Source: Daejeonella sp.
GTDB lineage: Bacteria; Bacteroidota; Bacteroidia; Sphingobacteriales; Sphingobacteriaceae
Direction of reading: 5' to 3'
NCBI RefSeq assembly: GCF_030684675.1
Contig: NZ_JAUXXZ010000013.1
Span: 1-61,581 of the forward strand
DNA: 61,581 nucleotides
Part shown: positions 1 to 61,581 of the stretch, piece after piece
Layout of the letters: each line of letters starts with the position of its first letter
How positions within the stretch are numbered: the first letter of the stretch is position 1
Made by a program: the position numbers and the translations under genes
Notes under the pieces: model-generated
Told to the model about the DNA's origin: nothing
The model's database searches: none
Seen by the model: only the letters and a program-made list of their open reading frames with translations

Positions 1-1
1 G

Positions 2-118
2 AATAAGAATAAAATGAGTACGCTGAATGCAGTTAGAAACAAGTTAATCCACCGGATTTTTGCATGTGTCAACAATAACCGACCCTATGAAAAAAATTAT
101 CAAAGATTAGTTGCATAG
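2..118 (+). pseudogene. IS110-family transposase, C-terminal end (cut by window edge)
   Basis: A reading frame is open from the window edge to a TAG at 116-118, giving about 38 residues. It contains NAVRNKLIHRIFACV followed by a PYEKNYQ motif. This resembles the extreme C-terminus of IS110-type (DEDD, Tnp20 domain) transposases, which end in an RNKL...iF...Y...Y helix. If so, an insertion sequence lies just left of the window and transcribes into it. The rest of the gene is outside, so intactness cannot be judged. The call rests on a short motif; an unrelated C-terminus is possible. Confidence 0.55.
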
Positions 119-341
119 ATCATAGAAATCGGGGTCGAAGAATAAAATCATCATTTCTCTGAATTAAATTCTCCCCCTCTTACAAAAAATAAAAAAAATA
201 ATATATTTGTTCTTCAATTTTAATGCTAATTAAGATGATAGTATTAGCCACCCTTCGTATACGCTAGGGTTCCCCTTCCACAAAAATTAATTACGCAGAT
301 TTTATCTGCTTATATCTTATTTTAATCATCATTCTTTTATC

Positions 342-1766
342 ATGTCTGAAACCGTACAAAATTCCGGTAAGATTCCGGCTATAGTATCTATTATAAAACA
401 ATCGCTCAAAGGAGAAGAGCGCGATTATACCCAGGGAAGCATTCGATTATCAGTTCTTTTGCTCGCCATTCCGATGGTGCTCGAAATGATCATGGAATCT
501 GTCTTTGCCCTGGTTGATCTCTATTTTGTGGGTCACCTCGAAAACAGCAGTTATGCAATCCAGACTGTTGGCTTAACAGAATCGGTACTAACCATCATTT
601 ATTCAATCGCAATAGGCATCAGCATGGCCGCAACCGCTGTGGTCGCAAGGCGTATCGGAGAAAAAGATCCGAAGGCAGCCTCCAAAGCGGGGATGCAGGC
701 GATACTGATTGCAATATTAATCAATACAATCATCAGTATCCCCGGATTTATCTATGCCACCGATATCCTGATACTGATGGGAGCCTCTGCAGAATCGGCA
801 GCTCATGGGACTGCCTTTACCCAAATCATGATGGGAAGCAGTATTTTCATTATGCTTTTGTTTCTGATCAATGGTATTTTCAGAGGGGCCGGAAATGCAG
901 CAATTGCAATGAAAAGTCTCTGGCTGGCTAATCTGGCCAATATTATTTTATGTCCGATTTTTATCAATGGATTTGGTCCGGTACCTGCTTTCGGACTTAC
1001 CGGAGCTGCAATGGCAACCACTATGGGACGTGGTTTGGGGGTTTGCTACCAGCTTTACTATCTGTTTGATGGCAGCGGATACCTGAAAATGAAACTGACT
1101 TATCTAAAGCCGCAATGGGAGCAGATAGTCGCACTTTTAAAAATCTCGGGACCCGGAGTTTTGCAGTTTGTGATCGCATCCTGCAGCTGGATTTTCCTTG
1201 CACAATTAGTTGCAACCACAGGCGGTGATGAGGGCTCAGCAGGTTATCAGACCGCTTTGCGCTTGTTTATGTTCTTTATGCTTCCGGCCTGGGGACTGAG
1301 TAATGCTGCATCTACGCTTGTCGGGCAGAACCTTGGCGCCAAACAGATTGAGCGTGCCGAGCTTTCGGTTATCAAAACAGCCAAATACAATGTGATCTTC
1401 ATGATCTTCATTTCTTTTGTATCGATTCCCGGGGCAAGGATTATGGTATCATTTTTTACGAATGATCCGGGTGTGCAGGATGTTGCGGTGCAGGCTTTGC
1501 GAATTATCGGAGCCGGCTATGTGTTCTATGGTGTGGGTATGGTTTTAATCAATGCCTTTAATGGGGCAGGAGATACCTGGACCCCAACCTGGCTCAATCT
1601 CTTTGGCTTCTGGTTTTTCCAGATTCCGTTGGCTTATCTGCTGGCTAAGTTTTTCCAAATGGGACCTCAAGGTGTTTTTATTGCAATTCCGGTTACAGAA
1701 ATTGCGATCACCATTGCGGGGTATGTATTGTTTAAAAGGGGGAAGTGGAAGAGGGTGAAGGTTTAA
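342..1766 (+). CDS. MATE family efflux transporter
   Basis: This is a 474-residue integral membrane protein, the usual size for MATE exporters. It has about twelve hydrophobic segments in two similar halves. After a short charged N-terminus, the first half carries IPMVLEMIMESVFALVDLYFV, typical of the NorM/DinF group, and the second half has the matching LVGQNLGA stretch near residues 327-334. Such proteins export cationic drugs or metabolites by sodium or proton antiport across the inner membrane. It stands alone, with a 220-bp leader after the transposase remnant and a repeat-rich tail. The substrate cannot be read from the sequence. Confidence 0.9.
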   Translation: MSETVQNSGKIPAIVSIIKQSLKGEERDYTQGSIRLSVLLLAIPMVLEMIMESVFALVDLYFVGHLENSSYAIQTVGLTESVLTIIYSIAIGISMAATAVVARRIGEKDPKAASKAGMQAILIAILINTIISIPGFIYATDILILMGASAESAAHGTAFTQIMMGSSIFIMLLFLINGIFRGAGNAAIAMKSLWLANLANIILCPIFINGFGPVPAFGLTGAAMATTMGRGLGVCYQLYYLFDGSGYLKMKLTYLKPQWEQIVALLKISGPGVLQFVIASCSWIFLAQLVATTGGDEGSAGYQTALRLFMFFMLPAWGLSNAASTLVGQNLGAKQIERAELSVIKTAKYNVIFMIFISFVSIPGARIMVSFFTNDPGVQDVAVQALRIIGAGYVFYGVGMVLINAFNGAGDTWTPTWLNLFGFWFFQIPLAYLLAKFFQMGPQGVFIAIPVTEIAITIAGYVLFKRGKWKRVKV

Positions 1767-1768
1767 TG

Positions 1769-1810
1769 AGTTGATAGTTGACAGTTGATAATGGGGGTGA
1801 TAGTTGACAA
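1769..1810. repeat. degenerate TTGATAGTTGACAG-type tract
   Basis: Just after the MATE stop codon the sequence repeats ttgatagttgacagttgata and then gatagttgaca. Related tracts follow the DUF58 gene (11761-11790) and the purF gene (55183-55219). All three sit directly behind a stop codon. Confidence 0.6.
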
Positions 1811-1910
1811 GACACCCGATAGCTGTCTGAACTGTGATTCTTTTGATTATTGTGATTTTGATGATTTTTTCAGGACGCTAATACATATTGTCTAAAAAGA
1901 TCTGTTTCCA

Positions 1911-2064
1911 ATGAACTCAAAATTTCTAGGCGCCTCTCCTCCCCCTCTTTTGGAGGGGGCTGGGGGGAGGCCTCCTGGTGTAGTGGTAGGGGGAGGCTAT
2001 TCAATTTCAATGAGAATCTTTCTTCCAACCACCCCCTTTCATTCCCCCGCCGGCGGGGGATACT
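1911..2064 (+). repeat. gene-less copy of the DUF559 element (MITE-like)
   Basis: The block reads in order: a gaactcaaaatttctaggcg module, a C-tract/G-tract hairpin at about 1938-1966, the module gtagtggtagggggaggc, then tcaatttcaatgag at 2001-2014, and a right module with accccctttcattccccc, then a palindrome ccccgccggcgggg, ending gatact. The same modules in the same order bound the DUF559 gene at 15.2-15.85 kb. There the start codon lies in tcaatctcaatgag and the stop codon in the right module. This copy therefore looks like the element with its gene removed. No real gene is seen from 1767 to 2243; short frames here only read through the repeats. Confidence 0.7.
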
Positions 2065-2093
2065 ACCGCTAATGCCCACCGCCTAAATAATCT

Positions 2094-2190
2094 ATCTCAA
2101 GTGAACTCAAATTTCTAGGCGCTACGCCTCCCCCTCCTTCGGTCCAAAGGACTCCTTCGGAGAGGGGGCTGGGGGGTGGCTCGTGATTGT
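2094..2190 (+). repeat. second partial copy of the element's left module
   Basis: It begins gtgaactcaaatttctaggcg, nearly identical to the start of the block at 1911. It continues with a long imperfect hairpin of C-tract and G-tract arms (about 2125-2177) around ccttcggtccaaaggactcc. It lacks the right-hand module, so it is a solo left end. Confidence 0.6.
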
Positions 2191-2243
2191 TTTGATTAAC
2201 GTGATTTTTCAATCCCTGGAAACAGATAACTGACAACAGATAA

Positions 2244-3545
2244 CTAAAAACGTAGCAACGTTCCCCCAATCGCATCCACCAGTCCCTTATTCACCTCCAC
2301 CTCCTTCGCAAATTCCTTCCATCTGCCAACAGTTTCACTTATCTCTTCAATGATATGAGCAGATTTTTTGCATTTAATCGATTCGCCAATGATGAGGAGG
2401 TCTTCTTTTATAATATCCTTCCTTTTATTGTTGATGCTCAGCGCATGCTGACTCACCCAATCACTTCCGGGACGGTAGGCATGGCAAATATCATAAGCCG
2501 GAGCCAGCTCCCATTTGTCTTCCTTTTTTAGTCTGAAAGCGAAGTTCTTTGTATGGTCGTCACAATTTCGGGCGAGCACATTGAATGCCATTCTTCTGAA
2601 TAATTGCTCCATAGCCTGGTAATCAAGTTTCAGCTCGCGCATGGTTTGAAATAATTGCTCATAGCTAAAACTGCTGACCAGATTGAAATCAAAATGCTTC
2701 AGCGCACAAAAAGTTTGAATATGATGTTTTGTTTCTCCGCCTTCCCGGTCAAAGCGTTTGGTCATGAAATGTGCGCGCTCGTTTTCTTCTAAGAGCATAG
2801 AGGGCATCATGTCAATTCCGCAGGCGATGGCCATGTTATAATAAGCCATCTCCACGCGGCCGTAGCCCTTTGTTGCTCCCAGTTGCACATCACTTACCCC
2901 GTCCAGTTTGATCAGCCAATGTTCAAATCCCTGTGGAGCCTTTGTTTGTCCTGATTTAACTTCTCCTGTTTTTTCATTATAGGCAATAACCGCTTTGGGT
3001 CGGGCGCCACCAGCAGAAGTTCCAATTTTTAAGATCTCCAGCACCGCTTTTTCTTCATCTTTTTGCAGATTTGTCGCGAAGGACTCTCTGCTGTAGAGCA
3101 TTTTTTGGGCAATATCAACCAGATTGTTTATTTCAATCGAGAAGGTTCTGACGTTCTCTTTGAGGCTTGTCGGCTCAAATTCCAGAGCACCCATGCCTCT
3201 GCTGCCAATAAAGCAAAGCATTTCGACGGGGTTCATACTGTCCTGTGGCCGGCCTTGCTGTGCAAGCCAGAGGTTGATGAGCTGGTTTCCGTATTTATCA
3301 GGCAATACATCGGCCAGTAAGCCGGGCAGGCCTTTGAAAGTATCGTGTTCAGTATTTTTATTCCGGCGCAATTCAGGAAAGCTGATCACATTCCTGCCTG
3401 AATTTAGCGGCATTTTTAGCGGAGCTAATTCCCAGCCAAGCTTTTTAAATTTGGGCTCATATTCAAAACTCGCCAGACCGGTTTTTTCATCCCAGGCAAC
3501 TGCCCCAACCAGTTCATTCCAAATTTTTACTTCTGCTACATTCAT
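2244..3545 (-). CDS. hipA: HipA-family serine/threonine kinase toxin
   Basis: At 433 residues this is a full-length HipA, with the N-terminal domain (about 1-110) and the kinase domain in one chain. Visible kinase features are the glycine-rich loop GTSAGGARPK (175-184), the lysine in HWLIKLDG (about 209-216), the catalytic loop NCDDHTKN (327-334, with D329 the likely base) and the metal-binding Asp in PAYDICHA (D352). Family members phosphorylate translation targets such as aminoacyl-tRNA synthetases and cause growth arrest. The gene lies 11 bp behind hipB, so the two are co-transcribed. All key residues are present, so it is probably active; its target is unknown. Confidence 0.9.
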   Translation of the reverse strand: MNVAEVKIWNELVGAVAWDEKTGLASFEYEPKFKKLGWELAPLKMPLNSGRNVISFPELRRNKNTEHDTFKGLPGLLADVLPDKYGNQLINLWLAQQGRPQDSMNPVEMLCFIGSRGMGALEFEPTSLKENVRTFSIEINNLVDIAQKMLYSRESFATNLQKDEEKAVLEILKIGTSAGGARPKAVIAYNEKTGEVKSGQTKAPQGFEHWLIKLDGVSDVQLGATKGYGRVEMAYYNMAIACGIDMMPSMLLEENERAHFMTKRFDREGGETKHHIQTFCALKHFDFNLVSSFSYEQLFQTMRELKLDYQAMEQLFRRMAFNVLARNCDDHTKNFAFRLKKEDKWELAPAYDICHAYRPGSDWVSQHALSINNKRKDIIKEDLLIIGESIKCKKSAHIIEEISETVGRWKEFAKEVEVNKGLVDAIGGTLLRF

Positions 3546-3556
3546 CTCTATGAAGA

Positions 3557-3886
3557 TTAAGGATTCAGTTTTCTACCACCCGCACGTTTACGTTTATTCC
3601 GTTCCATTTTTGCAAGGGCAAGCGGACTAATACTCTGCTGAACTGTAAACACATCCATGATATGCAATAAGTCCAATACCCTCAAAACCTGAATTAGTGT
3701 GGCGAGTGTAACGGTTTCTCCGCGTTCCAGCAGACTCAAAGTAGAGCGACTGATACCCGCAGCATTGGCCAATTGTTCCTGCGATTTGTTCTGCTCCAGG
3801 CGATGATGCTTTACAAATGCAGCAATCTGTCCTGCCAAAGCCTTATCGTTCATTGAATTCCAATTCATGTATGATATTTCAGTCAT
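3557..3886 (-). CDS. hipB: HipB-like XRE-family antitoxin
   Basis: This 109-residue protein has a helix-turn-helix at about residues 27-75, in which NKSQEQLANAAGISRSTLSL is the recognition region. The tail is basic and lysine/arginine-rich (residues 93-109). It should bind and neutralise the HipA encoded 11 bp downstream and repress the operon. The first ATG (3886) is used here; the codons at 3868 and 3853 are possible later starts. Upstream lie a TAnnTTTG box and three AT-rich palindromes that fit autoregulation. Confidence 0.88.
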   Translation of the reverse strand: MTEISYMNWNSMNDKALAGQIAAFVKHHRLEQNKSQEQLANAAGISRSTLSLLERGETVTLATLIQVLRVLDLLHIMDVFTVQQSISPLALAKMERNKRKRAGGRKLNP

Positions 3887-3908
3887 AAATGATTATTTAC
3901 TTGTTAGT

Positions 3909-4015
3909 GAATGATAATTCATGCAAATATAATTATTTATATTGATTTTGAAAACATGAATGATTTATCATGTGGTAAATAAATATAATCAGGTTATTGA
4001 ATGAATTATAATTCA
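3909..4015. promoter_or_regulatory. hipBA promoter with three operator-like palindromes
   Basis: On the minus strand a TATATTTG box (3924-3931) fits the Bacteroidota -7 element for hipB. Around it lie related palindromic sites. They are gaatgataattcatg at 3909-3923, catga-N8-tcatg at 3955-3972, and the perfect 14-bp palindrome tgaattataattca at 4002-4015. The first would overlap the transcription start and the second the -33 region, as expected for HipB autorepression. Operator function is inferred. Confidence 0.55.
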
Positions 4016-4092
4016 ATATAAAATATTTTATTTAACTAATGTGATGTTCACTCAGGCAATCGAATTTCTTCAACTGCTCTCTATGTTACAAA

Positions 4093-4121
4093 TTGGAATA
4101 CTGAATAAATTTATATTTTTG
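4093..4121 (+). promoter_or_regulatory. cfa promoter
   Basis: TTG (4093-4095), an 18-base spacer and TATTTTTG (4114-4121) match the Bacteroidota -33/-7 pattern, 25 bases before the cfa start codon. Confidence 0.5.
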
Positions 4122-4146
4122 ATACACACCTAAAGGTTTAAAATCC

Positions 4147-5265
4147 ATGAGATCACTTGAGCAAATTTTTCGGGATGCATTTGCTGGTATAGATGTTACT
4201 GTTAACGGTGATAAGCCATGGGATATACAAGTGCATAATTCCAAATTTTATGAGCGGGTTGTAGGGGGCGGTAGTTTGGCTTTTGGAGAGTCCTATATGG
4301 AAGGATGGTGGGATTGTGAAGCCCTGGATCAGTTTTTCTTCAGGGTGTTTCATCATCGCCTGCATAAAAAATTGCCTTTGTTTAACTACGGCTTCCTTTT
4401 GTTAGCGGTGGCAGCAAAAATTAAAAACCTGCAATCCAAAAGTCGGGCGAAGCAGGTTGCTTTTAAACATTATGATATAGGTAATGAGCTTTTTGAAAAA
4501 ATGCTTGATTCCCGAATGGTGTACTCATGTGGCTATTGGGAAAAGGCTAACAATCTTGAGGAAGCTCAGGAGGCCAAGCTTGATCTGATTTGCCGAAAGT
4601 TGAAACTGGAAAAAGGCATGAGCGTGTTGGAGATAGGTTGTGGCTGGGGTGGTTTTGCTAAATATGCCGCTGAAAATTACGGTGTTTCGGTTATAGCGAT
4701 AACCATATCTGAACAGCAGGCTATTCTTGCCCGCGAATTAAATGAAGGGCTTCCTGTTGAGATCAGGTTACAGGATTACCGTGATGTGAATGAAAAATTT
4801 GACCGGGTGGTATCCATTGCGATGTTAGAGGCAGTGGGCTACCGTAATTACAGGGAGTATATGGAAGTTGCATGCAGATGTCTTAACGATGATGGCTTGT
4901 TCCTCATTCATACGATAGGAGGTGGTCATGATGCCAAAACTACAGAGCCATGGATAGATAAATATATTTTTCCTAATGGTATGGTTCCATCAGCAAGTCA
5001 GCTATCCAAATCCTGGCAGGGACTTTTTGTTTTGGAAGACTGGCATAATTTCGGCCTTTATTATGACCCCACATTAATGGCATGGCTCAAAAATTTTGAA
5101 GAAAGCTGGGATAGCATTAAGGCAGACTATGACGAAACATTTTATCGCATGTGGCGCTATTACCTGTGTGCGAGTGCGGCGACTTTCCGCTCACGCTATA
5201 ATCAACTTTGGCACATTGTTTTAACTAAACGACAAAACTTAGGAGGGTATCAATCAGTGAGATAG
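4147..5265 (+). CDS. cfa: cyclopropane-fatty-acyl-phospholipid synthase
   Basis: This 372-residue enzyme uses S-adenosylmethionine to add a methylene bridge across the double bond of unsaturated acyl chains in membrane phospholipids. E. coli Cfa is 382 residues. The SAM-binding loop is LEIGCGWGG (161-169). Other family marks are FKHYDIGNELFEKML (106-120), SCGYWE (127-132) and HTIGG near residue 255. The gene stands alone with its own promoter-like sequence and is not part of the neighbouring hipBA unit, which runs the other way. Membrane modification in stationary phase or stress is the usual role. Confidence 0.93.
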   Translation: MRSLEQIFRDAFAGIDVTVNGDKPWDIQVHNSKFYERVVGGGSLAFGESYMEGWWDCEALDQFFFRVFHHRLHKKLPLFNYGFLLLAVAAKIKNLQSKSRAKQVAFKHYDIGNELFEKMLDSRMVYSCGYWEKANNLEEAQEAKLDLICRKLKLEKGMSVLEIGCGWGGFAKYAAENYGVSVIAITISEQQAILARELNEGLPVEIRLQDYRDVNEKFDRVVSIAMLEAVGYRNYREYMEVACRCLNDDGLFLIHTIGGGHDAKTTEPWIDKYIFPNGMVPSASQLSKSWQGLFVLEDWHNFGLYYDPTLMAWLKNFEESWDSIKADYDETFYRMWRYYLCASAATFRSRYNQLWHIVLTKRQNLGGYQSVR

Positions 5266-5316
5266 GTTTTAATCCCTTGGGAGGGGAACCAAAAATAAAA
5301 AAGCTTTAAAACCCGC

Positions 5317-6069
5317 TCAATCAACTCTTAGCACATTATTCCCACCCATATTCCACACCAATCCAATACTCAAAACCCCATTCCCCGCCTGCAGGTATTT
5401 CCGGTTCTTTAAGCCGAAATTACTACCGCTGCTGTATTGCAGCTGCAGATTTTTGCTTACTGCCATTCTGGTAAAAAATACAGGCTCAAAGAAAATATTG
5501 TCTTCAGGTAATTGTTCCAGGCCGTTTATCTGGAATTTGTTTGAACGGATATGGCTAATCCGTAAGGCGGTACCATAGTTTAAGGGGAACCTGGCTCCGA
5601 ATAAATTAAGGGTTTTCTTTTTCTTAGTGCTGTAGTTGACCTGAAGGAATTTCTTGCCGAAATTAATCTCCTGTGTTTCATCTACTATAAGTCCACTGCT
5701 TGTATTTGTCAAGTAAGTACGTTCTGAATTTCCCGTTCCAAGTCCGGCGTAAATTTCCAGAATGCGGTTTTGCTCAGTTCCAATTTTTGTGAAATAGCCA
5801 ATGCCACTTTCAAGCAGATTCTGTTTGAATTCTTTTCTTGCCCTTTCCTGATTGGTTACAGAAGCATTCAGAAGTACTCCCCAGTGTTCTGAAAATGCAT
5901 AGGCAGAGTTGAATGAAAAATTTCCTTTTAAAGTCAGATGACCGGATGCATGTACTTCATCCTTAGCACTCAGCATCGGGGTGTTTGGTACATTGGGCAT
6001 GTAGAGTGAAGCACAGCTGTTTAATACTATTACTAATGTAATGATGCTGATGGATCTGATCGTATTCAT
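5317..6069 (-). CDS. outer-membrane lipoprotein of unknown function
   Basis: The 250-residue product begins with a lipoprotein signal peptide whose lipobox LNSC puts the lipidated cysteine at residue 19. The mature part has alternating hydrophobic/polar strands such as FSFNSAYAFSEHWGVLLNAS and ends in GVLSIGLVWNMGG, which suggests a small beta-barrel or beta-sandwich. I do not recognise the family. It is transcribed alone, convergent with cfa across a 51-bp gap, and followed upstream by palindromic repeats. Confidence 0.65.
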   Translation of the reverse strand: MNTIRSISIITLVIVLNSCASLYMPNVPNTPMLSAKDEVHASGHLTLKGNFSFNSAYAFSEHWGVLLNASVTNQERARKEFKQNLLESGIGYFTKIGTEQNRILEIYAGLGTGNSERTYLTNTSSGLIVDETQEINFGKKFLQVNYSTKKKKTLNLFGARFPLNYGTALRISHIRSNKFQINGLEQLPEDNIFFEPVFFTRMAVSKNLQLQYSSGSNFGLKNRKYLQAGNGVLSIGLVWNMGGNNVLRVD

Positions 6070-6170
6070 TCTGATTGGATTTACATTGGATTTGTGTGAA
6101 GCAAATAATATGCCTTGATTTAATTTCCGGGGAGAATTGTTATTGATTGTTCTTGCGAGTGCAGCGTTTT

Positions 6171-6254
6171 GTCATTGCGAGCGCAGCGCGGCAATCCCCT
6201 TAGCAATGGTACTAAACGTGATGAGATTGCTTCGTCGTGCCTCCTCGCAATGAC
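6171..6254. repeat. 84-bp palindromic intergenic repeat, copy 1
   Basis: It starts gtcattgcgag and ends ctcgcaatgac, perfect 11-bp inverted ends, with a second pair of arms (gcggcaatc / gattgcttcgtc) inside. It would fold into a long hairpin. Truncated pieces of the same sequence lie at about 6150-6170 and 6262-6307. Confidence 0.8.
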
Positions 6255-6307
6255 AATCGTGGTGTCATTACGCGTGTAGCTCTTTGTAATTGCAAGCGTA
6301 ACGCTTT

Positions 6308-6391
6308 GTCATTGCGAGCGCAGCGCGGCAATCTTCACACTAATAGTACTGAGCGTGATGAGATTGCTTCGTCGTGCCTCCTAGCAATGAC
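6308..6391. repeat. 84-bp palindromic intergenic repeat, copy 2
   Basis: Same length, orientation and ends as the copy at 6171, differing mainly in the loop (cttcacactaatagtactgagc against ccccttagcaatggtactaaac). One arm base is changed (ctagcaatgac). Together with the fragments between them the copies fill the 421-bp gap before dnaE. Short open frames here are translated repeat, not genes. Confidence 0.8.
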
Positions 6392-6460
6392 AAACATATG
6401 CTGGGTATGGTTAATATCTTTATACTTTTCAACACCCTTCTTCCCACCCTAAAAGATTTG

Positions 6461-6468
6461 TAAATTTG
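6461..6468 (+). promoter_or_regulatory. dnaE -7 box
   Basis: TAAATTTG lies 22 bases before the dnaE start codon. No convincing TTG is seen at the -33 distance. Confidence 0.4.
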
Positions 6469-6490
6469 GATTCATCCCAAAAATATTTTT

Positions 6491-9400
6491 ATGCCTGATT
6501 TTTCGCACCTCCACGTACATACACAATTTTCACTGTTGGATGGTGCGGCAGATATTTCGCGTCTCTTCAAAAAGGCTAAAGCCGATGGCATGAAAGCGAT
6601 GGCAATCACCGATCATGGGAATATGTTCGGGGTATTTAAATTTGTCGCCGAAGCCGGTAAACATGGGGTAAAACCGATTGTGGGTTGTGAGTTTTATGTC
6701 GTGGCCGACCGGCATATCAAGCAGTTTACAAAGGAAAAACGCGATCAGCGTTTTCATCAGCTTTTGCTTGCTAAAAATGCTGAAGGCTATAAAAATCTCG
6801 TAAAACTATGCTCCCTGGGCTATATCGAAGGCTTGTACAGTAAATGGCCACGTATCGATAAGGAACTGATCCTCAAACATCATAAAGGATTGATTGCGAC
6901 TACCTGTTGCCTGGGTGCTTCGGTACCTCAAACTATTTTGAAGAAAGGGGAGGAAGAGGCAGAAATTGAGTTTAAATGGTGGCTGGACCTCTTTGGGGAG
7001 GATTATTACATCGAACTTCAGCGCCATAATATCCCTGAGCAGGAGACAGTCAATGCTGTTTTGCTCAAATTTGCAAAGAAATACAATGTTAAGGTGATCT
7101 GCTCCAACGATTCGCATTATGTGGATCAGGAGGATGCAAATGCACACGATATCCTTTTATGCGTGAATACGGGCGATATGAAAAGTACGCCGATCGCTAC
7201 GGATGAAGAGAGCGGAAAGGGTTTTAGATTTGGATTCCCGAATGATCAGTTCTTCTTCAAGAGTCAGGAAGAAATGGGAAAGGTTTTTCATGATCTTCCC
7301 GAATCACTCGATAATACAAATGAAATCGTGGACAAGGTTGATATTCTTCAATTAAAGCGGGATATCATGCTTCCGAATTTTCCGATTCCTGATGAGTTTA
7401 AGATCCATCAGGGCCCAGAATCGGATAACATGAATCAGTGGGAATACCTCAAAGACCTGACCTTTAAAGGTGCCAAAGATCGCTATGTGGATATTAGTCC
7501 GGAGGTTGAAGAACGCCTCAATTTTGAGCTATTTACTATCCGTACGATGGGTTTTGCGGGTTACTTCCTCATTGTAGCTGATTTTATCCGTGCCGGGCGT
7601 GATTTGGGTGTGTTTATCGGTCCGGGGCGTGGTTCTGCCGCAGGTTCTGTGGTTGCCTATTGCATCGGGATTACCAATATCGATCCAATTAAATACAATT
7701 TGCTGTTTGAGCGTTTTCTGAACCCCGACCGTAAGTCAATGCCCGATATTGATACGGACTTTGATGATGCAGGCCGTCAGAAAGTGATTGATTATGTAGT
7801 AGATAAATACGGTAAAAATCAGGTGGCCCAGATCATTACCTATGGCTCTATGGCCGCAAAATCGAGTATTAAGGATGTTGCTCGCGTACTTGACCTGCCG
7901 CTGGCCGAGTCGAATATGCTGGCTAAGCTGGTCCCCGACAGACCGGGAACCAACCTTGTACAGGTGATGACAGCCCCGATTGACACGGTTAAGAAGGAGC
8001 AGAATCCTGAAGATTTTGAGAATATTAAAACCCTGAGGAAGATCCTGGAAGATGGTAAATCTTTGCAGGCGGATGTATTGAAAGAGGCGATGATCCTGGA
8101 AGGCTCGGTGAGGAACGTGGGTGTTCATGCGGCAGGTATCATCATTGCACCATACGATCTTACTGATATTATTCCGGTCGCGACTTCCAAGGAATCTGAC
8201 TTGCTGGTCACCCAGTTTGACGGGAGGGTGATTGAAGATGCGGGGGTAATTAAGATGGACTTTCTGGGACTCAAAACCCTGACAATTATCAAGGATGCCC
8301 TGCGTTTGATCAAGCAGAATCATCATGTCGACATCGACATCGATTATATTTCGCTCGAAGACCAGAAGACTTTTGAGCTTTACCAGCGTGGCGATACAAA
8401 TGGAACTTTCCAGTTTGAGAGCGACGGAATGCAAATGTACCTGCGCGATCTGAAGCCGGATAAGTTTGAAGATCTGATTGCGATGAATGCGCTCTATCGT
8501 CCGGGGCCAATTGAGTACATCCCCAAATTTATTTCCCGTAAACATGGTCGTGAGGCTGTGAGTTATGACCTGATGGATATGCAGGAGCATCTGGAAGAAA
8601 CCTATGGAATTACGGTTTACCAGGAGCAGGTGATGTTACTGTCGCAAAAGCTTGCTGGTTTCAGTAAGGGCGATGCGGATGTGCTGCGTAAGGCGATGGG
8701 TAAGAAGCAGATTGAGGTTCTGAATAAGATGAAAGCCCAGTTTATGGAGGGCTGTAATACCAATGGTCATGATCCGAAAATTGCCGAAAAGGTATGGACC
8801 GACTGGGAGGCTTTTGCACAATATGCCTTCAATAAATCGCATTCGACCTGTTATGCATTTGTTGCCTATCAAACGGCTTATCTTAAGGCCAATTATCCCG
8901 CAGAATACATGGCTGCGGTATTGAACAATCAGAATAACATCGAAAAGATCTCCTTCTTTATGGAGGAGTGTAAAAAGATGGGTGTCCCTGTTCTGGGGCC
9001 GGATATCAACGAATCTGAACTGAGCTTTACCGTAAATAAAAAGGGCGAGGTTCGCTTTGGCATGTCGGGAATGAAAGGTGTCGGAGAGAAGGCCGTAGAA
9101 AGTATTGTGGAGGAGCGCGAGGCAAACGGATTGTATGCCAGTGTCTATGATTTTGCACGCCGGACCAATTCACGTGCCGTGAGTAAGAAAGTATATGAAA
9201 ACCTCGTTTACGGTGGTGCATTTGACTGCTTTGGCTTTAATCGGGCCCAGTTTTTCTTTAAACCGGATGGTGGTTTTTATAATGGAATTGAGCGTTTAGT
9301 GAAGTACACGAATGATTTTCAGAATAATCTAAATTCCTCACAGGCCTCTTTGTTTGGTGGTACCAATGATGCCGAAATTACAGAACCTCAGCTTTCTGAA

Positions 9401-10123
9401 TGTGAAGAATGGGGATTGATTGAGAAGCTGAAATACGAGAAGGAATCTATCGGAATTTATCTGACAGGGCATCCGCTCGATAATTATAAGTTTGAACTTG
9501 AGAATTTCTGCTCTCACAAGGTGAAACACCTGAGCCTGATTAACAGAATGAAGAGTACTGAAGCGCTGCCCGAAGATCAGGAGGAGTTTAAGAAAATCAG
9601 TAACCGGGATTTGGTTATAGGCGGTTTGGTATCAGCATGCAGGCATGGTACTACTAAAACTGGTAAACCTTTCGGCTCTTTTATGCTTGAAGATTATGGC
9701 GAGACCTTTGAGATTGCCTTGTTTGGAGAAGATTATATCAAATTAAAGCAATATCTGGTTGTGGGCTTATTTTTACAGGTGAGGGGCACTGTTATGGAGC
9801 GCTTTAAGCAAAAAGATAACTGGGAATTTAAGGTAAATAGTATCGTTCTGCTATCAGAACTGCGCGATAAAATGTCAAAATGTCTGACCATTCAATTGCC
9901 TCTGACTGAACTGTCTGAGACATTTATGACGAAGATGGATGAGATTGTGAAACAAAATACCGAACAGAATCCGCAGCGCAATTGTCAGCTGAAATTCATG
10001 ATCATGGATTTTGAAGGAGAAACGACACTTGAGATGCCGTCAAAGTCAGTAAAAATAAATCCGAGCAATGAATTTCTGGAAGATATTTCTAAATTGCTTG
10101 GCGTTCGGTATAAGTTGAATTAG
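6491..10123 (+). CDS. dnaE: DNA polymerase III subunit alpha
   Basis: The 1210-residue replicative polymerase subunit is slightly longer than the 1160 residues of E. coli DnaE. The PHP domain is at the N-terminus (HLHVHTQFSLLDG at 6-18, TDHGNMFG at 40-47). The polymerase active-site aspartates are D419 and D421 in PDIDTDFDD and D590 in IKMDFLGLKT. Fingers and helix-hairpin-helix segments follow, and an OB fold begins near residue 1036 (RDLVIGGLVS). No intein or frameshift is visible. It is followed after 77 bp by trxA, which has its own promoter. Confidence 0.96.
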   Translation: MPDFSHLHVHTQFSLLDGAADISRLFKKAKADGMKAMAITDHGNMFGVFKFVAEAGKHGVKPIVGCEFYVVADRHIKQFTKEKRDQRFHQLLLAKNAEGYKNLVKLCSLGYIEGLYSKWPRIDKELILKHHKGLIATTCCLGASVPQTILKKGEEEAEIEFKWWLDLFGEDYYIELQRHNIPEQETVNAVLLKFAKKYNVKVICSNDSHYVDQEDANAHDILLCVNTGDMKSTPIATDEESGKGFRFGFPNDQFFFKSQEEMGKVFHDLPESLDNTNEIVDKVDILQLKRDIMLPNFPIPDEFKIHQGPESDNMNQWEYLKDLTFKGAKDRYVDISPEVEERLNFELFTIRTMGFAGYFLIVADFIRAGRDLGVFIGPGRGSAAGSVVAYCIGITNIDPIKYNLLFERFLNPDRKSMPDIDTDFDDAGRQKVIDYVVDKYGKNQVAQIITYGSMAAKSSIKDVARVLDLPLAESNMLAKLVPDRPGTNLVQVMTAPIDTVKKEQNPEDFENIKTLRKILEDGKSLQADVLKEAMILEGSVRNVGVHAAGIIIAPYDLTDIIPVATSKESDLLVTQFDGRVIEDAGVIKMDFLGLKTLTIIKDALRLIKQNHHVDIDIDYISLEDQKTFELYQRGDTNGTFQFESDGMQMYLRDLKPDKFEDLIAMNALYRPGPIEYIPKFISRKHGREAVSYDLMDMQEHLEETYGITVYQEQVMLLSQKLAGFSKGDADVLRKAMGKKQIEVLNKMKAQFMEGCNTNGHDPKIAEKVWTDWEAFAQYAFNKSHSTCYAFVAYQTAYLKANYPAEYMAAVLNNQNNIEKISFFMEECKKMGVPVLGPDINESELSFTVNKKGEVRFGMSGMKGVGEKAVESIVEEREANGLYASVYDFARRTNSRAVSKKVYENLVYGGAFDCFGFNRAQFFFKPDGGFYNGIERLVKYTNDFQNNLNSSQASLFGGTNDAEITEPQLSECEEWGLIEKLKYEKESIGIYLTGHPLDNYKFELENFCSHKVKHLSLINRMKSTEALPEDQEEFKKISNRDLVIGGLVSACRHGTTKTGKPFGSFMLEDYGETFEIALFGEDYIKLKQYLVVGLFLQVRGTVMERFKQKDNWEFKVNSIVLLSELRDKMSKCLTIQLPLTELSETFMTKMDEIVKQNTEQNPQRNCQLKFMIMDFEGETTLEMPSKSVKINPSNEFLEDISKLLGVRYKLN

Positions 10124-10143
10124 TGTCACATTAGCAGCAGTAT

Positions 10144-10174
10144 TTTGTGGCAGGAATATTGAATACTATCTTTG
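10144..10174 (+). promoter_or_regulatory. trxA promoter
   Basis: TTTG (10144-10147), a 19-base spacer and TATCTTTG (10167-10174) are a perfect match to the Bacteroidota consensus, 26 bases before the ATG. It is the best promoter in the window. Confidence 0.7.
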
Positions 10175-10200
10175 AATTATAAACAGTAAATCTCATTATT

Positions 10201-10518
10201 ATGGCATTAGAATTAACAGATGCAAACTTCGATGAATTAGTCCTTAAGTCTGATAAACCTGTATTGGTTGATTTTTGGGCAGAATGGTGTGGTCCTTGCC
10301 GTATGGTAGGTCCTGTTGTTGAAGAACTGGCAAAAGAGTATGAAGGAAAAGCAATTATCGGAAAAGTAAACGTCGATAACAATCCTGGTATTTCAATGAA
10401 ATTCGGAATCCGGAATATCCCGGCTTTATTATATTTCAAAGGTGGTGAAATTGTTGACAAACAGATTGGTGCAGTGCCAAAATCGGTTCTGGCTGAGAAA
10501 TTGATCAAGCAACTTTAA
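10201..10518 (+). CDS. trxA: thioredoxin
   Basis: At 105 residues this is a single-domain thioredoxin with the active site WCGPC (C30 and C33). It also has the cis-proline loop NIPALLYF near residues 77-84 and the family's KVNVDNNPG segment. It has no signal peptide, so it acts in the cytoplasm as a disulfide reductase fed by thioredoxin reductase, for example for peroxiredoxins such as the one at 19.6 kb. A strong hairpin terminator follows immediately, so the gene is a single-gene unit between two plus-strand neighbours. Confidence 0.96.
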
Positions 10519-10530
10519 TTCCCTATAAAT

Positions 10531-10572
10531 CACAAAAAAGCTCTTCAGGTTTTCTGAGGGGCTTTTTTTGTG
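10531..10572. terminator. rho-independent terminator after trxA
   Basis: A-tract plus agctcttcag (10532-10549) pairs with ctgaggggct plus a T-run (10554-10572). The stem carries two mismatches and ends in seven T. The remaining bases to 10839 hold no gene that I can see, only a small gacccc-ttca-gggtc hairpin near 10692. Confidence 0.75.
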
Positions 10573-10839
10573 AAAATGGTTTGGCTAAAATTATTTCTGC
10601 GTAAAATATTCTGGTTGATTTTAAAAGAACGGCACCTTTTCAAGGACATGTAAGCTGTATCCATTGTGAACTTATTGATAATTCTCACAAACGACCCCTT
10701 CAGGGTCAGTATTTATAATTCCAACTTGTAGGAGTAATCGTCATGACATTGAACCTGTAAGATTTGGCCAATCTGTCTTATGTGATTGAAGAATAATGCT
10801 TTTTTTCTTCAGGGAGTGAATTTTATGCTATTTTAGGAT

Positions 10840-11763
10840 ATGGAACCCAATCTTACAAATTATAAAGACCTTCAGGATTTTGGAAACCTCGAGCTGCTTT
10901 CAAAGCAGGTGGTTGAAGGTTTTATAACAGGCCTCCATAAAAGTCCTTTTCATGGTTTTTCTGTTGAATTTGCTGAGCACCGGCTTTACAATACGGGTGA
11001 TTCGATAAAGAATGTAGATTGGAAACTCTTTGGGCGGACAGATAAATTATTTGTGAAGCGCTTTGAGGAGGAAACCAATCTGCGTTGTCAAATTGTTCTG
11101 GATGTCTCATCTTCTATGTATTATCCCGAAAAGGATTTTAATAAACTATTGTTTTCTGTTTATTCGGCAGCATCTTTGATGTACCTGTTTAAAAAACAAA
11201 GGGATGCCTTTGGCCTAAGTTTATTCTCAGATAAGCTGGAACTATCGACAGCAGCTAAATCAACAGCGGTACATCAGAAATACTTATTCTCAGAGCTTGA
11301 GAGTTTAATGAACAGAAAGGGCAGGGACAGTCGTACGGCTGTAGCTTCTGCTTTGCATCAGATTGCAGAACTGATTCATAAGCGTTCGCTGGTCATTATT
11401 TTTAGTGATATGCTCGTGGGAGAGTCGGAAGAGGGTTTGTTGGAGATATTTTCAGCCTTGCAGCACCTAAAACACAATAAACACGAAGTAATTATATTCA
11501 ACGTTCTGGATCATAAAATGGAAATGGACTTTGATTTCGGAAACCGCCCTTATCATTTTATAGATATTGAAAACGGAGAGGAGTTAAAAGTCCATCCCAA
11601 TAATGTAAAGGAAGCCTATATAGAAGCTTTTGATGCTTATCATAAAGAACTGAAACTAAAGTGTGCGCAATATAAGATTGATCTGATTGATGCGGATATT
11701 CATGATGGGTTTTATCAGGTCTTGCATTCGTATTTGATTAAGAGGGGGAAGATGGGGAGGTGA
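10840..11763 (+). CDS. DUF58 domain protein (vWA-like)
   Basis: This 307-residue protein shows the DUF58 signature in its N-terminal part (VEFAEHRLYNTGDSIKNVDWK, about 42-62). A von Willebrand A-like fold follows with a metal-ion adhesion motif DxSxS at D88-S90-S92, and SDML near residue 190. DUF58 proteins usually sit next to a MoxR-type AAA+ ATPase and act with it in chaperone-like or envelope functions. No ATPase gene is adjacent here. It has no signal peptide or membrane segment. A short degenerate repeat follows the stop codon. Confidence 0.85.
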   Translation: MEPNLTNYKDLQDFGNLELLSKQVVEGFITGLHKSPFHGFSVEFAEHRLYNTGDSIKNVDWKLFGRTDKLFVKRFEEETNLRCQIVLDVSSSMYYPEKDFNKLLFSVYSAASLMYLFKKQRDAFGLSLFSDKLELSTAAKSTAVHQKYLFSELESLMNRKGRDSRTAVASALHQIAELIHKRSLVIIFSDMLVGESEEGLLEIFSALQHLKHNKHEVIIFNVLDHKMEMDFDFGNRPYHFIDIENGEELKVHPNNVKEAYIEAFDAYHKELKLKCAQYKIDLIDADIHDGFYQVLHSYLIKRGKMGR

Positions 11764-11790
11764 TAATTGATAATTGACAGTTGAGAATTA
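11761..11790. repeat. degenerate TTGATAATTGACAG-type tract
   Basis: Overlaps and follows the DUF58 stop codon; units tgataattga, taattgaca and gttgagaatt. Related to the tracts at 1769 and 55183. Confidence 0.55.
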
Positions 11791-11890
11791 ATAGCTTAGT
11801 CATTGACTACTCTCATAAAAATGAATTATAAATTTCTGGCAACCGACAACAGAAAACCGGTAAAAAAATAAACCAATCATAATAAGAAAC

Positions 11891-12556
11891 ATGAAAAAAG
11901 TACTAATCTCCTTCGCTGTGATTATTTTAATGTGTTCCATGCAAATTCAAAAGCCTGTTAAAGTAATATTCTTTGGTGATTCAATTACCCGGGCGGGTGT
12001 TAATCCCGGAGGTTATATTACCCTGATGCAGGAAGCGCTACGCGGGAAAACAAATCCTGAATATGAACTGATTGGTGCCGGAATTGGAGGAAACAAGGTC
12101 TATGATCTGTTTCTCAGGTTTGAAGACGATGTTTTGAGCAAAAAACCGGATGTTGTTGTGATGTATGTTGGTGTAAACGATGTTTGGCATAAACAAAGCT
12201 CACAAACAGGTACCGACCCGGATAAATTCATTGCATTTTATACTGCGATGATTGAAAAATTGCAGGCTGCCGGTATCAGGGTTATCGTTTGCACCCCTGC
12301 AGCTATTGGAGAGCGTACAGACTTTAGTAATGCGCAGGATGGCGATCTGAACCGCTACAGTAATATCATTCGCGAATTAGCCCAAAAATACTCTTGTGGT
12401 TTAGTCGACCTGAGAAAGGCATTTTTGGATTATAATCTTAAAAATAATCCTGAGAATAAGGAATCCGGGATTTTGACCACAGACAGGGTGCATTTGAATC
12501 CTGCGGGGAATAAGCTGGTTGCTGATCTGATGATTAAGGCATTATCCGAAAAGTAA
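11891..12556 (+). CDS. SGNH/GDSL-family hydrolase (secreted esterase)
   Basis: The 221-residue protein starts with a hydrophobic signal segment (about residues 1-17). It shows the SGNH blocks: FFGDSIT with nucleophile S31, the glycine of GAGIGG (about 63-67), VGVNDVWH with N96, and the catalytic pair D198/H201 in DRVHLNPAG. It should hydrolyse ester bonds, for example acetyl groups on carbohydrates or lysophospholipids, in the periplasm or outside. Substrate cannot be read from the sequence. It stands alone and ends in a terminator shared with the convergent helicase gene. Confidence 0.88.
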   Translation: MKKVLISFAVIILMCSMQIQKPVKVIFFGDSITRAGVNPGGYITLMQEALRGKTNPEYELIGAGIGGNKVYDLFLRFEDDVLSKKPDVVVMYVGVNDVWHKQSSQTGTDPDKFIAFYTAMIEKLQAAGIRVIVCTPAAIGERTDFSNAQDGDLNRYSNIIRELAQKYSCGLVDLRKAFLDYNLKNNPENKESGILTTDRVHLNPAGNKLVADLMIKALSEK

Positions 12557-12588
12557 AAAAGCTCCGGGTTTGATTCCGGAGCCTTTTT
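12555..12588. terminator. bidirectional terminator between SGNH hydrolase and helicase
   Basis: GCTCCGG (12561-12567) pairs perfectly with CCGGAGC (12576-12582). There is an A-run on the left and a T-run on the right, so it can stop transcription from both convergent genes. Confidence 0.8.
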
Positions 12589-12596
12589 AGCTTTTT

Positions 12597-13862
12597 TTAT
12601 CTTCTTTTATTGCCGAAGCGCCTTCTCGGACTCCCGCTTGTTGCACCCCTTGCTGAATCAGGAGCAGGTTTTTTACCTGAACTGCCTTTCTTTTTGGTCG
12701 ATTGACTAAAAATATGGGATGCAGCGCGCATATGATAAGGTTGATCTTCGGTAACTGGTATCTCCCTGCCGATCAGTTTCTGAATATCTTTCAGGTATTC
12801 CATTTCCTCCTCATCGCAGAATGATAATGCAATGCCACTCGATCCTGCGCGACCGGTACGGCCGATGCGGTGGACATAGGTTTCGGGAACGTTGGGTAAT
12901 TCATAATTGATCACATGCGAAAGCTCATCAATATCAATTCCTCTGGCAGCAATATCAGTTGCAATTAAGGCTTTGATTTGTCCGCTTTTGAAATTGGATA
13001 ATGCCTTTTGACGCGCATTCTGGGATTTATTTCCATGAATCGCTTCTGTTTTAATTCCGGCTTTAACCAGATCCTTCGTGATCTTATCGGCACCATGTTT
13101 GGTGCGGGTAAAGATCAGTGCAGATTTGATGCTCTTATCATTCAGCAGGTGGATCAGTAATTTTTTCTTATCACCTTTTTCGACGAAAAAGAGGGATTGA
13201 TCAATGGTGTCGGCAGTAGTTGAAGGAGGCGTAACCTCTACTTTTTCGGGATCTACAAGGATCGTATTGGCCAGTTTTTGAATTTCAGGTGGCATGGTTG
13301 CTGAGAAAAACAAGGTTTGACGTTTTTGCGGGATCTTGGTGATGATCTTTTTTACATCATGGATAAATCCCATATCCAGCATCCTGTCTGCTTCATCAAG
13401 TACAAATATTTTGAGATAATGTAAATGAACAAACTTCTGATTGATCAGGTCTAATAACCTACCGGGAGTTGCAATGAGTATATCTATTCCCGATTTTAAT
13501 GCAGATACCTGAGAACCCTGAGAAACGCCACCAAAGATGACGGCATGTTTCATACCGGTGTGGCGGCCATAAGCAGCAAAGCTTTCGCCGATTTGTATGG
13601 CAAGTTCACGTGTAGGGGTTAAAATAAGGCATTTGATTGCTCTGGGCCCTTTGTCATATATTTTACCGCCTTCCAGAATTTGAATAATTGGAATTGCGAA
13701 AGCAGCAGTCTTACCTGTACCTGTTTGCGCACATCCCAAAAGATCTTTGCGTTCTAAAATGATTGGTATGGATTGTTCCTGAATAGGAGTAGGGGCAGTA
13801 TAACCTTCTGTTTTTAAAGCCTTTAAAATCGGCTCAATAATATTTAATTCTTCGAATAACAT
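12597..13862 (-). CDS. DEAD-box ATP-dependent RNA helicase (RhlE-like)
   Basis: The 421-residue protein has all helicase motifs in order: the Q motif near PTPIQEQSIP, Walker A AQTGTGKT (45-52), PTRELA (83-88), TPGRLLD (132-138), DEAD (156-159), SAT (187-189), ARGIDI and HRIGRTGRAG. A basic, glycine/serine-rich tail of about 40 residues ends in RRFGNKRR and probably binds RNA. It unwinds RNA duplexes in ribosome assembly or mRNA turnover. RhlE-type members are common in several copies in Bacteroidota. Its leader of about 50 bases after a TACCTTTG box contains an inverted repeat (gccggcatttttaacggcaat). Confidence 0.93.
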   Translation of the reverse strand: MLFEELNIIEPILKALKTEGYTAPTPIQEQSIPIILERKDLLGCAQTGTGKTAAFAIPIIQILEGGKIYDKGPRAIKCLILTPTRELAIQIGESFAAYGRHTGMKHAVIFGGVSQGSQVSALKSGIDILIATPGRLLDLINQKFVHLHYLKIFVLDEADRMLDMGFIHDVKKIITKIPQKRQTLFFSATMPPEIQKLANTILVDPEKVEVTPPSTTADTIDQSLFFVEKGDKKKLLIHLLNDKSIKSALIFTRTKHGADKITKDLVKAGIKTEAIHGNKSQNARQKALSNFKSGQIKALIATDIAARGIDIDELSHVINYELPNVPETYVHRIGRTGRAGSSGIALSFCDEEEMEYLKDIQKLIGREIPVTEDQPYHMRAASHIFSQSTKKKGSSGKKPAPDSARGATSGSPRRRFGNKRR

Positions 13863-13911
13863 GTAATGATTTTACATTGCCGTTAAAAATGCCGGCAATT
13901 TTATATTGCGG

Positions 13912-13919
13912 CAAAGGTA
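13912..13919 (-). promoter_or_regulatory. helicase -7 box
   Basis: TACCTTTG on the minus strand, about 50 bases before the helicase ATG. No clear -33 TTG. Confidence 0.4.
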
Positions 13920-13963
13920 CGGGTTTAAAATGATAATGTATATCTCCTGATAATTGTAGTCTT

Positions 13964-15154
13964 TCAGGACTGGTATGAATCCAGTGCTTCCAGGATAATT
14001 GTACAGGCAAGCTTAATCTCTTCTTCAGATATGATCAATGGTGGAGCGATGCGCATCGCTGTATCGCAATGTAAAAACCAGTCGATGATGATGCCCTTAT
14101 CGGAGCAATAATTACTCACATATTCTACCTGTTCGAAGGTACTTAGCTGTATGCTCAGCATCAATCCTTTACCTCGTATTTCTTTTATTTCGGGATGCTG
14201 CAGGTGTTTTTTGAACAATGATTCCTTCACAGCAACATCCTTGTAAAGGTTTTCCTCCAATATTACTTCCAGATTGGCAAGTCCGGCAGCACAGCTTACC
14301 GGGTGACCGCCAAATGTGGTGATATGCCCAAGGATTGGATTATCTTTAAGTACGGACATGATTTCATTGCTTGAAATAAATGCGCCGATGGGCATTCCTC
14401 CTCCCATACCTTTAGCCAGTAGGAGGATGTCGGGTTTAATATTAAAGTTCTCAAAACCAAATAGTTTACCTGTACGGCCGAAGCCGGTTTGTATTTCATC
14501 CAGAATCAGCAATGTGCCGGTCTGATTGCATCGCTTGCGCAAAGCCTGCATATATTCAGGATCAGGTACACAAACGCCTGCTTCTCCTTGTATAGTTTCT
14601 ATTATGATGGCAGCGGTTTCTAAGTTTATTTGCTCAAGATCACACAAATTGTTGAATTCAATAAACCGGATTCCCGGCAGCAGCGGACGGTAGGCCTGTT
14701 TATAATATTCGTTCCCCATCACACTAAGCGCTCCCTGTGTACTGCCATGGTAAGAATTTCTGCAGGCTATAATTTCTGATCTCCTGGTATAGCGCTTCGC
14801 CAGTTTCATCGCACCTTCAGTGGCTTCGGCACCCGAGTTTACAAAATAGACAGAGTTGAGGGAATCAGGCAGGATTGAGGATAGTTTTTCTGCAAACTTG
14901 ACCTGTGGTGATTGCACATACTCCCCATAAACGGTGAGGTGAAGGTATTTATCGGCCTGATCTTTTATTGCCTGTACCACTCTTGGATGACGATGACCGA
15001 TATTACTAACAGCAAATCCGGAAACCAGATCCATATAGTTTTTCCCGGAATGATCGTAAAGATACATACCTTCGGCTCTTTCAATTTCGAGTAAACGGGG
15101 GAATGGGGATGTTTGAGCAGTATTTAACAGAAAAAGCTGACGCGGGCTAAGCAT
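13964..15154 (-). CDS. class III PLP-dependent aminotransferase
   Basis: Starting at the ATG at 15154 the protein has 396 residues. The frame stays open a further 55 codons upstream, but those codons read through the left repeat of the DUF559 element and give no conserved sequence, so I reject the longer start. Family marks are NSGAEATEGAMKLAKRY, YHGST, the cofactor aspartate in LDEIQTGFGRTG (D219) and the Schiff-base lysine in LAKGMGGG (K248). Class III enzymes of this length include acetylornithine, 4-aminobutyrate and related omega-aminotransferases; the substrate is not assigned. It is read alone on this strand. Confidence 0.88.
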   Translation of the reverse strand: MLSPRQLFLLNTAQTSPFPRLLEIERAEGMYLYDHSGKNYMDLVSGFAVSNIGHRHPRVVQAIKDQADKYLHLTVYGEYVQSPQVKFAEKLSSILPDSLNSVYFVNSGAEATEGAMKLAKRYTRRSEIIACRNSYHGSTQGALSVMGNEYYKQAYRPLLPGIRFIEFNNLCDLEQINLETAAIIIETIQGEAGVCVPDPEYMQALRKRCNQTGTLLILDEIQTGFGRTGKLFGFENFNIKPDILLLAKGMGGGMPIGAFISSNEIMSVLKDNPILGHITTFGGHPVSCAAGLANLEVILEENLYKDVAVKESLFKKHLQHPEIKEIRGKGLMLSIQLSTFEQVEYVSNYCSDKGIIIDWFLHCDTAMRIAPPLIISEEEIKLACTIILEALDSYQS

Positions 15155-15219
15155 GTACAAAAATACATAAATAAAATGCAGGCAATTGATTAGATGAATG
15201 GAAAATAGCTTTTCATAAA

Positions 15220-15850
15220 TATTTCCCTCTTCACTCGAATTTCTTAGACACCACGCTGTCCCCCTTCGGAGGGGGGCGCGTTTAGCCTTGTGTGATAGCA
15301 GGGGGAGGTCAGCCATCACAAAAGCTCAATCTCAATGAGTAAACGGTTTTCATCGAAAGTTTTAAATAAGTTTAATTCAGCATTTTATCTAGTAATGGGA
15401 AAGGCAAATTCATCCAATCTTTGGTGTTATAATAAAGCTTTGCGTACTTATTCTAACATGAATAGAAAAGCAATGACCAAAGCTGAGGCCTGTTTATGGA
15501 AATATTCTCTAAGCAAAAGGCAAATGGAAGGATACCAGTTTTTGAGGCAAAGACCTGTATTGAGTTATATTGCAGATTTCATGTGTAAAGAACTTATGCT
15601 AATTATTGAAGTTGATGGTCTTACACACCAATGGGAGGAGGTTGCATTGAATGATTTTAAGCGTGAACAAGATTTGAAGGGAATTGGATTTACGGTATTA
15701 CGTTTTGATGATAATGATGTTTTGAATCATATTGATAATGTATCTTATCTGATAAGGGAGTATATGATTGATTTTAAGAAGAGAAATAGTATAAACCTCC
15801 CCCTTTAATTCCCCCTCAAGCGGGGGATACTGGGCGCCTAGGAATATTGC
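15220..15850 (+). mobile_element. repeat-bounded DUF559 nuclease element
   Basis: The unit has a left module (15220-15339) and a right module (15794-15850). The left module holds the ttcactcgaatttcttag motif, a cccccttcggaggggg hairpin, gtgtgatagcagggggaggtc and tcaatctcaatgag. The right module holds acctccccctttaattccccct, the palindrome arm cgggggatact, then gggcgcctagga. The gene's ATG (15335) and TAA (15806-15808) both lie inside these modules. The modules recur joined and gene-less at 1911-2064, and the left module recurs at 15861-15955. No target duplication or terminal inverted repeat of the classical IS kind could be recognised. Confidence 0.55.
15335..15808 (+). CDS. DUF559 domain endonuclease (Vsr-like)
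   Basis: The 157-residue protein matches the DUF559 pattern: MTKAEACLWKYSL (47-59), FLRQRPV (69-75), a likely PD-(D/E)xK-type core with D81 in YIADF and E92/D94 in IIEVDG, then R110 and FTVLRFDDNDVL (119-130). DUF559 proteins resemble the very-short-patch repair nuclease Vsr and are presumed DNA endonucleases. The ATG at 15335 lies in repeat sequence shared with 2001-2014. A shorter start at 15395 would fit the usual family N-terminus better. The last codons (NLPL and stop) are also repeat sequence. It is the only plus-strand gene in this minus-strand stretch. Confidence 0.85.
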   Translation: MSKRFSSKVLNKFNSAFYLVMGKANSSNLWCYNKALRTYSNMNRKAMTKAEACLWKYSLSKRQMEGYQFLRQRPVLSYIADFMCKELMLIIEVDGLTHQWEEVALNDFKREQDLKGIGFTVLRFDDNDVLNHIDNVSYLIREYMIDFKKRNSINLPL

Positions 15851-15860
15851 TAAAAGAAAA

Positions 15861-15955
15861 TATTTTCCTCTTCACTTAAATTCCTTAGATACGACCCTGT
15901 CCCCTGTGGATGTGGGAGTGTTTAGATATGTGTGGATGCAGGGGAAGTTAAACTA
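15861..15955 (+). repeat. extra copy of the element's left module
   Basis: Starts tattttcctcttcactt and runs to gcaggggaagttaaac. By eye it matches the left module at 15220-15313 at roughly four of five positions over its first 44 bases. The hairpin arms have decayed (cccctgtggatgtggg). It ends at the stop codon of the minus-strand Spy-like gene. Confidence 0.65.
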
Positions 15956-16384
15956 TTCCCTTCTCCGATGATTTAACTGCTTAATCAGATGCTCTCTGAA
16001 TTCCCGCTCTGCCTGGTATAATAGCAAAACTTTTTCTGCTGGAATAGCCTTTAAATAGAGTTTTTTATACTTTTTTTTCAAGTCCAACATCCTGCTTTCA
16101 TAAGTTAGGTCGGCGTTGATCTTATCATTTGGAGCAATATCAGTTTTCTGTCTGTCTTCCCTTCTCTTTCGCATCAGTTCCATCAGCTCTTTTTGGTAAT
16201 TATTGTATACCGGCCAGAATTTCTGAGCTTCTTCTGTAGTCAGATCGAGTTTCTTTGTAATAAAGGCGACTTTAATTGCTTCAATTCGTTCATAATGCCC
16301 ACGGCGATCCTGAGCTACCAATATTGTGTTCATTGTCAGACACATTATTATACCCAAAATCCCTTTCTTTACTAATCCTATCAT
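15953..16384 (-). CDS. small secreted Spy/CpxP-like protein
   Basis: The 143-residue protein has a signal peptide (about residues 1-24, ending LVAQ) and a mainly helical, highly charged mature part. It includes KLDLTTEEAQKFWPVYNNY (44-62), which resembles the LTxxQ-type motifs of Spy/CpxP periplasmic proteins. A long run of alternating Lys/Glu suggests coiled helices. It overlaps the upstream membrane-protein gene by four bases (ATGA) and is the last gene of the sigma-factor cassette. A role in sensing or buffering envelope stress is inferred from this context. Confidence 0.7.
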   Translation of the reverse strand: MIGLVKKGILGIIMCLTMNTILVAQDRRGHYERIEAIKVAFITKKLDLTTEEAQKFWPVYNNYQKELMELMRKRREDRQKTDIAPNDKINADLTYESRMLDLKKKYKKLYLKAIPAEKVLLLYQAEREFREHLIKQLNHRRRE

Positions 16385-17004
16385 AATGTTGTACTGTTAA
16401 TATACTGTTCAATATCTTCTTCTGGAACGTCGGTGGATACTTGCTGCAGACCATCCTCAGTGACATTTTCTATAATGAATTGGTTGTCATTCACCGTACT
16501 GTGAAACTGAAGGTAATTGATGATATCCTGATCCGGAACTTTTGATAACTGCTGATTGAAAACGTAGCCGGATGAATTAAAATAAAAGAATATCCCGATG
16601 ACAAATACGACGCTTGCCGCTGCAGAATAACGCATCCATGATGGAAACATAGTTTTCAGCTTTGCAGGTGCTTTCTTCTCCTCAATTCTTGAATTTATGC
16701 GCTCAGCAAGGCTGGTAAAATAGGCATCCGGGACCTTAAACCCATCGGCCGGAGCCAGATTCTGAATAGTTTCAATGGCTATTCGATCTTCAATTCTTCC
16801 TGCCAATTGATTGAAATAATTTTTAGGCAAGCTGAATTCATCTTCATTTTCAAATCGAAAGCTTTCGAGTTTGGCCAGAGTATTCAGGTTTTCATTTAGA
16901 GATTCAAAATAGGCGGGAGGCACAGCAAAGGGGTTCTCTCTGCTAATTTTAGCAAGAGTTGGAGCCTCTTTTAACCAATCCTTATCTGAATTCTCTGTTT
17001 TCAT
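16381..17004 (-). CDS. putative anti-sigma or sigma-associated membrane protein
   Basis: From the ATG at 17004 it has 207 residues (an upstream GTG at 17019 is possible). The N-terminal cytoplasmic part repeats a motif three times: VPPAYF (28-33), LPKNYF (59-64) and VPDAYF (91-96), each followed by a charged helix. One membrane segment lies at about 127-145. The C-terminal, probably periplasmic, part carries two similar motifs, VPDQDIINYL (156-165) and VPEEDIEQYI (193-202). It sits 30 bp after the ECF sigma gene and overlaps the secreted protein gene, the usual place for an anti-sigma factor. I do not recognise a named anti-sigma domain. Confidence 0.65.
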   Translation of the reverse strand: MKTENSDKDWLKEAPTLAKISRENPFAVPPAYFESLNENLNTLAKLESFRFENEDEFSLPKNYFNQLAGRIEDRIAIETIQNLAPADGFKVPDAYFTSLAERINSRIEEKKAPAKLKTMFPSWMRYSAAASVVFVIGIFFYFNSSGYVFNQQLSKVPDQDIINYLQFHSTVNDNQFIIENVTEDGLQQVSTDVPEEDIEQYINSTTL

Positions 17005-17034
17005 ATTCCTTTGATACACCTGGGATAGAAAGGT

Positions 17035-17586
17035 TTAATCTGAATTTAATAATATCTGTTCAATTTTTTTAACTGCAATATGAAAAGATGCCTTCAGGGC
17101 GCCGACACTGGTACCCAGAATTTCAGAGATCTCTTCGTATTTCAAATCATCAAAGTATTTCATGTTAAACACCAGCCTTTGTTTTTCGGGCAGGGTCAAT
17201 AGAGCTTTTTGAAGCTCCATCTGTGCTTTATCGCCGTCAAAATACGGACTATCAGCGAGTGTTTCAGCTAAATCCAGACCGTTTGAATCATCTAAGGATA
17301 CGCTGTTCCTTAATTTTTTGCGGTTCAGAAAGGTGATACTTTCATTAGTGGCTATGCGGTAGATCCAAGTAAATAATTGTGAATCACTTCTGAAGTTTGC
17401 CAGATTCTTCCAGACCTTAATGAATACATCCTGAACCAGATCATCGGTATCATCGTGGTCAATGACCAGCCTGCGGATATGCCAGTATATTTTCTGCTGA
17501 TACTTTTTCAGCAGCAAATTGAAGGCCTCATTGCGGGTGCTTTCCCCGGAAAATTTTTCTAAAATTTCGGAATCCTCTACCTGCAT
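17035..17586 (-). CDS. RNA polymerase sigma factor, ECF subfamily
   Basis: The 183-residue protein has sigma region 2 at about 24-90, including DDTDDLVQDVFIKVWKNL and FTWIYRIATN. Region 4 lies at about 120-178, with LTLPEKQRLVFNMKYF and YEEISEILGTSVGALKAS as the helix-turn-helix. It would direct RNA polymerase to a small regulon, probably for envelope stress. It is first in a three-gene minus-strand operon with the membrane protein and the secreted Spy-like protein, which suggests that these two control it or respond to it. Confidence 0.93.
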   Translation of the reverse strand: MQVEDSEILEKFSGESTRNEAFNLLLKKYQQKIYWHIRRLVIDHDDTDDLVQDVFIKVWKNLANFRSDSQLFTWIYRIATNESITFLNRKKLRNSVSLDDSNGLDLAETLADSPYFDGDKAQMELQKALLTLPEKQRLVFNMKYFDDLKYEEISEILGTSVGALKASFHIAVKKIEQILLNSD

Positions 17587-17624
17587 ATCTTTGTTTTTGG
17601 TTTGGATTCCTGAATTCAGGGTAA

Positions 17625-18578
17625 TTATTTACGTTTAATTACCCAGTTTACCGCATTGATAATATCCTCGGTATCCAAACCGTATTTTTTCATCAGTTGA
17701 TCAGGAGTACCACTTTCTCCGAAACTATCGTTAACTGCAACGTATTCCTGCGGAACAGGATTGTTTCTTGTTAGCACCTGTGCAATACTGTCACCTAAAC
17801 CACCATAGCGGTTATGCTCTTCACAAGTAACTACACAACCGGTCTTCGCGACTGATTTTAAGACTGCAGCTTCATCCAAAGGTTTAATGGTATGGATATT
17901 AATTATTTCAGCACTGATTCCTGCTTCTGCGAGCTTTTCACCAGCCTCAATAGCCTTCCAGACCATGTGGCCAGTAGCGAAAATACTTACGTCAGTTCCT
18001 TCATTAACCATCCATGCCTTACCAATCTCGAATTTTTGATCGGGATCTGTAAAAACAGGTACTGCAGGTCTTCCAAATCTTAAATAAACCGGACCGTGAT
18101 GATCGGCAATGGCAATAGTTGCGGCTTTCGTCTGGTTATAATCGCAAGGATTGATTACCACCATTCCGGGAAGCATTTTCATCATACCGATGTCCTCCAG
18201 AATCTGATGCGTTGCACCATCTTCACCGAGGGTAAGTCCGGCATGTGAAGCACAAATTTTTACGTTCTTGTCTGAATAGGCGATAGACTGTCTGATCTGA
18301 TCGTACACACGACCCGTTGAGAAGTTAGCAAAAGTACCTGTATAAGGAATTTTACCACCGATTGTTAAACCAGCCGCAATTCCCATCATATTTGCTTCTG
18401 CAATTCCGATCTGAAAAAAGCGTTCAGGAAACTCCTTGATAAAAGCATCCATTTTTAATGAACCGATCAAATCGGCACATAAAGCGACTACTTTATCGTT
18501 CTTTTGTCCTACTTCAAGTAAACCTGCTCCAAAACCTGAACGGGTATCTTTTTTCTCGGTGTATGTGTATTTCTTCAT
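17625..18578 (-). CDS. transketolase, C-terminal subunit
   Basis: From the ATG at 18578 (MKKYTYTEKK; the TTG 12 bases upstream is less likely) this is a 317-residue protein. It corresponds to the pyrimidine-binding and C-terminal domains of transketolase. Visible marks are ALCADLIGSLKMDAF, the catalytic glutamate region FFQIGIAEANMMGIAAGL, ASHAGLTLGEDGATHQ and VVTCEEHNRYGGLG. Together with the upstream N-terminal subunit it forms the thiamine diphosphate enzyme that moves two-carbon units in the pentose phosphate pathway. The two genes are 81 bp apart and in the order of the fused enzyme. Confidence 0.92.
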   Translation of the reverse strand: MKKYTYTEKKDTRSGFGAGLLEVGQKNDKVVALCADLIGSLKMDAFIKEFPERFFQIGIAEANMMGIAAGLTIGGKIPYTGTFANFSTGRVYDQIRQSIAYSDKNVKICASHAGLTLGEDGATHQILEDIGMMKMLPGMVVINPCDYNQTKAATIAIADHHGPVYLRFGRPAVPVFTDPDQKFEIGKAWMVNEGTDVSIFATGHMVWKAIEAGEKLAEAGISAEIINIHTIKPLDEAAVLKSVAKTGCVVTCEEHNRYGGLGDSIAQVLTRNNPVPQEYVAVNDSFGESGTPDQLMKKYGLDTEDIINAVNWVIKRK

Positions 18579-18659
18579 ATAACAAAGCAAAGGGCCTGAA
18601 ATTATACAGGCTGAATTTTTTAATTGTGTTTTTGAATTCGGATTACCTTTTAGAAATCC

Positions 18660-19505
18660 TTAATAATCGCCAAGAGTTTCTTCCAGTTGACCCAGGGCAA
18701 GTGCGAGCTGATCATCATTAGGAGCAGAGCCATGCCATTTATGAGTATGCATCATGAAGTCAACACCATTGCCCATCATGGTTTGCATCAATATCATGAT
18801 CGGTTTTCCTTTAAATGTTTTGCTGATTGCAAGATCAAGGACTCGTACAACATCGCCCATATCATTTCCACTCATTTCAAGTACTTCCCATCCAAAAGCT
18901 TCCCATTTAGCTCTTAAATTTCCTAAAGATAAAATAGCATCTGTTGGTCCGTCAATTTGCTGCCCGTTAACATCAATAGTAGATATCAGATTGTCAATTT
19001 TATTATGGCTCGCATACATTGCTGCTTCCCAGGTTTGACCTTCCTGAAGTTCTCCATCGCCATGCAATGAAAATACAAGTCTGTTATCCTCGTTTAGCTT
19101 TTTAGCGATAGCAGCACCAATCGCCACCGACATACCCTGACCTAAAGAGCCGGATGCAACCCGTATTCCCGGTAATTTTTCGTGGGTTGTAGGATGCCCC
19201 TGCAGCCTGGTATTGATCTTTCTGAAAGTTGCCAGCTCAGATACCTCAAAATATCCGGAGCGTGCCAGAACACTGTACCATACCGGTGAAATATGTCCGT
19301 TAGAAAGGAAGAACAGATCTTCACCAGATCCATCCATATCAAATTTGGTATTGTGTTTTAGGGTATGAAAGTAAAGAGCTACTAAATAATCAGTGCAGCC
19401 CAGGGATCCGCCCGGATGTCCGGATTGGCAGGCATGAACCATTCTTAAAATATCACGTCGAACCTGTGAGGCAATTTTTGTTAATTTATCAATATCTGGA
19501 GTCAT
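18660..19505 (-). CDS. transketolase, N-terminal subunit
   Basis: The 281-residue protein is the thiamine diphosphate-binding half of transketolase. It shows SGHPGGSLGCTDYL (about 28-41), LSNGHISP, and the cofactor motif GDGELQEGQTWEAAM ending with the conserved asparagine of DVNGQQIDG. Split transketolases are normal in archaea and several bacterial phyla including Bacteroidota. It is upstream of the C-terminal subunit on the same strand, so equal production of both is expected. No truncation: the first half ends where the domain boundary should be. Confidence 0.92.
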   Translation of the reverse strand: MTPDIDKLTKIASQVRRDILRMVHACQSGHPGGSLGCTDYLVALYFHTLKHNTKFDMDGSGEDLFFLSNGHISPVWYSVLARSGYFEVSELATFRKINTRLQGHPTTHEKLPGIRVASGSLGQGMSVAIGAAIAKKLNEDNRLVFSLHGDGELQEGQTWEAAMYASHNKIDNLISTIDVNGQQIDGPTDAILSLGNLRAKWEAFGWEVLEMSGNDMGDVVRVLDLAISKTFKGKPIMILMQTMMGNGVDFMMHTHKWHGSAPNDDQLALALGQLEETLGDY

Positions 19506-19609
19506 AATTTGTGCTTAATGGCCTTGCTAAAATAGCCATGTTCTTTGAAAGGAAGGGGTTATTTTAAAATTATTTGATTTTGAGAATATTTAAGCTGGAT
19601 AAACCGACT

Positions 19610-20071
19610 TTATTTAATTGAATCCAAAACCTGTCCGGAAGAGTTTTTAGTATCAACTTTATCAATGATCTTTTGAATCAGTCCGTTCTTGTCAATAATG
19701 AATGTTTTTCTGGCTACCCCCATGTATTTTTTACCGTACATATTCTTTTCAACCCATACGCCATAAGCCTCAACGATTTTCTTATCGGTATCGGCAATCA
19801 GAGAGAAAGGCAGGCTGTATTTAGTAATGAACTTTTGGTGCGACTTTTCATCATCAGTGCTTACGCCTAAAACTTCGAAGCCTTCTTTTAACAGGGATTG
19901 GTAATTATCCCTGAAACTGCATGCTTCCGCAGTGCAACCCGGAGTATCATCTTTAGGATAAAAATATAGGATTACATCTTTTCCTGAAAAATCACTCAGG
20001 CTGATACTTTTTCCATTTTGGTCTTTTGCCTTGAAATCAGGAGCTTTCTGCCCCTCAGTAAGCTCAGTCAT
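19610..20071 (-). CDS. bcp: thiol peroxidase, BCP/PrxQ type
   Basis: The 153-residue peroxiredoxin has the peroxidatic cysteine C46 in TPGCTAEAC and a resolving cysteine C51 five residues later, the PrxQ arrangement. YPKDDTPGCT and the later GVSTDDEKSHQKF segment are typical. It reduces hydrogen peroxide and organic peroxides in the cytoplasm with electrons from thioredoxin, such as the trxA product at 10.2 kb. It stands 104 bp from the transketolase genes, which lie downstream on the same strand. Confidence 0.93.
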   Translation of the reverse strand: MTELTEGQKAPDFKAKDQNGKSISLSDFSGKDVILYFYPKDDTPGCTAEACSFRDNYQSLLKEGFEVLGVSTDDEKSHQKFITKYSLPFSLIADTDKKIVEAYGVWVEKNMYGKKYMGVARKTFIIDKNGLIQKIIDKVDTKNSSGQVLDSIK

Positions 20072-20133
20072 TTTTTACTCGATTTATGGGGCTAAAATTA
20101 GCAAAATAAATTATCTGAAATGAATAATTCTCT

Positions 20134-21846
20134 TTAACGATAAAAAACAGTCCTGTAGCTACTTAAGTTGTCTTTCATATCACTTACCGTCAATACAAAA
20201 TCGTTTTTGCCTTTAGCTGTTAATTCGTCAAAACGATGCCATAAGGATCCCGTTTTAGGCTCGTATTCCATCAGAACCCATTGTCCGTTAATCATTGCAT
20301 TGAAGGTTTTTATCCCTGATAGATTATCAGAAATACGGAACAGGATTCTTGGAATATTAACCATTGATACTCCATTACTAATGTTTACCGGAACGATCCT
20401 TGGTGCCAAAGTATCGGTCATGATATAAAAGCTATCGAAATTGCGAATTTCTGTTTTTACATATCCATTTTCAAATATGCCTCCCTGTGTTTTTTTGAGA
20501 AGATTTACAATAATAGCTTTGCTTTGTAATTCGACAGGCAAATTGTCATCAGCTTTTATTGATAAAGTGACCGGGCCGTTTAGCGGTATCAGGCGGTTAT
20601 GTATATGATGAATCGGAGAATAGGCGCCGGCAGGTTTGGCAGCGGTTTTATAAACAAAATTAAAATTACTGTATAGTGTTTTCAGCGGGATGTTAAGCTT
20701 CAGACCGGCAGTATCGAATTCATTAACCTGATCGAATTTAAATATCTTTCCTTCAATTGCTTTAGATGGTTTTGCAGCCCCCTGACTGTATTTAATTTTG
20801 AAATTGAGTACACTCTGGTTCCCGGCAATATCCTTTATAATGTACTGAGCATTGCGGATATTCTGATCAGAAAAATTCAGAAGACCATTATTCAGCACAT
20901 TTTTATAAATTTTCAAAGGGTTGCCCGGTTCGAGAAAACTTTTCTGAATACGTCTGCCGGTGACGATCATTGTAGGATAATCAACATGGGAATTCATCCC
21001 CCGCGAATTATCAAATGAAAATCTTTCCCATACCGCAGTGTAGATTGCTTGATCCTCAACCCGAAGCTCCATTGAATACGGGCCATTACTATTCTCAGAA
21101 GCTGAGTTCTTATCGGAACTAGCAATTCCAAGTCCCGATTCACCACCGATGGTGACAATAGTTTGTGGACTAAGACTGTAATTGCCAGCACTTCCACTTA
21201 CCGGATATAACTGTTTGGGAGTATGCTCACTGAAAGGTTCTCCATTCAAATGATAGAGATACAATCCTGTAATCACAGGTTTAACCTTATCGGGGATTCT
21301 GATGCCGAAAAGCTGGGGATTGATCGGTTCCTCTGTTTTTGTATCGCGAATCTCAAAATGAAGGTGCGGTCCCCCGGAGCTACCGGTATTTCCTGACCAG
21401 CCGATTATATCGCCTCTTTTTACAGGGATTTCAACTGAAAGTAAAGGAAAATCGACATCGAACTTTTGCATCCGGTATTGGTAGGTCTTTGAAGTCATGC
21501 TGATGCGATCATTGAAGTTCCTTAAATGCATGTAGACGGTCGTGTAGCCATTTGGATGGCTGATGTACAGAGCATTCCCTCCGCCTCCAATCTGAACCCT
21601 TATTCTGGATATGAAACCATCTGCACTTGCATAAACCGGATAACCTTCCCGCTGATTAGTTTTCAGATCAAGCCCGGAATGAAAATGATTCGTTCTTATT
21701 TCGCCAAAGTTTCCTGAAATAATAGGAGGGAGGTCAAGAGGACGAATGAAATAATTTTGCGGGTATTGGGGTGATGTTACTTCCTGGCCCATGGCAAAAG
21801 TGCATAGTAAGGTCAGTAAGGATAAGGTAAAGAAGTATTTGAGCAT
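20134..21846 (-). CDS. M23 family metallopeptidase, large periplasmic type
   Basis: The 570-residue protein has a signal peptide (about 1-20). Near the N-terminus is a LytM/M23 domain with zinc ligands H56 and D60 (HSGLD) and H161/H163 in PHLHFE, plus H107 in VYMHL. The following 400 residues form a long beta-rich region (FSFDNS, IKDIAGNQSVLNFK) resembling bacterial Ig-like modules. M23 domains cut peptidoglycan cross-links or, without activity, activate amidases; the metal site here is complete. The gene begins 12 bp after the FAH-family gene, so they are probably co-transcribed. Confidence 0.88.
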   Translation of the reverse strand: MLKYFFTLSLLTLLCTFAMGQEVTSPQYPQNYFIRPLDLPPIISGNFGEIRTNHFHSGLDLKTNQREGYPVYASADGFISRIRVQIGGGGNALYISHPNGYTTVYMHLRNFNDRISMTSKTYQYRMQKFDVDFPLLSVEIPVKRGDIIGWSGNTGSSGGPHLHFEIRDTKTEEPINPQLFGIRIPDKVKPVITGLYLYHLNGEPFSEHTPKQLYPVSGSAGNYSLSPQTIVTIGGESGLGIASSDKNSASENSNGPYSMELRVEDQAIYTAVWERFSFDNSRGMNSHVDYPTMIVTGRRIQKSFLEPGNPLKIYKNVLNNGLLNFSDQNIRNAQYIIKDIAGNQSVLNFKIKYSQGAAKPSKAIEGKIFKFDQVNEFDTAGLKLNIPLKTLYSNFNFVYKTAAKPAGAYSPIHHIHNRLIPLNGPVTLSIKADDNLPVELQSKAIIVNLLKKTQGGIFENGYVKTEIRNFDSFYIMTDTLAPRIVPVNISNGVSMVNIPRILFRISDNLSGIKTFNAMINGQWVLMEYEPKTGSLWHRFDELTAKGKNDFVLTVSDMKDNLSSYRTVFYR

Positions 21847-21858
21847 AGAAATGGATTT

Positions 21859-22470
21859 CTATCGGATATAAAAATCGAGTAATTTTTGATCCTCGAGATA
21901 GCCGCATAGATGATCACCAATATTTACCTTACCTACTCCTTTTGGGGTGCCGGTAAAGATCAGGTCACCTTTTTTTAGGGTGATGTACTGGGAAACAAAG
22001 GCAATTATATATTCAAACGAAAAAAGAAGGTCTTTAGTGTTGCCATCCTGAACAGTAATTTCATTCAGGTCGAGTCTTATATTAAGATTGTTCAGGTCCT
22101 TAAACTCTGATTTTGGGATAAACTTGCTGACAGGTGCCGAATTATCGAAAGCTTTAGCCAGTTCCCATGGAAGTCCCTTTTCCTTATGTTTTTGTTGTAT
22201 ATCCCTTGCCGTAAAGTCAATTCCGAGGCCAATCTCGTCAAAGTATGAAGCAGCAAATTTTTGAGCAATATGTTTTCCTTCTTTTGATACTTTCAGAACA
22301 AGCTCTACTTCATGATGTATATCAGTAGAGAATTCAGGATGATAGAATGGTTTATTGTCTTTAAGGATTGCAGTATCAGGTTTCATGAATATAACAGGCA
22401 CTGCAGGCACAGGATTATTCAGTTCTTTGGCATGTTCGGCGTAATTACGGCCTATAGCGATTATCTTCAT
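21859..22470 (-). CDS. fumarylacetoacetate hydrolase family protein (acylpyruvase-like)
   Basis: The 203-residue protein is a single FAH domain. It begins IAIGRNYAEHAKELN, has the metal-binding cluster HHEVELVLK (52-60), DFTARDIQ, and the C-terminal GDLIFTGTPKGVG. Members of this short type hydrolyse acylpyruvates or decarboxylate oxaloacetate in the cytoplasm with Mg or Mn. It lies upstream of the M23 peptidase gene with a 12-bp gap. No aromatic-degradation genes are nearby, so a general acylpyruvase or oxaloacetate decarboxylase role is more likely than tyrosine breakdown. Confidence 0.9.
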   Translation of the reverse strand: MKIIAIGRNYAEHAKELNNPVPAVPVIFMKPDTAILKDNKPFYHPEFSTDIHHEVELVLKVSKEGKHIAQKFAASYFDEIGLGIDFTARDIQQKHKEKGLPWELAKAFDNSAPVSKFIPKSEFKDLNNLNIRLDLNEITVQDGNTKDLLFSFEYIIAFVSQYITLKKGDLIFTGTPKGVGKVNIGDHLCGYLEDQKLLDFYIR

Positions 22471-22520
22471 TCCGCGAATATAAACATACTGAATCTAAGA
22501 AGAGGAATATGGGATAGATT

Positions 22521-23069
22521 TTACAATACGGAAATACGTTTGGTAATGATCTCACTGCCTACACTTACACGTATAAAATAGAATCCACTGCTGATCCTTG
22601 AAGAAATACTGAATGTATTACTGTGTTCACCGATACTCTGTCTTTCTGAGAAAAGTGTTGTTATTTCATTGCCTAAAACATCCATAATCCGGATAGTTAC
22701 ATTGGAATCCTTACTGATTGAATAGGTCATATTCAGATAATCAGAAACCGGATTCGGATAAACTTTTACGTTAGCCAGAATTTTATCACCAGGAAGCGGG
22801 TTTTTAGGCCCTGACATAATTTTGTTTTGAATCAGTAGTTTTTCTTTTGATGGTTTAAAGGGCGTAAAGCTTAATTTGACACCAGCTTTTGGATCTGCAG
22901 GCTTATTTAATCTGGTATCTGTAATCTTGGTGATAACTTTTGCTTTGGCTTTAAGCGAATCCGGGCGTGATACCTGAGAAAAAGAAGAGTTATATGCATA
23001 GCTGTTCAGGGACATTGTTATGCCTAAAACTATGAATACAACTAATGTTCTCAGGTAAGAGTTTATCAT
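22521..23069 (-). CDS. small T9SS-exported protein with C-terminal sorting domain
   Basis: From the ATG at 23069 the product has 182 residues. It has a signal peptide (about 1-25, ending NSYAY), a lysine-rich linker without recognisable domain, and a C-terminal type IX sorting domain (about 100-182). The sorting domain shows VYPNPVSDYLNM, IRIMDVLGNEI, SSGFYFIRVSVG and the final KRISVL. This domain directs proteins across the outer membrane through the system that includes PorT and PorG. Nearly half the protein is sorting domain, so the exported part is only about 75 residues. The function of that part is unknown. Confidence 0.85.
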   Translation of the reverse strand: MINSYLRTLVVFIVLGITMSLNSYAYNSSFSQVSRPDSLKAKAKVITKITDTRLNKPADPKAGVKLSFTPFKPSKEKLLIQNKIMSGPKNPLPGDKILANVKVYPNPVSDYLNMTYSISKDSNVTIRIMDVLGNEITTLFSERQSIGEHSNTFSISSRISSGFYFIRVSVGSEIITKRISVL

Positions 23070-23261
23070 ACGCAAAATAGATGATGGTATAAATATAAGG
23101 CATATTAATGTATACCCATAGTTAGATGGCTTTTTTTTAACAATTTTTAACTAAAATTCCTTTCTATACGTTTGTTTGCCTGAAATGTTAGTATAAATTT
23201 ATAAATAAATGAGAAAAATTCAACAATATTATATTGCATGTATGAAATTGATTTTAAGATG

Positions 23262-23269
23262 TACTTTTG
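23262..23269 (+). promoter_or_regulatory. kup -7 box
   Basis: TACTTTTG here overlaps the upstream in-frame TTG codon (23267). A transcript started from this box would lack that codon, which favours the GTG at 23288 as the kup start. Confidence 0.4.
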
Positions 23270-23287
23270 TTCTCTAAATTTTTCACT

Positions 23288-25246
23288 GTGTCGAATCTAA
23301 AAAATCTTCATAAGCTTTCTGCAGCTGGTTTATTAATCAGTTTGGGCATAATTTACGGCGATATTGGAACCTCTCCGTTATATGTGTTTAAGGCGATTGT
23401 CGCCGACCGTATAATTACGAGCGACTTAATCCTGGGTGGGCTGTCCTGTATATTCTGGACACTAACTCTGCAGACCACAATAAAATATGTAATAATTACG
23501 TTGCGCGCAGACAACAAGGGTGAGGGTGGAATTCTTTCATTGTTTTCTTTAGTCAAAAAGAAAGGCAAATGGTTGGTCATTCCGGCAATGATCGGAGGCT
23601 CCGCCTTGCTTGCAGATGGTATGATCACCCCTCCAATTACAGTATCTGCTGCAATCGAGGGTTTGAGAATATTTTATGCGGATATTCCGACTGTTCCTAT
23701 AGTAATTGTAATCATTTCATTATTGTTTTTGATACAGCAATTTGGGACGTTCATAGTGGGTAAAGCCTTTGGCCCGATAATGTTTGTTTGGTTCACTATG
23801 ATGGCGGTTTTGGGTGGCTTTTACCTGATTCAGTTCCCTGAGATTCTGAAAGCTATCAGTCCTTATTATGCATATTCACTACTTTCAACTAACCCCAATG
23901 CCTTATTTATTTTAGGTGCTGTATTCCTTTGTACAACAGGAGCAGAGGCTTTGTATTCAGATTTGGGCCATTGTGGACGTTCAAATATTCGTATCAGTTG
24001 GATCTATGTTAAGACCTGTTTATTGCTAAATTATTTCGGCCAGGGAGTATGGTTATGGCAGCATCAGGGTAGCCGTTTGACTCCGGGTGATAATCCATTT
24101 TTCAGCATTATGCCAGAGTGGTTTCTTATCGCAGGAATCAGTATAGCCACTTCTGCTGCAATCATTGCCAGTCAGGCGATGATCTCAGGTTCCTTTACCC
24201 TGATCTCTGAGGCGGTAAGACTTAATTTATGGCCAAAGGTTAAAATTAACTATCCAAGTAATCAAAAGGGGCAATTATATGTACCCTCAATCAATATATT
24301 GCTTTGGATTGGCTGTATTGTAGTAGTTTTGATTTTCCGTGAATCTCAGAATATGGAAGGTGCATACGGCCTGGCAATAAATCTGACTTTCCTGATGACC
24401 ACCATACTGGTAGCAGTATTTCTTAAACGGAAGAAATTTCCAAATTATATCATTATTATTTTTGTTACGATATACGGACTGATTGAAATAGGATTTTTAG
24501 TGGCGAATATGGCTAAATTTCTCCATGGAGGTTGGTTTACTATCTTACTTGCATCTTTCTTATTATCAATCATGTGGGCATGGTACTCTGCCAGAAAGAT
24601 TAAAAATCGCTTTGTAAAATTCGTTGAAGTTGATTCCTACTACCCTATTCTAAAGGAGTTGAGTGAGGATGAATCTGTTCCTAAATATGCTTCTCAACTG
24701 GTTTATCTGACCAGTTCCAATTTTAATTCTGAAATCGAATCCAAGATCATGTATTCGATCTTGCAGAAGCAGCCTAAAAGGGCGGATGTTTATTGGCTGG
24801 TACACGTTGATGTAACTGACGAACCTTTTACGAGAGATTATAAGGTAGAGTTTCTGGTTCCAAATAAACTTATCCGAATCGATTTTAAACTGGGATTCCG
24901 CGTCGAACAACAGATTAATGTGCTCTTTAGGAAGGTAGTTGAAGAATTGGTAAGAAACAATGAGGTGGATATAACCAGTAAATATACTTCCCTGAATAAG
25001 TACAAAATCATCGGCGATTTCAGGTTTGTTGTATTAGAAAAAGTAATATCACGTTCAAATGTCCTAAGCTTTATTGACAGGTTCATTATGGACTATTATT
25101 TCATCCTGAAGAAATTCTCGCTTTCGGAAGAACGCGGATTTGGCCTGGACATTAGTTTTGTTACGATCGAGCGGGTACCTCTGATTATTTCAACTCAGGA
25201 CAACAGTGAGTTGACGAGACTAGATTTAGATCATGGTGAAGCCTGA
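23288..25246 (+). CDS. kup: KUP-family potassium uptake protein
   Basis: The product is 652 residues from the GTG at 23288; a TTG seven codons upstream is the only other early start and no in-frame ATG exists. The family signature HKLSAAGLLISLGIIYGDIGTSPLYV is split here as HKLSAAGLLISLG and IYGDIGTSPLYV. About twelve membrane segments follow, then a cytoplasmic C-terminal domain of about 200 residues. It imports potassium with protons across the inner membrane. It is monocistronic, with a strong terminator directly behind it. Confidence 0.93.
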   Translation: MSNLKNLHKLSAAGLLISLGIIYGDIGTSPLYVFKAIVADRIITSDLILGGLSCIFWTLTLQTTIKYVIITLRADNKGEGGILSLFSLVKKKGKWLVIPAMIGGSALLADGMITPPITVSAAIEGLRIFYADIPTVPIVIVIISLLFLIQQFGTFIVGKAFGPIMFVWFTMMAVLGGFYLIQFPEILKAISPYYAYSLLSTNPNALFILGAVFLCTTGAEALYSDLGHCGRSNIRISWIYVKTCLLLNYFGQGVWLWQHQGSRLTPGDNPFFSIMPEWFLIAGISIATSAAIIASQAMISGSFTLISEAVRLNLWPKVKINYPSNQKGQLYVPSINILLWIGCIVVVLIFRESQNMEGAYGLAINLTFLMTTILVAVFLKRKKFPNYIIIIFVTIYGLIEIGFLVANMAKFLHGGWFTILLASFLLSIMWAWYSARKIKNRFVKFVEVDSYYPILKELSEDESVPKYASQLVYLTSSNFNSEIESKIMYSILQKQPKRADVYWLVHVDVTDEPFTRDYKVEFLVPNKLIRIDFKLGFRVEQQINVLFRKVVEELVRNNEVDITSKYTSLNKYKIIGDFRFVVLEKVISRSNVLSFIDRFIMDYYFILKKFSLSEERGFGLDISFVTIERVPLIISTQDNSELTRLDLDHGEA

Positions 25247-25251
25247 CGAGG

Positions 25252-25300
25252 CAAACAAAAGAGGGCAATTTTCTAATCGGAAATTGCCCTCTTTTGTTTG
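25252..25300. terminator. strong terminator after kup
   Basis: A perfect 20-bp stem (25252-25271 with 25281-25300) around a 9-base loop contains gagggcaattt and its complement, with A-rich and T-rich ends. It can work in both directions. Confidence 0.85.
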
Positions 25301-25373
25301 TGTCTGGTTTAATTTTAAAATAATCTCCAAGATTATTCCCCTAAATTAAGGTGAACTCGAAATAATATTTTAA

Positions 25374-25530
25374 AACCCACATAGCTGCCTGCTTCAGGCA
25401 GGGAAACATAGCATTTTATAGCTTCTAACCTAGATTTTAGACACAGATAGCCCTGAAGCTTCGCTTTAATCTATAAGATTTACAATCTATGTTTCCTTTA
25501 AAGCATAATAAAGTCAATCTATGTGGTTAA
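25374..25530. repeat. intergenic inverted-repeat element (ctatgtgg family)
   Basis: Outer arms ccacatag (25377-25384) and ctatgtgg (25519-25526), and inner arms ggaaacatag (25402-25411) and ctatgtttcc (25487-25496), enclose small hairpins such as gcctgcttcaggc (25387-25399). No gene is visible in the gap 25247-25597. Such sequences are common between genes in Bacteroidota genomes. Confidence 0.6.
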
Positions 25531-25597
25531 ATATTAATCTTTAGATAGTTTAATATCGAACTCTCGTTAAATTAATACCGGGGTGGGTATCAGGATT

Positions 25598-27301
25598 TTA
25601 TTTATTCAGATTGCTTTTGTGATAACTATATGAAAAATAAATAATCAGACCCAAACCAAGCCAGATCAGAAACCGAAGCCAGTTGGTATATCCCAGTTCA
25701 GTCATCAGATATAAACAACTCAGCATTCCCAGAACAGGAATCAGGGATAAATTTTTTCTGAACGAAAGTATAGCCATTATTATTGCTGCCAGAATGAACA
25801 GAAAATAGGGTAATTTATCTTTATACACATGCCAGTCGCCCTTGTACTCAAATAAGGATAGAATGGGCTCTCTGAAACTTATAAAAATTACAATAAGCAA
25901 TGCAGGAACGATGTATTTCGAATTAACATATGGGATGCGGAAACGTTTGCGGTTCGAATCATTTATTTCTTCTTTGGGAAGCAGCAAGACTCCGGCACAG
26001 ACCAGTACAAAAGCAAAGAGAGTACCGATGCTGGTCAGGTCAGTAACCTCAGTAAGGTTCATGAACAATGCAGGCACAGACACGACAATTCCGGTGATTA
26101 GTGTCGCAAACCACGGTGTCTTGTATTTCGGGTGAATACTTGAAAATTTCTTTGGTAATAAGCCATCCCGGCTCATGCTCATCCAGATACGCGGCTGTCC
26201 CATCTGAAATATCAGTAATACACTTGCCGTTGCAATTACTGCACTTATTGATATGATATAACTTATATTGTCAAGTCCGACATTTTTGAAGACAAATGCC
26301 AATGGATCTTCAACCTGCAGTTCTTTGTAGCTTACCATTCCGGTTAAGACCAATGCCACCAGGATGTACAGGACGGTACAGATAATTAATGAGTAAATCA
26401 TGCCTTTAGGCAAATCCCTTTGCGGATTTTTGCATTCTTCTGCGGTCGTAGAAATGGCGTCAAAGCCTATGTATGCAAAGAAAACTCCCGAAACCCCTTT
26501 CATCATCCCTTCAAAACCATTTGGCAGAAAAGGGCTCCAGTTTGCAGGTTGCACATAGAAAAACCCGAGTACAATAACACCAATCACTACAGCAATTTTC
26601 AGGAAGACCATTGCATTGGTTGCTCTTTTTGTCTCACGAATCCCGATATAAACCAGGTAGGTTATCAAAAAAACGATGCCCAATGCCGGAATGTCTGCAA
26701 TGAATTTTAAGTTGCCTGATCCTGGGGCCGATTCCCAAGCCCCGGCAGCATATTGAACCTTCGCACTAATCCCACTCAGATCTGTTCCAGCTGCCAGCAC
26801 TTCTTTATACGCTCTGAAGGCAGAAAGATAATCCATGGTCAGATAGGCAGGTATATGGATATTGAAACCCTCGAGTAAATTGGTGAAATATTCACTCCAG
26901 GATATTGCAACCGCAATATTACCAATGGCGTACTCCATAAGTAAATCCCATCCGATTATCCAGGCAATTAACTCTCCGAAAGAAGCATAGGCATAGGTAT
27001 ATGCACTTCCTGCGACCGGAATTCTTGAAGCAAACTCTGCATAACATAAGGCAGAAAATCCGCAGGTGATGGCAGTAATGACAAAGAGAATACTTACCCC
27101 GGGACCTCCATTGAAGGCTGCGTTTCCAATTGTAGAAAATATCCCGGCACCAATTACTGCAGCGATACCCATCAGGGTAAGGTCTTTAACAGAAAGAACT
27201 CTTCTTAACTCCTGATCTTCGATTTCGGCATCCGAAAATCCCGCCTGTCGGTCTTTCATGATCAACTCAATAGATTTCTTTCTAAAAAGGTTTCTTGACA
27301 T
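25598..27301 (-). CDS. APC-family amino acid permease
   Basis: From the ATG at 27301 the product has 567 residues (a TTG four codons upstream is less likely). After a charged N-terminus it has GIAAVIGAGIFSTIG in the first membrane helix, the APC substrate-binding motif, and about twelve to fourteen helices in all. VFFAYIGFDAISTTAEECKNP is typical of the cationic amino acid transporter group. It imports amino acids at the inner membrane. It is transcribed divergently from the PAP2 gene, and the two promoter-like boxes are only ten bases apart. Confidence 0.9.
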   Translation of the reverse strand: MSRNLFRKKSIELIMKDRQAGFSDAEIEDQELRRVLSVKDLTLMGIAAVIGAGIFSTIGNAAFNGGPGVSILFVITAITCGFSALCYAEFASRIPVAGSAYTYAYASFGELIAWIIGWDLLMEYAIGNIAVAISWSEYFTNLLEGFNIHIPAYLTMDYLSAFRAYKEVLAAGTDLSGISAKVQYAAGAWESAPGSGNLKFIADIPALGIVFLITYLVYIGIRETKRATNAMVFLKIAVVIGVIVLGFFYVQPANWSPFLPNGFEGMMKGVSGVFFAYIGFDAISTTAEECKNPQRDLPKGMIYSLIICTVLYILVALVLTGMVSYKELQVEDPLAFVFKNVGLDNISYIISISAVIATASVLLIFQMGQPRIWMSMSRDGLLPKKFSSIHPKYKTPWFATLITGIVVSVPALFMNLTEVTDLTSIGTLFAFVLVCAGVLLLPKEEINDSNRKRFRIPYVNSKYIVPALLIVIFISFREPILSLFEYKGDWHVYKDKLPYFLFILAAIIMAILSFRKNLSLIPVLGMLSCLYLMTELGYTNWLRFLIWLGLGLIIYFSYSYHKSNLNK

Positions 27302-27331
27302 ATTGTCGTTCAATTAGATTGGTTTAGCAAT

Positions 27332-27356
27332 CAAACATAAAAATTATTTAGTTTTG
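27332..27356. promoter_or_regulatory. divergent -7 boxes for permease and PAP2 genes
   Basis: Minus strand: TATGTTTG at 27332-27339 for the permease. Plus strand: TAGTTTTG at 27349-27356 for the PAP2 gene. They lie back to back, so the two promoters must overlap. Confidence 0.4.
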
Positions 27357-27377
27357 AATCCGCATCCAAACCAAATA

Positions 27378-28034
27378 ATGAAGAAAAGCCTCTCCGAAAT
27401 CCTTTATCCTCAGCGATACTTTCTGATCCCGTTTTTGATATTGCTTCTGATTGGTTTTATTCTTCTGCTATTGAATTCAAAAGCTGAACTGTTTTTATGG
27501 ATCAACCGACACCACAATAGTTTTTTTGATGGATTTTTTAAGCTAATCACTTTGTTAGGAGACGGCATAATAACGGTTATTGTGGTTTTGGTTTTACTCT
27601 TCTTTAAATTTCGTTATTCAGTGCTTGCCGCCATCGCATTTGCTTACAGTTCCCTCGCTATCCAGGTACTAAAATATCTTTTCAAAGCCCCAAGACCGGC
27701 TAAATATTTTGAAAATATAATACCAATCCGAACTATTGAAGGCTATCCGGTACATGAATGGAACAGTTTCCCTTCAGGACATGCAGCTGCTGCATTTACG
27801 CTTGCAGTGGTATTAACTTATTTGCTTCCCCATAGACAACGCCACTGGGTAATTATACCATTAGCTGCCTTAACCGCATTCTCAAGGGTTTATCTTGCTC
27901 AGCATTTTATGGAGGATATAGTTGCGGGGTCAATTATTGCTGTGCTTATGACCTTTCATATGATCTGGTGGCTGGGAAATACCAAATGGTATAATTCATC
28001 AAAATTAGAAGGGAGGTTGTTTGGAAAGGCTTAA
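27378..28034 (+). CDS. PAP2-family membrane phosphatase
   Basis: From the ATG at 27378 the product has 218 residues (an earlier TTG at 27354 lies inside the promoter box). The three PAP2 phosphatase motifs are present: KAPRP, PSGHAAAA and SRVYLAQHFMED, within about six membrane helices. It would remove phosphate from a lipid such as undecaprenyl diphosphate, phosphatidylglycerol phosphate or lipid A, on the periplasmic face. Its end overlaps the next gene by 14 bases, so the two are translated together. This pairs the phosphatase with a lipid-linked sugar transferase. Confidence 0.88.
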   Translation: MKKSLSEILYPQRYFLIPFLILLLIGFILLLLNSKAELFLWINRHHNSFFDGFFKLITLLGDGIITVIVVLVLLFFKFRYSVLAAIAFAYSSLAIQVLKYLFKAPRPAKYFENIIPIRTIEGYPVHEWNSFPSGHAAAAFTLAVVLTYLLPHRQRHWVIIPLAALTAFSRVYLAQHFMEDIVAGSIIAVLMTFHMIWWLGNTKWYNSSKLEGRLFGKA

Positions 28035-29598
28035 TCTGAGAACCAAGGGTATTCTCTTGTTTATTGTTAGTCTGATGCTGCTTCTGCAGAATCTGGATAA
28101 ACCGATGATCTATATTCTTGATGAAGCCAAGAATGCAGAATGTGCCCGTGAGATGTTGGTATCGGGCGATTATATTATGCCCTATTTTAACGGACAATTA
28201 AGAACTGATAAACCGCCGCTGCATTACTTTTTTATGGCATTGGCTTATAAGATATTCGGAGTATCGGCATTCAGTGCCCGGTTTTTCTCAGTTGTATTTG
28301 GGGCTTTAACCATCCTGATCAGTTTTTTGTTCTGCAGAAAATATTTAGGGGAAAGGGCAGGCTGGCTGACTGCGATGGTTTTGTTATCCTCATTACATTT
28401 TAATTTTCAGATGCGGATGTCCGTGCCAGATCCCTACCTAATATTCTTTATGACTTCTGGTTTCATGTGCTTTTATGCCTTCCTGATTGAAAAAGGGAAG
28501 TTTTGGATCTGGCTGATGTATGTATGTTTCGGACTTGGCTTATTAACCAAAGGCCCAATAGCAGTCGCATTGCCAGGCTTGATTATGCTGGTATTCCTTA
28601 TCTGGACAAAACGGTTTAATTGGGCAATGATCCGTTCTTTTCAAATTCCTGCAGGGATAATTATAGTTTTGCTGATTTCATTACCCTGGTATTGGCTGAA
28701 TTATAATGCAAGCAATGGACTTTGGACTGAGGGTTTCTTTTTTAAACACAATCTGCAAAGGTTCTCTGACACAATGGAAGGTCATGGAGGTTTTTTCCTT
28801 CTGCCATTGATAATGGTCATCGCCGGCTTACTTCCTTTAAGTGTTTTTTGCATTCAGGCAATATTCCTTGCCTGGAAACAGCGTGCGAATGAGGTTTTAT
28901 TGTATTGTCTGAGCATTGTTCTGGGGATCATTATCTTTTTTTCATTTTCACAGACAAAACTTCCGAATTATACAGCTCCTGCATACCCTTTCATTGCAAT
29001 CCTGCTTGGATTTTTGTTGTCGGAACTGGAAGGGATGAATCTTTCATTGAAAAAAGTAAAATGGGCTTTTGGGTTTTACACCGTAATGGCATTTGCTCTT
29101 CCTGCGGCAGTTTATTTCGGACTTAAGGCAGATAAGAATGTTCAGGATGCAGCAGGTGTTTGGATCTGGTTTGTCCCTATACCAGTTGGAGCCTTGATGG
29201 GCTGGTACTTTATGCGGAAGAATGAAATCAGCAAATTTATACTCAGCATGGCCTTTTCATTTATACTGAGCAATTTTCTTTTTTTTGCGAAAGCATATCC
29301 CGGGGTTTATGGGATCAATCCTGTGGCAGGCTCATTGGAACTGCTAAAAAACAAGCCGAATCTGGTTTACTATAAAATGATGAATTCAGCTTATATTTTT
29401 AATATGCAGCGATTGGTGCCTGCAATTCAAAGTCAGGATAGCCTCTCAATTTATCTCAAAAAGCATCCTGATGCTTTGGTGATTTCACGAAAGCAATTCG
29501 AGGAGGAGATACTTGCTTCAGGGGACATGGTTCCTGTTTTTGAACAGAAAGATACCTTCGAAAACCCAATAACTGTAATTTACAAGTCAGTTCGCTGA
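28021..29598 (+). CDS. glycosyltransferase family 39 (ArnT-like) membrane protein
   Basis: The 525-residue protein has about twelve membrane helices. The first periplasmic loop has LDEAKNAECAREM (33-45), with the GT39/GT83 acidic pair D34-E35, and RTDKPPLHYFF follows. Such enzymes transfer a sugar from a polyprenyl phosphate donor to lipid A, protein or glycan on the periplasmic side. The start codon is TTG at 28021, inside the PAP2 gene. A stop codon lies four codons further upstream and the first ATG would cut into the first helix, so the TTG is accepted. It converges with the next gene with a 19-bp overlap. Confidence 0.87.
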   Translation: MERLNLRTKGILLFIVSLMLLLQNLDKPMIYILDEAKNAECAREMLVSGDYIMPYFNGQLRTDKPPLHYFFMALAYKIFGVSAFSARFFSVVFGALTILISFLFCRKYLGERAGWLTAMVLLSSLHFNFQMRMSVPDPYLIFFMTSGFMCFYAFLIEKGKFWIWLMYVCFGLGLLTKGPIAVALPGLIMLVFLIWTKRFNWAMIRSFQIPAGIIIVLLISLPWYWLNYNASNGLWTEGFFFKHNLQRFSDTMEGHGGFFLLPLIMVIAGLLPLSVFCIQAIFLAWKQRANEVLLYCLSIVLGIIIFFSFSQTKLPNYTAPAYPFIAILLGFLLSELEGMNLSLKKVKWAFGFYTVMAFALPAAVYFGLKADKNVQDAAGVWIWFVPIPVGALMGWYFMRKNEISKFILSMAFSFILSNFLFFAKAYPGVYGINPVAGSLELLKNKPNLVYYKMMNSAYIFNMQRLVPAIQSQDSLSIYLKKHPDALVISRKQFEEEILASGDMVPVFEQKDTFENPITVIYKSVR

Positions 29599-30248
29599 GC
29601 CTTTTTTAACAAAATTCTCAGAATAGTCAGGCCAATTGCCAATAGACCTATCATGATGAGCCAGATGAGATATTTAGAATTGTCAGGGCTGTCAGAATTG
29701 GGACCCTGGCTCGTATACTGGTCTGAGCTGCTTATAGTTTCATTGACTTCAATTGAATTAAAGAATTTCTCACGCTCAGGAACAGCGAATTCCTTATGAA
29801 CATTCTCATGAAGAAATTCAAAAGCATAGGTTGCACCATTGGTATGTAAAACTCTGAAATCCCTTAACAAAACCCCGCTGCCGGTATCAATCTTTAGTGT
29901 AAAATCTTTAACTTTTAGTTCGCCAATCCGGTTATCTTTTTCATCTGTAATAATACCAGAGTTTGAGGATTGCTTGACACTTTTGATGTAATTTTCGTAA
30001 TAGTTCTTCAGATGCCTGTCCTTTTCAATGTCTGGTGTTATTTGGGGATTATCAGGGACTTTGAATATTAAAATTGTTCCAAATGAGCTTCTGGCTACCA
30101 GGCTAAATTGCTTTCTGGTTTCTGTTTTGGTATACCCTTTAGGAAGCCCCACAGAAACGACACTGTCAATTCTAAAAGTATCCCAGGTTTGGGCCTGGGA
30201 TAAGAAAGGAATCAAATATATTGCGAGCAGTATGATTAATTTTTTCAT
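29580..30248 (-). CDS. exported protein with C-terminal membrane anchor, unknown function
   Basis: The 222-residue protein has a signal peptide (about 1-19, ending LSQAQ). It then has a 160-residue periplasmic domain containing TWDTFRIDSVVSVGLPKGY and DFTLKIDTGSGVLLRDFRV. One membrane helix (about 192-213) precedes a short basic tail. I do not recognise a named family. The 3' end overlaps the convergent GT39 gene by 19 bases. Confidence 0.65.
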   Translation of the reverse strand: MKKLIILLAIYLIPFLSQAQTWDTFRIDSVVSVGLPKGYTKTETRKQFSLVARSSFGTILIFKVPDNPQITPDIEKDRHLKNYYENYIKSVKQSSNSGIITDEKDNRIGELKVKDFTLKIDTGSGVLLRDFRVLHTNGATYAFEFLHENVHKEFAVPEREKFFNSIEVNETISSSDQYTSQGPNSDSPDNSKYLIWLIMIGLLAIGLTILRILLKKAQRTDL

Positions 30249-30328
30249 ACTGAAAGAGATACAAAAAGTGTGCTATTCTTTTATTTCTTTGAAACTGTAC
30301 AAAAAACAGAACCTCAGAATGCTCAAAA

Positions 30329-32044
30329 TTACTCCAGTTTATCCAATTCTTTCTGAACGAAATCTGCCAGTTCTTTCACATAAGCAGCAGTGAAGTTAAA
30401 TTCGATTCCGGCAGTTTCATAGATTTCCTTAATCGTTTTAGTATAACCAAGCTTTAATGCATCCAGATAGTTGGAAAGCCCTTTTCCAGGGTCATTTTTG
30501 TAGTTTTTCCAGACAGCAATAGCTCCCAGTTGAGCAATTCCATATTCGATATAGTAGAAAGGGACTTCAAAAATATGTAGTTGTTTTTGCCAAAGGTTTT
30601 CTAATGCATGCTGATGCTCAGACCATTCGGTGAAATTATTTCCAAATGGTTCAAATATTTTTGTCCATGCCTCTGCCCGCTCTTCACTGGTATGATTGGG
30701 ATTGGTATAAATCCAGTGCTGAAACTGATCTACTACTGCAACCCATGGGAGCGTTTTTAAGACATCTTTTAGCTGGTCTTTCTTTGCACGAATCAGATCT
30801 TCAGAATTGTCAAAGAATTTATCCCAATGATCCATCGAAATTAGTTCCATGCTCATAGAAGCAAGTTCAGCAACCTCTGATGGAAGATGCTTAAAGTCAT
30901 TTAATTCAAGTCCTGCAGAAACAAAAGTATGAACTGCATGTCCGCCTTCATGAACCATGGTGGTCAGGTCTCGGAATGTTCCTGCAGAGTTCATGAAAAT
31001 AAAAGGGGCACCACTTTCTGCAAGTGGATAATTATAACCACCCGGAGCTTTACCTTTACGACTGTCCACATCGAAAAAGCCATTTGCTTTCATTATTTCT
31101 AACCTTTCGCCGATGTATGGACTTAGTCCCCGGAAACATTTAATAGACTTTTCAATCAATTCTTCACCATTGCTGAATGGTTTCAAAGCCGGCTTTCCGG
31201 AAATGTCAACATCCATGTCCCATGGTTTTAATTCATTTAAATTCAGTGCTTTAAGACGCTTTTCAGCCTGTAGCTTTAAAAGAGGGACGATTTCCTCCTG
31301 AATAGCTTTATGGAAGTCATAACAGTCCCCGGGGGTATAGTCAAAACGTCCGAGAGCCTGAAACATATAGTCCCTGAAGTTTTCAAAGCCGGCATTAAGG
31401 GCAACCTGGTGACGAAGTTTTAACAATGAATTGAATAATTCATCCAGTTTTTCCTTGTCTTCCAGTCTTCGCGCTGTGATGGCTTCCCAGGCCTCCTGCC
31501 TCACATGGCGGTTGGTATCCTTTAAGAATACTGCAGCCTGTTCAAGTGTATATTCCTGTCCTCCCAGTTTAACCGACATTGATCCGGTAATTCCCTGATA
31601 TTTTTGTTGTTCGACCTGTATTTGGGTCAATAGAGGTATATTTTCTTCCCTAAAGAGTTCGAGTGCCTTTTTTATTCCGCGGACATAGACATAGTATTTT
31701 GCCTCATCCAATTGTTCAGCAAAAGGACTCTGAATAAATTTTTTATTTATTTCATTATTGAGTGGTGCAATTTTCGGTTCGATTTCTGTTGCGAAAAATT
31801 GAAAGTCAGTCAATAATTTTTCATCTGTTGTATCGCAGGTCATGCGGATATATCTCCAGGCAAAGTCCTCTTCCAGGGCAGCTTCAATTTCACTTCTGTC
31901 GCGAAGCCATTGCTCCAGGTCATTAACTGAGTTTAAAGATCTGTTAATCAGCTCATTAAATATTGGTTCAAGATTTTCCCATTGTATATTTAGTTCTGCC
32001 GGGATATAGGTTCTTGGTTTTTTTGAGATTTTAAGATCTTTCAT
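30329..32044 (-). CDS. pepF: M3 family oligoendopeptidase
   Basis: The 571-residue zinc peptidase carries HEGGH (365-369) with the third ligand among E390/E393 in PSEVAEL, and the PepF-type C-terminal region FYYIEYGIAQLGAIAVW. No signal peptide is present, so it acts in the cytoplasm, breaking down medium-length peptides from protein turnover or uptake. It lies 8 bp behind the UbiA gene and so ends the engB-ubiA-pepF run. The name pepF is at family level. Confidence 0.92.
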   Translation of the reverse strand: MKDLKISKKPRTYIPAELNIQWENLEPIFNELINRSLNSVNDLEQWLRDRSEIEAALEEDFAWRYIRMTCDTTDEKLLTDFQFFATEIEPKIAPLNNEINKKFIQSPFAEQLDEAKYYVYVRGIKKALELFREENIPLLTQIQVEQQKYQGITGSMSVKLGGQEYTLEQAAVFLKDTNRHVRQEAWEAITARRLEDKEKLDELFNSLLKLRHQVALNAGFENFRDYMFQALGRFDYTPGDCYDFHKAIQEEIVPLLKLQAEKRLKALNLNELKPWDMDVDISGKPALKPFSNGEELIEKSIKCFRGLSPYIGERLEIMKANGFFDVDSRKGKAPGGYNYPLAESGAPFIFMNSAGTFRDLTTMVHEGGHAVHTFVSAGLELNDFKHLPSEVAELASMSMELISMDHWDKFFDNSEDLIRAKKDQLKDVLKTLPWVAVVDQFQHWIYTNPNHTSEERAEAWTKIFEPFGNNFTEWSEHQHALENLWQKQLHIFEVPFYYIEYGIAQLGAIAVWKNYKNDPGKGLSNYLDALKLGYTKTIKEIYETAGIEFNFTAAYVKELADFVQKELDKLE

Positions 32045-32052
32045 ATTAAAAT

Positions 32053-32913
32053 TTATAATTGATTTCTTAGATAAGCATCCAATAAAAAAAATACTGCAAA
32101 TACTACCGAAGCAATTCCATTTGTGGTGAAGAAGGCACGATCTACTTTCGACAGATCATCTGGCTTTACAAGCTGATGCTGGTAGACCAGTAGCAGGATA
32201 AAGAACAGGACTCCGGCAAGGTAAAACCAGGAGAGATCAGTAAACAGATAGGGCAGACTTACAAATGCAACAGCCAGAAAATGCAAAAAGGACGATACTT
32301 TTAAGGCATTCTTCTTTCCAAGCCAGGCCGGAATGGAATTCAGATTATTTTGCCTGTCAAATTCTTCATCCTGAAGTGCATAAATTATATCAAAGCCACT
32401 TACCCAGCATAAAACGGCCAGTGAAAAATAAATTGGGAGCATCGCAAATTCACCGGTAACTACCAGATAGGCTCCGATTGGTGCAAGCGCAAGACCAAGG
32501 CCTAAAATAAGGTGGCAGAGAGGAGTGAACCTTTTGGTAAAACTATAGCCTAAAACTACCGAAAGTGCAATAGGAGACAGGTAAAAACAAAGCTTGTTGA
32601 TCAGCAGGGTTGTCAGGATAAATAAAAGGCTGTTAGCAATAGTAAAGAGTAATGCTTCATTGGAGCTGATGCGCCCTGAAGGTATATCCCTGATTGCAGT
32701 TCTTGGATTTTGAGCATCGATATCCCGGTCGAGATAGCGGTTGAATGCCATTGCTGCATTGCGGGCAAAAATCATACAGAGCAGCATCAGAAATAGTTTC
32801 AGCCAGTTAAACTCATGCGTTGTGGTAGTTATGGCAAGAAAAAAGCCGATAATAGCAAAAGGCATCGCAAAAACAGTATGGGCAAATAATACAAGGGAAA
32901 AATATTTGTTCAT
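32053..32913 (-). CDS. UbiA-family prenyltransferase (quinone synthesis)
   Basis: The 286-residue membrane protein has the first aspartate motif NRYLDRDID (N58, D62, D66) and a second, DEEFDRQNN, with about eight helices. UbiA-type enzymes attach a polyprenyl chain to an aromatic acid. It resembles the 4-hydroxybenzoate (UbiA) branch rather than MenA. In organisms with the futalosine route to menaquinone, a UbiA-like enzyme (MqnP) does this step, which would fit the UbiD-family gene at 58.3 kb. That pathway assignment is inference. It sits between engB and pepF on the same strand. Confidence 0.88.
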   Translation of the reverse strand: MNKYFSLVLFAHTVFAMPFAIIGFFLAITTTTHEFNWLKLFLMLLCMIFARNAAMAFNRYLDRDIDAQNPRTAIRDIPSGRISSNEALLFTIANSLLFILTTLLINKLCFYLSPIALSVVLGYSFTKRFTPLCHLILGLGLALAPIGAYLVVTGEFAMLPIYFSLAVLCWVSGFDIIYALQDEEFDRQNNLNSIPAWLGKKNALKVSSFLHFLAVAFVSLPYLFTDLSWFYLAGVLFFILLLVYQHQLVKPDDLSKVDRAFFTTNGIASVVFAVFFLLDAYLRNQL

Positions 32914-32981
32914 TCGGTTATCTGTCTTTTTTATACCGGATTCTGAAAATAAAATTTCAGTTTTTGTTCCTCTAATGGAGA

Positions 32982-33584
32982 TTACCGGGTAAATTTCTTA
33001 TTCAGATCATTTATAAAATTTAGCAGGTCATCACGACCTTCCTGTGTTTCTGCAGAGGTAATATAATGCCGTGGCACCTCTTCGAAGATCTCCAGAAGGG
33101 CTTTTCTGAATTTTGCTATGCATTGATCGGTCTTTACACCCGATTGCTTATCAGCTTTTGTAAAAATTAGCTGGAAAGGCAGGCCGTTTTCACCCAGCCA
33201 GGTACAAAATTCAATATCAATCTTTTGCGGATCCAAACGGCTGTCAATCAGGACAAAAACGCATTGCAAATTTTCACGGTTCCGGAGATAGAAGCTGATG
33301 AATTTTGACCATTCACCCCGGTTACTTTTAGAAGTTCTTGCATATCCATATCCCGGAAGATCAACCAACTGCCAGTTTTCATTGATCAGGAAATGGTTAA
33401 TTAACTGGGTTTTACCGGGAGTTTGAGAGGTTTTTGCAAGCCCTTTTCGCTGTACAAGCATATTGATCAGCGAGGATTTACCTACGTTTGAACGACCAAT
33501 AAAGGCATATTCAGGTAATTCAGGAGCCGGTAGTTTATCAGTTCTGGTATTACTGCATTGAAATTCTGCGCTTTTAATAATCAT
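32982..33584 (-). CDS. engB: ribosome biogenesis GTPase EngB (YihA/YsxC)
   Basis: From the ATG at 33584 the protein has 200 residues, the usual EngB size. Upstream codons add only nine residues and would cross the promoter box. GTPase motifs are GRSNVGKSS (30-38), the T-rich G2 segment TSQTPGKTQ, DLPGYG, and FTKADK for guanine specificity. It assists assembly of the large ribosomal subunit. A TACCTTTG box lies just 4 bases before the ATG, suggesting a nearly leaderless message. Confidence 0.95.
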   Translation of the reverse strand: MIIKSAEFQCSNTRTDKLPAPELPEYAFIGRSNVGKSSLINMLVQRKGLAKTSQTPGKTQLINHFLINENWQLVDLPGYGYARTSKSNRGEWSKFISFYLRNRENLQCVFVLIDSRLDPQKIDIEFCTWLGENGLPFQLIFTKADKQSGVKTDQCIAKFRKALLEIFEEVPRHYITSAETQEGRDDLLNFINDLNKKFTR

Positions 33585-33588
33585 CCTG

Positions 33589-33596
33589 CAAAGGTA
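33589..33596 (-). promoter_or_regulatory. engB -7 box
   Basis: TACCTTTG on the minus strand, 4 bases before the ATG. If transcription starts about five bases after the box, the message begins at or next to the start codon. Confidence 0.45.
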
Positions 33597-33722
33597 GGAC
33601 ATTGCTTGCAATGTTTAAAACCCATGATTTTAATTCAATCTGCAGAGCGTCATATTTTCGATGATTTTGATGAATTTTGATTGAAGGACTAATCTTGGCT
33701 GTAGACGCTTCCTTAATTCCAT

Positions 33723-33730
33723 TATCTTTG
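33723..33730 (+). promoter_or_regulatory. menG -7 box
   Basis: TATCTTTG ending 6 bases before the ATG at 33737; again nearly leaderless. It argues against a start further upstream. Confidence 0.45.
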
Positions 33731-33736
33731 CGCTGT

Positions 33737-34468
33737 ATGTCAAAAACAGTAAGGCCTTATCAGGATTCAGAAGCTACCAAAAAAGAACAGGTAGCGAGCA
33801 TGTTTAATAATATATCAGGTACATATGATTTTTTGAACCATTTTCTCTCAATGGGTATTGACAGGATTTGGAGAAAAAAAGCGATTAAAGAGTTGCTTAG
33901 CGATAAATCTTCGTACATTCTGGACGTTGCGACCGGCACCGGTGATTTTGCATTTGAGGCGATAAAAATTCTTAAGCCCCGAAAGGTAGTGGGGGTGGAT
34001 ATCTCTGCAGGCATGCTTGGAATTGCAGATCAGAAAATTATAAAGCGGAAAATGCAGGATGTTTTTGAGGTTCGTTTGGGTGACTCTGAAAAACTATTGT
34101 TTGATGATGACTCTTTTGATGCGGTAACTGTGGCCTTCGGTGTCCGTAATTTTGAGGACATTGAAAAGGGACTTAGTGATATGCTGCGGGTATTAAAGCC
34201 CGGAGGAAAGGCAGTGATTCTGGAGTTTTCTAAACCGAAGGTATTTCCGGTTAAACAGGGATATAATTTCTACTTCAAATACATAACTCCTACAATCGGG
34301 AGAATTTTTTCAAAAGATAGCAGTGCATACACCTATCTTCCTGAATCTGTGGCTTCATTCCCAGATGGAGCGAGTTTTGACAATTTGATGCAAAAAGTTG
34401 GATTCAAAAATACGAAATACCGTCCGCTGACGTTTGGAATTTGTTCCATTTACACCGGTATCAAATGA
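33737..34468 (+). CDS. menG: demethylmenaquinone methyltransferase
   Basis: From the ATG at 33737 the product is 243 residues, typical for UbiE/MenG; the 20 codons upstream include the promoter box. SAM-binding motif LDVATGTGDF (62-71), VGVDISAGML and VAFGVRNF are diagnostic. It methylates demethylmenaquinone in the last step of menaquinone synthesis, at the membrane. The stop overlaps the porT start (ATGA). A menG-porT pairing is known from other Bacteroidota and supports both calls. Confidence 0.94.
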   Translation: MSKTVRPYQDSEATKKEQVASMFNNISGTYDFLNHFLSMGIDRIWRKKAIKELLSDKSSYILDVATGTGDFAFEAIKILKPRKVVGVDISAGMLGIADQKIIKRKMQDVFEVRLGDSEKLLFDDDSFDAVTVAFGVRNFEDIEKGLSDMLRVLKPGGKAVILEFSKPKVFPVKQGYNFYFKYITPTIGRIFSKDSSAYTYLPESVASFPDGASFDNLMQKVGFKNTKYRPLTFGICSIYTGIK

Positions 34469-35208
34469 AGAAAACCCTCATTCTGTGTATTTTTTTTATT
34501 TTTTCAATAAATAGATTGTCCGCACAGGAGAGCTGGGGCGGGGGTGTTGATGGAGAACAACTGCATTTTGGTTTTACATTTCAGTACGTTGCCTCAGAGT
34601 TTAAAATCTTAAAGCTGGCGCAATGGAAGGGCCCTTTTATCGATCCGTTTAACGGACTTCCAATGATAAACAGTGAAATGAGAAGCCTTTCATCTCCTGT
34701 TACTCCCGGATTTGGATTAGGCTTTGTTTCTGATTACCGACTCGGAGATAATGCCAATCTGCGTTTTACACCGGGAATGGTATTTTCTGATAGAATTGTT
34801 AATTATGAATTTGCTGATCCGACTTTTAACGTACAGAAAAAGGTTCAGGCAACGTTGATGGATTTACCTTTGGGTATAAAACTAAAATCAGACAGAAGGC
34901 GGAATTTCAGGGCTTATATGATAGCCGGTGCAAAATATTCAGTCGATATTACTTCGAAAAAGAAAACAGATGATATAGCATTAAGTCCCGAAGCAAAATA
35001 TCTTAAAAACAATAAAAATACCGTTTGGTATGAAGCAGGAGTTGGATTTGACCTCTACTTTGAATTTTTCAAAATGTCTCCGGAGATCAAGTTCGCTCAA
35101 TCAATGAAAAGTGTACTCAGGGATGATGACAGACTTGAAAACCCCTATACATCACCTATAGATAAATTATTTATCCGAAATTTTCAGTTCAGCCTGTATT
35201 TTGAATAG
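34465..35208 (+). CDS. porT: type IX secretion system outer-membrane protein PorT
   Basis: From the ATG at 34465 the product is 247 residues with a signal peptide (about 1-21, ending LSAQ). The mature part is a predicted eight-stranded barrel: alternating strands such as LHFGFTFQYVASEFKIL and VWYEAGVGFDLYFEFF, with a final strand ending in FQFSLYFE, the aromatic C-terminus of outer-membrane barrels. Size, position behind menG and the N-terminal pattern fit PorT, needed for T9SS export. It is translationally coupled to menG. Confidence 0.85.
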   Translation: MKKTLILCIFFIFSINRLSAQESWGGGVDGEQLHFGFTFQYVASEFKILKLAQWKGPFIDPFNGLPMINSEMRSLSSPVTPGFGLGFVSDYRLGDNANLRFTPGMVFSDRIVNYEFADPTFNVQKKVQATLMDLPLGIKLKSDRRRNFRAYMIAGAKYSVDITSKKKTDDIALSPEAKYLKNNKNTVWYEAGVGFDLYFEFFKMSPEIKFAQSMKSVLRDDDRLENPYTSPIDKLFIRNFQFSLYFE

Positions 35209-35249
35209 CATTTCCTAAGAATTCCTTAATTTCGGGTTTTCAAATAATT

Positions 35250-36005
35250 ATGTCAAAAATAGCTTTAATTACCGGTGCAACTGCCGGAATTGGCGAAGCA
35301 TGCGCCCGCCTCTTTGCCCAACAAAATTACGACCTTATTATTACCGGTCGCCGGACTGAACGTTTAGATGCCCTGGCTCAGGATCTGGTTAATGAATATG
35401 GTATTCGGGTTAATACACTGACTATGGATGTTAGAAATAAAGAGGAGGTTGGAAAACTGGAGACTTTATCGGATGATTGGAAAAAAGTTGATGTATTGAT
35501 TAACAATGCCGGTTTATCGCAGGGCATGGATCCAATCAATGCCGGAAGTACCACTGATTGGGAAGTGATGATCGATACCAATATCAAAGGCTTATTATAC
35601 GTAACCAAAGTTGTTTCAAACTGGATGATCAAACATAAATCCGGACACATAATCAACCTTGGTTCAATTGCCGGAAAGGAAACCTATCTGAACGGAAATG
35701 TGTATTGTGCAACTAAACATGCAGTTGATTCCCTGAATAAAGCAATGCGGATTGATCTTCTGCCTCATAAGATTAAAGTAACAGGTGTACACCCGGGAGC
35801 TGTGGATACAGAATTTTCGCAAGTTCGTTTTCATGGAGATCGGGAACGTGCTAAAAAAGTTTACGAAGGATATGAGCCTCTGCATGCACAGGATATTGCC
35901 GAAACTATCTGGTTTGCAGTGTCCCGTCCCGTACATGTAAACATAAACGATATGATCGTGATGCCAACAGCACAGGCGAGCACTTCTCATCATTTAAAAG
36001 AATAG
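35250..36005 (+). CDS. short-chain dehydrogenase/reductase
   Basis: The 251-residue protein has the NADP-binding motif TGATAGIG (8-15) with RRTER following (the arginines suggest NADP), NNAG (85-88), catalytic S139 and YxxxK at Y152/K156, and GAVDTEF. It matches the YdfG-type 3-hydroxy acid or serine dehydrogenase group. The substrate is not determined. It stands 41 bp behind porT and could be read from the same promoter. Confidence 0.9.
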   Translation: MSKIALITGATAGIGEACARLFAQQNYDLIITGRRTERLDALAQDLVNEYGIRVNTLTMDVRNKEEVGKLETLSDDWKKVDVLINNAGLSQGMDPINAGSTTDWEVMIDTNIKGLLYVTKVVSNWMIKHKSGHIINLGSIAGKETYLNGNVYCATKHAVDSLNKAMRIDLLPHKIKVTGVHPGAVDTEFSQVRFHGDRERAKKVYEGYEPLHAQDIAETIWFAVSRPVHVNINDMIVMPTAQASTSHHLKE

Positions 36006-36063
36006 GGGAAAGGCATGCTGCTGGAATAAATGTAAAATTTACTCCCAACTAGTCAGGATTATG

Positions 36064-36071
36064 TAGTTTTG
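36064..36071 (+). promoter_or_regulatory. yqeY -7 box
   Basis: TAGTTTTG, 36 bases before the yqeY ATG. No clear -33 TTG. Confidence 0.35.
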
Positions 36072-36107
36072 CATTAATCACTAACCAAATTAAAATCATT
36101 TCAGGAA

Positions 36108-36557
36108 ATGCCTCTGCAACAAAATATTGATCAGGATATTAAATCCGCCATGTTGAGTAAGGATAGTACCCGTTTGCGTGGACTAAGGGCTATAAAAGCT
36201 GCTTTACTGGTTGCCAAAACAGAAAAGGGTGCCCAGGATGTACTTACAGAAGAAGCAGAACTTAAGGTTCTGCAAAAGCTGGCAAAGCAACGTAAAGAGT
36301 CTGCGGATATCTATCAGTCTCAAAATCGACCGGATCTGTATCAGATAGAACAGGAAGAGCTACAGGTCATTGAAGCCTATCTGCCAAAGCAGTTGGACAA
36401 AGATGCAATTACTGCTTTTATTAAAACAGTAATTTCTCAAACTGGTGCTTCAGGCATGAAAGATATGGGTAAAGTGATGGGAGTTGTAAGTAAGGATCTG
36501 GCTGGAAAGGCCGATGGCAAAACTGTTTCTGAGCTTGTAAAGGAGCTTCTTGGTTAA
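36108..36557 (+). CDS. yqeY: GatB/YqeY domain protein
   Basis: The 149-residue soluble protein is a complete YqeY. The N-terminal helices carry DIKSAMLSKDSTRLRGLRAIKAAL and the C-terminal domain ends MKDMGKVMGVVSKDLAGKADG. The domain is related to the tail of the GatB subunit of the tRNA amidotransferase, which contacts tRNA. Its own role is unproven. It appears monocistronic, with 130 bp before the next gene. Confidence 0.9.
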   Translation: MPLQQNIDQDIKSAMLSKDSTRLRGLRAIKAALLVAKTEKGAQDVLTEEAELKVLQKLAKQRKESADIYQSQNRPDLYQIEQEELQVIEAYLPKQLDKDAITAFIKTVISQTGASGMKDMGKVMGVVSKDLAGKADGKTVSELVKELLG

Positions 36558-36686
36558 TTATTGGATCATCCAGGAGTGAATTGATAATTAAGGCTTATTT
36601 TCTTTCTAATAAAATAAGTTTTTATATTGATTTAACTTTTAGACTTATACCTTAGCAGGTAAAAGAAAAATGTACTTAAAGATTCT

Positions 36687-37445
36687 ATGGAGTTCGAGAT
36701 AAAAGAAGAAAACGGTTTTAAATACATTGAAGAGGGAGAAGGAGAAGTGCTCTTATTGCTTCATGGCTTAATGGGTGCACTTAGTAACTGGACTGATGTT
36801 GTTCAAGAATTTAAAAAGGATTACAGGGTGATTATACCCTTGTTACCATTATATGATCTTCCATTGCTAACCACAGGGGTAAAAACGCTTGCCAAGTTTA
36901 TTCATAAGTTTGTAAAATATAAAAAGCTGAAAAATATAACCGTTCTTGGTAATTCCCTTGGCGGTCATGTAGGCTTAATATATACACTCAATCATCAGGA
37001 AGAAGTAAAAGCTTTGGTTTTGACCGGCAGTTCTGGTTTGTATGAAAATGCTTTCGGAGGATCTTTCCCCAGACGTGAAAGTTATGATTTCATAAAGGAA
37101 AAGGTTGAATTTACGTTTTATGATCCTGCTACAGCGACAAAGGAACTAGTTGATGAGGTTTACCAGATAGTGAATGACAGGATAAAGGTGATTAAGATCC
37201 TTGCTATGGCCAAATCAGCCATCAGGCATAACATGTCAAAAGACATTTATAAGATCAAAGTTCCGGTTTGCCTTATCTGGGGAAAAGATGATAAAATAAC
37301 TCCGCCGGAAGTAGCTGCGGAGTTTAATCAGTTATTGCCCGATTCTGAATTGAACTGGGTTGATCTATGTGGTCATGCTCCAATGATGGAACGGCCTGTT
37401 GAATTTAATGCACATTTAAAAAGGTTTTTAGATCGTATATACTAG
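36687..37445 (+). CDS. alpha/beta hydrolase
   Basis: The 252-residue enzyme has the oxyanion region LLLLHGLMG (22-30), the nucleophile elbow GNSLGG with S90, an aspartate near D202 in WGKDDKITPP and H230 in CGHAPMMERP, so the triad is complete. No signal peptide. Substrate unknown. It is the first gene of a tight plus-strand run (hydrolase, CBS protein, nadK, porG) with gaps of 9, 9 and 17 bp, and sits beside cell-envelope genes as in other Bacteroidota. Confidence 0.88.
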   Translation: MEFEIKEENGFKYIEEGEGEVLLLLHGLMGALSNWTDVVQEFKKDYRVIIPLLPLYDLPLLTTGVKTLAKFIHKFVKYKKLKNITVLGNSLGGHVGLIYTLNHQEEVKALVLTGSSGLYENAFGGSFPRRESYDFIKEKVEFTFYDPATATKELVDEVYQIVNDRIKVIKILAMAKSAIRHNMSKDIYKIKVPVCLIWGKDDKITPPEVAAEFNQLLPDSELNWVDLCGHAPMMERPVEFNAHLKRFLDRIY

Positions 37446-37454
37446 CAGAGCTAT

Positions 37455-38117
37455 ATGTTTGCACACGAACTCATATCGGATAGTATCCCATCTTTAAGAA
37501 CTTCTGATACTGTTCAGAAGGTGCATGAAAGGATGGCTGAGTTTCGTGTGAATCACCTTCCGATAGTTAATGACAAGCAATTTTTGGGACTCGTTTCGGA
37601 TGAAGACCTGGTTGAGGTTCAGGATTCAAATGCTCCTGTGGGCAGTTTAAGCTTGGCTCTTCATAATCCTTTTGTATACGAAGAACAGCATATTTATGAT
37701 GTAATTCGTTTATTCTATGAGCAGAAATTAAGTCTGGTACCTGTTCTCGATTCCAATAAAAACTACAAGGGACTTATTTCCATAAATACTATGATGGAAT
37801 ATGTTGCCACAATTACCTCAGTGAAAGAGCCCGGAGGGATCATTATTCTCGAGATTACGAACAGGAATAATTCACTTGCGCATATTTCACAGATTGTAGA
37901 ATCAGATAATGCCCAAATTCTGAGCTCTTATGTTCAATCATTTCCTGATTCTACTAAACTTGAAATTACATTAAAACTCAATCGTACAGATTTATCCTCT
38001 ATTATAGCTTCTTTTCTTAGATATGATTATCATGTCAAGGCTACCTTTAATGATACCAAATCAGACGATGGTACTTCAGACAGATATGATCAGCTAATGA
38101 ACTATCTCGATATCTAA
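37455..38117 (+). CDS. CBS-domain protein
   Basis: The 220-residue soluble protein has two CBS domains (about 8-55 and 72-125; FRVNHLPIVN and KLSLVPVLD are the paired strand-helix motifs). An ACT-like C-terminal part begins near GGIIILEIT (137). CBS pairs bind adenosine nucleotides and switch partner proteins. It lies 9 bp before the NAD kinase gene, so it might sense adenylates or NAD-related ligands, but this is inference. Confidence 0.87.
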   Translation: MFAHELISDSIPSLRTSDTVQKVHERMAEFRVNHLPIVNDKQFLGLVSDEDLVEVQDSNAPVGSLSLALHNPFVYEEQHIYDVIRLFYEQKLSLVPVLDSNKNYKGLISINTMMEYVATITSVKEPGGIIILEITNRNNSLAHISQIVESDNAQILSSYVQSFPDSTKLEITLKLNRTDLSSIIASFLRYDYHVKATFNDTKSDDGTSDRYDQLMNYLDI

Positions 38118-38126
38118 AAGCACAAC

Positions 38127-39011
38127 ATGAAGATTGCAATTTACGGCAGGCAATTCAATAATACTGTATTACCACATGTTCAGCAGGTTTTCGACAGCCT
38201 CGCAGAACATGCTGTTGAAGCCTTTGTCTATGATAAATATAATCACTTCATCTCAGGCAAAATATTTTTCCCCAGGAAGTTTCAAATCTTTAGAAATTCT
38301 CAGGATCTTATCGACGCGAAGGTAGATGTGATGATCAGCCTGGGAGGTGACGGCACATTGCTCGATACTGTTACCCTGATTCGTGATTCAAACATTCCGG
38401 TTATCGGGATAAACTTCGGACGTTTAGGGTTTTTGGCCAGTATCAACAAGAGTGATATTGCCAATGCGATGATTAGTCTGGTTAACAAGGACTTTACACT
38501 GGACAAGCGCGTTCAGCTTTGTATAGAATCAGAACTGAAACTGTTTGGAAATGAAAATTTTGCCTTGAATGATGTAACAATTCATAAACGGGATACCTCG
38601 GCCATGATGATTGTGCATGCCTATCTCAATGGAGATTTTTTGAATTCCTATTGGGCAGATGGTATTATCGTAGCTACACCAACCGGATCAACAGCCTATT
38701 CTCTGAGTTGTGGTGGTCCTATTATATTCCCAGGTTCCGGAAATATGGTTGTTACCCCAATTTCCCCTCATAATCTGAATGTTCGGCCAATAGTCTTATC
38801 AGATACTAATATTCTTTCTTTCGAAATCGAAGGCAGAAGTTCGAAATACCTTTTAACCTGCGATTCCCGAACAGAGGTAATCGATACATCCATAAAAGTT
38901 AAAGTGAAAAAGGCTGGTTTTGGGATCAATTTGATCAGACTAAATAATGAAAACTATTTATCTACGTTAAGGAATAAATTGCTCTGGGGAATAGATACCA
39001 GAAATTATTAA
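38127..39011 (+). CDS. nadK: NAD kinase
   Basis: The 294-residue enzyme phosphorylates NAD to NADP with ATP or polyphosphate in the cytoplasm. The kinase motif SLGGDGTLLD (71-80) with catalytic D75, the second NAD-site motif LNDVTIHKR, and the glycine-rich TPTGSTAYSLSCGG are all present. It is the third gene in the run ending with porG. Confidence 0.95.
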   Translation: MKIAIYGRQFNNTVLPHVQQVFDSLAEHAVEAFVYDKYNHFISGKIFFPRKFQIFRNSQDLIDAKVDVMISLGGDGTLLDTVTLIRDSNIPVIGINFGRLGFLASINKSDIANAMISLVNKDFTLDKRVQLCIESELKLFGNENFALNDVTIHKRDTSAMMIVHAYLNGDFLNSYWADGIIVATPTGSTAYSLSCGGPIIFPGSGNMVVTPISPHNLNVRPIVLSDTNILSFEIEGRSSKYLLTCDSRTEVIDTSIKVKVKKAGFGINLIRLNNENYLSTLRNKLLWGIDTRNY

Positions 39012-39028
39012 GAACAGCTTTTGCATTC

Positions 39029-39823
39029 ATGCGTAGATTAGTACTTGTTATTACATTGCTTTCCGGAAGCTTCATTAGCTCAGCCCAAACCTGGGAATTT
39101 GGTGGATTTTTAGGCGGTGCAGGTTATATGGGCGATATTAATCCTGTTAAAGCATATAAACTAACAGATCCGGCCATTGGTGTTCAGATCAAACGAAATT
39201 TTGATGGTTACTGGTCCGCAAAGCTGAATTACATGTATGGCAAGGTTCGGGCAAGTGATGCTTCTTCTTCTAATACCTATCAGATTGAGCGGAATCTTGA
39301 TTTTCATTCCCCGGTGTCTGAGTTATCCATGCAGATAGAATTCAATCTATTCAGATATATGGCTGGTGCGGATTTTGGTTATGCAACCAGAAAATTGAGT
39401 CCTTATCTATTTACTGGTGTAGCTTCCTTTTCTTATAATCCCCTGACTAATTATAATGGTGATGAGCTTGAACTCCGGCTTCTGCAGACTGAGAATGTTG
39501 CTTACAAGAAAAGTGCAATCAGTGTGCCTTATGGAGCAGGGGTGAAATATAACATTAGCGGAAAATGGACAATCATTGCCGAGCTCGGCTATCGTACAGC
39601 TTTTACAGATTATCTGGATGATATCAGTGGCAGATATATTGATTTTAATGTTGTTTCTCCTGCGAGTTCTTTAACACAAGCTTTGGCTGACCGCTCGATC
39701 GTTGTTCCACAAATTGGAACGCCGGGAACACAAAGGGGTGACTTCAGGCCAAGGGATACGTATATGTTTGCAGGTGTTGGACTTACTTATACCTTCATCC
39801 CGATTAAGTGTCCTACCTTTTAA
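39029..39823 (+). CDS. porG: T9SS outer-membrane component PorG (DUF6089)
   Basis: The 264-residue protein has a signal peptide (about 1-19, ending SSAQ). It then has the DUF6089-type barrel start TWEFGGFLGGAGYMGDI, regular beta strands, and a final strand ending VGLTYTFIPIK. In Porphyromonas gingivalis PorG is encoded directly upstream of uppS, bamA and two ompH genes, the same order as here. PorG contacts the PorK/PorN ring of the type IX system from the outer membrane. The assignment rests on family look and gene order. Confidence 0.78.
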   Translation: MRRLVLVITLLSGSFISSAQTWEFGGFLGGAGYMGDINPVKAYKLTDPAIGVQIKRNFDGYWSAKLNYMYGKVRASDASSSNTYQIERNLDFHSPVSELSMQIEFNLFRYMAGADFGYATRKLSPYLFTGVASFSYNPLTNYNGDELELRLLQTENVAYKKSAISVPYGAGVKYNISGKWTIIAELGYRTAFTDYLDDISGRYIDFNVVSPASSLTQALADRSIVVPQIGTPGTQRGDFRPRDTYMFAGVGLTYTFIPIKCPTF

Positions 39824-39902
39824 GCTTTTTGGTCATTAAAAACAATTTATTACCAATGAAAATCTGTTTTATTTCTTGTAACAGATTAACGCAATTAAGT
39901 CA

Positions 39903-39910
39903 TAACTTTG
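39903..39910 (+). promoter_or_regulatory. uppS -7 box
   Basis: TAACTTTG in the 164-bp gap after porG, 77 bases before the uppS ATG; suggests that uppS-bamA-ompH-ompH has its own promoter. Confidence 0.4.
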
Positions 39911-39987
39911 CATCGCGAAATTTTGGAACAATTTTTCGGGATTAAGCATATAGAATTTGTTCCGGTTTTGAATGTTAAACTTAGTAA

Positions 39988-40728
39988 ATGAGCCTGATTG
40001 AACAGATAGATAAGGATAAATTGCCACAACATGTAGCAGTAATTATGGATGGAAATGGCCGTTGGGCAAAGGAAAAGGGAAAACTGCGGGTATTCGGTCA
40101 TCAGAATGGAGTTGTTGCCGTTCGCGATACGGTAGAAGGTGCAGTTGAACTGGGTATCAAATATCTGACACTCTATGCATTTTCAACCGAGAACTGGAAC
40201 AGACCAAAGCTTGAGGTAATGGCTTTGATGGAACTGCTTGTTTCAACTATAAGTAAAGAAACTAAAACTTTAATGGATAATGGGGTGCGTTTAAATGCTA
40301 TTGGAAATTTATCTTCTCTGCCAGAAAAATGCCGAAAACAATTAATTGAGACAATAAAGAAGACCGCATTAAATACAAATTGCACACTCACTCTTGCGCT
40401 CAGCTACAGTTCAAGATGGGAAATTACCGATGCAGCCAAAAGAATAGCTGTAAAAGTCAGGGATGGTGAGTTAAAAGCCGAGGAAATTACCGAGGACATT
40501 TTTGGCTCTCATTTGAATACAGCTGGTATTCCTGATCCGGAGCTGATGATCCGGACCAGCGGGGAACACAGGATCAGCAATTATCTTTTATGGCAAATTG
40601 CTTATGCTGAATTGTACTTTACTTCAAAATTATGGCCTGATTTCAGACGGCAGGATCTCTTTGAAGCCGTATTAGATTATCAGAAACGCGAGAGACGATT
40701 CGGGATGACAAGTGAACAGTTGAACTAA
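39988..40728 (+). CDS. uppS: isoprenyl diphosphate synthase (undecaprenyl type)
   Basis: The 246-residue cis-prenyltransferase has VAVIMDGNGRWAK with catalytic D21, the LTLYAFSTENWNR segment and the C-terminal RTSGEHRISNYLLWQ motif. It builds the long-chain lipid carrier for peptidoglycan and surface polysaccharides. First gene of the unit that continues with bamA and two ompH genes. Confidence 0.95.
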   Translation: MSLIEQIDKDKLPQHVAVIMDGNGRWAKEKGKLRVFGHQNGVVAVRDTVEGAVELGIKYLTLYAFSTENWNRPKLEVMALMELLVSTISKETKTLMDNGVRLNAIGNLSSLPEKCRKQLIETIKKTALNTNCTLTLALSYSSRWEITDAAKRIAVKVRDGELKAEEITEDIFGSHLNTAGIPDPELMIRTSGEHRISNYLLWQIAYAELYFTSKLWPDFRRQDLFEAVLDYQKRERRFGMTSEQLN

Positions 40729-40789
40729 TTTTCACTTTTAACACTTTTTAACAAGCTATTAGCTTAATTTAGCACCTTTAATACACCAA

Positions 40790-43336
40790 ATGAATCGCAT
40801 TCTCATACTGTTTTTACTACTTATATCCGGTACTTCTGCAATGGCCCAGTTTGGGAGAACTGGAACTCCAACACCAGCGAGACCTGCTGCATCTAATGAT
40901 GAACTTAGCTATCTGAATCCTAAAGATTTCGTTATCGGCGGAACAACTATTCTAGGAACAGAATTTTTGGATAAGGATGTTTTGATTACCATTTCTAAAT
41001 TAACCAAGGGCGACAGGATAACCGTGCCGGGAGATGCTACTTCCAATGCAGTTAAAAATTTATGGGCTCAGGGATTATTTGATGACGTAAAATTAAATAT
41101 TGCCGAAATCAGGTCTGATTCGATCTTTTTTGAGATCGAGGTTGTGGAACGCCCGCGTTTGACGAGAATCGAATTGATCGGGCTAAAAAAAGGCGAAGTA
41201 GCGGATGTCCGCGAAAAATTAAATGATAAAACAGGAAAAGTTGTCAATGAAAATTTATTAAAAACAACTACTGATATTATCAAGAAGCATTTTACTGAAA
41301 AGGGTTATCTCTTCGCGGATGTTTTGATTGCCGAAAGAAAGGATACTTCGGAAGCGAATAATAAGATTCTGGATATTACAGTTGAAAAGAACGACCGGGT
41401 TAAAATAAGTGAAATCGTCTTTACCGGGAATAAAGACTTTAAAAACAAAAGTTTAAAGAAATATCTCAAAAAGACCAAAGAAAAAGCTATTTACAAGGTA
41501 TTCGGGTCGGGTAAATTTCTGCAGAATAAGTATGATGAGGATAAGCTGAACCTTATATCTAAGATGCATGAAAAGGGCTATCGCGATGCTGAAATAGTCA
41601 AAGACACCACTTACCGGACCGGTAAAAGTACCATTGGTGTCAAAATTGACCTGCATGAGGGACCTAAGTATTATTTCGGGAATATAACATGGGCAGGAAA
41701 TGCGAAGTATTCTACCAAAGTTCTGGAGACAATTCTGGCAATCAATAAAGGAGAGGTGTTCAGTGAGAAAAAGCTTCAAAGAAAACTTACCAGTAGTCCG
41801 GGAGGAGACGATGTATCCTCACTTTATATGAACGATGGTTATCTTACTTTCAACGTGGATCCGGTTCAAACCAAGGTTTACGGTGATACCATCGACCTGG
41901 AAATGAGAATGTACGAAGGTCCGCAATACACCATTAACAATATTAAGGTCAAGGGTAATGAGCTAACCAATGATAAAGTAATTTTAAGAGAGATCCGGAC
42001 CAAACCAGGCCAGAAATTTTCCAAAGAGCTTATTGTAAGAAGTACACGCGAAATTGCACAATTAGGAAATTTTGACGATACTAAAACTGACCCTAAACCT
42101 ATCAATATCAATCCTAATGATGGTACGGTTGACATCGAATATAATGTAGTCGAAAAACCTTCTGATCAGATTGAATTGTCCGGAGGTTTCGGTGGGGGAC
42201 GTGTGGTCGGTACTTTAGGCTTAACTTTTAATAATTTCTCTGCGCGCAACCTCTTCAATAAAAGTGCATGGAAGCCATTACCTAAAGGAGATGGTCAAAA
42301 GTTGAGCATCAGGGGACAAACCAATGGTAAATTCTATCAGTCGTATAGTTTTTCGTTCTCTGAACCATGGTTGGGTGGAAAGAAGCCTATTTATTTTGGT
42401 ATAAGCGCCTTTACTTCCCTACAATCCAACGGACTTAGAAACGGGGATGCGAATCAACAGAAGATTCGCATGAATGGTATGACCTATAGTTTGGGTAAGC
42501 GTTTAAAATGGCCGGATGATTATTTTCAGGCGAATACCTCAATTAATCTACAGCAATACATCCTTAACAATTATAATGCATTCATTTTTTCGACAGGTAC
42601 TTCCTATAACTTTAACTTAACTCAGGAGATTAGCAGAAGCTCAGTCGATGCACCTATCTTCCCTACTTCAGGTTCAAATTTAAAATTAACTGTTCAGGCA
42701 ACCCCTCCTTATTCATTATTGAATAATAAGAATTATGCAATCGCAACAGATAAGGAAAAATACAGATTCACTGAGTATCATAAATGGAAATTTGAGTCTC
42801 AATGGTTTCAGCGTATCTATGGTAAGTTGATACTTAAGGCTCAGGCTCAATTCGGTTTCCTTGGTATTTACAATCAGGCGGTCGGGCAGTCGGCTTTCGA
42901 GCGATTTAAACTTGGTGGGGATGGTATGCAGGGATTTGATTTCCTTCAGGGATCTGAGATCATTGCAATGCGTGGTTATGCAAACAATGCCATTATTCCT
43001 GCCGGATCTAACCCAACGATTGCACAAGGATCAGGAAGTCCCTTGTTTAATAAATATGTTCTGGAATTAAGGCATCCGATTACCGCCAGTCAGACTGCAA
43101 CCATTTTCGTACTGGCTTTTGCTGAAGGCGGAAATACCTGGAATTCGTTCCGTGATTTCGCACCATTTAACATCAGACGTACGGCAGGAGTTGGAGCAAG
43201 AGTATTTTTACCTATTTTTGGGCTTCTTGGGATTGATTATGGCATCGCCTTCGATAAGATACCTGGTTTGCCGGATAGTGGAAGAAATCCATTTACATTC
43301 AGTATTTCACAGGCCTTAAATGGGGGATTTAATTAA
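40790..43336 (+). CDS. bamA: outer membrane protein assembly factor BamA
   Basis: The 848-residue Omp85 protein has a signal peptide (about 1-19). A low-complexity linker follows, then five POTRA domains (about 45-430, e.g. LTRIELIGLKKG, YTINNIKVKGNEL) and a 16-strand barrel. The barrel has GGFGGGRVVGTLGL at its start and the family VGARVFLPIFGLLGIDYGI near the end. It inserts barrel proteins such as PorT and PorG into the outer membrane. Chaperone genes of the OmpH type follow directly, 5 bp away. Confidence 0.95.
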   Translation: MNRILILFLLLISGTSAMAQFGRTGTPTPARPAASNDELSYLNPKDFVIGGTTILGTEFLDKDVLITISKLTKGDRITVPGDATSNAVKNLWAQGLFDDVKLNIAEIRSDSIFFEIEVVERPRLTRIELIGLKKGEVADVREKLNDKTGKVVNENLLKTTTDIIKKHFTEKGYLFADVLIAERKDTSEANNKILDITVEKNDRVKISEIVFTGNKDFKNKSLKKYLKKTKEKAIYKVFGSGKFLQNKYDEDKLNLISKMHEKGYRDAEIVKDTTYRTGKSTIGVKIDLHEGPKYYFGNITWAGNAKYSTKVLETILAINKGEVFSEKKLQRKLTSSPGGDDVSSLYMNDGYLTFNVDPVQTKVYGDTIDLEMRMYEGPQYTINNIKVKGNELTNDKVILREIRTKPGQKFSKELIVRSTREIAQLGNFDDTKTDPKPININPNDGTVDIEYNVVEKPSDQIELSGGFGGGRVVGTLGLTFNNFSARNLFNKSAWKPLPKGDGQKLSIRGQTNGKFYQSYSFSFSEPWLGGKKPIYFGISAFTSLQSNGLRNGDANQQKIRMNGMTYSLGKRLKWPDDYFQANTSINLQQYILNNYNAFIFSTGTSYNFNLTQEISRSSVDAPIFPTSGSNLKLTVQATPPYSLLNNKNYAIATDKEKYRFTEYHKWKFESQWFQRIYGKLILKAQAQFGFLGIYNQAVGQSAFERFKLGGDGMQGFDFLQGSEIIAMRGYANNAIIPAGSNPTIAQGSGSPLFNKYVLELRHPITASQTATIFVLAFAEGGNTWNSFRDFAPFNIRRTAGVGARVFLPIFGLLGIDYGIAFDKIPGLPDSGRNPFTFSISQALNGGFN

Positions 43337-43341
43337 GGAAT

Positions 43342-43872
43342 ATGAAAAGAATTCTTATTATAGCGTTATTATTGGTCTTTACGGGCTTAGAGGCATCTGC
43401 ACAGCGTTTTGCTTATGTGGATAGCGATTATATTCTGAAGCATATCCCTGAATATAATTCCTCTCAAAAGCAATTAGATGCACTTTCTGCACAATGGCAG
43501 AAGGAGGTGGATGCAAAGTTTATCGCGATTGAAGGACTTTTTAAAGCTTATCAGGCCGATCAGGTTTTACTCACCGAAGTGATGAGAAAGACAAGGGAAA
43601 ATGAAATAATTGAAAAGGAAAAGGAAGCAAAGGAATTTCAAAGACTTAAATTTGGCTTTGAAGGTGAACTTTTTCAGGTCAGGACTAAATTGATAAAACC
43701 TATCCAGGATCGTGTTTCTAAAGCAGTTCAGGCTGTTGCAGACGCTCAACAACTGGATATGATATTTGATAAAAACAGCGAGATTACACTATTGTATGCA
43801 AGTCCGCGTTTAGACAAAAGTAATGATGTAATTACCAGGTTAGGTTATAAACCCGGAACAATAAATAAATAA
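43342..43872 (+). CDS. OmpH/Skp-family periplasmic chaperone 1
   Basis: The 176-residue protein has a signal peptide (about 1-20) and the OmpH start RFAYVDSDYILKHIPEY. A long charged coiled-coil follows (about 40-125), with the C-terminal strand of family members (LDMIFDKNSEITLLYAS). As a trimer with tentacle-like helices it would hold unfolded outer-membrane proteins for BamA. It lies 5 bp after bamA. Confidence 0.92.
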   Translation: MKRILIIALLLVFTGLEASAQRFAYVDSDYILKHIPEYNSSQKQLDALSAQWQKEVDAKFIAIEGLFKAYQADQVLLTEVMRKTRENEIIEKEKEAKEFQRLKFGFEGELFQVRTKLIKPIQDRVSKAVQAVADAQQLDMIFDKNSEITLLYASPRLDKSNDVITRLGYKPGTINK

Positions 43873-43915
43873 GATCTCTCACAAATTATAAACAAAAAAC
43901 AGAATACAAGAAAAA

Positions 43916-44461
43916 ATGAAAAATTTATTAAAAATAGGAGTTGTTGCACTTGGAATGTTTCTTGCAGTAGGTACTGCAAATGCTCAGCAAAAATTTGGTC
44001 ACATCAATTCTGCTGATCTATTGCAATCAATGCCTGAAATGAAAACAGCTGATGCAACTTTCCAGACCTTTGCAAAGGCAAAACAAACATCTCTTGAATT
44101 GATGGGCGCAGAACGTCAGAAATTAGTTACTTCTTACGAAGAAAAATATAAAACACTTAGCGAGGCTAACAGAGCTACTTTAGAGAAAGAATTAACCACA
44201 CTTGGAGCAAGTATCCAGGATCTTGAGAAACGTATTACAGATGCTCAGGAAAAGGCTCAGGAAGAGCTAACTGCCAAGCGTACCGAAATCTATCAGCCTG
44301 TATTTAAAAAGGCAGAAGATGCAGTTAAAGCAGTAGCTAAAGAAAAAGGCTTTGCTTATGTTTTCGATGTTTCTCAACCGGGTGTAGTTTATTTTGATGG
44401 AGGAACTGATCTGATCAATGATGTGAAAACTAAATTAGGTATCACAACTGCAGCTAAATAA
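43916..44461 (+). CDS. OmpH/Skp-family periplasmic chaperone 2
   Basis: This is the second OmpH paralogue, 181 residues, with a signal peptide (about 1-23, ending NAQQ), KFGHINSADLLQSMPEM, a central coiled-coil rich in Glu/Lys/Ala, and FAYVFDVSQPGVVYFDGG near the end. Tandem ompH genes behind bamA are usual in Bacteroidota. A strong terminator ends the unit 24 bp after the stop. Confidence 0.93.
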   Translation: MKNLLKIGVVALGMFLAVGTANAQQKFGHINSADLLQSMPEMKTADATFQTFAKAKQTSLELMGAERQKLVTSYEEKYKTLSEANRATLEKELTTLGASIQDLEKRITDAQEKAQEELTAKRTEIYQPVFKKAEDAVKAVAKEKGFAYVFDVSQPGVVYFDGGTDLINDVKTKLGITTAAK

Positions 44462-44485
44462 GGATTTAATTTAAAATGAAATCTA

Positions 44486-44515
44486 ATGCGAAGCTAAATG
44501 CTTCGCATTTTTTTT
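44486..44515 (+). terminator. terminator after the bamA-ompH unit
   Basis: ATGCGAAGC (44486-44494) pairs perfectly with GCTTCGCAT (44500-44508) around a 5-base loop, followed by an eight-T run. Confidence 0.88.
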
Positions 44516-44553
44516 GTTCAAACAATTCAACACAACTGCTCGAAATATTATTC

Positions 44554-44561
44554 TATTTTTG
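44554..44561 (+). promoter_or_regulatory. murI -7 box
   Basis: TATTTTTG ending 4 bases before the murI ATG; another nearly leaderless arrangement, just behind the preceding terminator. Confidence 0.42.
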
Positions 44562-44565
44562 AAAT

Positions 44566-45372
44566 ATGAGTTCAGCACTTCCCATTGGAATTTTCGATTC
44601 CGGAATCGGAGGCCTTACGGTTGCAAATGCTATCCGAAAAATTTTACCAAATGAACAGATCATCTATTTTGGTGATACCGCTCATATGCCATACGGTGAT
44701 AAATCACCCGAAGCAATTAAATTCTACAGCCTGAAGATTGCTAAGTTCCTGCTGGATAAAAATTGTAAACTCATTCTTATTGCCTGCAATACAGCATCAG
44801 CTCATGCCTATCATGAACTTGTGCATTTTCTTGGCGACAGAGTGCCTATCATCAATGTGATTGATCCGGTGGTAAATGCGATGCTTAGTAAGGGGAAGTA
44901 TAAAAAAATAGGGGTAATTGCTACGAAATCAACTATACGCTCTGATATTTATGCTAAAAAATTTAAGATAATAGATCCCAATATTGAGGTTTCTTCACTG
45001 GCAACTCCTTTGCTGGCACCTATGATCGAGGAGGGTTTTTTTAATAATAATATCAGTAAAACAGTGATCAATTCATACCTGACCTCTCCAAAACTCAAGA
45101 AAATTGATAGCCTGATACTTGCCTGTACACATTACCCCTTGATAAAGCCCGAAATATCTTCATTTTACGGCGGTAAGGTTGATATTATCAATACTGCAGA
45201 AATAGTTGCCGAAGACCTTAAAGAACGTCTGACAAAGCTTGATTTACTAAATGATGGTCCTGCAAAACGCCATCAGTTTTTTGTTTCAGATTATACCCCT
45301 TCTTTCGCAAAAAGTACCCGTTTATTTTTTGGAGAGAAGATTCATCTTTCTTATAAACCTATCTGGGATTAA
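44566..45372 (+). CDS. murI: glutamate racemase
   Basis: The 268-residue enzyme makes D-glutamate for peptidoglycan. IFDSGIGGLTV (9-19), the first catalytic cysteine C74 in ACNTASAH and the second C187 in ACTHYPL are present. It has its own promoter-like box after the terminator and is followed 79 bp later by nuoH. Confidence 0.95.
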   Translation: MSSALPIGIFDSGIGGLTVANAIRKILPNEQIIYFGDTAHMPYGDKSPEAIKFYSLKIAKFLLDKNCKLILIACNTASAHAYHELVHFLGDRVPIINVIDPVVNAMLSKGKYKKIGVIATKSTIRSDIYAKKFKIIDPNIEVSSLATPLLAPMIEEGFFNNNISKTVINSYLTSPKLKKIDSLILACTHYPLIKPEISSFYGGKVDIINTAEIVAEDLKERLTKLDLLNDGPAKRHQFFVSDYTPSFAKSTRLFFGEKIHLSYKPIWD

Positions 45373-45424
45373 ATTAAATTCTTTATAATAGATAGATTTA
45401 GTCTGCATTTATAAGCATAATACT

Positions 45425-45432
45425 TAAGTTTG
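45425..45432 (+). promoter_or_regulatory. nuoH -7 box
   Basis: TAAGTTTG, 19 bases before the TTG start of nuoH. It supports an independent promoter for the nuoH-N unit. No -33 TTG was found. Confidence 0.38.
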
Positions 45433-45451
45433 CGTACATAAGCCCGGTAAA

Positions 45452-46525
45452 TTGACTTTCTATCTGACATATGTACTAGTTGCTACGGCATTATTTGCAT
45501 TTACAGCCCTGTTTACTCTGTTTGCTTTATATTCTGAACGAAAAATTTCTGCATTCATTCAGGATCGCATCGGGCCAATGGAGGTTGGCAAATATGGGAC
45601 CCTCCAGGCATTTGCCGACATCATAAAGATGCTTCAAAAGGAATTTATTATTCCGACAGCCGCTGATAAAATTCTATTTATACTCGCTCCTATAGTTATT
45701 TTCGTTTCAGTTTACCTTGGTTTTGGAGCATTGCCCTGGGCACCGGGAATTATTCCTTCCTCACTTAATTTGGGCCTTTTTTACATTTTTGCGATACTTT
45801 CAATAGAAACTCTTGGAATATTAATGGCAGGCTGGGGTTCAAATAATAAATATGCCCTTTTAGGTTCCATGCGCTCTGTGGCTCAGATGATTTCTTATGA
45901 GATTCCTGCTGGTGTCGCATTGATTTCTGCTGTTATGATCGCACAAAGTCTGAATCTCCAGGAAATCAGTGTCAAGCAGGGGATTCTAACTACAGAGCAT
46001 GTTTATTTTCTTGGAATCTGGGAAGTGAAGTCTATTGGCGGTTTCCTTGCCTGGAATATTTTTCAGGCACCACATCTGATCCTTGCTTATATTATTTATT
46101 TTATTGCTTCACTGGCTGAATGCAATCGTGCTCCATTTGATATTCCGGAGGCCGAATCAGAGCTTGTTGGAGGTTTCCATGTTGAATATTCAGGATTGAG
46201 GTTTGCTTTCATTTTTCTTGCCGAATATTCGATGATGTTTCTTGTCGGCATGATCGGTGTAGTCTTGTTTCTTGGCGGATGGAATACTCCTCTGCCTAAT
46301 ATTGGTACTGCTAAATTGGCAATATGGACCAGCGGGATAGGATGGGGGATCTTCTGGATTCTGATCAAGACCCTGGCAGTTGTTGCAGTACAGATCTGGA
46401 TAAGGTGGACCCTTCCAAGACTAAGGGTTGATCAGCTTATGAGCTTTTGCTGGAAGGTTTTAACTCCTTTGGCATTTTTATGTATGCTAATCTCAGGCTT
46501 GTGGAGGCTGGGTGTGATGCAATAA
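45452..46525 (+). CDS. nuoH: NADH-quinone oxidoreductase subunit H
   Basis: The 357-residue membrane subunit has SERKISAFIQDRIGPMEVG (28-46), AECNRAPFDIPEAESELVGG and about eight or nine helices, all typical of NuoH, which forms the quinone site with NuoB/D and I. The start is TTG: the frame has a stop nine codons upstream and no ATG before the first helix. It is the first gene of the H-N cluster; nuoA-G are not upstream. Confidence 0.95.
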   Translation: MTFYLTYVLVATALFAFTALFTLFALYSERKISAFIQDRIGPMEVGKYGTLQAFADIIKMLQKEFIIPTAADKILFILAPIVIFVSVYLGFGALPWAPGIIPSSLNLGLFYIFAILSIETLGILMAGWGSNNKYALLGSMRSVAQMISYEIPAGVALISAVMIAQSLNLQEISVKQGILTTEHVYFLGIWEVKSIGGFLAWNIFQAPHLILAYIIYFIASLAECNRAPFDIPEAESELVGGFHVEYSGLRFAFIFLAEYSMMFLVGMIGVVLFLGGWNTPLPNIGTAKLAIWTSGIGWGIFWILIKTLAVVAVQIWIRWTLPRLRVDQLMSFCWKVLTPLAFLCMLISGLWRLGVMQ

Positions 46526-46566
46526 TATGATTTTTAGAAGAAAATGCAGATATATCCTGTCATAAG

Positions 46567-47151
46567 ATGATTAAAAAGGTATTACATGCTTTCAAAACTG
46601 TATTTAAAGGTTTAGGCCTGACCATGGGTCATTTCTTTGCAGCAAGAGAGAGTAGGAAAGTACTTTCTATTACGGATAAGGATTATTTTGCTCAAACCAG
46701 TGGCATGACAACCATCCAATACCCTCATCAGAAACTACCTGTACCCGAGTTGGGAAGGTACCAGCTGGATGTGGAAATGGATGATTGTATTGTTTGTGAT
46801 CTATGTGCCAAGATCTGTCCGGTTGATTGTATTGAGATTGAAAGTATAAAAGCAACTGAGGCTATTGGAAAAACTTCAGATGGTACAACTAAGCGTCTCT
46901 ATGCCGCAAAGTTTGATATCGATATGGCAAAATGCATGTATTGTGGTTTGTGTACCGTAGTTTGCCCTACTGAGTGCATTGTCATGACAGATACTTACGA
47001 CAGAAGTATGCCTGATTTGAAAGAAATGATCTATAAATTTTCGGACATGAAGCCGGAAGAAGCTGAAGAAAAGCGGGCAGCCCTGGAAAAGCTTAACGCA
47101 GAACGATTGGCTGCAAAAGAAGCTGCAATGCAACAGAAAACTCAAAATTGA
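46567..47151 (+). CDS. nuoI: NADH-quinone oxidoreductase subunit I
   Basis: The 194-residue peripheral subunit has two 4Fe-4S ferredoxin motifs, CIVCDLCAKICPVDC and CMYCGLCTVVCPTEC. They carry electrons toward the quinone site. The charged C-terminal helix is longer than in E. coli NuoI (180 residues). It lies 41 bp after nuoH. Confidence 0.95.
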   Translation: MIKKVLHAFKTVFKGLGLTMGHFFAARESRKVLSITDKDYFAQTSGMTTIQYPHQKLPVPELGRYQLDVEMDDCIVCDLCAKICPVDCIEIESIKATEAIGKTSDGTTKRLYAAKFDIDMAKCMYCGLCTVVCPTECIVMTDTYDRSMPDLKEMIYKFSDMKPEEAEEKRAALEKLNAERLAAKEAAMQQKTQN

Positions 47152-47153
47152 TT

Positions 47154-47687
47154 ATGGGACAGGAACAGATTATATTTTACTTCTTTGCTGCTTCGGTACT
47201 CATTTCTGCGCTATGTGTGGTAGTTATGAAGAATCTGGTCAGAAGTATTTTTCTGTTTTTTGTAACTCTATTTTCACTTGCGGCTCTTTATTTATTTGCA
47301 CTGGCTGATTTTATTGCATTGGCTCAGGTAGTTATTTATGCCGGGGGAGTACTGGTACTTATGCTTTTTGCCTTCATGTTATCCAACAGGGAATTGCTCA
47401 ATAGTCTCAAACCAACAGCTTCAGGCTTTAAGATTAATCATTTTGCCGGAATTTTAATCAGTCTTTTATTCCTTTTTATATTGTTTACTGTTATAATTAA
47501 AATTGATTTCAATCAATTAGACTGGATGCAGGAAAGGGTGCCAATCAATGCAAGTGATAACACAACGCATCAGATAGGTATCCATACAATGACAACTTAT
47601 CTGCTTCCTTTTGAAATACTTTCGGTATTTCTGATGATGGCATTGATTGGTGCAGCACATCTGGCCAGAAGGGGGAATAAGGCATGA
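47154..47687 (+). CDS. nuoJ: NADH-quinone oxidoreductase subunit J
   Basis: From the ATG at 47154 the product has 177 residues with five membrane helices, including ADFIALAQVVIYAGGVLVL, the conserved third helix with its pi-bulge. A TTG six bases upstream overlaps the nuoI stop and is less likely. It ends in an ATGA overlap with nuoK. Confidence 0.94.
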   Translation: MGQEQIIFYFFAASVLISALCVVVMKNLVRSIFLFFVTLFSLAALYLFALADFIALAQVVIYAGGVLVLMLFAFMLSNRELLNSLKPTASGFKINHFAGILISLLFLFILFTVIIKIDFNQLDWMQERVPINASDNTTHQIGIHTMTTYLLPFEILSVFLMMALIGAAHLARRGNKA

Positions 47688-47989
47688 TTCCAATTTCTCA
47701 CTTTATGCTAATTAGTGCAGGCCTTTTTTGTATCGGACTTTACGCAGTATTAACCAGGAGAAATGCAATTCAGGTTCTGATTGGTATCGAGTTTATGATC
47801 AATGCTGCAGTTTTGAATTTTGTCGCTTTTGGGAGGTATGATAAAATATCAGGTGGAGGTCAGATGTTTGCTTTATTTGCAATTGTTCTTGCAGCAGCAG
47901 GAGTTGCAGTTGCCCTTGCGATCATTTTAAATGTGTATAAATATTTCAAGTCGATAAACCCGACTAAAACCGATACATTGAGGGATTAA
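47684..47989 (+). CDS. nuoK: NADH-quinone oxidoreductase subunit K
   Basis: The 101-residue protein has three membrane helices with the conserved glutamate of GIEFMINAAVLNFVAF and a second, less conserved position in the third helix. It forms part of the antiporter-like channel. Overlaps nuoJ by four bases and nuoL by one (TAATG). Confidence 0.94.
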   Translation: MIPISHFMLISAGLFCIGLYAVLTRRNAIQVLIGIEFMINAAVLNFVAFGRYDKISGGGQMFALFAIVLAAAGVAVALAIILNVYKYFKSINPTKTDTLRD

Positions 47990-50028
47990 TGGAAGGACTA
48001 AACTTTACAGAAAATAGAAGTTTGATTGCACTTTTGGCTGCGATATTGCCCTTGTTTTCTTTTGTTTTTATTCTTGCTTCGAAAAAGGGTGGGGGTGCCA
48101 ACTTCGCATTGTCAACTATTTCACTGTCTTTCCTTTTGTCAATTTATCTGTTCTCACAGGTCTGGAATGCAGAGCCTGAGCATAAGCAATTGTCCTGGTT
48201 TCTGATTGGTAAAGTTCAGTTTTATGCAGGGATACTTTTGAATAATCTTAGCGTTTTGATGATGGTTCTGGTCTCCGGAATCTCAGTTTTGGTTCATATT
48301 TATTCACGTGAGTATATGAAGAGCGATCTCAATATTCACAGGTATTGGGCCTATTTGGGATTGTTTTGCTTCTCCATGCTTGGCCTGGTGATTTCAGACA
48401 GTTTATTATTGATCTATCTTTTCTGGGAACTGGTTGGTTTTTCATCCTATCTCCTGATTGGTTTCTGGTTTAGCAAACATGCAGCATCACAGGCTGCTAA
48501 GAAGGCATTTGTCATAAACAGAATTGGTGATTTGGGTTTTCTGACTGGAATAATGATCATTTACACCCAGTTTCAGACACTTGATTTGGCCAGACTTTTT
48601 GGAGATGGGGGTCTGATAAGTACTTCTTCAGTTGAAAATGGTTTATGGATAAGCGGATCTCAACAAATGCCGGTAATCTGGCTAAGTATAGCGGGATTCG
48701 CTTTTTTCCTGGGGGCGATGGCTAAATCTGCACAATTCCCATTACATACCTGGCTTCCCGATGCGATGGAGGGGCCTACTTCAGTTTCGTCGCTGATACA
48801 TGCCGCTACAATGGTTGCTGCCGGAGTTTTCCTGATCGCCAGGATCTATCCTGTTTTTGATCCGCTGGTATTGGATGTAATGGTTTGGATTGGTGCCTTT
48901 ACGGCCTTTATGGCTGCAACAATTGCTTTAACCCAAAATGATATTAAACGGATATTGGCCTATTCCACAATTTCGCAATTAGGCTTTATGGTTATGGCTC
49001 TCGGAATCGGGGCTTATTCTGAAAGCATTTTTCATTTAACTACACATGCGTTCTTTAAATGTTTATTGTTTCTTGCCGCAGGGTCTGTGATTCATCAGAT
49101 CCACCATTATTGTGAAAAAAATAGTCATGATTTCGATTATCAGGATATCCGCCTGATGGGCGGTTTGAGGAAAAGAATGCCATTTGCATTTTTGGGGATG
49201 TGTCTTGCTTCAGCGGCTCTGGTTGGATTACCCTTGACTTCAGGTTTTCTGTCAAAAGATTCTATATTAATCAGAGCTTTTGAATGGGCGGCTACACGTG
49301 AAGGGGTAGTTGTGATCCTTCCCTGGCTAATGGTATTAACATCCTGGTTAACTGCTTTTTACATTTTCAGATTGGTTTTTAAAGTCTTTTTTGGAGAATC
49401 CAGAGAGATTAAAGAGGATAAACTTGGCCACCTAAATGATTCGCCGGTTCAGATGACGTATGTTTTACTCATACTTTCATTTTTTTGCACTTTTATTGTC
49501 TTTGCTTTTAATCCTGCCTCTTTCGAGTCGTCCTGGCTTTGGAAAGGCTTCCAGGTATCAGTGATTGAAGAGATCAGTATTTTTCACTGGATGGTTCCTT
49601 TGATATTGAATTTTGGATCTTTCGTATTGATCTTTATCACCTACAAAATCTATGTTCTTGATAAAGGACTCCAATCAATCGAAGGAACCTGGTTTTATCG
49701 CATTTCAAACCGGGAATGGTATTTTAATGAGATTTATAATTTTATGTTCATCAGATCTGTTGAAAGGATTTCCCTGCTCACTTATAGATTTGACCGTACT
49801 GTAATTGATGGTTTGGTTATCAGTATGGCAACATTAACAACAACAATATCTTTTATTATCGACTGGTTTGACAGAAAAATCATTGACGGTTTGGTCAATG
49901 CTACCGGCTCATTTTCAAAATACATTGGTCGGTTTTTCAGAAATTTTCAATCGGGCAGATTACAGCATTATCTTACGACAATGTTGCTTGCTGTGCTCTC
50001 ATTTTTTATTTTAAGCTATCTGATATGA
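47989..50028 (+). CDS. nuoL: NADH-quinone oxidoreductase subunit L
   Basis: The 679-residue antiporter-like subunit has the proton-channel region LLIYLFWELVGFSSYLLIG with its key glutamate, and the lysine region MAKSAQFPLHTWLPDAMEGPT. The long C-terminal lateral helix leads to FDRTVIDGLV, followed by FDRKIIDGLV as a short internal duplication. It is the distal proton pump of complex I. Confidence 0.95.
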   Translation: MEGLNFTENRSLIALLAAILPLFSFVFILASKKGGGANFALSTISLSFLLSIYLFSQVWNAEPEHKQLSWFLIGKVQFYAGILLNNLSVLMMVLVSGISVLVHIYSREYMKSDLNIHRYWAYLGLFCFSMLGLVISDSLLLIYLFWELVGFSSYLLIGFWFSKHAASQAAKKAFVINRIGDLGFLTGIMIIYTQFQTLDLARLFGDGGLISTSSVENGLWISGSQQMPVIWLSIAGFAFFLGAMAKSAQFPLHTWLPDAMEGPTSVSSLIHAATMVAAGVFLIARIYPVFDPLVLDVMVWIGAFTAFMAATIALTQNDIKRILAYSTISQLGFMVMALGIGAYSESIFHLTTHAFFKCLLFLAAGSVIHQIHHYCEKNSHDFDYQDIRLMGGLRKRMPFAFLGMCLASAALVGLPLTSGFLSKDSILIRAFEWAATREGVVVILPWLMVLTSWLTAFYIFRLVFKVFFGESREIKEDKLGHLNDSPVQMTYVLLILSFFCTFIVFAFNPASFESSWLWKGFQVSVIEEISIFHWMVPLILNFGSFVLIFITYKIYVLDKGLQSIEGTWFYRISNREWYFNEIYNFMFIRSVERISLLTYRFDRTVIDGLVISMATLTTTISFIIDWFDRKIIDGLVNATGSFSKYIGRFFRNFQSGRLQHYLTTMLLAVLSFFILSYLI

Positions 50029-50077
50029 GATTAATTCAATTATTCATCTCCGCAAAAGGGCTAAGGGGAGGGTCAAT

Positions 50078-51673
50078 ATGAACCTGCTTTCAATACTCAT
50101 ATTCCTGCCAATTGCAGCAGCCTTGCTGATTCTGGTCCTTCCATCAGGCTTTCAGCAGAGGTTTAAGTACATTAGTCTTGGCGTCAGTATGATCCAATTT
50201 GTATTAAGTGTCTTTATCTATACCCACTTCAACAACACTGCAGCAGGAATAAACAGGGAAGAACAGTTTCAACTTATTGAAAAATTACCCTGGATCCGTC
50301 TCGACCTTGGAAGTATCGGCAAACTGGAGATCGATTATTTCTTAGGTATTGATGGTTTATCTATGCCATTTTTAATGCTGAGTGCCCTGGTCATGTTTGT
50401 AGCCTCCCTGGCATCCTGGGAAATTAAAACGAATCTAAAAGCATATTTCTCCTTGTTCCTATTGCTGAACACGGCAGTAATGGGAGTTTTTTGTGCCCTC
50501 GACTTTTTCCTTTTTTATATTTTTTATGAATTGATGCTCTTACCTCTTTATTTCCTGATTGGGATGTGGGGTGGTGCCAGGAGAGAATATGCAGCCATTA
50601 AATTCTTCCTTTATACACTTTTCGGTTCGGTATTTATGCTGCTTGTAATTATTGGATTGTACTTCTCTGTATTGAATCCTGCTACCGGCAACCATACTTT
50701 TAACATGGTGCTGATGATGGATCCGGGGAATTACATCAATGGTTCAGTATTTTCAGCAATGGCAGGGCAAAGCATTTTGGGTATATCTGCCAGATTACTT
50801 GCTTTTATCGTGCTTTTTATTGCTTTTGCGATCAAGGTTCCTATCGTTCCGCTTCATACCTGGTTACCTGATGCCCATGTGGAGGCTCCAACCCCTGTTT
50901 CAATTATTCTGGCTGGTCTGCTGCTGAAAGTAGGGGGTTACGGTATCCTCAGGATATGCTTTAGTATCTTTCCTGATGCCGCCATTCAATCGGCCTGGTG
51001 GATTGGCCTGATCGGACTTATTTCAATCATTTATGGAGCCATGAATGCATTGGCTCAAACTGATTTAAAGCGACTGATTGCCTATTCTTCTATTTCACAT
51101 ATGGGTTTTGTTCTGCTTGGTATTGCTTCGGTAACAACCGAAGGACTAAGTGGTGCGATGCTTCAGATGATTAGCCATGGTGCGCTGTCGGCTATGCTTT
51201 TCTTTCTCGTAGGAATGATTTACAACCGGGTTCATGACCGTGAAATTTCTAATTTCAGAGGTTTAGCAGAATTGATGCCTCAATTTACATTTTTTGTGAT
51301 GATTGCTTTCTTTGCTTCTCTTGGTTTGCCGGGATTCTCTGCATTCATGGCCGAAGCTTTCAGCCTGATTGGTGCTTTTACATCAGAGGATGTAAATGGT
51401 CTTTTACCAAGATGGATGGCAATAGGAGCTTCAGTCGGGATTTTACTCAGTGCTGCCTATTTCCTTTGGACATTGCAGCGGATGTTCTTCGGTCAGGTCC
51501 GTTTGAAGGGGGGAGATACCTGGAAAGATCAGCTTGTAGATGTTAATACAAGAGAAAAATTTGCATTGGTACCCCTGGCAGTGCTTGCTCTGCTTTTGGG
51601 GATATTTCCATCCCTTCTATTTGATAAAATGAATGCTTCAGTTCTGGCATTAGTTCAGTTAATTACCGGATAA
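50078..51673 (+). CDS. nuoM: NADH-quinone oxidoreductase subunit M
   Basis: The 531-residue antiporter-like subunit has FYIFYELMLLPLYFLIG with the channel glutamate and KVPIVPLHTWLPDAHVEAPT with the lysine. The 49-bp gap before it holds an unusual purine run (aaggggagggtc) ending 4 bases before the ATG, one of the few Shine-Dalgarno-like sites in the window. Stop overlaps nuoN (TAATG). Confidence 0.95.
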   Translation: MNLLSILIFLPIAAALLILVLPSGFQQRFKYISLGVSMIQFVLSVFIYTHFNNTAAGINREEQFQLIEKLPWIRLDLGSIGKLEIDYFLGIDGLSMPFLMLSALVMFVASLASWEIKTNLKAYFSLFLLLNTAVMGVFCALDFFLFYIFYELMLLPLYFLIGMWGGARREYAAIKFFLYTLFGSVFMLLVIIGLYFSVLNPATGNHTFNMVLMMDPGNYINGSVFSAMAGQSILGISARLLAFIVLFIAFAIKVPIVPLHTWLPDAHVEAPTPVSIILAGLLLKVGGYGILRICFSIFPDAAIQSAWWIGLIGLISIIYGAMNALAQTDLKRLIAYSSISHMGFVLLGIASVTTEGLSGAMLQMISHGALSAMLFFLVGMIYNRVHDREISNFRGLAELMPQFTFFVMIAFFASLGLPGFSAFMAEAFSLIGAFTSEDVNGLLPRWMAIGASVGILLSAAYFLWTLQRMFFGQVRLKGGDTWKDQLVDVNTREKFALVPLAVLALLLGIFPSLLFDKMNASVLALVQLITG

Positions 51674-53172
51674 TGAATGATCTGATTCCATATATTCCAT
51701 CATCCATCAGGGATTCATTAGCAAGTTTGTCTTTTTTTAGCGCCGAGATTAGTTTGATTTTGGGTTTCCTTTTGGTAATTCTTGCTGATCTCTTTTTTAG
51801 CAAACGATATCCCCAGCTAAGTTTTATCCTCGCACTTCTTACTTTATTACTGGTCGCCTATCAAAGCAGCGGATTTCTGAAAATTGACAGCACTCCGATG
51901 TTCGGAGGAATGATCATTATGGATCATTTGTCCATACTATTTAAGCTTCTCTTTTGTCTGGCCAGTATACTGTTTGTTTTATTTATCCGGTTTAACCGGG
52001 CTTTCCAGAATCATGATAAGGGTTTTGGAGATATGTATGCTATTCTGCTTGCTGTTCATCTGGGACTTAATCTGATGGCTATGTCAGCAAATTTGCTGAT
52101 GGTATATCTATCCCTTGAAATGGTATCTCTTGGATCTTATTTGATGGTAGGCTATCTTTCTACGGGGCAGCGGCAAACAGAAGCTGCGATGAAATATGCC
52201 TTGTTTGGTGCTGTTTGTTCAGCCATTATGCTTTATGGAATGTCATTGCTGTATGGATTTACGGGCACACTTTATTTAAACGATCCAGCATTTCTTTCAG
52301 GATTGAATAGCGTTCCTGTAATGGCATCTGGCCTTGCCCTTATCATGGTGTTTATTGGAATAGCATTTAAACTATCACTCGTACCCCTTCATTTCTGGTC
52401 GCCTGATGTTTACGAAGGAGCCCCGACACCGGTCACTGCTTTTTTGTCAACTGCACCAAAAATTGCAGGATTTGCTGTTCTGGTTAAGTTTTTGGAAATA
52501 TTCTATGATCCGGGATCAAAGACATTGAGTTCTTCTATGCTGGATTTGAATTATATCCTTGCATTTCTGGCTATTTTGAGTATGCTGCTCGGGAATTTTG
52601 TAGCTATATGGCAGAATAATGTTAAACGCATGTTAGCTTATTCATCAATTGGTCATACCGGGTTCATGCTGATGGCGCTATTTATTTTTTCAACCAGTGG
52701 ATTTAAAGCGATCATATTCTACATGGCCATTTATGTGATCATGAATATGGCTGCATTTATGATAGTTGATGAAATAGAAGAAAAAACAGGAAAGCAAAAT
52801 ATTGATGAATATAAAGGTTTGGGGAAACAGAATAGCTTACTGATGATCAGTTTGCTGATTATTCTGATATCGCTGACAGGTTTGCCACCAACAGTTGGGT
52901 TTACGGCGAAATTTTTAGTATTCTCTTCGGCTTTGGAGGCTTATAATTTGTCAGGTTCAGCAATTCTGCTGATCATGATCATGATAGCATCGTTAAGCAC
53001 TGTAGTATCACTGTTTTATTATTTCAAGGTTCCTCTGAATGCATTTTTAAGAGAATCGCCTGATCCGGTTAAGCTTTCGATCCGGTCTGCAAAAGTATAT
53101 ATGGGTATATTTCTGGCTTTTCTGCTCCTGCTTTTGATTGTCTTTCCTTCAATGCTTGAGCAACTTATTTAG
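51673..53172 (+). CDS. nuoN: NADH-quinone oxidoreductase subunit N
   Basis: The 499-residue third antiporter-like subunit has LLMVYLSLEMVSLGSYLMVG and FKLSLVPLHFWSPDVYEGAPT with the channel residues, and about fourteen helices. Last gene of the nuoH-N unit; the next gene, 105 bp later, has its own promoter. The unit therefore encodes the membrane arm plus NuoI. Confidence 0.95.
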   Translation: MNDLIPYIPSSIRDSLASLSFFSAEISLILGFLLVILADLFFSKRYPQLSFILALLTLLLVAYQSSGFLKIDSTPMFGGMIIMDHLSILFKLLFCLASILFVLFIRFNRAFQNHDKGFGDMYAILLAVHLGLNLMAMSANLLMVYLSLEMVSLGSYLMVGYLSTGQRQTEAAMKYALFGAVCSAIMLYGMSLLYGFTGTLYLNDPAFLSGLNSVPVMASGLALIMVFIGIAFKLSLVPLHFWSPDVYEGAPTPVTAFLSTAPKIAGFAVLVKFLEIFYDPGSKTLSSSMLDLNYILAFLAILSMLLGNFVAIWQNNVKRMLAYSSIGHTGFMLMALFIFSTSGFKAIIFYMAIYVIMNMAAFMIVDEIEEKTGKQNIDEYKGLGKQNSLLMISLLIILISLTGLPPTVGFTAKFLVFSSALEAYNLSGSAILLIMIMIASLSTVVSLFYYFKVPLNAFLRESPDPVKLSIRSAKVYMGIFLAFLLLLLIVFPSMLEQLI

Positions 53173-53228
53173 TTCAGGTACAATGTTAGTAAATATGGCA
53201 TTTTCCTGAAGATTTAAGAATGATTTCA

Positions 53229-53260
53229 TTGGCTTCTTAGGTATTAAATAGCTACTTTTG
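53229..53260 (+). promoter_or_regulatory. promoter of the purF-type gene
   Basis: TTG (53229-53231), a 21-base spacer and TACTTTTG (53253-53260), 17 bases before the ATG; a good Bacteroidota-type match. Confidence 0.6.
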
Positions 53261-53277
53261 CAATCTCAGAACTTACT

Positions 53278-55179
53278 ATGAGTGATTCGATCAAACATGA
53301 GTGTGGTATTGCACTTATCCGTCTTTTAAAGCCTTTATCTTATTATCAGCAAAAATATGGAACAGCACTTTATGGGCTGAACAAATTGTATTTGCTGATG
53401 GAAAAGCAGCATAACAGGGGGCAGGATGGTGCCGGGATTGCTACGATCAAACTGGATGTCCAGCCTGGTAAGCGTTATATAAGTCGTCATCGTGCGATGG
53501 GCGCAAATGCAGTAGCAGAGATCTTTGAATATGTTCAAAAAAAATTCGCGGATGTTCACAATGAATCACCCGAATTATTACAGGATACTGATTGGCTGAA
53601 AGAACATGTGAGTTTTACCGGTGAGGTATTGATGGGACATTTACGTTACGGTACTCATGGAAAAAATAGTATTGAGAGCTGCCATCCTTTTTTACGTCAG
53701 AATAACTGGATGACCAGAAACCTGGTTGTAAGTGGTAATTTCAATATGACCAACGTTGATGAATTGCTTGAACAGTTGTTTGAACTGGGACAACATCCTA
53801 AAGAAAGAACGGATACTGTTACAGTGCTCGAAAAGATTGGACACTTTCTTGATACAGAAAATCAGGAGTTGTTTGATAAATATAAAAATGAAGGTTTTTC
53901 TAACGAGCAAATAAGTCACCAGATCGCTGAGCATATTGATGTGGCGTCGATCCTGCGCCGCTCAGCAAAGACCTGGGATGGAGGATATACCATCAGTGGT
54001 ATTTTGGGACACGGAGACGCTTTTGTGATGCGTGATCCGGTTGGTATCAGACCAGCCTTTTATTATCATGATGATGAAATAGTGATCGTTACGTCTGAAC
54101 GCCCCGCCATACAAACCGCATTTAATATTCCTCTTGAATTGGTAAAGGAGATTAAGCCCGGGCATGCCCTCATTATAAAAAAGAACGGAAATGTAACTGA
54201 AGAGCAGTTCCGTGAACCGGAAGTGCAAAAATCATGTTCCTTCGAACGTATCTATTTTTCGAGAGGAAGTGATGCTGACATTTATCGTGAAAGAAAGCAA
54301 CTCGGACTGTTCCTTTGTCCGCAAATATTCAATGAGATTAACTATGATCTGAATAATACCGTTTTTTCATACATTCCCAATACCGCAGAAGTTGCTTTCT
54401 ATGGGATGGTTGAAGGGGTTCATAAATACCTCAGGGATTATCAAAAGGATATTCTTTTAAACCGGGCAGATAAAATTTCGGATGCCGAACTTGAAGAAGT
54501 GCTGAACATGTCGGCCAGAATCGAGAAAATTGCGATAAAAGATGTAAAGCTTCGCACCTTTATAACCCAGGATGCCGACCGGCAGGATATGGTAGCACAC
54601 GTCTATGATACTACCTATGGCCTGATCAATAAGGGGGCTGATAATTTGGTTGTATTAGACGATTCTATCGTAAGAGGAACCACTTTAAAGCAGAGTATTC
54701 TTAAAATACTTGACAGACTAGGCCCTAAACGAATTATCGTTGTTTCTTCAGCACCTCAAATCAGGTATCCTGATTGTTATGGGATTGATATGTCAAGAAT
54801 GGGTGAGTTTGTCGCATTTGAGGCTTCCATTTCACTTTTGAGGGAAACTGGCCGGGAAGATATTATTAACAGGGTTTATCAGAATTGTATTGAATCTGAG
54901 AAACTTGGGAATATGCAGACTGAAAATTTTGTTCAGGAAATTTACAGCCAGTTTACTGATCAGGAAATTTCTGACAGGATTGCCAAAATCATCACTCCAA
55001 AGGAAATAAAAACAGAAGTAAAGGTAATTTACCAAACACTAGACAATCTTCATAAAGCAATTCCAGCTCATCTTGGAGATTGGTACTTCTCTGGCAATTA
55101 TCCAACACCTGGCGGTAATAAGGTAGTAAATAAAGCCTTTATGAATTGGATGGAGGGGAAGAATCAACGGGCATACTAA
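53278..55179 (+). CDS. purF: amidophosphoribosyltransferase, long PurF-type
   Basis: The 633-residue protein joins an N-terminal glutamine amidotransferase domain (HECGIAL with C9; HNRGQDGAG; GHLRYGTHG) to a phosphoribosyltransferase domain with the PRPP loop VVLDDSIVRGTTLKQS. This is the PurF layout for the first committed step of purine synthesis. It is about 130 residues longer than E. coli PurF (505), with extra charged helices inside both domains. The nucleophilic cysteine would need removal of eight leading residues, as in enzymes made with a propeptide. It may be a paralogue beside a standard PurF elsewhere. Confidence 0.85.
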   Translation: MSDSIKHECGIALIRLLKPLSYYQQKYGTALYGLNKLYLLMEKQHNRGQDGAGIATIKLDVQPGKRYISRHRAMGANAVAEIFEYVQKKFADVHNESPELLQDTDWLKEHVSFTGEVLMGHLRYGTHGKNSIESCHPFLRQNNWMTRNLVVSGNFNMTNVDELLEQLFELGQHPKERTDTVTVLEKIGHFLDTENQELFDKYKNEGFSNEQISHQIAEHIDVASILRRSAKTWDGGYTISGILGHGDAFVMRDPVGIRPAFYYHDDEIVIVTSERPAIQTAFNIPLELVKEIKPGHALIIKKNGNVTEEQFREPEVQKSCSFERIYFSRGSDADIYRERKQLGLFLCPQIFNEINYDLNNTVFSYIPNTAEVAFYGMVEGVHKYLRDYQKDILLNRADKISDAELEEVLNMSARIEKIAIKDVKLRTFITQDADRQDMVAHVYDTTYGLINKGADNLVVLDDSIVRGTTLKQSILKILDRLGPKRIIVVSSAPQIRYPDCYGIDMSRMGEFVAFEASISLLRETGREDIINRVYQNCIESEKLGNMQTENFVQEIYSQFTDQEISDRIAKIITPKEIKTEVKVIYQTLDNLHKAIPAHLGDWYFSGNYPTPGGNKVVNKAFMNWMEGKNQRAY

Positions 55180-55182
55180 AGA

Positions 55183-55219
55183 AGTTGATAATTGAGAATT
55201 GAAAGTTGAGAATTGATAA
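55183..55219. repeat. degenerate TTGATAATTGAGAATTG tract
   Basis: Directly behind the purF-type gene: gttgataattgagaattg then aaagttgagaattgataa. A related inverted run (ctcaatactaactactcaatactc) lies at about 55317-55345. The 176-bp gap holds nothing else visible. Confidence 0.55.
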
Positions 55220-55355
55220 AACTACTTCAGTAGAACTATTTCTTTCAATTGAAATTAAGATTCTTTCTTTCACAAGCTTCTTTAAAATGGAATTTTAGCT
55301 GAACCCGAATTTAGTCTCAATACTCAATACTAACTACTCAATACTCTACTCTCAA

Positions 55356-55985
55356 CTAAATAAGTGAGTGCCCTGTCAACAGATTATAAATCAAACGGGC
55401 AGCAAAGATTAGTATCAATACTCCCGCAATACGATTTAGTCGGGCAATATTTTTTTCCTTAATCCTGTATCTCAGCTTATTAGCATAGTATGCCTTTAAC
55501 ACATCCAGGCTAAATTGAGTGATCAGAATTGACCCAAAGAATGGAATAATTTCAGATGATTTAATTTCTCCTGAAATCGATATAACGCTGCTGGTTACGC
55601 TCAGCCAGTAAAGCAGGATAGCCGGGTTGAAAATGCACATCAAAAATCCTTTGATAAAATAACCAGTGTTTTTCCGTTTAGAGCTTGTCTGCTCATAATT
55701 CACTTTTACTTTCTTAAAAAGATAATAAAGTCCAATTGCGAACAGAATCGTACTGCCGGCAATTCCTATTTGAAGTCGGTAGGTGTTTTCAAGTGCTATA
55801 AATGATGTGCCGTACAAACTGATGCCAACATAAAAAACATCACTGAGAACCACACCACCTGCAAGTGAAACACCCGCAGCAAACCCTTTTTCAATACTGG
55901 TTTTTATCAGAGCAAAAAATACAGGTCCGGTTAGAAACGAAAGCACAAATCCCAATCCTATTCCTGAAACGATTGATTCTATCAT
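55356..55985 (-). CDS. LysE-family exporter
   Basis: The 209-residue membrane protein has about six helices and the LysE/RhtB start GLGFVLSFLTGPVFFALIKTS, here SFLTGPVFFALIKTS at about 15-29, with GFLMCIFNPAILLYWLS in the middle. Members export amino acids or small metabolites. It is transcribed alone, convergent with the purF-type gene. Confidence 0.88.
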   Translation of the reverse strand: MIESIVSGIGLGFVLSFLTGPVFFALIKTSIEKGFAAGVSLAGGVVLSDVFYVGISLYGTSFIALENTYRLQIGIAGSTILFAIGLYYLFKKVKVNYEQTSSKRKNTGYFIKGFLMCIFNPAILLYWLSVTSSVISISGEIKSSEIIPFFGSILITQFSLDVLKAYYANKLRYRIKEKNIARLNRIAGVLILIFAARLIYNLLTGHSLI

Positions 55986-56130
55986 TCCGAATATATATTC
56001 CTATAAGTTAGTTTCGCAAATTAACCTAAAAACAAAGAAATATATAGTAAGATTGATAAAAACATTTAAAACTTAGAGATGTGAGAAATTTAATTTATGT
56101 TAGATAATTATTTAACAATAGAAACCTGTT

Positions 56131-57738
56131 ATGGATAACAATTCGCAAAAAAATTATTCCTCGGCTTTATATACACTGATTACAGTGTTTTTCTTTTGGG
56201 GCTTTCTGGCTGCCAGTAATGGGATTTTTATTCCTTTTTGTAAGACACATTTTGATTTGACACAATTTGAGTCTCAATTGATTGACTTTACTTTTTATGG
56301 GGGGTATTTTATAGGTTCCCTTATTTTATTTTATGCATCCAAGATCATTAAAGTTGATATTCTGAATTATCTGGGATACAAGAACAGTATTGCTATCGGA
56401 CTTGTTGTATCTGCCGGTGGAGCATTGTTGATGATTCCTGCTGTAGGTTCAGGTTCTTTTGCTTTCATTCTGGCTGCCTTTTTTGTGGTTGCAATTGGCT
56501 TTTCACTTCAGCAAACAGCAGCAAACCCCTTTGTGGTTGCTCTTGGAAGTCCTGTAACGGGTGCCAATCGCTTAAATCTGGCCGGAGGTGTTAATAATCT
56601 GGGTGGAATTTTAGGTCCGATCGCTGTCAGTATTATTCTCTTCGGAACAGCTACAAGTGCAGCTCCAAAAGAAGTTGAAATAGAGTCGATCAATATGCTA
56701 TACTATATCCTGGCAGGGTTGTTTTTGGCAGTTGCATTGTATTTCTGGATGGCAAAATTACCTAAGGTGACCAGCGATGAAAAGGTTGAATCAAGTGGCA
56801 AGACCAATATGCCACTATTCGTTATTTTTGTAGCCTTCTTATTGATTTTAGCAGCTGATCCAATTGCCGCAGCGACAGGTATAGCCATGAATATATTTGT
56901 TTATCTGTCACTTTTCATTATGGTAGCTACCTTACTTTTAGCACTTAGGTCTGCAGGGAAGGACAAAACAGGTTGGGGTGCAATGGGTTATCCACAGCTT
57001 ATTCTCGGAATGATCGCTATTTTTACCTATGTAGGGGTGGAAGTAACGATTCAAAGTAATATGGGAGCCTTACTGGCGCTACCCGAATTTGGCGGACTGA
57101 CCGGATCTGAAATCGCACCATTTATTTCACTCTACTGGGGAAGTATGATGATTGGCCGCTGGGCAGGTGCAGTGAGCATCTTTAAACTTGAAAAACGTAC
57201 GAAAACTATTTTGACTATAGTCGTTCCTTTTATTGCCTTTGCGGTTATCCTGCTTGCAAATCATTTAAATGGTGCATCTATTGAGCAGTTCCTTATTTAC
57301 GGAGTATGTATTGTGATTCTAATCGCCGGATTCTTTTATAGTCAGGATAAACCCGCAAAGACCTTACTTACTTTTAGCGTTTTGGGATCCATTGCAATGA
57401 TCATCGGACTAATGACTGAAGGGCAGGTTGCTATTTATGCGTTTTTAAGTGGTGGACTTTGCTGTTCGATTATGTGGCCATGTATTTTTGCACTTGCCAT
57501 TACGGGTTTAGGTAAATATACCTCTCAGGGCTCAGCATTCCTGATCATGATGATATTGGGTGGAGCAATCATTCCACCGGTACAGGGAATTCTGGCTGAT
57601 ACAAGTGGCATTCACTTTTCATATATCGTTCCATTCCTTTGCTTTGTCTACCTGGTTTATTTTGCAATAAAAGTAAGCTCTGAATTGAAAAAACAAGGTA
57701 TAGACGTAAACGAACTGGACGCAGAGGTATCTCATTAA
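56131..57738 (+). CDS. FucP-type sugar MFS transporter
   Basis: The 535-residue transporter of twelve or more helices has [19 protein letters not shown] near the start and [13 protein letters not shown] near residue 130, the marks of the fucose/glucose/galactose:H+ symporter group. The sugar is not assigned. Its stop codon overlaps the start of the deaminase gene (TAATG), so the two are co-translated, an odd functional pair. Confidence 0.9.
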
Positions 57739-58190
57739 TGAAAGTTAAACCAAGTTTCGACTTGATTTTTATGGATCTGGCAAGCGACCTGGCCGAACGC
57801 TCACATTGCGTGAAAGCCCAGGTCGGTGCTGTTTTAACAAAAGATACCCGTATTATCTCAATAGGGTACAACGGGCCACCTGCAGGTACTCATAATTGTG
57901 ATGAAGAATGGCCGGATACGGGCTGCCCTCGTGATTCAAAGAATAGCTGTTCCCTTGCACTTCATGCCGAAGAGAATGCGATTCTTTATGCCGTAAAGAA
58001 CGGTTCCACACTCGAAGGTTCAACCCTTTATCTTACCCTTTCTCCCTGTATTGCCTGCGCCAGGATCATATTTTCCTCAGGGATTAAAAAGGTTTGGTAC
58101 AAAGCATCTTACGCTGAATATAAGGGTCTTCCTTCAGACGAAGGAGTCGATTTTTTGAATCGGTTTGGTGTAGAATGTCTTAAGTTTTGA
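57738..58190 (+). CDS. deoxycytidylate deaminase-type protein
   Basis: The 150-residue cytidine/dCMP deaminase has the zinc site HAEENA (H76, E78) and SPCIACARII (C104, C107), plus GYNGPPAGTHNC typical of dCMP deaminases. It would convert dCMP to dUMP for thymidylate synthesis. Start overlaps the sugar transporter stop by one base. Confidence 0.92.
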   Translation: MKVKPSFDLIFMDLASDLAERSHCVKAQVGAVLTKDTRIISIGYNGPPAGTHNCDEEWPDTGCPRDSKNSCSLALHAEENAILYAVKNGSTLEGSTLYLTLSPCIACARIIFSSGIKKVWYKASYAEYKGLPSDEGVDFLNRFGVECLKF

Positions 58191-58238
58191 GAAGATTGCA
58201 ATTCTTTAACAATATCCCGGATATCTCTTATGCTTCAC

Positions 58239-58265
58239 AGGCTGCAATTTCTTAAATTGCAGCCT
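58239..58265. terminator. perfect hairpin before ubiD-family gene
   Basis: AGGCTGCAATTT (58239-58250) and AAATTGCAGCCT (58254-58265) pair fully around a 3-base loop. Only two T follow, so it is either a weak terminator of the transporter-deaminase unit or a structure in the next leader. Confidence 0.5.
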
Positions 58266-58285
58266 TATTCCAATGAATTGTATCC

Positions 58286-60124
58286 ATGGGTTATAAAAGT
58301 CTAGCAGAATGTGTTTCAGATCTTGAAAAACATGGTCATCTGATCAGAATAAAGGAAGAGGTTGACCCTTTTCTGGAGGCTGCTGCAATTCATCTGCGGG
58401 TGTTCGAAAATGAAGGGCCTGCGATTCTGTTTGAAAATATCAAAGGAAGCAAGTTTCCGGCAGTATCTAATTTATTCGGCACCCTGGAGAGATCGAAATT
58501 TATGTTTCGGGATACTCTTGATGCGATAAAAACGCTGGTAGATCTCAAATCTGATCCCCTAAAGGCAGTTAAAAATCCATTTAAATATGCCGGATCCGGT
58601 CTTACTGCATTTTCGGCATTACCATGGAATAAGGAAATGTTTTCTCCGGTTAAATTTGGTAAAACAACAATCTCGGCATTGCCACAGATAGTTAACTGGC
58701 CGATGGATGGCGGACCATTTGTAACTATGCCACAGGTTTATACTGAAGATATTGATAAGCCGGGTATTATGAATGCAAACCTCGGGATGTACCGGATTCA
58801 GCTTGGTGGAAACGATTATATCCAGGATCAGGAAATCGGCTTGCATTATCAATTGCACCGTGGTATTGGAGTACATCAAACTAAGGCAAATGCCAGGGGT
58901 GAGGCCCTGAAGTTAAGTATATTCGTTGGTGGCCCCCCTGCCCATCCTCTGGCAGCTGTGATGCCATTACCTGAAGGTTTATCAGAGATGACCTTTGCCG
59001 GGGCCCTGGGAAACAGAAGGTTCAGATATTTCTATGATGAAGAGGGATTCTGCATCTCTTCTGATGCAGATTTTGTAATTACAGGTATAGTAGAACCTCG
59101 TCAGAATAAACCTGAAGGCCCTTTTGGCGATCATCTTGGTTATTACAGTCTGAAGCATCTTTTCCCTCTGATGAAGGTAAGAAATGTATATCATCGTAAA
59201 AATGCCATCTGGTCCTTTACTGTTGTTGGAAGGCCTCCTCAGGAAGATACAAGCTTTGGGGCACTGATCCACGAGATTACCGGATCGGCTATTCCAAAGG
59301 AAATCCCGGGTCTGCATGAAGTAAATGCAGTTGATGCAGCAGGAGTGCATCCATTATTGTTTGCAATCGGCAGTGAGCGATATACACCTTATCTGAAAGA
59401 AAAGAAGCCTCAGGAGATCCTGACTATCGCAAATCATATCCTGGGTAAAAGTCAGCTAAGCCTTGCAAAATACCTATTCATTTGCAGTAAAGAGGATGAT
59501 CCATCGCTCAAAACCAGCAATATTCAGGGATTTTTTAAGCATATCCTGGAACGGATTGATCTCAGCCGTGACCTGCATTTTTATACCAGAACCACGATTG
59601 ATACTCTTGATTATAGCGGAACTGATATAAACTCCGGGTCGAAAGTTGCCATTGCAGCTGCTGGGGATAAAAAACGCAATCTTTGGACGGAATTGCCTCA
59701 TTCTTTTTCCCTTCCGGGGCCTTTCGCTAATTATAAAATGGTAATGCCCGGGGTGCTGGCTGTTGAGTCGCCTGAATTTGAGAGCTATCAGCAGACTGAA
59801 GTTGAAATTGAGATTTTGAATGCAGCGTTATCATCCAAAGATCTGGATGGTCTGCCTTTATTTGTTCTATGTGATGATGCCGGCTTTCTTGCTGATACTA
59901 TAAATAATTTTGTATGGGTTAGCTTTACGCGAAGTAATCCTTCACATGATATTTATGGGATTAATTCATTCACTGAACATAAGCATTGGGGATGCAGGGG
60001 GCCTATGATTATTGATGCCAGAATGAAAAAGCACCATGCACCTGAACTCATTAAGGACAAAAAGGTAGAAGAAAGAGTAGACAGACTCGGAGAAAAGGGT
60101 GGTTCGCTATATGGAATTATTTAG
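58286..60124 (+). CDS. UbiD-family decarboxylase
   Basis: The 612-residue enzyme of the prenylated-FMN decarboxylase family has the conserved EGPFGDHLGYYS segment, FTVVGRPPQEDTSFG and DRLGEKGGSLYG at the end. Family members decarboxylate aromatic acids. In Bacteroidota long members of this type are candidates for the late futalosine pathway (MqnL-like), which would match the UbiA-type gene at 32.1 kb. The maturation partner UbiX is not in the window. The pathway assignment is inference. Confidence 0.88.
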   Translation: MGYKSLAECVSDLEKHGHLIRIKEEVDPFLEAAAIHLRVFENEGPAILFENIKGSKFPAVSNLFGTLERSKFMFRDTLDAIKTLVDLKSDPLKAVKNPFKYAGSGLTAFSALPWNKEMFSPVKFGKTTISALPQIVNWPMDGGPFVTMPQVYTEDIDKPGIMNANLGMYRIQLGGNDYIQDQEIGLHYQLHRGIGVHQTKANARGEALKLSIFVGGPPAHPLAAVMPLPEGLSEMTFAGALGNRRFRYFYDEEGFCISSDADFVITGIVEPRQNKPEGPFGDHLGYYSLKHLFPLMKVRNVYHRKNAIWSFTVVGRPPQEDTSFGALIHEITGSAIPKEIPGLHEVNAVDAAGVHPLLFAIGSERYTPYLKEKKPQEILTIANHILGKSQLSLAKYLFICSKEDDPSLKTSNIQGFFKHILERIDLSRDLHFYTRTTIDTLDYSGTDINSGSKVAIAAAGDKKRNLWTELPHSFSLPGPFANYKMVMPGVLAVESPEFESYQQTEVEIEILNAALSSKDLDGLPLFVLCDDAGFLADTINNFVWVSFTRSNPSHDIYGINSFTEHKHWGCRGPMIIDARMKKHHAPELIKDKKVEERVDRLGEKGGSLYGII

Positions 60125-60139
60125 AACAATATTCTGAAC

Positions 60140-60739
60140 TCAGATCTCATTGTCCTTGAAAATCCGGATTACTTTCACAAAACGACCCTGATAATACCGG
60201 TTTAATGGTGTTTTGGTAACGCTGTAGGCCTTTCCGGAAGTGGAATGAATAAATTCATGGCTCTTTCCTTTATCAGAAGTAATGATTCCCATATGGCCAA
60301 CAACACGTTTGGTGCTGTCAGTACCTGTGAATAAAATAATATCTCCCCGCTTTGCCTCCTTAAGATTTATTTCTTTTTCAATATGAGTAAATTCTATGGA
60401 TGATCTTGGTACAGATATTCCAAAATGGTTAAAAACATAGCTGATAAAGCCGGAACAATCAAAGCCTATGCGGGGATCGGTTGAGCCATATTTGTATGGA
60501 ATACCTTGCAATGTTTCTGCAAAACCAACCAATTCATCTGCTCTGGTTCTTTTAGTATGAATAGCTTCTGAAGCCAGTGTGTCGGTAACGGATTTAATTA
60601 TTTCTTCTGGTTTATTTACAGCAATATCACTGGCCGGTACTACCTTTGACTTAGGAGGTGGAATGTAATGATCCCCTGATGGAATATCACAAGAGGACAG
60701 CAATAAAAATAGTAAAGCGTTTAAAATCATTGACTTCAT
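60140..60739 (-). CDS. NlpC/P60 cell-wall peptidase lipoprotein
   Basis: From the ATG at 60739 the product has 199 residues; the longer frame to 60814 would place 25 non-conserved residues before the signal peptide. The lipobox LSSC puts the lipidated cysteine at residue 17. The NlpC/P60 domain (about 70-195) has catalytic C95 in FDCSGF, H149 in GHMGI and H165 in FIHSTSG. It should cut peptidoglycan stem peptides at the outer or inner membrane surface. Convergent with the UbiD gene, 15 bp apart. Confidence 0.9.
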   Translation of the reverse strand: MKSMILNALLFLLLSSCDIPSGDHYIPPPKSKVVPASDIAVNKPEEIIKSVTDTLASEAIHTKRTRADELVGFAETLQGIPYKYGSTDPRIGFDCSGFISYVFNHFGISVPRSSIEFTHIEKEINLKEAKRGDIILFTGTDSTKRVVGHMGIITSDKGKSHEFIHSTSGKAYSVTKTPLNRYYQGRFVKVIRIFKDNEI

Positions 60740-60898
60740 GAATTTATACCAGCAAAAACCTGTCCAATCATTTTTCGATTTTTTATTGACGGTTGCCGAT
60801 AATGAGTTTAGCAAGCAGTTGCTGATAGTTTTATATATTTTAAATTGATCAGATATTAACTTACACCTTTTAGCTTTCAGCTTTACCCTTTCAGCTTT

Positions 60899-61375
60899 TT
60901 AAAATCTCTCCTTCAACTTTTCAGCAATCTCAAAACTCCTTTTAATACGTATTTCAATTGATTTCGCTTGCCTGATATAATAGATATAACCCCGCTTCCC
61001 CCCATCTTTAAGTGCTATGAATGCCTGGTAAGCAAATTCGTCCTGAGCAAGAACTTCACTGAATTCTTCAGGAAGATCCAGTCCATTGCCGGGGTCAGTA
61101 CGGATAGACATATTAAACGCCGAACCAATTAAAAGATTATTCTCTTTGATCAGTTTCAGGCTTGCAATTACCACATACCGGCCATGTCGGGGAACCAGGG
61201 CACAGGGAAACTCAGGTTTATCTCCGATTTTGCATAAAATGCGAACCGAGCCCTTCCCACTGATAAACTGTTTGGAGATCTCGTCAGGAATGATAATGAC
61301 ATGGTGTACCATGGGTCCGTCAACATGCTCTAAATGAGCAAAAAAAGAAACAGCTGGGGATGGTGGCCTAATCAT
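60899..61375 (-). CDS. DUF1905/YdeI-like protein
   Basis: The 158-residue protein has an N-terminal DUF1905-like domain ([31 protein letters not shown]). A C-terminal YdeI/OmdA-like segment follows, with [24 protein letters not shown] shortened to the core [18 protein letters not shown]. YdeI-type proteins have been linked to resistance to bacteriocins and cationic peptides. It is soluble, read alone and divergent from guaA. Confidence 0.7.
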
Positions 61376-61458
61376 GCAGCTAATTTATCAATTTAATTAC
61401 ATTGGACATAAATGCACTAAAAGCTTATATAATACTTTCAGCCTCTGTACAAAAAAGT

Positions 61459-61466
61459 TATCTTTG
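61459..61466 (+). promoter_or_regulatory. guaA -7 box
   Basis: TATCTTTG ending 3 bases before the guaA ATG; nearly leaderless like engB, menG and murI. Confidence 0.45.
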
Positions 61467-61469
61467 CCC

Positions 61470-61581
61470 ATGCAAGAAAAAATCATCATTCTTGACTTCG
61501 GGTCGCAATACACACAGCTTATTGCCCGGAGAGTCAGAGAGCTAAACGTATACTGCGAGATACACCCATTCAATCATCTTC
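61470..61581 (+). CDS. guaA: GMP synthase, N-terminal end (cut by window edge)
   Basis: The first 37 codons are in the window. They read [19 protein letters not shown] followed by [15 protein letters not shown], the start of the class I glutamine amidotransferase domain of GMP synthase. The enzyme converts XMP to GMP. The catalytic cysteine and ATP-binding parts lie outside. Confidence 0.9.

Follow-up and report, generated by a model that had tools for sequence, protein, structure and literature searches.

The locus studied here raises the question of why a small nuclease gene should lie between two palindromic modules that recur elsewhere without it, and of what moves such modules. In the window, which is the whole analysed stretch of 61,581 nucleotides from a genome of 4.25 Mb in 84 contigs, the layout is tail, hairpin, GGGGGAGG, gene, CCTCCCCC, hairpin, tail. 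The left end module (15225..15320, + strand) consists of the tail CTTAGACACC, a hairpin CCCCC-TTCGGA-GGGGG at about 15260-15276, and then GGGGGAGG at 15301-15308. The open reading frame of the nuclease follows at 15335..15808 (+ strand), and the right end module (15796..15842, + strand) is made of CCTCCCCC at 15796-15803, the stop codon TAA at 15806-15808, a hairpin CCCCC-TCAAGC-GGGGG at 15811-15826, and the outer end GGGCGCCTAGG. As the initial annotation had proposed, the right module (CCTCCCCCTTTAA) supplies the stop codon of the gene. Its companion proposal, that the start codon at 15335 lies inside a repeated module, is probably wrong, since homologues favour the start at 15395. The stretch at 1911..2064 (+ strand) had been read as the same modules in the same order and on the same strand with the gene missing, and alignment upheld this likeness: it contains a left module, GGGGGAGG, a 30-nt middle and a right module, the right modules (15794-15831 against 2027-2064) being 87% identical over 38 nt and the left module sharing 56 of 74 aligned bases with the 1911 block, more than in all 300 shuffles. 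Also, a degenerate second left module forms a gene-less half unit in tandem with the first (15860..15950, + strand, 64 of 80 aligned bases identical to the left module), and an additional gene-less half unit, AAATTTCTAGGCGCTACGCCTCCCCCTC..., is located at 2100..2190 (+ strand, 85% identical to 1920-1953). The pair of left module and 1911 block was absent among the 20 largest repeat families listed by a repeat search, and Rfam at gathering thresholds gave no match in the window.

The reading frame matched the Pfam profile PF04480 (DUF559) with 94.2 bits against a cut-off of 20.6, which bears out the initial assignment to DUF559, a nuclease of EDxHD/Vsr-like type. DUF559 was the only Pfam family above its cut-off on this frame, with no transposase domain reported, and the profile search found it to be the sole PF04480 match of the genome. 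The residues T-x-x-E, F-x-R, I-x-D-F and E-x-D-G-x-x-H are all kept, and the alignments that include the window copy have 19 (A1, 12 rows) and 18 (A2, 26 rows) invariant columns. Compared with the PDB, profile A1 retrieved 3hrl, an 'Endonuclease-Like Protein' (E 3e-32), and 3r3p_A, a 'Mobile intron protein' (E 1.5e-5), the latter entry being presumably I-Bth0305I. The dN/dS ratio of 13 nuclease pairs was 0.05-0.17 in eight, 0.37 in one and not computable in four, values that clearly point to purifying selection on the nuclease. A passage of a review lists EDxHD as a homing endonuclease family (PMC3943268), and part of a 2005 study presents YcjD as a known PD-(D/E)XK member whose profile detected Vsr (PMC1189080).

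Gene-less copies were expected to be commoner than gene-bearing ones, and this is the case in the window's genome, where matches to the end modules were obtained at 18 or more other places, beside a single gene. Some of these places are two parts of one unit, and the count is a lower bound in that 15 of 76 first-look candidates were scored. Better copies than the 1911 block lie elsewhere in this genome, among them L027, with 63 of 79 aligned bases identical in the left module and 62 of 68 in the right one. In the gene-less units, about 20-40 nt replace the gene, and some units follow one another in tandem, about 40 nt apart. Judged by their sequence, the gene-less units are evidently the same end modules joined. 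Two further observations concern the arrangement of these units. At ten of the places inspected in this genome (L008-L014, L017, L021, L024), the right module is enclosed by a short element whose terminal inverted repeats (CTATCGTGTGGACACAT / ATGTGTCCACACGATAG) measure 18-20 bp. Most of these places are at contig ends, so that the physical copy number is uncertain; this is apparently one repeat riding in another. In two other genomes (L068 in G094, L117 in G092), pairs of DUF559 matches lie 561-567 bp apart on one strand, which suggests that a gene-bearing unit was duplicated in tandem.

The claim that DUF559 genes lie between such modules more often than by chance was examined on 64 loci from 55 genomes, picked by reading-frame size from lists of profile matches. 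The flanks of 20 loci had been read before the others were chosen, and most flanks were read before testing. Two of the loci (L038, L122) turned out to be LeuS inserts, and two (L038, L058) were skipped as they had no downstream flank, leaving 62. Reading frames of 1000-1400 aa with DUF559 were left out of this stand-alone sample; the idea that they are helicases was rejected, those opened being inserts in LeuS, MetH and others. The hairpin criterion was a perfect stem of 7 with a homopyrimidine 5' arm, at least 4 G/C and a loop of at most about 60, within 200 bp of the gene. Such a palindrome was present upstream in 45 of the 62 loci, downstream in 34 and on both sides in 29; the 12 loci that have none on either side at this threshold count against the mobile-element reading given below. 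Controls were the best-scoring loci of three families in 54 DUF559-carrying genomes, with upstream, downstream and both-sided counts of 0, 0 and 0 for GIY-YIG (28 loci, 2 of 30 skipped), 0, 1 and 0 for GNAT (30 loci) and 0, 0 and 0 for S23 (30 loci). The claim thus held, with both sides occupied in 29/62 DUF559 loci against 0/88 controls. Three other thresholds gave both-sided palindromes in 14, 20 and 19 of the 62 loci, and once among the controls (GIY-YIG, 1/28, arms of any bases). Among 20 other reading frames of the same DUF559 loci, one had a palindrome upstream, none downstream and none on both sides. The likeness of one flank to the other exceeded the 99th percentile of mismatched pairs in 29/62 DUF559, 1/30 GNAT, 15/28 GIY-YIG and 14/30 S23 loci; GIY-YIG and S23 genes are thus themselves bordered by matching sequence and can serve as controls just for the type of palindrome, and GNAT is the clean control. 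A sample of named genomes yielded 80 loci, of which 66 were stand-alone with full flanks, and had palindromes upstream in 36, downstream in 37, on both sides in 27 and on either side in 46; for the ten loci from phyla far from Bacteroidota (assigned by name), four had one on either side and three on both. The modules are thus tied to DUF559 genes and not scattered without any link to them.

GC hairpins are common near bacterial genes, and a small accessory gene could in principle lie by chance between palindromes whose ordinary role is to terminate transcription in both directions or to stabilise RNA. We consider this very improbable. Such palindromes were on both sides of none of the 88 same-genome controls and none of the 20 neighbouring reading frames, and the units are dispersed repeats. 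They also occur in frame within essential coding sequences (see below), where a terminator would do harm, which contradicts the terminator reading; the control flanks and the intragenic units together led us to rule it out.

Whether the repeats follow the genome or the gene was addressed with a canonical unit pattern, TCTCCN{0,20}GGAGARGGN{2,6}GGRNTGAG. Of 295 genomes, 80 contain a match to it, and none contains the reversed control pattern. The unit was found in 64/139 genomes with DUF559 and 16/156 without (p 2.7e-12, phylogeny not corrected for), and ten or more units in 33/139 against 2/156; in total, 1159 units lie in the 139 DUF559-bearing genomes and 96 in the 156 DUF559-free ones. It was also present in four of the six genomes of other phyla that gave a DUF559 locus. 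The window's genome has 4 canonical matches, its own unit being of another type. Two DUF559-negative genomes (G153, G183) speak against the mobile-element reading, with 23 and 34 units and a completeness of 87% and 78%, respectively. For 1762 pairs of loci from different GTDB families, likeness of the flanks rose with likeness of the nucleases (rho 0.315, with 0/999 permutations as high). A repeat score of at least 20 was reached by 0/13 pairs with a protein similarity below 0.25, 2/648 at 0.25-0.35, 32/839 at 0.35-0.45, 44/228 at 0.45-0.55 and 14/31 at 0.55-0.70; against the trend, the three most similar cross-family pairs share no repeats at this score (0/3). Within one genome, unlike DUF559s (similarity below 0.45) shared repeats in 2 of 25 pairs. 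Because the repeat type tracks the nuclease type and unlike DUF559s rarely share repeats, the repeats tend to belong to the gene and not to the genome. These comparisons show that the gene moves with its modules and that the type of repeat co-varies with the type of nuclease.

In Escherichia coli K-12, ycjD (L216) is a DUF559 gene whose stop codon lies inside a CCCTCTCCC...GAGGGGG repeat, with another copy following; we take the palindromic repeat adjacent to ycjD to be Box C. The repeat was found in 5377 of 5426 complete E. coli genomes, with a median of 19 places per genome having any. The ycjD region is covered to at least 80% in 3333 of the 5426, about two fifths falling below; this counts against a need for the gene, as the species keeps its repeats all the same. 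In the two regions opened (L297, L298), an efflux operon or its remains replaces ycjD, in accordance with part of a report that other E. coli strains carry eefRABCD at this position (PMC12817139). On this point ycjD differs from the element described here, in that it occupies the site of other strains' eef operon.

The persistence of units without ycjD would agree with DUF559 being a passenger, that is, cargo for repair or defence inside MITEs that owe their movement to recombination or to a transposase of some other kind; the right modules found within the terminal-inverted-repeat element indicate in the same direction that units can ride on others. A passenger would not be expected to behave as DUF559 does, however: from one bacterial family to another the repeats go with the nuclease type and not with the genome, one gene family occupies the middle in broad samples, and the nuclease is under purifying selection. 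We thus judge this explanation improbable.

Evidence of movement comes from a genome of the window's genus (G005) with two gene-bearing copies that are 96.75% identical over 523 bp. The match begins at the first base of the palindrome ACCTCCGCCAGCGGAGG and runs to contig ends inside the right repeat, and the left flanks directly beside the palindrome are unlike. A third copy, 90% identical to one of the pair over 439 bp, starts one palindrome later in this left unit and is without the right repeat. Together with the LeuS loop described below, these boundaries show the unit structure and its mobility.

The initial annotation had asked for orthologous sites without the element and with clean junctions, and here the outcome was divided, the LeuS loop described below being empty in relatives and the junction at the window's own site not being clean. 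The DUF559 profile had no match in any of the 15 same-genus loci orthologous to this site. In 13 of the 15, both flanking matches were present with 31-474 bp between them, against 746 in the window's genome. The nearest relative (G010) carries different DNA, 284 bp long, in this position, so that the gain was not a clean insertion. A clean insertion is thus not shown for this site: host sequence was replaced, and the relatives have other DNA. About 220-260 bp of this DNA is shared by G010, G012, G018 and G007 (80-85% identical to G010); the shared intergenic stretch (GCCGGAGGAGGTAGCTTCCGG...) is conserved and has no match in the window. By eye, apparent short repeat remnants are visible at the orthologous site in G008, G011 and G007. 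No target-site duplication was evident at the sites inspected, namely LeuS and the window's site.

The clearest view of the element was obtained inside a leucyl-tRNA synthetase gene. In G049, a single frame of 1006 aa runs through LeuS, palindrome, DUF559, palindrome and the LeuS editing domain, the domains being assigned by Pfam, and another genome of the same genus (G128) has a plain LeuS loop. When 395 genomes were searched at the protein level, an uninterrupted match spanning LeuS and DUF559 was obtained in 16; loci of the window's genus and others were added to these for the tree described below. Within one GTDB family (f1), the loop exists in three states: empty in G032 (where an insert interrupts LeuS at a different site), filled by a gene-less in-frame unit in G033 (76 bp) and G312 (85 bp), and filled in frame by palindrome, DUF559 and palindrome in G010, G004, G008, G012 and G006. 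Gene-less and gene-bearing forms can be aligned at their ends (AGCCTCA..., ...CTCCCTCTCCTT(T/C)GGAGAGGGCCGGGGTGAGGCT). Read from these alignments, the loop is the relation of an autonomous element to its derivative at one locus. The parallel with RAYT and REP drawn in the initial annotation is thereby supported by the flank test, the copy numbers and this shared loop.

A host tree was built from 65 LeuS sequences, 27 with an insert and 38 without, which are not a random sample; G028 (L318) was omitted because its contig ends in the insert. The insert requires 17 gains or losses on this tree, at least 14 of them forced by well-supported branches, and shuffled labels required 20.9 changes on average. 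A single ancestral insertion with neither loss nor regain was rejected on these grounds. Judged by length, 26 of the 27 inserts are in frame, a count biased by the fact that most loci were found via long open frames or contiguous protein matches. The exception is G092, whose insert breaks the LeuS frame; that of G233 is in frame by length, yet the repeat downstream of DUF559 contains a stop codon (its open frame is given as 1152 in one table and 451 in another).

Other genes are interrupted in the same way. Pfam placed DUF559 inserts at a second LeuS site, B (L061), at two MetH sites, A (L074, L076) and B (L062), in acetyl-CoA synthetase (L079 and L085, same site), in a class I tRNA synthetase read as IleS (L073), in HsdR (L032), TsaD (L314), a PF00814 protein read as TsaB (L312), RecG (L324), methylmalonyl-CoA mutase (L321), TatD (L268) and a type ISP enzyme (L317). 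By sequence alone, two more loci belong to LeuS site B and four more to MetH site B, and DUF559 is fused to an end of HisF, HemF, PurQ, RluD, ThiE and threonine dehydratase. Pfam reported no intein domain in 17 interrupted or fused proteins, and the inserts remain in one open frame with the palindromes translated, so that they are neither self-splicing introns nor inteins. A tree of 66 DUF559 sequences, in which those of TatD and the type ISP enzyme are not included, gathers all mid-gene inserts but that of HsdR, plus one stand-alone gene, in a clade of 50 (98/96). The inserts of LeuS site A are not one clade, at least three changes being forced, and the idea of nuclease lineages specific to this site is therefore unsupported. 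Inserts of family f1 in LeuS A, LeuS B and methylmalonyl-CoA mutase group together (98/87), as if elements moved between sites within a lineage; the HisF fusions are one clade. These data make a strong case that the element enters intergenic sites and, in one DUF559 clade, also essential genes, where the frame is mostly kept and the palindromes are translated.

As an alternative, DUF559 might be a transposase-like enzyme that, as RAYT or TnpA(REP), excises or copies the palindrome-bounded element as single-stranded DNA and moves gene-less units in trans. The half units of tail and hairpin in inverted or direct pairs, the tandem arrays and the dispersed gene-less copies have the look of REP and BIME, the LeuS loop is empty in relatives of carriers (G128, G032), and the inserts at LeuS site A, with at least three forced changes, are of more than one lineage. 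On the other side, DUF559 is an EDxHD/Vsr-like nuclease, Pfam reports no transposase domain, target-site duplications were seen neither at LeuS nor at the window's site, and host sequence was replaced at the latter. We consider a transposase-like action unlikely.

The reading that we prefer, and hold to be rather probable, is that the DUF559 gene and its two palindromic end modules form one mobile element which undergoes homing-type copying between its own units. This copying probably takes place between the element's units, and we infer that the nuclease drives it. The nuclease would cleave a target without the gene, most probably a gene-less unit already in place or the cruciform that it forms. 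Recombination by the host would then copy the gene-bearing unit into the break, with homology provided by the end modules. A gene-less unit would on this model have two roles, as a product of deletion and as a homing site. As no splicing, in-element transposase or target-site duplication was seen at the inspected sites, an insertion into a gene would be expected to persist just in loops that can accommodate about 140 additional residues.

The comparison with described systems is instructive in this respect. Like REP/BIME sequences with their RAYT (TnpA-REP), the units are repeats of tail plus hairpin in inverted pairs or arrays with many gene-less copies, one associated gene lies between genome-dispersed hairpin repeats, and repeat type matches gene type. 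Unlike them, the enzyme is a DUF559 nuclease and not an HUH/Y1 transposase, the tails seen are of the TGAGG and GGCGCCTA types and not the GTAG/CGTC tag, and in-frame insertion in essential genes is frequent. With the EDxHD enzyme I-Bth0305I and free-standing homing endonucleases, the element shares a related nuclease domain, the reuse of the same sites in conserved genes and presence or absence among relatives; it differs in having no intron or intein, the insert staying in the protein, in being bounded by dispersed palindromic repeats with gene-less copies, and in that the DUF559 nucleases of the LeuS site are not one lineage. Rickettsia palindromic elements (RPE) are palindromic repeats which lie in frame in protein genes, are translated and carry no gene. 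The gene-less LeuS units of G033 and G312 resemble them as in-frame translated palindromic inserts, and the difference is the DUF559 nuclease gene between palindromes. As for MITEs of insertion sequences, a gene-less derivative has the ends of a gene-bearing element, but the gene-bearing form found here carries DUF559 only and no transposase, and no target-site duplication was seen at the inspected sites (LeuS, window). To our knowledge, this class of element is new, is general in our sample, and stands between REP-RAYT and homing endonuclease genes, being by our tests a member of neither.

Dispersed GC palindromes of the kind found in the DUF559 unit extend from Bacteroidota to E. coli, and some repeat classes have no known mobilising enzyme. 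A nuclease family of unknown role is here tied to such repeats by flanks, genomes, co-variation and an orthologous site, so that experiments can now ask directly what moves them. According to part of a 2013 survey, CGTC repeats seem to be without a dedicated transposase (PMC3733652). In full-text searches of the open-access literature, judged by titles and the opening lines of abstracts, no paper was found to tie DUF559 to palindromic repeats or to in-frame LeuS inserts. Also, large conserved enzymes such as LeuRS, MetH, acetyl-CoA synthetase, a class I tRNA synthetase read as IleRS, TsaB, TsaD and RecG carry a whole nuclease domain in frame, which in LeuRS was gained and lost many times; this is an unusual route of domain acquisition. 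For annotation this is a warning, since a 'DUF559 domain' in such enzymes is an insert and no part of their function.

A wider reading, which we offer tentatively and rate as possible and short of probable, is that these are unspliced homing elements in which DUF559 cuts its own gene-less palindromic units, is copied into them, and so returns in frame, time after time and in different phyla, to the same loops of essential proteins, small GIY-YIG and S23 (four-helix) genes with matching repeats of another type being parallel systems whose repeats reach the same LeuS loop.

The GIY-YIG and S23 loci have features of their own. The 30 GIY-YIG loci (L126-L155) are small stand-alone genes, with matching sequence on both sides in 15 of 28; on inspection by eye, TCATCCTGAGC/GTCGAAGG-type repeats border the gene, or else it adjoins a tRNA gene. 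ARAGORN found a tRNA gene in all six GIY-YIG loci given to it (L138, L143, L144, L146, L148, L153), and in L138, L143, L144 and L148 part of the tRNA seems to be repeated on the opposite side of the GIY-YIG gene. The 30 S23/four-helix loci (L186-L215) have AT-rich flanking repeats, mostly inverted, e.g., AGTATTGAGTATT, and 14 of the 30 exceed the 99th percentile. In the LeuS loop that receives DUF559, in-frame stretches resemble by eye an S23-type repeat in L372 (G100) and L380 (G244) and a GIY-YIG-type repeat in L374 (G279), as if this loop were a common landing site for the three repeat families.
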